From Verrucomicrobiota bacterium (GTDB taxonomy: Bacteria; Verrucomicrobiota; Verrucomicrobiia; Chthoniobacterales; UBA10450), in the NCBI GenBank assembly GCA_003218705.1, contig QHOI01000050.1, forward strand, positions 1 to 36,234: a stretch of 36,234 nucleotides of DNA. Reading direction: 5' to 3'. This document shows positions 1 to 36,234 of this stretch, piece after piece (the stretch's first letter is position 1; each line of letters opens with the position of its first letter). Below the pieces are notes generated by a model, which did not search any database, was not told the origin of the DNA, and saw nothing but the letters and a program-made list of their open reading frames with translations. Position numbers and translations under genes: made by a program.

Positions 1-983
1 TGACGCTGGACGAAGGATTGTCGATCTTACAAAAGCGGCTCAAACAGCCGCGAGTGCAGGAAATGACGCGAGCATTGCATCAAGCGCTGGTCGATGGCCG
101 AAGTTTTTCGCAGGCCTTGCGCGAGATGCCGCGAATTTTTCCACCGCTCTTTGTCAATCTCGTTGCGGCGGGCGAAGCAAGCGGGGCGTTGCCGGAGATT
201 TTGCACCGGCTCGTAAAACATTTGATGCAGGCGAAGGATCTGCGCGACCGCGTTCAGCAGGCGCTGATCTATCCGGCGTTTCTCGCAGTCGCCGGCGCGG
301 CGTTGATCACAATCTTCATCACTTACATGGTGCCGCAGTTGACCGGATTCATGGCCCAAATCGGCGGCGCCCTTCCGCTGCCGACGCGGATCTTGATGCA
401 GATTCATCACGGCATCATCACGTACTGGTGGTTGGCGATCCTGATTGTCATCGGCGCGAGCGTCGGTTTCCGCGCATTCGTCCGCACCGAAGAAGGACGG
501 CTCACTTGGGACCGATTTCGATTGAAGATTCCGGGTTACGGGCGTGTGATTCGTCATCGTTACTACGCGCAGTTTTCGCGCACGCTCGGCACGCTCATCC
601 AAAATGGAATTCCCCTCCTCCGCGCGCTCGATCTAGTGAGCGAGATCGCCGGCAATCGCTATTTGGAATTAAAGGTCACCGAAGCGCGCCGCGCAGTGGT
701 GGACGGAGCAACGCTCTCCGCGGCGTTGAGTTCACAGCACATTTTTCCGGATTTGTTTACCGACATGATGGCGGTGGGCGAACAGACGGGACGCTTCGGA
801 GAAACGATGCAAACGATTGCCGATGTTTATGAGCGCGAGCTGGACCGCAACGTCGCCATCATTTCGCAATTGATCCCGCCGGTGATTATCGTTGTGATTG
901 CGCTTATCGTAGGGCTGGTGGTTTACAGCATTCTTTCGGCGGTATTTGAGGCGACACATAGCTTGCAGTTTCGACCGCACTAA
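1..983 (+). CDS. gspF: Type II secretion / type IV pilus inner-membrane protein GspF (5'-truncated by window edge)
   Basis: Frame open to window start (..TLDEGLSILQKR); two GspF/PilC-like repeats with LVAAGEASGALPEIL and MMAVGEQTGRFGETM motifs, hydrophobic C-terminus. Confidence 0.93.
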   Translation, partial: TLDEGLSILQKRLKQPRVQEMTRALHQALVDGRSFSQALREMPRIFPPLFVNLVAAGEASGALPEILHRLVKHLMQAKDLRDRVQQALIYPAFLAVAGAALITIFITYMVPQLTGFMAQIGGALPLPTRILMQIHHGIITYWWLAILIVIGASVGFRAFVRTEEGRLTWDRFRLKIPGYGRVIRHRYYAQFSRTLGTLIQNGIPLLRALDLVSEIAGNRYLELKVTEARRAVVDGATLSAALSSQHIFPDLFTDMMAVGEQTGRFGETMQTIADVYERELDRNVAIISQLIPPVIIVVIALIVGLVVYSILSAVFEATHSLQFRPH

Positions 984-1001
984 GGTACTCTTCGCAGCCA
1001 A

Positions 1002-2072
1002 ATGCTCGTTCGCATCGTTGCGCTTCTTTGGCTGATTGGCGCACCGTCTTCTCTCCTCGCTCAGGAAGCATTTAACAACGGTCTGCCGCAGCAAGAAAGC
1101 GATACGACTGCACAAAACAACGCGGAAAGCGCGTGGATTGATTTGCGTCAGCATCCGTCGGCGAATTCGCGACCACAAAGCGCGCCGAGTTGGGTCGACG
1201 CGGTCAACATGGCTCCGACTGTGGAAATAAACGGCGCCTCTGCGAAAACCATCTTCCGCATTCGCATCGCGCACCCGCCAGGAGACTACCAGGTCCTCTA
1301 TTTCCGGCTTTTTTTCGATGATAATAGCAACGCGCGACCGGAACTGGTGGCATGGGATGAATTGGGCACGCAGGTCCTACGCTCCGGCAAACTTGGTTCC
1401 GGTGTGGGACTACCGACATCGGATTCGGTCATGATTCCAATGAACGGAATCTCGACGCTCGACGTCGAGGTGCCCGGTGATGGTAAAACAATCCGCGGTG
1501 CCTACCTCGATTGGATGACGACCAGCGAGATTGTCCATCCGGTCAGCGCAGAGCACCGGGATGTCATCCCCGAGCCTTTCTCGTCGCTGCCTCCGTTGCA
1601 CGCGCCGGAGCAGGATCTGGAACATTTCGGAACCGTGACCGCCACGCTGGCCAGCGAAACGATTCCGGTCGGCTCCGATGCCCAACGCGGCGCAGCGTTT
1701 CAGTTTGGGATTGAATCGCAGCCGTTGCTCGCGCTGCTCACATTCGAAGTGGCAAGCCCTCGAATCGATTCACCGCCGGAAGTTTATGTGAACGGCGAAG
1801 ACGTCGGCGCTGCAACGTTCACGTTGCCGGAGCTCGCCGATCCCGCGTATCAGGGGCAAATGGAGTCGTTGCTCAAAGAAATGCGGTTTCAATACACCGG
1901 TTGGCTCCGGGCGCAAAAGCTCATTCCGGTCAGCAACTTGAAAGTTGGGACAAACGATGTGACTATCCTGAGCGGCGGCGCTACGCCGACATCGGCGATT
2001 CGCGGAACGCAGATTCAACTAAAATATCTTTGGGAAAAATCGGATTATTTGCTCCAAACTCCCGACTATTAA
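1002..2072 (+). CDS. Secreted protein of unknown function inside the T2SS locus
   Basis: 356 aa ORF with signal peptide (MLVRIVALLWLIGAPSSLLAQ), lies between gspF and gspG on the same strand. Confidence 0.75.
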   Translation: MLVRIVALLWLIGAPSSLLAQEAFNNGLPQQESDTTAQNNAESAWIDLRQHPSANSRPQSAPSWVDAVNMAPTVEINGASAKTIFRIRIAHPPGDYQVLYFRLFFDDNSNARPELVAWDELGTQVLRSGKLGSGVGLPTSDSVMIPMNGISTLDVEVPGDGKTIRGAYLDWMTTSEIVHPVSAEHRDVIPEPFSSLPPLHAPEQDLEHFGTVTATLASETIPVGSDAQRGAAFQFGIESQPLLALLTFEVASPRIDSPPEVYVNGEDVGAATFTLPELADPAYQGQMESLLKEMRFQYTGWLRAQKLIPVSNLKVGTNDVTILSGGATPTSAIRGTQIQLKYLWEKSDYLLQTPDY

Positions 2073-2117
2073 TTGAACCGCAACCCGCCGTTGCGTGTCT
2101 CTGTGTTAGCTCAACCA

Positions 2118-2534
2118 ATGATTAGACGAACGAATCAATCTGGCTTTACCCTGCTCGAGATCATGATCGTGGTGAGCATCATCGTGATCTTGCTGGGTCT
2201 CGCGATTTCAAAAATGGGCAATCCGACAGCGTTCGCCAAGACCACGGCTGTGCGAGCGGACGTCCAATCAATCGGCACGCAATTGATGCAATATGAAGCG
2301 ATGAACGGTTTTTATCCGAGCACCGAGCAAGGTTTGCAGGCGCTTGTCTCCAAGGCCGAGAGCGAGCCCAGACCGACTCGGTGGTACCAGTTCTTCAAGG
2401 AACTTCCGAGAGATCCGTGGGGCACACCTTACATTTATCGCTGCCCCGGAACTAAGCATCCGGACAAATACGATCTCTTTTCAGCTGGTCCGGATCGTCA
2501 AGCGGACACGGGCGACGACGATTGGGGCGAATAA
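2118..2534 (+). CDS. gspG: Major pseudopilin GspG
   Basis: Prepilin motif SGFTLLEIMIVVSIIVILLGLAI; GspG C-terminus (YPSTEQGLQAL..PRDPWGTPYIYRCPG..YDLFSAGPDRQADTGDDDWGE). Start at internal ATG 2118 preferred over 2073. Confidence 0.93.
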   Translation: MIRRTNQSGFTLLEIMIVVSIIVILLGLAISKMGNPTAFAKTTAVRADVQSIGTQLMQYEAMNGFYPSTEQGLQALVSKAESEPRPTRWYQFFKELPRDPWGTPYIYRCPGTKHPDKYDLFSAGPDRQADTGDDDWGE

Positions 2535-2617
2535 TCCTTAGGATCGCACCGCCGTCGCGAAATGCCAATCCGTCCCGGACCTGGGGCGCGGCAAGCAATC
2601 GTCAGATCGATAACAAA

Positions 2618-3199
2618 CTATTGCTCGGCGGACGGCGGCGGAGTCGACACTTGCGGCTGCGGATTTCGTTGAATGGTGCCACGAACGTGTGGAGTTGGCG
2701 CGACGATTCCGGGATTTTGACCCGGTTTCGGAATACCGGGTTGTGGCGCCGGGACAACACCCGGTGCCGGTCTATTCGGGAGCGGTTGAGTGATTAGTTG
2801 CTGGTTGAAAGTGAGCGTTGCGAATTGACCGTCTTTACTGATCGTCACTTTGGTTTCGCCCACTTTGTCGGACCATTCAATGCTCGCGATGGCGTAACCG
2901 TCCACCGGGCCACCACACGTGGTCAGAAATTTTTTGAATTCTTTTTCGCCGGTCGAAGCGATCGTAACCATGTCGCAGTCGGGCGCCTTTGCGGCGCTGG
3001 TAACGTAAAGGTCCTTCGCGAAATTTGGCGTGGCCGCCGGCGCAACCACTGCACTGGCGACGGCGAACGGCGAATGATCGAGCATTCCTTGGTAGCGATC
3101 GAAATTTAATCGCTTCGGCAAATCGTCATCGGCGCGCGCGGAAAAGACTCCGATCGTCGCGAAGATCGAGATGTAGATTCGTAGGCGCATCGCACTCAA
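2618..3199 (-). CDS. Secreted Pro-rich protein, putative T2SS accessory component
   Basis: Signal peptide, ATGA-type overlap with the gspM-like gene, Pro-rich C-terminus. Confidence 0.65.
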   Translation of the reverse strand: MSAMRLRIYISIFATIGVFSARADDDLPKRLNFDRYQGMLDHSPFAVASAVVAPAATPNFAKDLYVTSAAKAPDCDMVTIASTGEKEFKKFLTTCGGPVDGYAIASIEWSDKVGETKVTISKDGQFATLTFNQQLITQPLPNRPAPGVVPAPQPGIPKPGQNPGIVAPTPHVRGTIQRNPQPQVSTPPPSAEQ

Positions 3200-3759
3200 T
3201 CTTTCTTGCGATTACCCGGCGCAAACCAGCGCGCGATCTTGAATTTGCCGCGCATCATGGTCGCGTCATTGCTGTCAATCACCAGGTTCACACTCTCAAA
3301 GACAACGAAGGCGTCCGGTTGTTGAACGTCATAAAGAAAATGAACAAGCTCCGGCCAATGGCTGCTCGTTTCGATGGAAGCGAAAACGGCTTCATGGTTG
3401 GGAGTTGTTTCGCCCGACCCGATCGCCGGGTTCTCGATTAAAATGTTGTACTTGCCGGCGATTTGTTTGAGTTGATCGAGCAAGTTAGAAGCTTCCTCGG
3501 CGCCTTTGAGGGTAGGCTGCGTTTTCTGCACCCATTGGTCGCGTCTCGCCCAGAGATCGCGCTCTTTCATGTAAACGGTTTGCTCAGAGCGGGTCGCTTT
3601 GCGCGCGGCCAGCTCGCGCCGCGAGGTGCTAAGCGTTCCCAAAAGCCAGCGCCAGATGAAAAGATTAATAAGCAGGAATAAAATGCCGGCGACAGCGAGC
3701 GTCATGATGCGCTCGCGCTGACTCATCCGTTGATAAGCCCCTGTCAATTTCGCCATCAT
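3196..3759 (-). CDS. GspM/PilO-like T2SS assembly protein
   Basis: Single N-terminal TM, coiled region, overlaps the gspL-like gene; position in gsp operon. Confidence 0.7.
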   Translation of the reverse strand: MMAKLTGAYQRMSQRERIMTLAVAGILFLLINLFIWRWLLGTLSTSRRELAARKATRSEQTVYMKERDLWARRDQWVQKTQPTLKGAEEASNLLDQLKQIAGKYNILIENPAIGSGETTPNHEAVFASIETSSHWPELVHFLYDVQQPDAFVVFESVNLVIDSNDATMMRGKFKIARWFAPGNRKKD

Positions 3760-4901
3760 CGCGGTTTTCCCTCCAGACGAAATTGCGCATGATTGTTCGC
3801 CAAAATTCTTGGCGCCGCCATATCGAATCGGAAATTCTGCAAGCCGGAGTTCTTTTTTATTTTCTCCGCAAATTGATAGGCCAACGCGGCCGTGTTGGAC
3901 TCGCCATCGACTGAGATCTGGCGCGCGGACTGATTGTAGGCCGTGATACGGACATCAGCTGACGGCAAACTTTCGTAAAGGTGCAACAGAATTTCGACCG
4001 GGTAGAAGCGCGAGTCGATCGCCGGTGCGAGCGCTTTCCAGTTGGCTTCAGTCTCGCGAATAAACTGCGTTTGCGGCGCGTCGCGCACAATCAGTCGATC
4101 AAGTCGCGCGATCGCGAAACGGCTGTAAGCAAGGTAAAGGAGAAAGAGGAGAAAGCTCGCGGCGTAAGCGCCACCGGCCAAGGTAAGTCGCTTCTGCCAT
4201 TCACCGCGCTTAACGAGTTGCGCCCGGCGCTGCCGCCAACTGTCGGGCAGGAGATTAAGTTTCACCGACGCCGGCGGGGTCTCAATCCCTACGAGCTCGG
4301 TGGGAGCCGCGAGAATTCCCTGCACCATGTCGCGCAGATCGTAACAACTTTCATCGAGCAAGACGCTTGGAAAGGAACCATTGATGCCTTGCAGCTCTGC
4401 GCTTAACGCCAGGTGCGGCAATTCCATTCGCAGTTGTTCAGGCGCGGCTCCCTCCAGTGTGCGGGTAAGGCTGACCTTTCCATTTTCAGTCACAGCCGAA
4501 ACCAGCGTTTCGCCTTCTGGATAAATTAGGAGCGCACGTCCTTCCGGAGCATGGGTAGTTGCGCGCTGCGCTGCATAAACTGTGACCTGGCGCGGTATGA
4601 TGCCGTTATCGATTAGTGGCGCAGCAATTTCAGCTAACCGCTCATTCCTCACTGCGATGGCGGAAATGACGCTTTCGGTTCCGTTTTGTTCAATCAATTC
4701 GAAATCGGTCGTGACTTCCTCTGCTGAAAACGGAAGCGCTTTCTCGATTTGAATCCGGATCATCTCCGGAAATTCCGTCGGATCGATGGTTGGCAGACGG
4801 AATCGCTGCGCGAGGACAGCAGCGATTGGTAAGCTCAACACAATGTTGTCCTGGGCCGAGATGAGCGGCACGGCTTCGTCGAGCGTGCGCAGCAAGCGCA
4901 C
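3756..4901 (-). CDS. GspL/PilM-like T2SS protein (true start probably upstream, see findings)
   Basis: Actin-like cytoplasmic segment plus TM near residue 240; operon context downstream of gspK; frame open upstream to about 5009. Confidence 0.75.
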   Translation of the reverse strand: MRLLRTLDEAVPLISAQDNIVLSLPIAAVLAQRFRLPTIDPTEFPEMIRIQIEKALPFSAEEVTTDFELIEQNGTESVISAIAVRNERLAEIAAPLIDNGIIPRQVTVYAAQRATTHAPEGRALLIYPEGETLVSAVTENGKVSLTRTLEGAAPEQLRMELPHLALSAELQGINGSFPSVLLDESCYDLRDMVQGILAAPTELVGIETPPASVKLNLLPDSWRQRRAQLVKRGEWQKRLTLAGGAYAASFLLFLLYLAYSRFAIARLDRLIVRDAPQTQFIRETEANWKALAPAIDSRFYPVEILLHLYESLPSADVRITAYNQSARQISVDGESNTAALAYQFAEKIKKNSGLQNFRFDMAAPRILANNHAQFRLEGKPR

Positions 4902-4993
4902 ATTCCACGAACCGTTGTCCTCACGCGCGCGCAGGAGATTCCAGCCATTCGCGGCCGGCGTGATAAAGACCGGTGTCGATGTTGGCTCGATAA

Positions 4994-5911
4994 CTAAAAC
5001 TCCTTCCAGGTAATGAGTTGGGGAACGGCGCCGATCCGCCGAAACACCATTTGTACCGTGCGCTTGGCTTTGCCAGCCGTTCCGACGCTAACGACGCGCA
5101 ACACCGGATCCTTGAACGAAATGAGCCCGTTGAGTCGCTTGAATTGCTCTTCATTGAGTCGGAGAAGCAAGCGCGCATCGTCGATTCCTCGTATCTGCGT
5201 ATCATCTTCAGTGCCATCGATTCCATCCGGCCCCCGTCGCGCTTGCAAGAACCGATCCACGATCTCCGGTGTTAGTCCTGGCAAAGCAAGCAGGATGTCG
5301 CGCGATGCCCACGCCAAATCCACTGGGCCGCTGCTATTGAGAGTGAATTCATCTTCCCATCCGGGCGTGCTCGTGAATTCGGACCAGCCGGCGATTTTTT
5401 TCAACTCCTCGATGCGCGTCAGCAAAGTGTGCGGTGGATGATAGTCGTCACTTTCAGACGGCGCATTTAAATGATGCAGACCGGTGTTTGGCTCCACCCA
5501 ATCAAGCAGCGAATCTACCATGGTGTCACGTTCATGGAGATCGATTTCCTTAACCTCGAGAAATCGCCGTAAAATTTCCAGCCGATCGGGATCTTCTCCC
5601 GCCACCAGCCAGTTCAAGTTCAAACGTCCGCCTTCACCGCTGAGTCGCGCCTCATAACTCGCCCCGTTATCCAATTGCCCGCTCAGATTTCGCGAACCTG
5701 GAGTGACTGCCGGATGCAGCGCCACTTCTGCTCCGGAACAGGCCACCGCCTCCGCCTTCAACATTCGCGCTCCCTCGCCTGAAAGCGATAACCGCGAATC
5801 GATGTCCAGCGCCCACGAAATCACCAGCGCGCTCAACAAAAAAATCGCCCAGAGTGCCAGCATGATGGCAGCGCCAGAAATTAATTTCGAATTTGGTGAA
5901 GGCATCTTCAT
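4994..5911 (-). CDS. gspK: Minor pseudopilin GspK
   Basis: GAAIMLALWAIFLLSALVISWALDIDSRL N-terminus; GGRLNLNWL, DSLLDWVEPN motifs; start at internal ATG 5911 preferred. Confidence 0.88.
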   Translation of the reverse strand: MKMPSPNSKLISGAAIMLALWAIFLLSALVISWALDIDSRLSLSGEGARMLKAEAVACSGAEVALHPAVTPGSRNLSGQLDNGASYEARLSGEGGRLNLNWLVAGEDPDRLEILRRFLEVKEIDLHERDTMVDSLLDWVEPNTGLHHLNAPSESDDYHPPHTLLTRIEELKKIAGWSEFTSTPGWEDEFTLNSSGPVDLAWASRDILLALPGLTPEIVDRFLQARRGPDGIDGTEDDTQIRGIDDARLLLRLNEEQFKRLNGLISFKDPVLRVVSVGTAGKAKRTVQMVFRRIGAVPQLITWKEF

Positions 5912-5924
5912 AAGATCGACACCA

Positions 5925-6548
5925 TCACATCGGCGTCCGGCCAAGCGGAATAATCGCCTCCCATGGCACGCGGGCATCTCTCCGGCCGACCGTTAATTTC
6001 ACCAGCCGCGGCAACGTTCCGGCGTCCGTCCACCGTTCCACCCACACATTTAAACGCGCATCAAAATAGCGAACTTGGAAACTGTGTACATTTTCGATTA
6101 GCGGAACCCAACTTTCGTTCGCGTTGGTGAGCGACGAATCGTCTTTCGGTTTTCGCAGAAAGCCGAGATCGAGCCGATCGCCATCTTTCTTTTCCGATTG
6201 CAACCGCAACGCCACTACAAAATCGGCCGCAGCATAGCGCGTCATCAAACCCGGACCCGCACTGCAAATCCATCGGATTTCGTCCCGTTCGCGATCATTC
6301 AATTTGAAGGCCTCTCCAAGCAGCGCGCCTTTTCCGGGAGGCAAGCTCTGCCACTGCGCCGCAAGCACTTCGCGCAAACCGTCGTAACGCGCATCGACCG
6401 CGAGCGCTTCGGAAGAGAGACGAATCGCCACCAGATTGGATTGGACGAAGCGATAGATGGCCAACGCCATCGTGGCCAAAATCGCAACCGCCATGATGAT
6501 CTCGAGCAAAGTAAATCCGCGGCCGCGATTAACCGGGGCGATAAACAT
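5925..6548 (-). CDS. Minor pseudopilin GspJ-like
   Basis: Prepilin motif RGFTLLEIIMAVAILATMALAIYRFVQ, operon order. Confidence 0.8.
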   Translation of the reverse strand: MFIAPVNRGRGFTLLEIIMAVAILATMALAIYRFVQSNLVAIRLSSEALAVDARYDGLREVLAAQWQSLPPGKGALLGEAFKLNDRERDEIRWICSAGPGLMTRYAAADFVVALRLQSEKKDGDRLDLGFLRKPKDDSSLTNANESWVPLIENVHSFQVRYFDARLNVWVERWTDAGTLPRLVKLTVGRRDARVPWEAIIPLGRTPM

Positions 6549-6921
6549 AAAATTCGATTTGCTGCGATTGCTCGGCGCCGCCGCGCGTCCACTTTACTGT
6601 GAGCCTAACTCGATTCACACCGGCGAGTTGCGTTCCGTTGTTTTCTTCCAATTCAGCGGGGACGCTTTTTTGAATCAGCTTCACGATTCCGTAACCGGTG
6701 TCGACGTTGAATTCCTTTGCCGGATCGGGAAATCCGGGCGCGGCCTGAACCTCGGCCATTCGATTGGATAAAATTTGCCGGACACGGTCTTCCTCCGCGT
6801 TGAGGGTGCTGGCGTTGAGACAGTTTTGCACCGCGCGGCCGAGTGCGAGCACGCCGAGAGCGAAAATCGCCAGGCCCAACAGCACTTCGTAAAGCGCGAA
6901 ACCTTTTTTACTTCGCCGCAT
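6529..6921 (-). CDS. Minor pseudopilin GspI-like
   Basis: Prepilin-like motif KKGFALYEVLLGLAIFALGVLAL, operon order. Confidence 0.78.
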   Translation of the reverse strand: MRRSKKGFALYEVLLGLAIFALGVLALGRAVQNCLNASTLNAEEDRVRQILSNRMAEVQAAPGFPDPAKEFNVDTGYGIVKLIQKSVPAELEENNGTQLAGVNRVRLTVKWTRGGAEQSQQIEFYVYRPG

Positions 6922-7414
6922 AGTTTGCCAACTGGCCGTAGCCTGTAAGCGGCGAATAATTTGCCGTCCACGTTCCCGCTCTTCCTACAAACCGAACGAT
7001 TGCAGGCTCGCAGGTACCCGTCGGCCAGAAAATCCACTCACCCGCGGGCTTGGCCGTGAGTGCAGCCGGCAAAGTAAGCGTCAACGCGCTTCCCCGTTCC
7101 AATGCAAATGTCGCCACCGCTTTCTTCTCCTCGCCTTTGGCGAACGCCTCCGGTTGCACAATCACATCCTTCTCGCCCCAAACGATCAAGTAAGCGCGAT
7201 GCTCGGCCACGCTTCGTTCCTGCGCTTCTCGAACGAGCTTGTTAAATCCGTCCAGAGATGCGCGCAATTTTCTGTCTGCGAAAACGCCTTCCAAGCTGGG
7301 CACCGCCATCAAAAGTATAACGGTCAGAATCGCGACCGCGATAATGATCTCGATCAACGTAAATGCCCGGCTTGTCCCAGGACGCCCCCGTTCAACGGCC
7401 GGATACTTTTGCAC
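6908..7414 (-). CDS. Minor pseudopilin GspH-like
   Basis: Prepilin motif SRAFTLIEIIIAVAILTVILLMAVPSL; WPTG near C-terminus. Confidence 0.8.
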   Translation of the reverse strand: MQKYPAVERGRPGTSRAFTLIEIIIAVAILTVILLMAVPSLEGVFADRKLRASLDGFNKLVREAQERSVAEHRAYLIVWGEKDVIVQPEAFAKGEEKKAVATFALERGSALTLTLPAALTAKPAGEWIFWPTGTCEPAIVRFVGRAGTWTANYSPLTGYGQLANYAAK

Positions 7415-7542
7415 CGACGAAGTTACGCCCCCTGCGCGAAATCACAAGACGCTACGGCCCGGCCCAGCCAAGCGATCCGATCAATGGCGTGCCCAAATTG
7501 CCTTGCAAGTTGGGTCAATGGGTCTGAATGTTGCAATTGAAT

Positions 7543-7857
7543 ATGAGTTTCCTCGCCAGTTTCATGAATCTTGGCGGGCCAGACCTGCTCGTCATTCTGG
7601 TCATTATCCTCGTTCTCTTTGGCGCCAAGAAGCTGCCGGAGCTCGCTCGCGGTCTTGGTCAGGCGATCAAAGAATTCCAAAAGGCCAAGGACGAATTCAC
7701 GGATGAGCTGCATAAGGCTGGTCACAGTGACGACGCAGCCAAAGGTAATCCGCCGCCAGCATCGACCGTTGCCCGAACTGACGCTCCAGCAAGCAGCGCC
7801 GTCCGCCCCGATCCGAACCAAGGTACCACTCCCGGCGGCAAGGCCGATCAAGTCTGA
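7543..7857 (+). CDS. tatA: Twin-arginine translocase TatA/TatB family protein
   Basis: [38 protein letters not shown]: canonical TatA TM plus amphipathic helix. Confidence 0.92.
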
Positions 7858-7944
7858 AGTCCGAGCCGAATGGCATTTTCGCTCGGCATGACAAAGCGCA
7901 GTTGACCTCTTGGGCCGATTACGACAATTTCGCCGCCGCTGATT

Positions 7945-8244
7945 ATGTCCGATGTCGAGCTACGCACGCGCATTAAGGAGATGCTGGTCAAAAATTTGAT
8001 GCTGCAAACAACGCCGGACCAAATCGGCGATGATCTGCCACTCTTCGGCCCGAATGGCCTCGGATTGGACTCGATTGATGCTCTTGAGCTCGTGGTCAGC
8101 ATGGAAAAGACATTCGGAGTGGGGGTGCCGAACTCAGAGGTGGCCGGCAAGGCGCTGCGGACGGTTAATACGATCCACGATTATATTCTCGAAAAACGCG
8201 GAGAAATCAGTCAAGCTGGCGAAAAGGTCGACAATCGCGCGTGA
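7945..8244 (+). CDS. Acyl carrier protein
   Basis: GLGLDSIDALELVVSMEKTFGV 4'-phosphopantetheine attachment motif (DSID). Confidence 0.9.
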   Translation: MSDVELRTRIKEMLVKNLMLQTTPDQIGDDLPLFGPNGLGLDSIDALELVVSMEKTFGVGVPNSEVAGKALRTVNTIHDYILEKRGEISQAGEKVDNRA

Positions 8245-9428
8245 ATTTACTTCATCTCGAGAGCAGTGGCAGTTGGGGCGGACAGGAATATCGCACCTGT
8301 CTTGAAATCAATTGGCTGAATGCAAACGGCCACCGCGCCTGGCTCATCTGCGACCCCACCAGTGAAGTGCTCACCAAGGCACGCGAGTTGGGCACTCCGG
8401 TAGTTCCGATGTCCCTCAAGCATCGGATTAATCCGTTTGTCTCCTTACGCATCTGGCTTTTCTGCCGCCGCAACCGCGTCGACCTGATCAAAAGCTACAG
8501 CTCAAAAGATCACTGGCTTTGCCTGCCGCTTTTTCTCTGCGGCTGGCCGGTGACGCGCGCTCGCTGTATTACCGATCCGCTCGGCAAGAAGAACCGCGCC
8601 TTCATTTATCGGCATGGTTGCGCAAAAATCGTTGCCGACGCCCAAATCATTAAAAAAGAATTCATCGAACAATACGGGATCGCCCCTGAAAAAATCGAGG
8701 TGATCGGGTCGGCGGTCGATTTAACAAAATTTTCTCCGACGCGCGACCCGATGAAGTTCCGGCGCGAAGTCGGACTGTCGGCGGAAACACCGATCATCGC
8801 CAACATCGGCATGATTCGGCCGGACAAAGGCCAGTTCAATTTGGTCGAAGCCGCGCGAATCGTCCTTCATCAAAGGCCCGATGCACGCTTCGTTTTTGTC
8901 GGCGAAGCAACTGGCGGCCGGAGCCGGGAGAAATGGGTCCGCCGCGCTATCGACCGCGCCGGTCTCAACGGCAATGTCCTGATGATGGGATACCGTTGGG
9001 ACACGCCCGACATTCTGGCAGCGGCGAACATGGTCGTGATCGCCTCACGTCACACCGAAGCATCGCCCATTGTTCTGCGCGAAGCATTTGCGAGCGGTCG
9101 TCCCGTCGTCGCCACCCGCGTTGGCGACGTTCCGGAAATTATCGTTCATGGCGAAAATGGTCTCAGTGTCCAGCCGAACGATAGCAACGCGCTCGCCACC
9201 GCTATTCTCCTGTTTCTTTCCGATGAAAATCTGGCCGCGCGCTGCGCCGAGAACGGTCTTCGCTACGCCCGCGAGCATTTCTGTTTCGATCGGATGATGC
9301 GGGCTAAGCTCGATGTCGACCTTGCCCTGGTCGAAGCGAGCCGAAAACGCCGTGTTCGCGTGCAGGTGCGGGCCGAAACTGCGCCGCTTGCGCCAATCGT
9401 AAGCCCAGAACCGATTCTACCCGACTGA
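8241..9428 (+). CDS. Glycosyltransferase family 4
   Basis: GSWGGQEYR N-terminus; C-terminal HTEASPIVLREAFASGRPVVATRVGDVPEII; GTGA overlap with ACP stop. Confidence 0.92.
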   Translation: MNLLHLESSGSWGGQEYRTCLEINWLNANGHRAWLICDPTSEVLTKARELGTPVVPMSLKHRINPFVSLRIWLFCRRNRVDLIKSYSSKDHWLCLPLFLCGWPVTRARCITDPLGKKNRAFIYRHGCAKIVADAQIIKKEFIEQYGIAPEKIEVIGSAVDLTKFSPTRDPMKFRREVGLSAETPIIANIGMIRPDKGQFNLVEAARIVLHQRPDARFVFVGEATGGRSREKWVRRAIDRAGLNGNVLMMGYRWDTPDILAAANMVVIASRHTEASPIVLREAFASGRPVVATRVGDVPEIIVHGENGLSVQPNDSNALATAILLFLSDENLAARCAENGLRYAREHFCFDRMMRAKLDVDLALVEASRKRRVRVQVRAETAPLAPIVSPEPILPD

Positions 9429-10490
9429 CGCGAGATTGATCGCGTCGATCAATTGACGGAGTCGGCCGAAATTGTTTCGATACGGCGTCAGAATCAACCT
9501 CGGCAGGTTCCAGATTTCCGGCTCGTTTTTTTCTTGTCGCAACGCGCTCCCATGAACAATCGCGCCCTCCCGAAGAAGATCTGAGAAATTCTTGTTAAGA
9601 TCGGCGACGGCGTTTTTCGATAACGGCTGGCAGATGCGTAAAACCAACTGTTCCCCGACCCAGCGCGCGGAGTGATAGACTTTGTAAAACTGGAGAATCT
9701 CGCGCACCGCTTCATCCACATCGTGCGCAATCTTGAAGAACGAAAAATCTTCCGATGAAACCAAGCCAAGTTTGAAAAGATGCTCGGTGAGAAACCTCAG
9801 CCACGTCTCCCAATAAGTACCACCTGGCCCATCGAGCAGAACAATCGGAATAATCCGTGCCTTGCCGGTCTGCATCAGAGTGAGGATCTCGAAAGTTTCG
9901 TCCATCGTGCCGAACCCGCCGGGAAAAAGCGCGAAGGCGTGTGATTCCTTCACAAAGTTGAGTTTGCGATCAAAAAAGTAGTTGAAATTGATCAACTTCG
10001 GATCGCCTTCGATTATTTCGTTGGCTTGCTGTTCAAATGGCAAACGAATGTTGAGCCCGAAACTATGCTCGCGCCCCGCGCCTCGCTGGGCCGCACCCAT
10101 GATCCCCTCCCCGCCGCCGGTAATGACCATGTAATCGTGCGAGACCATCACTCGCGCAAAATTTTCGGCGACCTTCGATTCGGGAGCGTCGGAGCTGACG
10201 CGAGCTGAACCGAACACAACAACTTTGCGGAACTGCGAGTAGCGCGCGAAAACCTTCGCGGCATACCGCATTTCTTTGAGGGAGCGATTGATCAGTTTGA
10301 GATCCGCTACGCCCATGTCGTCCCGCGCCATCTTCAGCGCAGTTACAATCATCTCCTCGATCAACTCCGGATTCTTGTTGGCGCCCCAATCGCGAATGAG
10401 AGCTTTTACCCTTTCATCGAACGGCGGATCGACCGTCCAAAGTCGTCGAGCCGGCTGATCGTGAATTGCTCCAGCAGTAAAATCTTCCAC
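9417..10490 (-). CDS. LOG family (TIGR00730-type) protein
   Basis: VVVFGSARVS, GGGEGIMGAAQRGA, FPGGFGTMDETFEILTLMQTGK motifs. Confidence 0.9.
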   Translation of the reverse strand: MEDFTAGAIHDQPARRLWTVDPPFDERVKALIRDWGANKNPELIEEMIVTALKMARDDMGVADLKLINRSLKEMRYAAKVFARYSQFRKVVVFGSARVSSDAPESKVAENFARVMVSHDYMVITGGGEGIMGAAQRGAGREHSFGLNIRLPFEQQANEIIEGDPKLINFNYFFDRKLNFVKESHAFALFPGGFGTMDETFEILTLMQTGKARIIPIVLLDGPGGTYWETWLRFLTEHLFKLGLVSSEDFSFFKIAHDVDEAVREILQFYKVYHSARWVGEQLVLRICQPLSKNAVADLNKNFSDLLREGAIVHGSALRQEKNEPEIWNLPRLILTPYRNNFGRLRQLIDAINLASVG

Positions 10491-10503
10491 GTCAAAACAC
10501 TTA

Positions 10504-10534
10504 CCGTGCGCTCTAATGAGCGCACGGGATTTTT
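10504..10534 (+). terminator. Hairpin + T-run resembling an intrinsic terminator
   Basis: CCGTGCGCTC-TAAT-GAGCGCACGG perfect 10-bp stem followed by GATTTTT. Confidence 0.6.
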
Positions 10535-10577
10535 CTGCCTGCCGCGCCGTAACTTCAGTGAAGGCGAGTAGAGGCAG

Positions 10578-11456
10578 CTACACCGCGATCAAATCGGCCA
10601 GGATTTCGCGCATATGCCGGATCGGGAGCGAATAATGGCCTTCGCCTTCCACATAGCGCGCCTCGCAGTTGGGAAGTCGCGCCGCGACGTACTCGGCCAC
10701 GCGAGTAGAAAAGGCGCGATCTTTTGTTCCGTGCCAGAGACGCACCGGAACATCGACATCTTCCAGGCGAAATCCCCATGGCGCTACAAAAATTTCCGCG
10801 TCGACGGTGAGCCCCTTAACCGATGCTCGCCAGGCGCTGCGTTGACTTTCGAAACACGCCTCAAATGCAACCGAATCTTCCAGGGACGCCGCGTCGCACG
10901 GTTGTAATTGCAAAAGCTTCAACATAAGGGGACGAAAACGAACGGGCGGTCGAATCCTCGCAACTGCGCCCGCCAGATAAAAAAGACCCCGCAGCGCTCG
11001 TGGCGAACGGCGATAGAGCCAGAGCAACCGGCGGTAAAGCGAAAGCAATCCCGAATGATCGCCAAGATCGATAATCGGCGGAGCGCCGCTTGCAATCGCG
11101 ACTGCCAGCACTCGCTCCGGAATTTTCCACGCGGCGACATAGGCGTAAGGCGCACCGCCCGAGATCGCCAGAATGCGAAATTGTTGAATCCGCAAGTGGT
11201 CCGCCAACTGCTCAACGATTTCGGGCCAATCGATCAATTTGCGATTTGGCTGAAAACTGGAATCACGAATGCCGGGGCGATCAGCCGAAATAATTTTCAC
11301 GCCCAATTCACGCGCGGCCGTGTCGGTCAACTGCGCCATCGTGCGCGAGCTTGGCCAACCGTGAAAAAATAGAACGGGCACGCCCGTGGCGCAGCCGTAC
11401 TCGGCATAAGCGAGTTCGCCGCCATTTTTCAGCCGGAGCATTTTGCACTCGTCCAT
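10578..11456 (-). CDS. Alpha/beta hydrolase
   Basis: LFFHGWPSSRTM, SADRPGIRDS, ILAISGGAPYAYV nucleophile elbow, C-terminal GEGHYSLPI; start at ATG 11456 preferred. Confidence 0.88.
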   Translation of the reverse strand: MDECKMLRLKNGGELAYAEYGCATGVPVLFFHGWPSSRTMAQLTDTAARELGVKIISADRPGIRDSSFQPNRKLIDWPEIVEQLADHLRIQQFRILAISGGAPYAYVAAWKIPERVLAVAIASGAPPIIDLGDHSGLLSLYRRLLWLYRRSPRALRGLFYLAGAVARIRPPVRFRPLMLKLLQLQPCDAASLEDSVAFEACFESQRSAWRASVKGLTVDAEIFVAPWGFRLEDVDVPVRLWHGTKDRAFSTRVAEYVAARLPNCEARYVEGEGHYSLPIRHMREILADLIAV

Positions 11457-11568
11457 TAAACTCCCATTATTTCCGAAACGCGCCTTGCGCAAAATCCTCT
11501 TTCCTGCCGAAGTTTGCGGTTGTAACTTTTTGCACGTAGACCTGATTCGGTTTTCGTAATTTAAGTAT

Positions 11569-11966
11569 ATGAAGGAAAAGAGACCGAGTAGCGGCAAAAT
11601 CGAGCTTCACGGCAACGGAATGGGAGTTCCGTCCCCCGAAGACATCGAACGACGTGCCCGCGAGATTGCAATGATCGACGAGCGCACTCCGGACGAATTT
11701 ACCGATGCCGATTGGAGCCAGGCACGCGAGGAGTTGATGGGCTCGGAAAATAACGAGCCGCCCGAAGAAACGCCGGACAATTCGAACGTCACCGGAGAAT
11801 GGGAAGTCACTCCGGACGACCGGGGTCATCGTGTGCCCCGTTCCGGGATCGACGACGAAGAAGAGACGGTGGGTGAACATCTCGTCAGCGATGGCCGGGA
11901 GGAAGCAGCCCACGATCAAATGCTCGAGGCGCGCAGAGAAGAACTTGAGCAGGAAGGCGGAATCAC

Positions 11967-11970
<4 letters not shown>
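11569..11970 (+). CDS. Small acidic protein, DUF2934-like N-terminal segment (tentative)
   Basis: PSPEDIERRAREIA...DEFTDADWSQAREEL; stop overlaps egtB TTG start (TTGA). Confidence 0.65.
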
Positions 11971-13297
<1,327 letters not shown>

Positions 13298-13301
<4 letters not shown>

Positions 13302-14263
13302 ACAACAAAATCACTTCTGTTGTTGCAGGCGCGACGAAAGAAAACTTTCGCGAGGAAGTCTTGGCCGGACTTTCACAATCGCCCCGGCAACTGCCGTACA
13401 AATTTTTCTACGACGAGCTTGGCGCCCAGTTGTTCCAACAAATTTGTGATTTGCCCGAGTACTACGTTACTCGAACAGAGATCGAGATTTTACGTTTGCA
13501 CGGCGCAGACATGGCAAAGGCGATCGGTCCGCAAATCGAATTGATCGGCCTCGGCACCGGTGCCGGAACAAAAACACGGATCCTGCTCGAAGAGTTGCAC
13601 GATCCGGCTGTTTACGTGCCAATCGACATTTCGAAAGAGCAGCTTGAAAAATCGTCCGCTCGGTTTCGGGAAATGTTTCCCGCCCTGCAAGTCCTGCCGG
13701 TCTGGGTTGATTATCTGGAACCATTCGAGTTGCCATTGCCGCGCCGACTCTCTTCTCGGACCGTCATTTACTTTCCCGGGTCGACCATTGGCAATTTCGA
13801 GCCCGAAACCGCGAGCGAGTTTCTCGCGCGCCTGGTGGACCTCGCTGGCGACGGCGGAGGTTTGCTCATCGGCGTTGATCTCCAGAAAGATCGAGATGTT
13901 CTCGAGCGCGCCTACAACGATGCCGCCGGTGTGACGGCGCAGTTCAACAAGAACCTTCTCGTGCGTGCCAATCGTGAGCTGGGTGCGGATTTCGATCTAA
14001 ATCGTTGGCAGCATCATGCGATCTACAATTCAACTGAGGGCCGGATCGAAATTTACCTTATCAGCGACAACGAGCAAACGGTTCACATCGGCGCGCGCGA
14101 ATTTCAATTTCGCGCCGGCGAAGAAATTCTCACCGAATACTCCTATAAACACACCATCGCCGGATTTATCGACCTCGCGCGCCAGGCTGGCTTTCATTTC
14201 GAGCAAGTGTGGACCGATGGCGCGCGCTGGTTTGGCGTTTTCTATTTCACCGTGGCAAACTAG
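13298..14263 (+). CDS. egtD: L-histidine N-alpha-methyltransferase EgtD
   Basis: LPYKFFYDELGAQLFQQICDLPEYYVTRTEIEIL; IGLGTGAGTKTRILL; FPGSTIGNFEP; C-terminal YSYKHTIAGF; GTGA overlap with egtB stop. Confidence 0.95.
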
Positions 14264-14268
14264 CCGCG

Positions 14269-15012
14269 GTGAGCGCGTTGGTTCAACTGGTCGGTGTTTC
14301 AAAAACATTCGGTGATGCTGCCGCCGTTCATGCGATCGATCTTTCGGTTGAGCGCGGCAAAACAACGGTGCTGATTGGGCCAAGCGGTTGCGGCAAATCA
14401 ACGCTGCTGCGTTTGATCATCGGTTTGCTCCAACCTGACAGCGGCCAAATTCAATTCGATGGCACGCAACTGCGCGCTGACAAGATCGATATCGTCCGGC
14501 GGCACGTCGGTTACGTGATCCAGGAAGGCGGACTCTTCCCGCATCTGACTGCGCGCGGAAATATTTTGCTCATGGCGCGCCATCTTGGACGCCCTAAAAA
14601 TGAAATGCTCGCGCGACTTTCCGAACTCTGCGCACTGACAAGGTTTCCCGAGAATTTGCTCGGCCGATATCCGCTCGAGCTCTCCGGCGGACAACGCCAG
14701 CGCGTGAGCTTGATGCGCGCGTTGATGCTCTCGCCGGAATTACTCCTGCTCGACGAACCTTTGGGTGCGCTCGATCCGCTCGTGCGCGCAGCGTTACAAA
14801 AAGATTTGAAGGAAATTTTCGCCCGCCTCCGGCAAACGGCGCTTCTGGTCACGCACGATCTTGCCGAAGCCGCTTATCTCGGAGACGAAATCGTGCTCGT
14901 GAATGAAGGCCGAATCGTCCAACAGGGTTCGCTCGCCGATCTTCGTGAAAAGCCGGCCAGCTCCTTCGTTTCCGAATTTATCAACGCCCAACGAAGTCTC
15001 GCAGTGATATGA
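14269..15012 (+). CDS. ABC transporter ATPase, osmoprotectant (OpuCA/EgtV-like) type
   Basis: Walker A GPSGCGKST, signature LSGGQRQRV, Walker B LLLLDEPLGALDP; GTG start 5 nt after egtD stop. Confidence 0.92.
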   Translation: MSALVQLVGVSKTFGDAAAVHAIDLSVERGKTTVLIGPSGCGKSTLLRLIIGLLQPDSGQIQFDGTQLRADKIDIVRRHVGYVIQEGGLFPHLTARGNILLMARHLGRPKNEMLARLSELCALTRFPENLLGRYPLELSGGQRQRVSLMRALMLSPELLLLDEPLGALDPLVRAALQKDLKEIFARLRQTALLVTHDLAEAAYLGDEIVLVNEGRIVQQGSLADLREKPASSFVSEFINAQRSLAVI

Positions 15013-16547
15013 GACGAATTTGGAATCCAGGAGTCCAGGAATGGTTTGGTCGAATTCTGATCTTTTCCTGGATTCCTGGGTTCCTGATTTTCTCTGCATC
15101 TGCTTCTGAGCAGGTGCAGATTGGATCCAAGAAATTTACCGAGTCGTATGTGCTCGGCGAAATTGCGAAGCGCACTTTAACTGATGCCGGAATTTCAGCT
15201 GAGCATCGCCAAGGAATGGGCGGCACGATCATTCTCTGGGAGGCGCTGCGCAGCGGCCAGATCGATGTCTACCCGGAGTATACGGGAACGATCACGCAGG
15301 AGATTTTGAAACGCAGCGATGAATTGACGTTCGAGCAAATTGCGAACGAGCTCGGCAAAGCCGGCATCGGCATGACCGAGCCGCTCGGGTTTAACAATAC
15401 CTACGCGCTTGTGATGTTGCGAAGCCGCGCCGGGGAGCTCGGTCTTCACACAATCACCGATTTGAAAAATCATCCGGAACTGAAGTTTGGGCTCACCCAC
15501 GAATTTTTGGACCGACAAGATGGATGGCGACCGTTGGCGCAGCATTACCAATTGAATCCACAAAACGTAATCGGAATCGATCATGCGCTCGGTTACGGGG
15601 CGCTCGGCAAAGGCTCGGTCGACGTGAAAGACGCCTACTCAACTGATGCCAAGATTTCGGAGAACGATCTGGTCGTGCTCGAGGACGACCGGCAATTTTT
15701 CCCGCAATACAAAGCGGTCTTCTTGTTCAGGTACGCGCTTCCAACACCGGCAATTGAAGCGTTGCGCAAGCTGGAAGGAACGATCAAGGAAGCAAAGATG
15801 ACGCGCCTTAACGCGGAAGCAGAACGCACAAAAAATTACACGCGGGCGGCGAATTTGTATTTTGAAGATTCTTCAGGATCGACCCGCCTCCGCCAAGGCT
15901 ACGGCGTGGCAAGCAACACGTTTGGCGAAACTTTTCCGCACAAACTCGCGCGGTGGACGGCACGTCATCTCGAGCTGGCCGCGTTTTCTCTGCTGCTTTC
16001 AGTGCTAGTTGGAATTCCGCTTGGGATTTTCGCGAGTCGCGGCGGCGCAATTGGACACGCCATTCTCGGTTTTGCCGGAATTGTGCAGACGATTCCGTCG
16101 CTCGCCTTGCTGGCGCTGCTTGTTCCGTTGCCATTTTTTGGAATCAGCGTCCGGACCGCGATCGCGGCGCTTTTTCTCTACGGTCTCCTGCCGATTGTTC
16201 GCAATACCGCGACCGGTTTACAGGACATTCCACGCGCATTACGCGAGTCGGCGATCGCGCTCGGACTAAGTCCAGCCGCCCGGCTTTGGCAAATTCATTT
16301 GCCGATGGCTTCACGTTCCATTCTCGCCGGAATCAAAACGAGCGCCGTGATCAATGTCGGGACCGCCACTCTGGCGGCGTTAATCGGCGCCGGCGGTCTG
16401 GGCGAACCGATTCTGAGCGGCCTCAATCTGAACGATCACGCTACGATCCTCCAAGGCGCGATCCCAGCCGCGATCCTGGCGTTGCTGGTGCAATCGCTCT
16501 TCGATTTGCTCGACCGCGTTTTGATTCCAAAAGGACTTAGGCTGTAG
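15009..16547 (+). CDS. Fused substrate-binding + permease protein of glycine betaine/choline/ergothioneine-type ABC importer
   Basis: N-terminal OpuC-type SBD (VQIGSKKFTESYVLGEIA...YPEYTGT), C-terminal permease (GIPLGIFASR..QTIPSLALLALL..LPIVRNTATGL); ATGA overlap with ATPase gene. Confidence 0.9.
   Translation: MRRIWNPGVQEWFGRILIFSWIPGFLIFSASASEQVQIGSKKFTESYVLGEIAKRTLTDAGISAEHRQGMGGTIILWEALRSGQIDVYPEYTGTITQEILKRSDELTFEQIANELGKAGIGMTEPLGFNNTYALVMLRSRAGELGLHTITDLKNHPELKFGLTHEFLDRQDGWRPLAQHYQLNPQNVIGIDHALGYGALGKGSVDVKDAYSTDAKISENDLVVLEDDRQFFPQYKAVFLFRYALPTPAIEALRKLEGTIKEAKMTRLNAEAERTKNYTRAANLYFEDSSGSTRLRQGYGVASNTFGETFPHKLARWTARHLELAAFSLLLSVLVGIPLGIFASRGGAIGHAILGFAGIVQTIPSLALLALLVPLPFFGISVRTAIAALFLYGLLPIVRNTATGLQDIPRALRESAIALGLSPAARLWQIHLPMASRSILAGIKTSAVINVGTATLAALIGAGGLGEPILSGLNLNDHATILQGAIPAAILALLVQSLFDLLDRVLIPKGLRL
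15022..15084. repeat. Imperfect inverted repeat inside the 5' end of the importer gene
   Basis: GGAATCCAGGAGTCCAGGAA (15022-15041) vs TTCCTGGATTCCTGGGTTCC (15065-15084): 18/20 complementary. Confidence 0.75.
15881..15915 (+). repeat. 35-bp dispersed intragenic repeat, copy A
   Basis: GACCCGCCTCCGCCAAGGCTACGGCGTGGCAAGCA, 31/35 identical to minus-strand 21168-21202. Confidence 0.8.
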
Positions 16548-16569
16548 CGAAATCTTCATCCGATTTTGA

Positions 16570-16676
16570 CACCAGGCTTCAGCCAGGTGCGCTAGGAACT
16601 TCCCGCGCGTTCAGCCGTTTCAACGGCTTGATCGGCGATAGAAAAATTATGCGACGGTCGTAGACCGCCGCTACAG
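16570..16676. repeat. Cluster of three REP-like hairpins in intergenic region
   Basis: CACCAGGCTTCAGCCAGGTG (16570-16589), AGCCGTTTCAACGGCT (16613-16628), GCGACGGTCGTAGACCGCCGCTACAG (16651-16676). Confidence 0.8.
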
Positions 16677-16683
16677 TAAAAGC

Positions 16684-18048
16684 ATGGCGATCGCGTCGAT
16701 TAATCCGGCCACGGGCGAGAAGCTCAAGGAATTCGCGCCCTTTAACGACGCCGAGATCGAGAAGCGGCTGAAACGCGCGGAACACGCCTTTCAACAACAT
16801 CGCCGGGAATCGTTTCCAAAGCGCGCGCAATTACTCGTCAGCGTCGCGACATTGCTGGAACATGAAAAAAAAGACCTCGCCCGCACCATGACGCTCGAAA
16901 TGGGAAAATTATTTCGCGCGTCTGTCGAAGAGATCGAAAAATGCGCGCGCGGGTGCCGATATTATGCCGAGAACGCCGAGCGTTTTTTGGAAGACGAAGT
17001 CGCGCAAACGAACGCGCGTCGCAGCTACGTTCATTATGAGCCTATGGGACCGGTCCTGGCGATCATGCCTTGGAATTTTCCGTTCTGGCAGGTCTTTCGA
17101 TTTGCCGCGCCCGCTTTAATGGCCGGCAACGTCGGGCTTCTCAAACATGCCGCCAACGTTCCGCAATGCGCCCTCGCGATTGAGCAATTGTTCTGTCGCG
17201 CCGGATTCGACGAAGGAGTTTTTCAAACACTCCTCATCGAGTCTGATCGAGTCGAAAGATTGATTGTCGATCCTCGGATCAAAGCAGTGACTCTGACTGG
17301 CAGCGAAAAAGCCGGTAGCGCGGTAGGCAGCACGGCGGCCCGGGAAATTAAGAAGAGCGTACTCGAGCTCGGCGGCAGCGATCCGTTCATCGTCATGCCC
17401 AGCGCCGATTTCGGGCTCGCGGTCACCACGGCCGTGAAAGCGCGAACGATCAACACCGGACAGTCATGCATAGCGGCCAAACGATTTTTCATCGCCGACA
17501 AGATCTACGATGATTTTTTAGAGAAGTTCGTCGAGGAAATGCGTAGGCTGAAAGTGGGCGACCCATTCGACGAAACGACCGAGCTCGGCCCGCTCGCGAC
17601 CGAGCAGATTTTGAACGGCGTCCACGAGCAGGTCCAAAAGTCGATCGCCGCCGGCGCGACATTATTGACGGGTAGCAATCGAATCGCAGGACCGGGGTTT
17701 TTTTACGAACCAACGGTGCTGGTCGATATACCCAAAGACTCGCCCGCTTACCGCGAAGAAATTTTTGGTCCGGTTGCGGCTGTTTTTCGGGTGCGGGATT
17801 CCGCGGAAGCGATTGAGATGGCAAATGACAGCGAGTTCGGGCTGGCCGCCAGCGCATGGACGGACGATCCGATCGAGCAGGAACTTTTCGCCTCCGAATT
17901 GGAATCAGGCATGGTTTTCATCAACGCAATGTCAGCGTCAGATCCGCGATTGCCATTCGGCGGAGTGAAGCGCTCCGGGTTCGGTCGCGAGCTCGGCGCA
18001 GCGGGCATTCGCGAGTTCATGAACGCGAAGACGATCTGGATTTCCTAG
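16684..18048 (+). CDS. NAD(P)-dependent aldehyde dehydrogenase, succinate-semialdehyde dehydrogenase-like
   Basis: INPATGE, TLEMGKLF, MPWNFPFWQVFRF, VLELGGSDPFIV, NTGQSCIAAKR, FGGVKRSGFGRELG. Confidence 0.93.
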   Translation: MAIASINPATGEKLKEFAPFNDAEIEKRLKRAEHAFQQHRRESFPKRAQLLVSVATLLEHEKKDLARTMTLEMGKLFRASVEEIEKCARGCRYYAENAERFLEDEVAQTNARRSYVHYEPMGPVLAIMPWNFPFWQVFRFAAPALMAGNVGLLKHAANVPQCALAIEQLFCRAGFDEGVFQTLLIESDRVERLIVDPRIKAVTLTGSEKAGSAVGSTAAREIKKSVLELGGSDPFIVMPSADFGLAVTTAVKARTINTGQSCIAAKRFFIADKIYDDFLEKFVEEMRRLKVGDPFDETTELGPLATEQILNGVHEQVQKSIAAGATLLTGSNRIAGPGFFYEPTVLVDIPKDSPAYREEIFGPVAAVFRVRDSAEAIEMANDSEFGLAASAWTDDPIEQELFASELESGMVFINAMSASDPRLPFGGVKRSGFGRELGAAGIREFMNAKTIWIS

Positions 18049-18049
18049 A

Positions 18050-19792
18050 TTAAGGTCTGCTGCGGATCGGTTGATTCAAGCGATACGCTGCGATATTTCT
18101 TTCGAGATCGGCGGCCAGACCGTCGTTGCCGGTCGCTTTCGCGATTGCGATTGCTTCTTGCGCAGTTTCAATTGCGTCGCCGAATTCGTGGGTCTCCGCA
18201 TAGGCCGCCGCCAGCGTTCGGAGGACAGTTGGGTTACCGCGGCCTGGTCCCTGCGCGACGCTGGTTGCCAGCTCGACCGCCCTTTCGCCATTTCGCCGGG
18301 AAGGATCGGACGATGTTGCCAGGACCCACGCGAGATTGCATCGAGCATTTAAGTTTCTCGGATTGCTCGCGAGACTTTGCTCGAAATGAATGAGAGCGTC
18401 GGCTTCGTCGCCTAACTGGAGGTAGGCGAGTCCAAGATTGTTCTGTGCGTCGGTGTCGTTCGGTTGAATCCTGACCGCTTCCTGACAATGCGAGATCGCG
18501 TCGCTAATGCGCCCCTGTCTCAATAGAAGGTCGGCCAAATGGGCATGAGCGACATGATTGTCTGAAGTGTTGGCGATAGTCTGCTGCCACAACCGCTCAG
18601 AATCTTTCCAGTAACTCGCCTGAACACGAGAAGCGCCAGCCAAACTGGCAATGATCACGATCGCGGCGGCCGTTAACGCCACAGGAGCATTGCGCCAACG
18701 CGACAATAATTCCGAGACCCACCAGGTTACGCCAAGATAAAGACCAATCTGAGGAAGGTAAGTGTACCTATCAGCATGGCCTTGCAGTCCTACCTGAACG
18801 ATCCCGATCACTGGAATTAACATGCACACGTACCAAAACCAGCCGACCACGAGGTAGGGTCGCTTGTTGCGAAGCAAAAATGTCAAAATCGTAATCGCGG
18901 CCAAAGCTGCCCCGGCCAGTAGAACCTGCCACGGAACCGATCCGTCCTCGGAGTGCGGGTAGAAGACCGCTAGCTTTGTCGGCCAGAACATTTGTCGAAT
19001 GTAAATCAGATAGCTAAGCAACGCCTGGCTGACGCGCGACGAAAGCGGGAGCTGTTCAAAAGAACCAATCGCTCGCGTCTGTGCGATCAGCGTTGCCACG
19101 CCGGACGCGATGCTCAACAGAAATAGCGGAAACTTTTCCGCGACCAAGTTTCTCAAAGTGCGCAGATCGACCAGGCGTTTGAGAGGCCAGTAATCCAGGA
19201 GCAAAAGAACAATTGGCAGAGAAACCAACATCGGTTTCGACATCAACCCGCAAGCAAACAAGATCGACATCGTCAGGTAGCGGCCGATCGATGGTTTGCG
19301 CGTGTAATGCAGATACGCGGCGAGCGTGAGCATAAAGAAGAATCCACTCAAAACGTCTTTGCGTTCGGCAATCCAGACGACCGACTCCACCCGCAATGGA
19401 TGGATGGCAAAGATCGCCGCCACGAATGCGCTTCGCCAAAGCGCGCCGGTAAGCCGACGAAGCACGAAGAAGAGAGCGATAGTAGCCGAGGTGTGGAGCA
19501 AAACATTCCCGAAATGATGCGCCCCAGCGCGGATCCCGAACACTCCACAATCGAACATGTGCGAAAGCGTAGTGAGCGGATGCCAGTTACCTCCATGAGC
19601 ATGAGTAAATGCCCAAACCACTCCATCCCAACTCAAGCCCGCGATTATTTGCGGAGCTTCATAGGTGTAGGTCGGATCATCATAGTTCACGAAGGGAAAA
19701 TGGCTGGACTGTCCAAAGACAAACCAAACGAGCGCAACAAGACCGACGCAGATGCCGGCGACGAGCCAGCGTTCGCAAATTTTATCGCGCAT
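18050..19792 (-). CDS. TMTC-like GT-C membrane glycosyltransferase with C-terminal TPRs (paralogue 1)
   Basis: NYDDPTYTYEAP, AIFAIHPLRVESVVWIAERKDVLSGFFFMLTL, LLLLDYWPL, C-terminal TPR repeats; start at ATG 19792 preferred. Confidence 0.85.
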   Translation of the reverse strand: MRDKICERWLVAGICVGLVALVWFVFGQSSHFPFVNYDDPTYTYEAPQIIAGLSWDGVVWAFTHAHGGNWHPLTTLSHMFDCGVFGIRAGAHHFGNVLLHTSATIALFFVLRRLTGALWRSAFVAAIFAIHPLRVESVVWIAERKDVLSGFFFMLTLAAYLHYTRKPSIGRYLTMSILFACGLMSKPMLVSLPIVLLLLDYWPLKRLVDLRTLRNLVAEKFPLFLLSIASGVATLIAQTRAIGSFEQLPLSSRVSQALLSYLIYIRQMFWPTKLAVFYPHSEDGSVPWQVLLAGAALAAITILTFLLRNKRPYLVVGWFWYVCMLIPVIGIVQVGLQGHADRYTYLPQIGLYLGVTWWVSELLSRWRNAPVALTAAAIVIIASLAGASRVQASYWKDSERLWQQTIANTSDNHVAHAHLADLLLRQGRISDAISHCQEAVRIQPNDTDAQNNLGLAYLQLGDEADALIHFEQSLASNPRNLNARCNLAWVLATSSDPSRRNGERAVELATSVAQGPGRGNPTVLRTLAAAYAETHEFGDAIETAQEAIAIAKATGNDGLAADLERNIAAYRLNQPIRSRP

Positions 19793-21857
19793 TTCGCAAG
19801 CTTGGATCGCGGAATGGTGTGCGACGCTGATAAAGATCGACATCCTCCCGAATCTGAACGGCGAGATCATGCGCGCCTTGAGCGTTCGCTTGCTCCGATG
19901 CGCGTCGCGCAGTTTCGATGGCTTTCTCGAATTGGCCGTCCTGCGCGTAAGCCGCCGCCAGCGTCCGAATGAAGACCGGATTACTTTCTTTAGAGAGCTG
20001 GTTCGCTTTTGTTGCGAGCTGCACTGCAACTTCGTCGTTTCTCAGCGAATCATCCGGGCCGGTCGACATCACCCAGGCAAGATTGTTGAGGGGAAGAATG
20101 GAGTCCGGATCCGATTGCAAAGCTCTTTCATAATGATCGACCGCCTCACGCAACAAACCTTTTTGGACAAGAGCGTTTCCCAAACTCGTATGCGCGCCCG
20201 AATCGTAGGGATGGATCGACAACGTGGTCCGCCATTGCGCAATCGCGCCGTCCAAATCTCCCTTCTGAAAAAGTGCGGTGCCAAGATTGTAATGCGCGTC
20301 AGGAAAATCGGGCCGTAACTCAATCGCTTGGCGAAAATGAGCGATCGCGTCATTGAGCCGGCCCTTGCGTGCGAGCACGTTGCCGACGCTGTCATGAATA
20401 AGCGCAAGACTTAAATTGTAGTGGCGATGTTCGCTGCGAGAACGGACTGCGAGCGCACTTTGAAAATAAGAGAGCGCATCGTCCAGTTGGCCGCGTTCCA
20501 TCAGCAACGTGCCGAGATTTGTCAGGGCGATGTCGTTATCGGTCGTGACCGCCAGCGCGCGCGTCCAAAGCGTTTCGCTATCCCGCCAATAAGTCGTTTG
20601 CTTCCAGGCGCACGCGCTCAAGATGATGACAATGCCGCCGCCAACGATCGCGAGAATTTCTTTTCGGTGCGGTAACCCTCTCGCAACATCAGCAGCGAGC
20701 CAGGTCAGCGCGATGTACAAACCAATCTGTGGTAAATAAGTGTAACGATCGGCGTGCCCTTGAAGTCCGACCTCCGCGATTCCGATTACCGGCAGGAGCA
20801 TGATCAAATACCAAAGCCAGCCGACCAGGAGATAGGGGCGACCCCGGCGCAGTGCGACAGCCACCCAGGTCATCGCAACCAAAAGTGCGGCCGCGAGCGT
20901 GACTTGCCACAACGCAAGGCGATCGTCGGGATGCGGGTAAAATACGGCGAGATTCGCCGGCCGAAACATTTGCCAAATGTAAGTGACATAAGTCACGAGC
21001 GCGTTCTGAAGGCGCCAGCCGAATGGAAGCTGGCCGACCGACGCGGGCGATTGCACTTGCAAGGCCAAGGCCACAATCGACGACGCGAGAGAAAGTCCGA
21101 ACAGCGGTAGTTTCTCCACGATCAGGTTCCACCAGATTTCCGCGTTGAACTTCTGACCTCTGACCTCTGCTTGCCGCGTTGTAGCCTTGGCGAAGGCGGG
21201 TCCTCTGTTTAGCGGCCAGTAATCAAGGAGCAACAACACGACTGGTGTCGTTACCAGCATGGGCTTCGACATCAATCCGCACGTAAACAAGGTCGACATC
21301 GTGAGATAACGACCGAACGAGGGCGCGCGGGCATAGCGGACGTAGGCTCCAAGAGTCAGAAAGAAAAAGACCGCGCTCAAAACATCTTTGCGTTCCGCAA
21401 TCCAGGCGACCGATTCAACACGAAGCGGGTGGATCGCAAAAAGCGCGGTGACAAAAGCGCTGCTCCAGTCCGGGCCGGACTGGCCTTTACCGGCGATGTT
21501 GCGCAACCAAAGGAATAGCAAAACCGCGGCAATCGTGTGTAGGAAAACATTTGTGAAATGGTGCCCGCCGGGTTTGAGATCGTAGAGCTGGCAATCGATC
21601 ATGTGCGAAACGAGCGTGAGCGGGTGCCAATTGTTGGTTTGGGTGTCGACAAACGCCCGTAACAAACCGTGAAGACTCAGACCGGAGGAAACTAGCGGAT
21701 TTCCGTAAATGTAGGTCTTATCGTCGTAGTTTACGAAGTCGTAGCTCAGCGTTTGGCCGAAGACAATCCCGATTAGAAGAACGATCACGCCGCAAACGGC
21801 AAAGTGCGCCAAACGCAATGCCGGGGTGGTTTCAATCTTTCGGTCAGGAGCCTTCAT
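19782..21857 (-). CDS. TMTC-like GT-C membrane glycosyltransferase with C-terminal TPRs (paralogue 2)
   Basis: NYDDKTYIYGNP, ALFAIHPLRVESVAWIAERKDVLSAVFFFLTLGAYVRY, TPR repeats (NLGTALFQKGDLDGAIAQW). Confidence 0.87.
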   Translation of the reverse strand: MKAPDRKIETTPALRLAHFAVCGVIVLLIGIVFGQTLSYDFVNYDDKTYIYGNPLVSSGLSLHGLLRAFVDTQTNNWHPLTLVSHMIDCQLYDLKPGGHHFTNVFLHTIAAVLLFLWLRNIAGKGQSGPDWSSAFVTALFAIHPLRVESVAWIAERKDVLSAVFFFLTLGAYVRYARAPSFGRYLTMSTLFTCGLMSKPMLVTTPVVLLLLDYWPLNRGPAFAKATTRQAEVRGQKFNAEIWWNLIVEKLPLFGLSLASSIVALALQVQSPASVGQLPFGWRLQNALVTYVTYIWQMFRPANLAVFYPHPDDRLALWQVTLAAALLVAMTWVAVALRRGRPYLLVGWLWYLIMLLPVIGIAEVGLQGHADRYTYLPQIGLYIALTWLAADVARGLPHRKEILAIVGGGIVIILSACAWKQTTYWRDSETLWTRALAVTTDNDIALTNLGTLLMERGQLDDALSYFQSALAVRSRSEHRHYNLSLALIHDSVGNVLARKGRLNDAIAHFRQAIELRPDFPDAHYNLGTALFQKGDLDGAIAQWRTTLSIHPYDSGAHTSLGNALVQKGLLREAVDHYERALQSDPDSILPLNNLAWVMSTGPDDSLRNDEVAVQLATKANQLSKESNPVFIRTLAAAYAQDGQFEKAIETARRASEQANAQGAHDLAVQIREDVDLYQRRTPFRDPSLRNAR
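21152..21169. repeat. Short heptanucleotide tandem repeat (TCTGACC) inside paralogue 2
   Basis: TCTGACC TCTGACC TCTG. Confidence 0.6.
21168..21202 (-). repeat. 35-bp dispersed intragenic repeat, copy B
   Basis: Minus strand GACCCGCCTTCGCCAAGGCTACAACGCGGCAAGCA, 31/35 identical to 15881-15915. Confidence 0.8.
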
Positions 21858-21884
21858 GCAAATACCACTGACGATCCTTTGAAG

Positions 21885-23702
21885 TTACGGCGGCGGTGAT
21901 TCGCGATAAGGCGTGTGCGCCTGATAAAGCTCGATTTCATGTCGCACTGTCGACAGCAACGAAGTGTTGTTTTGGGCGGTGGCCAAATCCAAAGCGCGTC
22001 CTCCTGTCTGGATCGCTTTCGAAAAATCGCCCGCCTCGGCATAGGCGGCGGCCAAGGTGCGAAGAACAATCGGCACAGCGCCGCCAGGAACAGTTGTCGC
22101 TTTCGCTGCCAATTCGACGGCGCGCTTGCCATCACGGATCGTGTCCGCGGGATAAGTTGCCAGCACCCAGGCGAGATTATTGAGCGCGTTCCCGTCATCC
22201 GGATTCAGTTGCAAACTAATTTCCCACTGCTCGATCCCGGCGCGGACATCTCCATTTTGAACAAGAAGAACGCCGAGATCATTATGCGTCGCGACATCGA
22301 ACGGATAATCCTTGAGCGTGGTGCGTGCGTGCGCGATGGCAGCCGCGCGCGAATGTTTGTTCGCTTCCGCTGTTCTACCTTTCGACCACAATGCTGCCGC
22401 CAAATTCTGATGCGCGGTTTGATTGTCCGGCGTCACGGCCAGGGCGTGCTCCCAAAGTGAAATGCTGTTACGCCAAAAAGTTGTTTGCTGGTAAGCCACG
22501 ACGGTCGACGCCGCGAGCGTGAATGTGGCCATTGAAATCAGAACAATCCGACGATGTCGCCATTGTTGCGTCAAATCGGCGCACGCCCATGTCACCAACA
22601 TTGTGATTCCGATATGTGGCAAATAAGTGAACCGATCGGCCCGCGCTTGCAGACCGACCTGAACAATGCCGAGCACTGGAGCGAGCAAAATCAAATACCA
22701 AAACCATCCGACGAAAACGTAAGGACGTTTCTGTCTAAAGAATATTGCGAGCAAAGTAAGGACGACAATCAGTGCGACACAGGCTAAGACCACCCAAATA
22801 TTTAGTTGATCGTGCGGATGCGGATAGAATACCGCCAGGTGAGTGGGCCAGAATGTTTGGCCGAGATATGCGATCACACTGACAGCGGCGTTTTTGAGGC
22901 GGGGCAAGAGCGGCAACTGCTCCAGCGAAGCCATCGTGACTGTCTGAGCGAAGACGGTCGCCACTGAAGCGGCCGCCGCCAGCGCCAGCAACGGAATTTT
23001 CTCCGCTATGAGCGATAGCCAAATCTGAATTTCTGATCTCTGACCTCTGACTTCTGATTTCTGACTTCTGCCCAGCGGCCAGTAATCCAACAACAACAGC
23101 ACGAGCGGCACGGCCACGAACGTAGCCTTCGACATCAATCCGCACGCGAGAAAGATCGTCAGAGTCAGGTAACGGGAAATGCCCGGCGCGCGCACGTAAC
23201 GCAGATACGCGCCGAGCGTCAGCATGAAAAACACGCCACTGAGCACATCCTTGCGCTCGGCGATCCACGCCACCGATTCGACCCGCATTGGATGAATCGC
23301 AAAAATTGTTGCTACAAATGCGCTTTGCCAAAGGCAGCCGGTCATTCCTCGGAAAACCAAAAAAAGCAGAATCGCTCCGAGATTGTGTAAGACAACGTTC
23401 GTAGAATGGTGGCCGGCAGGACGCAGTCCATAGATTTGACAGTCCGCCATGTGACTAAGCGTTGTGAGCGGGTGCCACAAGCTCGCGTGGCTATGAGTGA
23501 CAACCCATTTCAATCCGTCGAGAGTGAGTCCACGACTGACCTCACTGTTTTCGTAAACGTAACGGTCGTCATCGAAGTTGATAAAGTCGTGGCTGAGTGT
23601 TTGCCCAAAAACGAGCCAGATGATCGCGGTGAGAAAAATGCAGACGGCGATCGTGATCCGGCGATCGTCTCGCGAGCTAGGCTGCGCCGGAACTGTCGGC
23701 AT
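21885..23702 (-). CDS. TMTC-like GT-C membrane glycosyltransferase with C-terminal TPRs (paralogue 3)
   Basis: NFDDDRYVYENSEV, TIFAIHPMRVESVAWIAERKDVLSGVFFMLTLGAYLRY, LLLLDYWPLG; start at ATG 23702, 2 nt after GT2 stop. Confidence 0.87.
   Translation of the reverse strand: MPTVPAQPSSRDDRRITIAVCIFLTAIIWLVFGQTLSHDFINFDDDRYVYENSEVSRGLTLDGLKWVVTHSHASLWHPLTTLSHMADCQIYGLRPAGHHSTNVVLHNLGAILLFLVFRGMTGCLWQSAFVATIFAIHPMRVESVAWIAERKDVLSGVFFMLTLGAYLRYVRAPGISRYLTLTIFLACGLMSKATFVAVPLVLLLLDYWPLGRSQKSEVRGQRSEIQIWLSLIAEKIPLLALAAAASVATVFAQTVTMASLEQLPLLPRLKNAAVSVIAYLGQTFWPTHLAVFYPHPHDQLNIWVVLACVALIVVLTLLAIFFRQKRPYVFVGWFWYLILLAPVLGIVQVGLQARADRFTYLPHIGITMLVTWACADLTQQWRHRRIVLISMATFTLAASTVVAYQQTTFWRNSISLWEHALAVTPDNQTAHQNLAAALWSKGRTAEANKHSRAAAIAHARTTLKDYPFDVATHNDLGVLLVQNGDVRAGIEQWEISLQLNPDDGNALNNLAWVLATYPADTIRDGKRAVELAAKATTVPGGAVPIVLRTLAAAYAEAGDFSKAIQTGGRALDLATAQNNTSLLSTVRHEIELYQAHTPYRESPPP
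23024..23070. repeat. Heptanucleotide tandem repeat (TCTGAYY) inside paralogue 3
   Basis: TCTGAATT TCTGATC TCTGACC TCTGACT TCTGATT TCTGACT TCTG. Confidence 0.8.
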
Positions 23703-23704
23703 CG

Positions 23705-24442
23705 TTAAACTGGTGACGGAAACAATCGCCAGCGGGCCAGGCGGAAACGCAACGCCGTCCCGAGACACCCGAGGCCGTAGCGCACGCTTCGGCGAAAGTT
23801 AATCGACGACCCTTCCGGTAAATATTTCGCCGGGCACGTGACCTCGCCGATTTTCGAACCTAGCCAAATGACTTGGGCAAGCATCTGGTTGTCGAACACA
23901 AAATCGTCCGAGTTTTGTTCAATTGGCACGCGTTCGAGCAAACTCCGCGCGAATGCGCGATATCCGGTGTGATATTCGGAAAGCTTGGCACCGATCAAAA
24001 AATTTTCGACGAAGGTCAGAAAGCGGTTCGCGACGTATTTCCACCACGGCATCCCGCCATCGAGCGCGCCGCCGCCGAGAATGCGTGAAGCAAGCACGCA
24101 CGGATAAAGGCCGCTCGCGACCAGCGATGCCATCGCCGGAAGAAGCTGCGGGGTGTATTGATAATCGGGGTGAATCATCACCACGATGTCAGCGCCAGCG
24201 GCGAGGGCGAGACGATAACAGGTCTTTTGGTTGCCGCCGTAACCGCGATTCTCCGGATGCACTTCCACTTGCACGTCTTTCAGCGTCCGCGCGATCGCTA
24301 CCGTCTCATCGTGACTCGCGTCGTCGACCACAATGACAAGATCGACAATCCCCTGCGCCATCACTTCGTCGTAGGTTCGTTGCAACGTGCGAGCGGCATT
24401 ATATGCCGGCATCACCACCACAATTTTCTGGCCGTTCAACAT
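23705..24442 (-). CDS. Glycosyltransferase family 2, dolichyl-phosphate mannose synthase-like
   Basis: VVVMPAYNAARTL, VVDDASHDET, NRGYGGNQKTCYRLAL, VMIHPDYQYTP; start at ATG 24442 preferred. Confidence 0.9.
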   Translation of the reverse strand: MLNGQKIVVVMPAYNAARTLQRTYDEVMAQGIVDLVIVVDDASHDETVAIARTLKDVQVEVHPENRGYGGNQKTCYRLALAAGADIVVMIHPDYQYTPQLLPAMASLVASGLYPCVLASRILGGGALDGGMPWWKYVANRFLTFVENFLIGAKLSEYHTGYRAFARSLLERVPIEQNSDDFVFDNQMLAQVIWLGSKIGEVTCPAKYLPEGSSINFRRSVRYGLGCLGTALRFRLARWRLFPSPV

Positions 24443-24486
24443 TCGAGGTAGTCGAATATGCGCACGAGCGGCATCTTGCAACCCTG

Positions 24487-25344
24487 ATGATTATTTTTCA
24501 CGATCCGCATTGCGTTGAATATTCAATCCCCGGCCATCCGGAGCGGCCGGAGCGGATCACGCGCACCGTCCCAGTGCTGAAAGATCGACATCGAAACTGG
24601 GAATGGCGTGAGCCGCAGCCGGCGAAGGAACGTAATCTGTTGCGCGCCCATTCTCGTGATCACGTGGAGCAGATAAGAACTGCAGTGCACGATTTTGATG
24701 TTGATACGCCGGCTTATCCACGGATCTATCACCATGCGATCTCGTCCGCCGGCGCAGCGATCGAGACCGCGCTTGCCGGCGTCCGCGGGGAGCGCGCCTT
24801 TAGCCTCATGCGACCGCCGGGCCATCACGCGACGCGGAATCGAGCGATGGGTTTCTGTTATTTCAGCAACATCGCTATCGCGGCCCTTGCCGCCCTCGAC
24901 AGTGGTGTCGAGCGCGTTGCCATTTGGGACTTTGACGCCCATCACGGGAACGGGACGGAGGATGTCGTCGCGCATAATCCCCGGCTCAGCTTCGCATCGA
25001 TTCATCAATTTCCGGCCTATCCTGGAACCGGCGCACAATCATTCGCGAACATCGACAATTATCCGCTCGCGCCGAACACGCCTCGCGCCGAGCACGTCAA
25101 TGCGATCGAGCGCGCACTCCAAAAGCTTCTGCTCGCAAAACCCGGATTGTTGCTCGTTTCGGCCGGCTTCGACGCGTATTCAGGAGATCCGCTGACAGAA
25201 ATGACCCTGGAAACGGAGGACTTTGCCACCCTTGGAAAGTGGCTGGCGGAGATCGATGTACCTGCCGCGGCAATCCTTGAAGGCGGCTACAGCGACGATT
25301 TACCGGAATTAATCGATGCTTTTTTGACGACTTGGGTTTCGTGA
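24487..25344 (+). CDS. Histone deacetylase family (AcuC/HDAC-like) protein
   Basis: HPERPERI, RPPGHHA, GFCYFSNIAIAA, IWDFDAHHGNGTED, SAGFDAYSGDPL, LEGGYS. Confidence 0.93.
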   Translation: MIIFHDPHCVEYSIPGHPERPERITRTVPVLKDRHRNWEWREPQPAKERNLLRAHSRDHVEQIRTAVHDFDVDTPAYPRIYHHAISSAGAAIETALAGVRGERAFSLMRPPGHHATRNRAMGFCYFSNIAIAALAALDSGVERVAIWDFDAHHGNGTEDVVAHNPRLSFASIHQFPAYPGTGAQSFANIDNYPLAPNTPRAEHVNAIERALQKLLLAKPGLLLVSAGFDAYSGDPLTEMTLETEDFATLGKWLAEIDVPAAAILEGGYSDDLPELIDAFLTTWVS

Positions 25345-25779
25345 ATTGATCATTCCAAGCAGGTGGGCCGCTGCGTTTTCGATATCGGCATGCCGATATT
25401 CGCGAGCTCTGCTTTTCACCGCCAGCAGACCGCAGCGATGGATGCTCTCAAAATCGCCGTAGGGAAATTTGTATCGGGCTTTGCTGTTCGTGGCATGTCT
25501 TTCGTCAATACCAAGATGCCATTTCGCGTATTCAGCAAAACCATAGAGGCGAATAAATTCGTTTTCCTTGCCGGTCGAAGGTTGATCCGTTTTCCAGAGT
25601 CCTTTGTGGTCAGAAATGAAGCGTCCTCGGCCGATCAATTGGCGAGCCTGCTCGAATGCGGCGACGTTCAGTCGGACCGTGTTGTTGCTGCTGCGCGCAT
25701 CGGCCCGGCCGGGCGGTAGCGGAAGTAGAATTACTCCGACTAAGGCGAGTGCCGCTAATCGCGACCGCTTTGGGTTCAT
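25309..25779 (-). CDS. Conserved-looking secreted protein of unknown function
   Basis: 156 aa with signal peptide (LAALALVGVILLPLPPGRADA); overlaps HDAC 3' end by 36 nt convergently. Confidence 0.65.
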   Translation of the reverse strand: MNPKRSRLAALALVGVILLPLPPGRADARSSNNTVRLNVAAFEQARQLIGRGRFISDHKGLWKTDQPSTGKENEFIRLYGFAEYAKWHLGIDERHATNSKARYKFPYGDFESIHRCGLLAVKSRAREYRHADIENAAAHLLGMINSRNPSRQKSID

Positions 25780-25848
25780 GGGAGGACACTTTGATTGTGC
25801 AGGCTGACTGGCGCCCGGTTCAACCTTAATTCAAACAGTCGAAAATAC

Positions 25849-25903
25849 TCGGGCTGGCGGGATTTGAACCCATGACCTGTCGCCGCGGCGACCGTTCTAC
25901 CAA
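25849..25903 (-). pseudogene. Degenerate tRNA copy related to tRNA-Pro (T-arm and acceptor 3' half retained, anticodon arm altered, 5' acceptor lost)
   Basis: TCGGGCTGGCGGGATTTGAACCCA identical to the intact tRNA region (24 nt), plus GACCT and CGTTCTACCAA; anticodon arm is 14 nt (GTCGCCGCGGCGAC) instead of 17. Confidence 0.75.
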
Positions 25904-26136
25904 TACAATCTATTCAGTTCATCTCGACCGCGGCCAGTTTTAAAATATTGCTCCTTTCGCACGGCTTCTGCACGAGTTGAAAAGGTTTCAGTGTGGATAA
26001 AGCTCCACGGAATTCCGGGGCGGGTCGCCTTTGACACGCCGTTGTTATGCTGCCGAACGCGGTCGGCTATGTTCTGACAAGATCCGATATAACGCCGACC
26101 GTTCTTGCTGCTGCGTAAAACGTAAACGTGAAACAT
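25897..26136 (-). CDS. Small GIY-YIG domain nuclease-like protein
   Basis: FHVYVLRSSKNGRRYIGSCQNIADRVRQHNNG (Y-x9-YIG); stop codon lies in the tRNA remnant. Confidence 0.9.
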   Translation of the reverse strand: MFHVYVLRSSKNGRRYIGSCQNIADRVRQHNNGVSKATRPGIPWSFIHTETFSTRAEAVRKEQYFKTGRGRDELNRLYW

Positions 26137-26156
26137 CCTGGCGATATTTTAAAACA

Positions 26157-26230
26157 TCGGGCTGGCGGGATTTGAACCCACGACCTCTTGAACCCCATTC
26201 AAGCGTTCTACCAAGCTGAACTACAGCCCG
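26157..26230 (-). tRNA. tRNA-Pro (anticodon GGG)
   Basis: CGGGCTGTAGTTCAGCTTGGTAGAACGCTTGAATGGGGTTCAAGAGGTCGTGGGTTCAAATCCCGCCAGCCCGA folds as a cloverleaf; 7-bp acceptor, anticodon loop ATGGGGT. Confidence 0.93.
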
Positions 26231-26327
26231 ATCCGAGGTGGAACTATTTACCAACAGCGGTAAGATCGCCAGCGCTACGAGATAGAATTTACTAGTCGGT
26301 TCGGCAAAATTTTTTGCGGGAAATTTT

Positions 26328-26353
26328 GCGACGGTCACAGACCGCCGCTACAG
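26328..26353 (+). repeat. REP-like palindrome, second copy
   Basis: GCGACGGTCACAGACCGCCGCTACAG vs GCGACGGTCGTAGACCGCCGCTACAG at 16651-16676; differs only in the loop. Confidence 0.8.
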
Positions 26354-26359
26354 AGTTAG

Positions 26360-27484
26360 ATGCTCAGCGCCGGAATAGTTGGACTGCCAAACGTCGGGAA
26401 ATCGACGCTGTTCAATGCCGTCACCCGCACGCACAACGCGCCGGCGGAAAATTATCCTTTTTGCACCATCGATCCCAACGTCGGCGTCGTCACGGTGCCT
26501 GATCCGCGGCTGGAAAAACTCGGCCAGCTCTCGCATTCGAAAAAAATCGTGCCGACCGCCATCCAATTTGTCGATATCGCCGGCCTGGTGAAAGGCGCGA
26601 GCGCGGGCGAAGGACTCGGTAACCAATTTCTTAGTTACATCCGCGAAGTCGACGCGATCGTGCAGGTCGTGCGCTGCTTTGCCGACGCGGACGTCCATCA
26701 CGTCAGCGCCACGATCGATCCGATTCGAGACATTGAAGTCATTAACACTGAGCTGGTGTTGGCCGATCTTGCGTCGCTCCAGAAGCGGTCCGATCGATTG
26801 CAAAAAGAAGTTCGCGCCGGCGAGAAAAGCGCGAAAATCGAAAACGCCGTCGCCGAAAAACTTTTGCCGCATCTCGATTCCGGGAAACCGGCGATTACGG
26901 CGCCGCTTGAGTCCGAGGAAAAAATGGTGGCGCGAAATTTCTTTCTCCTGACTTCAAAGCCGACTCTTTTTGCCTGCAACGTCGCTGAGACCGATCTGGC
27001 AGCGGTGGCAAAGAATGATCAAACAAATGCCGCCGCGAAGTATGTCGATCTTGTCCAGGATTACGCGCAACATCATTTCGGAACGGAAGCTTTCGTAATT
27101 AGCGCCAGGATCGAAAGCGAACTTGCCGATCTGAGCGAGGAGGAAGCGCTCGAGTATCTGCGCGGTCTTGGCGTTGAAGACAGCGGCGTTCATGCGCTCA
27201 TTCGCGCGGTCTATCATTTGCTTGGCTTGCGAACATTTTTGACGACGGGTGAAAAAGAAACGCGCGCTTGGACTATTCACGCCGGCGAAAAAGCGCCCGC
27301 TGCCGCGGGTGCGATCCATTCCGATTTCGAACGCGGTTTCATTGCAGCGGAAACGATTGCTTATGGCGATTTGATCGCGCTTGGCTCCTTCGCAAAAGCA
27401 CGCGAAGCAGGGAAACTACGCATCGAAGGCAAGGATTACGAAGTCCGCGACGGTGACGTGATGACGTTTCGGTTCAACGTCTGA
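26360..27484 (+). CDS. ychF: Redox-regulated ATPase/GTP-binding protein YchF
   Basis: [55 protein letters not shown]-terminal TGS-like domain [49 protein letters not shown]. Confidence 0.97.
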
Positions 27485-27487
27485 GCG

Positions 27488-28192
27488 CTATCGCGCGACG
27501 TAAAGGATTCGGCCGCACTGTTCGCAGTTGACAATTTCCTTGCCGGCCTCCGCATCTTTCACCGTGGCGGTGGTCAATTTCATGTGGCAACCGGTGCAAA
27601 CGCCATGCTCGACCGCGACAATGGCTGAGTCGCCTTTGCTCGCGAACAGGCGCTCGAACCGATTCAGCAAGTCCTCATCCATCGTTTCCGCCAATTCTTT
27701 TCGCTCCTTCGATAACTCCTGCAGGCGCGTTTCGAGTGCTTTCGATTTTTCGCCGAGATCGTTCATTTGCCGTGAAATCGAGTCCTTGGTCGCGCTGGCT
27801 TTTTTTTCCTCAGCCGTAACTTCAACCTTCAACTTGTCCCCTTGCTCCATCAGCTCGAGTTCCTGGTCTTCGAGCTTCCGAATTTCGTCCTCGTAACGCT
27901 GGATCTCGTTACCCATCGCCTGAAATTCGTCGTTCTTGCGGGTCTGATACTGCTGGGTCTTCAAGCGCGCGATACTCTCGTTGCGTGTGCCGACATCGAG
28001 CTCCAGCCTCTTGCGTTCGATTTCGACTTGTCGCGCTTTCTGCTTGAGGGCCTCCAAACTGGCAGCGCTTTCCGCCAGCTGCAACTCGAGATGCTTTCGT
28101 TGCAGCGGCAGATTTTTTATCTCGTTCTCGATTTGCCTGATCTTTTGCTGTCGATCTTGAAGGACGAGTAGTTGTTCAAGTTCCGCCTGCAC
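27488..28192 (-). CDS. Coiled-coil protein with C4 zinc ribbon (DUF164/CT398 type)
   Basis: Long coiled coil then CTGCHMKLT...CEQCGRILY. Confidence 0.9.
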   Translation of the reverse strand: MQAELEQLLVLQDRQQKIRQIENEIKNLPLQRKHLELQLAESAASLEALKQKARQVEIERKRLELDVGTRNESIARLKTQQYQTRKNDEFQAMGNEIQRYEDEIRKLEDQELELMEQGDKLKVEVTAEEKKASATKDSISRQMNDLGEKSKALETRLQELSKERKELAETMDEDLLNRFERLFASKGDSAIVAVEHGVCTGCHMKLTTATVKDAEAGKEIVNCEQCGRILYVAR

Positions 28193-28225
28193 GTGCGCTG
28201 AAGTTATTAAGTCGGCGAAGCGGCG

Positions 28226-29011
28226 TCAATCGCGCCGGCCACCTTTGGCCGCATCGATCGCGTGCAGCGCTTGTTCCGGTCGCGCACGCACCGCGATGTT
28301 TTCGGTCAAGTTCGCCCACCGCACCGTGCCGCTCGCATCAACGTAAAACTCAGCTGGACGTGCGATGTCCGCGTTCTTTGGCCCGGCCCCGCGATGAAGC
28401 AGATCGTAACGGCGAATGACTGCCGCGTCCGCATCAGAAAGAAGCGGAAAGGCGAAGCCCATTTTCTGAGAATGCCCGCGATTTATTTCGACGGAATCGA
28501 CGCTGATGACCGCGACATGCACACCGCGCCCAGTGAAATCCGAAAGGTGATTCTGAAAACTCCGCAACTCGGAGTTACAGAGCGGTCACCAGTGTCCCCG
28601 ATAAAAAATCAGCACCGCTCCGTTGGGAGAAAGCAGATCCCCCAATGCCACTGACTTGCCATTTTGGTCTGGCAATGAAAACTCCGGCGCTTTTGCCCCG
28701 ACGCGCGGCGCTTGTGCTGAAAGCGGGACTTGTCGAAGCACATAAAAAATCTCGTAGGCAAAAAAAGCGAAGAGAAAAAGGCTGATCGTAGCGAAGATCG
28801 ATCCGAAAACTTTACCGCGATAAACTTGCGGCCGCCCAAAGGCGCGGAACAGACCCACCAGCAGCAGAGCGGCGCCGATCCCAAACAACAAAAGATTCGC
28901 CCACGGAAAATCGCGCGTCATCGGAAACTCCGCGAAAAATTCGTAACTAAACAGGCCGCCGACAGCGACAACGAAACCAACCCAGAGCGGCCAATTCCAT
29001 TTCCGTTTCAC
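28226..29011 (-). CDS. Candidate selenoprotein: membrane-anchored AhpC/TSA (peroxiredoxin-like) protein with in-frame TGA at the catalytic Cys
   Basis: Two track ORFs (28586-29011 and 28226-28567) lie in one frame separated only by TGA at 28586-28588; conceptual product ..LPDQNGKSVALGDLLSPNGAVLIFYRGHW-U-PLCNSELRSFQNHLSDFTGRGVHVAVISVDS..; GTG start, three N-terminal TM segments. Confidence 0.75.
28552..28581 (-). promoter_or_regulatory. Putative bacterial SECIS hairpin
   Basis: Minus strand after TGA: CCGC-TCTG-T-AACTCCG-AGTTG-CGGAGTT-TT-CAGA; 7-bp upper and 4-bp lower stem, 16 nt from TGA to apical loop, G at loop position 2. Confidence 0.6.
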
Positions 29012-29058
29012 AGACTCACGAATACCGAGTCAGCATTCGATTGCAAGATCGACATCGG

Positions 29059-29110
29059 TGCAGCCACGTTGCTATACGACGTCACACGGCCCACAGGGCC
29101 GTGGCTACAA
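29059..29110 (+). repeat. REP/MITE-like palindromic element, divergent third copy
   Basis: Ends TGCAGCCACG / CGTGGCTACA (9/10 inverted), internal CGGCCC-ACA-GGGCCG hairpin. Confidence 0.65.
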
Positions 29111-29157
29111 AGAAACACGCTTGCGCTTTATCGAACTTTTCTGAAAGGTCTCCGCCA

Positions 29158-31506
29158 GTGGCGATTGTCGACACCGAGCAGGAGTATCCCGATATCGTCG
29201 GCGCACGACCGACCAATCCGCTCGCGGCGAACTTCAAACCGTTCATTCCGCCGTCGGTGCGTTTGCCAGAATTAACGCTGCCGCATCTCATTATCGGCAC
29301 GCTTCTCGGAATCGTTTTTGGGGCGTCGTCGCTTTATCTTGTTCTCAAAGTGGGATTGACCGTGAGTGCGTCGATCCCGGTGGCCGTAATTTCGATCACG
29401 ATCTTCCGACTCTTCGCCAAATTCGGATTTCGCGACGCGAACGTTTTGCAGAATAACATCGTCCAAACCGCGGGTTCGGCCGGCGAATCAATCGCGTTCG
29501 GTCTCGGCGTCACCATGCCCGCGATCATGATTCTCGGTTTCGATTTGGAAATTACCCGTGTCATGCTGGTCGCCATCCTGGGCGGTTTGTTGGGCATTCT
29601 CATGATGATCCCGTTGCGGCGCGCGTTGATCGTCGACCAACACGGCCTGCTCAAGTATCCCGAAGGCACCGCTTGCGCCGAAGTGTTGAAAGCAGCCGCT
29701 TCCAAAGAATCGCTCACCGTCGCCGACCAAACGCACACGACCACCGGTGCCGAGATTGTGAATGAAGAAGCAGCCGGTGGCGGCAAAGTGATCTTCTCCG
29801 GTTTCGGGATCGGCTTCGCTTACCAGTCGGTGATGGGTGCGTTCAAAATGTGGAAGAGCGATCCGGTCAAAGTGTTCGACGCTCCGTTCAAAGGCGGATC
29901 GATCTCAGCCACGATCGAGCCTGCGTTGCTCGGTGTTGGCTATATCATTGGACCACGCATCGCTTCGATCATGTGCGCGGGCGGCGTGCTCGCTTATCTC
30001 GTTTTGATTCCGGCGATCAAATTTTTCGGCGAACACGTGACCGGGGCGGTCGCTCCCGGAACAATTCCGATTTCGGAGATGAGCCCGGACCAAGTCCGCG
30101 GCGCTTATATTCTTTACATCGGCGCGGGCGCAGTTGCCGCCGGCGGCATCATCAGCCTAATTCGTTCGCTGCCCACGATCTGGCACGGTTTAAAAGGCGG
30201 GCTGGCCGATTTGCGCGGCGGCCACGCTGCGAGCTCGCGCGCGCCACGAACGGATCAGGACTTATCGATGAAGATTGTCATCGGTGGCGTCATCTTTCTC
30301 CTCCTTGTGATGATGGTCGCTCCGCAGTTGCATCTGCAATGGAATCTGCTCGGCGCACTTTTGATTGTCGCTTTCGGTTTTCTTTTCGTAACCGTTTCGT
30401 CGCGCCTGACCGGCGAAATCGGTTCATCTTCAAACCCGATTTCTGGAATGACGGTTGCAACGTTGTTGCTGACCTGCCTGGTTTTCCTGATCGTTGGCTG
30501 GACCGGGCCGCATTATTTTGTGACCGCGCTTTCGATCGGCGGAATTGTCTGCATCGCCGCGTCCAACGGAGGCACGACGTCGCAGGATTTGAAAACCGGT
30601 TTTCTGGTTGGATCGACACCGAAATTTCAACAAATCGCGATCCTCTGCGGCGCGCTTGCCTCCGCGATTGCCCTTGGCCCGATCCTGTTGATGCTAAATG
30701 ATCGCAACAACGTGTATGTGCCGGTTCCGCCGAGCACCGAGTTGCATGCGCCGGCCGAAGAACTTGGCCGATCCGAAAAACTACAGGGGCCGCAAGGACA
30801 AACTGATCAGAACACATATCGGGTTTGGCAGCGGCTCGATCCCGGCGGTGGCGCCGCCCAGCGCTACCTGGTGAACGACCAAGGTGTGCCCGTTTACCTT
30901 GTCGATCCTGGAATCAACGGCACCCATAAAATACGACCCAACGGTTCCTCGGTAATGAAATTCGACGCGCCAAAAGCAACGCTAATGTCGTACATCATTA
31001 AAGGAATTCTCAGCCGCAAACTTCCGTGGGCACTTGTGTTACTTGGAGTAATGATCGCGATCGTGCTGGAGATGAGCGGGATTCCTTCGCTTGCGTTTGC
31101 GGTCGGCGTTTATCTTCCACTGGCTTCTTCCAGCCCAATTTTCATCGGCGGAATGATCCGCCTGCTCGTTGATCGCTACTTAAAAGTAAAATTCCGTCAC
31201 AAGAATTTGTCCGACGTTGAACTGACTGCCGAAGGCGATAAAAGCCACGGTGTGTTGCTTGCCTCCGGATACATCGCCGGTGGTGCGCTGGCCGGCATCG
31301 TGATCGCGTTTATGGCCGGCGTGCCAAGCCTTGTCGATGTAAGCAAACGAATCGAGGATTGGTCCACCGCGAACAATCCCTTCTTCGATGGCGCGAACGC
31401 AAATCTCCTCGCTTTACTTCCATTCGCGGTCCTGTGCGCTCTGCTCTATCTCGTCGGCCGGGATGTGTTGCTCGCCGCTAGGCCGCGACACGGAAAACTT
31501 CAATAG
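29158..31506 (+). CDS. OPT family oligopeptide transporter
   Basis: Multi-[74 protein letters not shown] start at 29158 preferred over 29041. Confidence 0.92.
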
Positions 31507-32600
31507 GTTTCTACCGGCGAGCGCTTGCCGTCTTCGACGCTGCATTGTTTTGCGCGTTCTTCGCCCAAAGTCGCGACGCGCAATTCCCAAATCTCATTGT
31601 CGATCTTACGAAACGCCGCTTCGGAAAATTCGTGGGGCGGCGCGATCTTTTTCTTAAACCGCGCTACGCTTGAAAACGCGCGATCAATCTGCTCGCGGGG
31701 CAACGTGCGAAGGATCCGCTGCACGTTTTCGACTTCCGGAATCCGGTGGCAAATCATCACCAAATCGTTTCCGGCGCCGATCGCGAATCGAATCGTTTGT
31801 TCTAATCCGTATCCATTTAAAATCGCGCCCATGTCGAGATCATCGGTCATGACGAGGCCATCGAAGCCAAACTGGCTGCGAAGAAGATCGGTGATGACGC
31901 GCCGCGATAAGCTCGCTGGAGTTTTTTCCGGTTCGAGAGATGGATACCAGCCGTGACAAATCATCATGCTGTCGACCTTGTCGATTAACTTCCGAAACAC
32001 CGCCAGCTCGTTCGCATCCAATTCTTCGCGCGCCCGATCGATCTTCGGCAGTTCGTAATGCGCGTCCGATCTCGCGGCCGAGTATCCGGGAAAATGTTTG
32101 CCGCAGCTCGCGATCCCCTGCTTTCGCATCGCGTCGTTGAAGGCTCCGGCATTACGCACGACCTGCTCAACTGTTTTGCCGTAACAGCGGCCGCGCAACG
32201 AATTGTCTGCGCTGTCGTCGAAAGAAATGTCGAGGACCGGACAAAGATCCAGATTGAATCCGAAAACGCGCAACAAACGTCCAGTGATGTCCCCATGCCG
32301 GCGGATAAGATCGACATCGTCCTTGTCGCGCAACTGCTGCGCGTTCGGCGGTTCGCTTCCGATCAATCGCAGGCGCGATACGCGCCCACCCTCCTGATCG
32401 ATGGTGATGATCGGTTCCGTTTCGCTCAAATCGCGCAGGTCATCGATTAGTTTGCGCAATTGGGGTGCGCTTTCGATGTTGCGTCCGAAAAGAATGAACC
32501 CGCCAGGCTGCACCCGCCGGAACAACTCGGCGCTAGCGGCATCGAGTTCCTTTCCAGGAACACCACACAGTATCAGTTGACCGAGCGAACTGTCGTTCAT
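31500..32600 (-). CDS. nagZ: Glycoside hydrolase family 3, beta-N-acetylhexosaminidase (NagZ-like)
   Basis: IDQEGGRVSRLR, GKHFPGYSAARSDAHYELP, VMTDDLDMGAI. Confidence 0.9.
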   Translation of the reverse strand: MNDSSLGQLILCGVPGKELDAASAELFRRVQPGGFILFGRNIESAPQLRKLIDDLRDLSETEPIITIDQEGGRVSRLRLIGSEPPNAQQLRDKDDVDLIRRHGDITGRLLRVFGFNLDLCPVLDISFDDSADNSLRGRCYGKTVEQVVRNAGAFNDAMRKQGIASCGKHFPGYSAARSDAHYELPKIDRAREELDANELAVFRKLIDKVDSMMICHGWYPSLEPEKTPASLSRRVITDLLRSQFGFDGLVMTDDLDMGAILNGYGLEQTIRFAIGAGNDLVMICHRIPEVENVQRILRTLPREQIDRAFSSVARFKKKIAPPHEFSEAAFRKIDNEIWELRVATLGEERAKQCSVEDGKRSPVETY

Positions 32601-32653
32601 AACTTCGCAACTTAGATGTCGATGCTGACGGTGCGAACGAAAAAGCGGTTGGA

Positions 32654-33220
32654 ATGAGAAAAATCGGCATCTACGGCGGAACGTTCGATCCGATTCATCA
32701 CGGCCATTTGATTCTTGCCCGACAAGCGTGCGAAGAGCTTGGACTCGACCAATTGATTTTTGTTCCGGCTGCGCTCTCCCCGTTTAAAAAAGCGGCATGC
32801 GCGACCGGCGAAGCGCGATTGTCGATGTTGCAAGCGGCCATTGAAGGCCAGGACGGATTTGCGGCTGACGACTGTGAATTAAAACGGCCGCCGCCTTCCT
32901 ATAGCATCGACACCGTGCTGCAAATTCGTGAGCGCGAGCCAAAGAGCGAATTATTCTGGCTGATCGGTGCGGACAACGTGAGCGGATTAGATAAATGGCA
33001 TCGTTCGGCCGAACTGAAGAAGCTCGTGCAATTCGTCGTGCTCAACCGCTCTTTCCGCGCGTTGAAGCAACCTTTTCCCGTCATTCAACGCAACATCGAC
33101 ATATCGGCGACTGAAATCCGAAACCGAGTTGCATCCGGCCGCCCCATCCGGTATCTCGTACCTCGGGCCGTGGAAGAAATTGTTCGCCGCGAAAATCTTT
33201 ACCGGGAGCCAGCGACATAA
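32654..33220 (+). CDS. nadD: Nicotinate-nucleotide adenylyltransferase
   Basis: IGIYGGTFDPIHHGHLILARQA, PSYSIDTV, FWLIGADN, ISATEIRNRVASGRPIRYLVP. Confidence 0.95.
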   Translation: MRKIGIYGGTFDPIHHGHLILARQACEELGLDQLIFVPAALSPFKKAACATGEARLSMLQAAIEGQDGFAADDCELKRPPPSYSIDTVLQIREREPKSELFWLIGADNVSGLDKWHRSAELKKLVQFVVLNRSFRALKQPFPVIQRNIDISATEIRNRVASGRPIRYLVPRAVEEIVRRENLYREPAT

Positions 33221-33582
33221 CTGCAAAACAGTTAGCCACGACCTGCGCCGAGCTTGCCTCGAACAAGAAGGCCGAAGAGATTGTCGTGCTCGATCTCGCC
33301 GGCATCTCCAGCTTCACCGATTTCTTCGTCATTTGCTCGGCAACGTCGGAGCCGCAACTCAAGGCCATTGCCAACGAGATTGAGACTCGATTACGAGATG
33401 ATCATAATCTGCGCGCCGCCGCGATTGACGGCTTCCCGGCGAGTCAATGGATCGTCCTCGATTATCTCGAAGTCGTCATCCACATCTTCCATCGCGACAA
33501 GCGCGCGTTTTACTGTCTGGAAGATTTATGGGGCGACGCGCCACGGGTCGCATGGGAAGCGGCCGCCGCCAGCGCCAGCTGA
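33217..33582 (+). CDS. rsfS: Ribosome silencing factor RsfS (start uncertain; homology-like sequence begins upstream of the first NTG)
   Basis: KKAEEIVVLDLAGISSFTDFFVICSATSEPQLKAIANEIE...IVLDYLEVVIHIFHRDKRAFYCLEDLWGDA. Confidence 0.9.
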   Translation: MTAKQLATTCAELASNKKAEEIVVLDLAGISSFTDFFVICSATSEPQLKAIANEIETRLRDDHNLRAAAIDGFPASQWIVLDYLEVVIHIFHRDKRAFYCLEDLWGDAPRVAWEAAAASAS

Positions 33583-33598
33583 GTTAGCGATCCGCCAA

Positions 33599-34321
33599 TT
33601 ATTTTGCTGAAGGCGAAGGCGTAACGCTCGCATCACCGGCTTGGGGCGATTTCACGTCCATCAGCTCCACTTCGAAGATCAGGGCCGAACTCGGTGGAAT
33701 TCCAGGTCGACCTTGCTCGCCGTAGGCGAGATTCGCCGGGATGAAAAGTTGGAGCTTGGAGCCGACCTTCATCAACTGGAGGGCCTCGGTCCAGCCTTTG
33801 ATGACACCGCTAACTGGAAACGTTGCCGGTTGACCGCGTTTATAAGAACTGTCGAATTCAGTTCCATCCGTCAACGTGCCTCGGTAATTGACCGTGACGG
33901 TGTCGCTACTTTTCGGCTGCGCGCCGCTGCCTTCTTTCAACACTTTGTACTGCAAACCGCTCCCGGTCGTTTTGACGCCTTCCTTTGTTTTGTTTGCGGC
34001 GAGAAATTTTTCCGCCTCAGCCGCGTTCTTTTGAGCGGTCTCTGTTAGTTTTTGTTGCATATCTTTTTCGAATGCCATCATTGTATCCCTGACTTCCTGC
34101 TCACTCATGAGCGGTTTTCTGCCGGACAGAGCGTCTTTGAATCCGGCCGTGAACGCGTCCTGGTTCACATCGACATTCTGCCGTTTGAAATTAAAACCAA
34201 CGTTGAGGCCGATGGCGTAGCTGGCCTTGTCTTTTAACTCTTTCAGCTGAGGCGGTTTTTCTTCCGCCAACACGCTGACTGCGAAGGACAAAGCAACGGC
34301 GCTAAGTAGAATAGATTTCAT
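33599..34321 (-). CDS. FKBP-type peptidyl-prolyl cis-trans isomerase with FkpA/Mip-like N-terminal domain
   Basis: Signal peptide; GSGLQYKVLKEGSGAQPKSSDTVTVNYRGTLTDGTEFDSSYKRGQPATFPVSGVIKGWTEALQLMKVGSKLQLFIPANLAYGEQG. Confidence 0.95.
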   Translation of the reverse strand: MKSILLSAVALSFAVSVLAEEKPPQLKELKDKASYAIGLNVGFNFKRQNVDVNQDAFTAGFKDALSGRKPLMSEQEVRDTMMAFEKDMQQKLTETAQKNAAEAEKFLAANKTKEGVKTTGSGLQYKVLKEGSGAQPKSSDTVTVNYRGTLTDGTEFDSSYKRGQPATFPVSGVIKGWTEALQLMKVGSKLQLFIPANLAYGEQGRPGIPPSSALIFEVELMDVKSPQAGDASVTPSPSAK

Positions 34322-34383
34322 AAATTGAGATTGCGAATGTGATTGCGCTTTAATCTGGAACAGCGCAGAAAGTTGCAACGCTA

Positions 34384-35211
34384 GTGGAGAAACCGCGCTC
34401 GTCAACCCGGCATCGCACCGGCCGCATCTATGCGGTTTGCCTTCTCTTTATTGCAACCGCCGGGACGGATTGGGCCGCGGAACTGGTTCGTATCTCCGAT
34501 GCCGACGCGCGTCGAATCGGAAAAAAGATTTGGCAAAACGAAAGTAACGGCACTGTGGCCGGCCTTACCGCCTGGAACGCAGGGGAAAATTTCGCTTCCC
34601 TTGGAATTGGTCATTTCATTTGGTATCCCCAAGGCGTGCACGGTCCGTTCGATGAAAGCTTCCCAAAACTCCTCGCGTTCGCGCGCGAACGGGACGTCGC
34701 AATTCCCGCGTGGCTCAACCAATCCTCCGCCTGTCCCTGGAACGCGCGCGCCGAATTTTCCGGCGCGCAGAATTCCGAGCAAATGCGCGAACTTCGGCAA
34801 TTTTTATCGCGAACAATCGATCTTCAGGCGCAATTCATGGTTGCGCGTTTGCAACAATCGCTCGCCAAGATGCTCGACGAAGCCGCGCCTGCGGATCGCG
34901 CCAATGTGGAGCGCCAGTTTGCGCGCGTGGCGAGCACCCCGCACGGCTGTTATGCCCTGGTCGATTACGTGAACTTCAAGGGCGAAGGCGTTTTGCACAC
35001 CGAACGTTATCGCGGCGAAGGCTGGGGATTACTGCAAGTGCTCGAACAAATGCACGGCAGCGAAAATGGTCCGAGCGCCGCGCGCGAATTTTCGAGTTCC
35101 GCGGCTGCAATGTTGCGCCGTCGTGTCCAGAATTCGCCGCCGGAACGACACGAGGCCCGTTGGTTGCCGGGCTGGCTCAATCGCGTTCACAGCTATAGCG
35201 AAAATTCATGA
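34384..35211 (+). CDS. Secreted protein, possibly lysozyme-like
   Basis: N-terminal TM/signal; IGKKIWQNESNGTVAGLTAWNAGENFASLGIGHFIWYPQG; ATGA overlap with L,D-transpeptidase gene. Confidence 0.65.
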   Translation: MEKPRSSTRHRTGRIYAVCLLFIATAGTDWAAELVRISDADARRIGKKIWQNESNGTVAGLTAWNAGENFASLGIGHFIWYPQGVHGPFDESFPKLLAFARERDVAIPAWLNQSSACPWNARAEFSGAQNSEQMRELRQFLSRTIDLQAQFMVARLQQSLAKMLDEAAPADRANVERQFARVASTPHGCYALVDYVNFKGEGVLHTERYRGEGWGLLQVLEQMHGSENGPSAAREFSSSAAAMLRRRVQNSPPERHEARWLPGWLNRVHSYSENS

Positions 35212-35801
35212 AACGAGTTTGCCTGACAACAATCATCGTCGTGGCAGCGGTCGCGCTCGCTGGATTGGCCAGAGCGCAATTGTTCGGGCCGAAAATGAAG
35301 AAACCGGGCGAGCTGATTCAAAAGCAAGCGCCGATGAAGGTGAACCAAGACTTGCTTAAGCAAGCGACGCCGGACATTGCCCACATCGTGGTTTCCATTC
35401 CAAAACAGCGCGCTTATCTCATGATTCGCGAGGAAATCGTCGCGGACGCGCCGGTTTCATCCGGCAAACGCGGACACGAAACGCCGCGCGGACACTTTAC
35501 TGTCATGGAGAAGGATCCAAATCATCATTCCAGTCTCTACGGCGACTTCGTAGATGGTTCGGGTCGAGTGGTGCGTGCCGGTGTCAGCGCCCACATTGAT
35601 TCTGCACCGAGCGGGACGCATTTTGCCGGCGCGGCAATGAAATGGTTTCTCCGTCTCACTGGCGAGGGAGTCGGGATGCACATCGGAATCTTGCCAGGAT
35701 ATCCCGCGTCGCACGGTTGCATTCGCGAATCGGTTGACGGCGCGAAATTGTTTTACGATCACGCCAAAGTCGGAACGCCGGTTGACGTCGGCGATTTTTA
35801 A
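35208..35801 (+). CDS. L,D-transpeptidase (YkuD family)
   Basis: SIPKQRAYLMIREEIV, MHIGILPGYPASHGCIRESVDGAKLFYDHAKVGTPV. Confidence 0.93.
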   Translation: MKRVCLTTIIVVAAVALAGLARAQLFGPKMKKPGELIQKQAPMKVNQDLLKQATPDIAHIVVSIPKQRAYLMIREEIVADAPVSSGKRGHETPRGHFTVMEKDPNHHSSLYGDFVDGSGRVVRAGVSAHIDSAPSGTHFAGAAMKWFLRLTGEGVGMHIGILPGYPASHGCIRESVDGAKLFYDHAKVGTPVDVGDF

Positions 35802-35812
35802 CTCAACCGATT

Positions 35813-35946
35813 TGTCATGTCGAGCGAAGTCGAGACATCTCTAAGTATTTCCGAGAAGATTGTCCCCGAATTTAACTGGCGGAGAAGTCGTAGTCAGTGC
35901 ATCCACAGAAATAGTAAGAGATTCCTCGGCTTCGCTCGGAATGACA
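35813..35946. repeat. MITE-like element with about 30-bp imperfect terminal inverted repeats
   Basis: TGTCATGTCGAGCGAAGTCGAGACATCTCT (35813-35842) vs revcomp of 35917-35946 TGTCATTCCGAGCGAAGCCGAGGAATCTCT: 25/30. Confidence 0.75.
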
Positions 35947-35950
35947 GCCG

Positions 35951-36011
35951 ACCCTCACCTGGCGCTCCGCGCCTTCCTCTCCCTGGCCGGGGAGAGGAGT
36001 GAAGTGAGGGT
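35951..36011. repeat. Extragenic palindrome
   Basis: ACCCTCAC..CCTCTCCC-TGGCC-GGGGAGAGG..GTGAGGGT nested inverted repeats. Confidence 0.7.
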
Positions 36012-36040
36012 GGACGCTGTGAGCACTACAGCGACCTTGA

Positions 36041-36234
36041 TCACGAGATCAATTTGCGGCGCAGCATCTCGAATGCAGCTTGTGCGACGAGCTGCTTAAA
36101 CGTCTCGCGGTCGCTTGGAAAAAATAATTTCTTAACTTTAATCTCTCTTTCAGACGCGAGTGCGACGTAAACCGTGCCGACCGGCTTCTCCCGCGAACCG
36201 CCACTCGGCCCGGCAACTCCAGTGGTCGCGAATG
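36041..36234 (-). CDS. cinA: CinA C-terminal (nicotinamide-nucleotide amidohydrolase) domain, 5'-truncated by window edge
   Basis: Minus-strand translation ATTGVAGPSGGSREKPVGTVYVALASEREIKVKKLFFPSDRETFKQLVAQAAFEMLRRKLIS*; missed by ORF track because no start codon is in the window. Confidence 0.88.
   Translation of the reverse strand, partial: FATTGVAGPSGGSREKPVGTVYVALASEREIKVKKLFFPSDRETFKQLVAQAAFEMLRRKLIS

Follow-up and report, generated by a model that had tools for sequence, protein, structure and literature searches.

A 'Prx-like' selenoprotein family with a UXXC motif has been set apart from the Sec-peroxiredoxins (Sec-Prx), which carry TXXU (PMC1088965), and the UxxC/UxxU family is listed as Prx-like thiol:disulfide oxidoreductase (PF00578) in Table 1 of PMC13188914. 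The locus described here lies on the minus strand of a 36,234-nt window, the whole stretch of DNA that was analyzed, from the genome designated G000, and very probably holds a single unbroken gene that encodes a Prx-like thiol/selenol oxidoreductase anchored in the membrane, with the UGA at codon 142 decoded as selenocysteine (Sec). Its PF00578 domain has UxxC in place of TxxU, and by this motif and domain definition we place it with the Prx-like UxxC selenoproteins, from which it differs by three N-terminal membrane helices and by the fact that only a Sec form was found, in two Verrucomicrobiota families. SelL-related proteins (NF040769) have a related domain, but the SelL type is UxxU whereas a single Sec is present here, and the match reached 43.9 bits against a curated cut-off of 120. 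ResA/TlpA-type oxidoreductases are held by one membrane anchor. They share the membrane tether and a WCxxC-type motif with our protein, and the ResA subfamily was its best NCBIfam match (52 bits, cut-off 170), whereas the fold here matches AhpE/BcpB and the helices number three. This three-helix, Sec-only architecture has apparently not been described before; a literature search found no paper on selenoproteins of the clade, although such an absence is weak evidence.

Two minus-strand ORFs, one of 141 aa with a GTG start (28586-29011) and one at 28226-28567, share one frame with a sole internal TGA between them, and reading through it gives a product of 261 aa terminated by a normal TGA at 28226. 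A first-pass annotation of this DNA had proposed exactly this joining across the single TGA (28586-28588) into 261 aa, and our re-reading of the ORFs and the frame agreed. The gene (28226..29011, minus strand, 261 codons plus stop) starts with GTG at 29011, and the start codon of its relatives, in the same position, is ATG or GTG. The encoded protein begins with three transmembrane helices, each seen in both hydropathy and the AlphaFold model: helix 1 at about residues 7-26 (28934..28993, minus strand; AlphaFold helix 7-21), helix 2 at residues 37-59 (28835..28903, minus strand) and helix 3 at residues 67-91 (28739..28813, minus strand). These are followed by an AhpC/TSA (redoxin) domain at residues 104-239 (28295..28702, minus strand), where Pfam AhpC-TSA matched residues 104-232 (E=2.6e-28) and Redoxin residues 104-239; since the match lies on both sides of the TGA, the domain spans it. 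The order of three membrane segments and then an AhpC/TSA domain, as originally annotated, is thus borne out by hydropathy, AlphaFold helices and Pfam alike. The predicted AlphaFold fold, with three N-terminal helices and the domain, has a mean pLDDT of 85 and exceeds 95 over much of the domain; U142, modelled as Cys, opens helix 143-154, and the best Foldseek matches were BcpB and AhpE, with a TM-score of ~0.9 on the target. Positively charged residues are found at the N-terminus (KRK) and in the second loop (RAFGRPQVYRGK), and by the positive-inside rule the domain would lie outside the cytoplasm, probably in the periplasm.

The in-frame TGA (28586..28588, minus strand) encodes the predicted Sec142, the U of a UPLC motif, and Cys145 (TGT; 28577..28579, minus strand) is the second named residue of UxxC. 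In phmmer alignments with M. tuberculosis AhpE and Aeropyrum PrxQ, U142 is matched to the Thr of the AhpE TxxC motif, a position held by Ser in the Aeropyrum protein, and Cys145 is matched to the peroxidatic Cys; the remaining Prx catalytic residues are, by our reading, not aligned in them. The protein shares the fold superfamily of the PrxU-type Sec-peroxiredoxins (TxxU), and its best structural matches are the 1-Cys Prx AhpE and BcpB. A Sec-peroxiredoxin would have its Sec in the peroxidatic column and a Thr or Ser three residues earlier; here a Cys fills that column, and the Sec stands three residues before it, in the Thr position. This arrangement puts the protein with the Prx-like UxxC selenoproteins and not with the Sec-peroxiredoxins (TxxU). 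The earlier placement of the TGA at the Sec-Prx catalytic site with a Cys at +3 accordingly holds for the UxxC motif and its Cys, but not for the site itself. Another AhpC/TSA protein, 36% identical and reading FRSADW-TGA-PHC, was seen at positions 1501-1965 of locus L264 in G171, a genome with a tRNA-Sec, and is likely a second Prx-like UxxC selenoprotein.

We searched for homologues in 58 genomes, comprising the window's own and relatives from its genus, family and order, and a class-wide sample of 384 genomes contributed G373. The matching internal TGA was found in G003, G034, G017, G001, G002, G010, G013, G018 and G016. It was also present in a copy truncated by a contig edge (G005), in a copy damaged elsewhere (G021), in a copy from a genome collection (AV36, L048) and in G373, which belongs to another family and is 59% identical. 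Together with the window's copy, the TGA occupies the same column in 14 of 14 readable copies from two Verrucomicrobiota families at 59-90% identity, the copies of G003 and G034 being 90% identical to ours; a second TGA in G010 falls outside the frame as later read. In contrast, outside homologues carrying the FYRGxW motif, which come from other phyla, have TGC or TGT (Cys) at this column in every case, and the homologue searches found no orthologue that combines the N-terminal anchor with a sense codon there. Nei-Gojobori dN/dS was well below 1 on either side of the TGA (for G000-G017, 0.09 before and 0.11 after), in keeping with the initial view that the domain after the TGA is intact and not part of an old decayed pseudogene. 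Three damaged copies were observed, in genomes that still have sel genes: an internal-deletion remnant in G027 (L258, 4145-4400), a copy in G021 (L025) that contains a TAG and whose N-terminus is shifted, and one in G002 (L019) that has lost its C-terminus and is joined to downstream sequence.

The sequence directly after the TGA is constrained beyond its coding role. Codons +4 to +9 read AAC TCC GAG TTG CGG AGT in all 13 aligned copies, as well as in G373, whereas other columns with an invariant residue were codon-invariant in only 5 of 74, one of these being the TGA column (Fisher P=9e-6). The copies are related and hence not independent observations, but each supplies its own control in its remaining columns. 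These codons form a predicted bacterial SECIS hairpin, AACTCCG-AGTTG-CGGAGTT (28558..28576, minus strand), which begins 9 nt downstream of the UGA and has a 7-bp stem, a loop of 5 nt whose second base is G and third base U, a distance of 16 nt between the UGA and the loop, and a core energy of -8.4 kcal/mol. Published rules for bacterial SECIS elements ask for a loop of 3-9 nt, a stem of 4-16 bp, a G in the first two loop positions, a spacing of 16-37 nt and an energy of at most -7.5 (PMC13188914), and the hairpin conforms to each of them. Synonymous recodings gave a stem this long under the same rules in 1.6% of cases, and matched the stability of the first 45 nt in 0.3%. Because the stem is invariant in all copies, no compensatory changes support it, and most copies could also adopt a different, 11-bp fold, which counts against the assignment. 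The stretch is a clear example of a SECIS that holds coding sequence fixed even at synonymous sites. SelD of this clade has its own in-frame TGA in most genomes (selD loci L183-L192), with TGC instead in G018 (L182), and by eye this TGA is likewise followed by a hairpin with AGTT near its apex.

We then compared the occurrence of the decoding machinery with that of the gene. SelB scored above its curated cut-off in 10 of 13 carriers, a count that takes in the deletion remnant of G027, versus 2 of 9 tested family members without the gene. In nine of the 13, tRNA-Sec, SelD and SelA were also above cut-off, and the same nine hold the full selC-selD-selA-selB set, arranged in this order and followed by AddB/AddA-like genes. 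The RNAs submitted to ARAGORN were typed as tRNA-SeC (anticodon TCA), and G373 has a tRNA-Sec too. A complete Sec gene set is thereby shown in uncultured soil Verrucomicrobiota. The original reading of the UGA as Sec, in a column where homologues have Cys, is upheld by the TGA in 14 copies, the outside Cys, the SECIS-type hairpin and the co-occurrence of selA/B/C/D, and at the level of the clade we regard the gene as a selenoprotein gene with high confidence. Elsewhere in the set, G006 has a tRNA-Sec match above cut-off (58 bits; C340:26405-26500, L164) although no SelA, SelB or SelD there reaches its own cut-off, and G009 and G015 (L228, L229) have full sel genes and no copy of our gene, so other selenoproteins must be present there.

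The window's own genome (1.70 Mb in 214 contigs, 78.7% complete) and its closest relatives G003 and G034 (about 80%) contain none of selA, selB, selC and selD as assembled. Its candidate tRNA-Sec matches were discarded, as the eight that were typed, all but the three weakest, proved to be ordinary tRNAs for Leu, Cys, Ser, Phe, Gly and Trp; a SelB-like match on its contig C43 is EF-Tu, and tRNA matches at 48 bits in G003 and G034 are barely above the tRNA-Sec cut-off, within the range of other tRNAs. The first-pass annotation had named absence of these genes from the complete genome as a refutation, a wording that does not apply to an assembly of 78.7% completeness; the check it proposed gave a split outcome, negative in the genome itself and positive in most carriers.

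These absences might mean that the lineage of G000, G003 and G034 recently lost selABCD, so that translation would now end at the UGA and decay of the 3' half would only be starting, which we regard as unlikely. The chance that incompleteness alone hid the operon in all three genomes is ~0.009, and damaged copies do occur elsewhere in the family, yet the probability of at least three misses among 13 carriers is 0.22, and the SECIS and the reading frame are intact in all three. The contig edges point the same way: in G034, AddB is present on a contig that stops within 27 bp of the expected selB overlap point, so that the sel region is cut there and a deletion is not demonstrated; the assemblies of G000 and G003 have no match to the neighboring AddB and no real match to AddA; and contig ends also cut the operon in G005, G013 and G021. 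We therefore favor an assembly gap over recent loss, with the sel operon of the window's organism probably on DNA outside its assembly. If the three genomes truly have no sel genes, this would be a selenoprotein caught just after the loss of its decoding machinery.

That the TGA is a nonsense mutation or sequencing artefact in a Cys gene is extremely improbable. In every carrier genome an automatic caller would report either a pair of fragments or a pseudogene, and the copies in G002, G021 and G027 are indeed damaged, but the same TGA recurs in 14 copies across many assemblies, purifying selection acts after it and the SECIS is conserved. Low-level read-through of UGA occurs in bacteria, and insertion of Trp or Cys by a near-cognate tRNA, or a changed genetic code, would also yield the full-length product. 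We give this very little probability, as the gene itself and several other long ORFs of the window terminate in TGA, the tRNA-Trp seen has anticodon CCA, and both the hairpin and the co-occurrence with sel genes would be left unexplained. Decoding as Sec in an intact gene thus stays the preferred reading, with the missing sel genes of G000, G003 and G034, the three damaged copies and the alternative hairpin fold counting against it.

Under Sec decoding, SelB with Sec-tRNA-Sec would recognize the hairpin as a SECIS, and Sec would be inserted in place of termination. The product would be tethered by its three helices, with the domain probably periplasmic and the UPLC motif, with which a helix of the domain begins, cycling between selenol/thiol and selenenyl-sulfide to reduce peroxides or disulfides. 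By analogy with UxxC/CxxC chemistry, Sec would make the attack on the peroxide or disulfide, a selenenyl-sulfide with Cys145 would form, and a thiol donor would then re-reduce the motif. The gene is broken or deleted in some genomes, and a Cys version was seen in none of them. The chances appear evenly balanced that these proteins make up a Sec-only subfamily of the Prx-like selenoproteins, anchored in the membrane and fixed in soil Verrucomicrobiota, which would suggest a periplasmic reaction that needs selenium.

The neighboring genes (OPT transporter, GH3 enzyme, zinc-ribbon protein and YchF) are conserved and point to no clear pathway. A CT398-like coiled-coil protein with a zinc ribbon (27488..28192, minus strand) is conserved beside the selenoprotein gene, and an OPT oligopeptide transporter (29041..31506, plus strand) lies on its other side as a divergent allele common to the window, G016 and G018. 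Synonymous divergence among G000, G003 and G034 was 0.05-0.13 after the TGA versus 0.37-0.66 before it. Constraint at the RNA level was rejected as the cause of the low dS, which extends far past the SECIS, and a comparison of window positions 27440-29011 with L044 and L045 gives a patchy pattern of similarity; recombination or mixed-strain assembly is therefore the more likely explanation. A chimeric contig had been suspected where homology to G003 and G034 stops at the gene start, and is explained by the alternative OPT-transporter allele, which has the same orientation in G016 and G018. Two alternative OPT transporters, ~31% identical, occur between the GH3 gene and the selenoprotein gene (window 29041-31506; L044, L045, L252, L253), and the transporter is divergently oriented in the window, G016 and G018.
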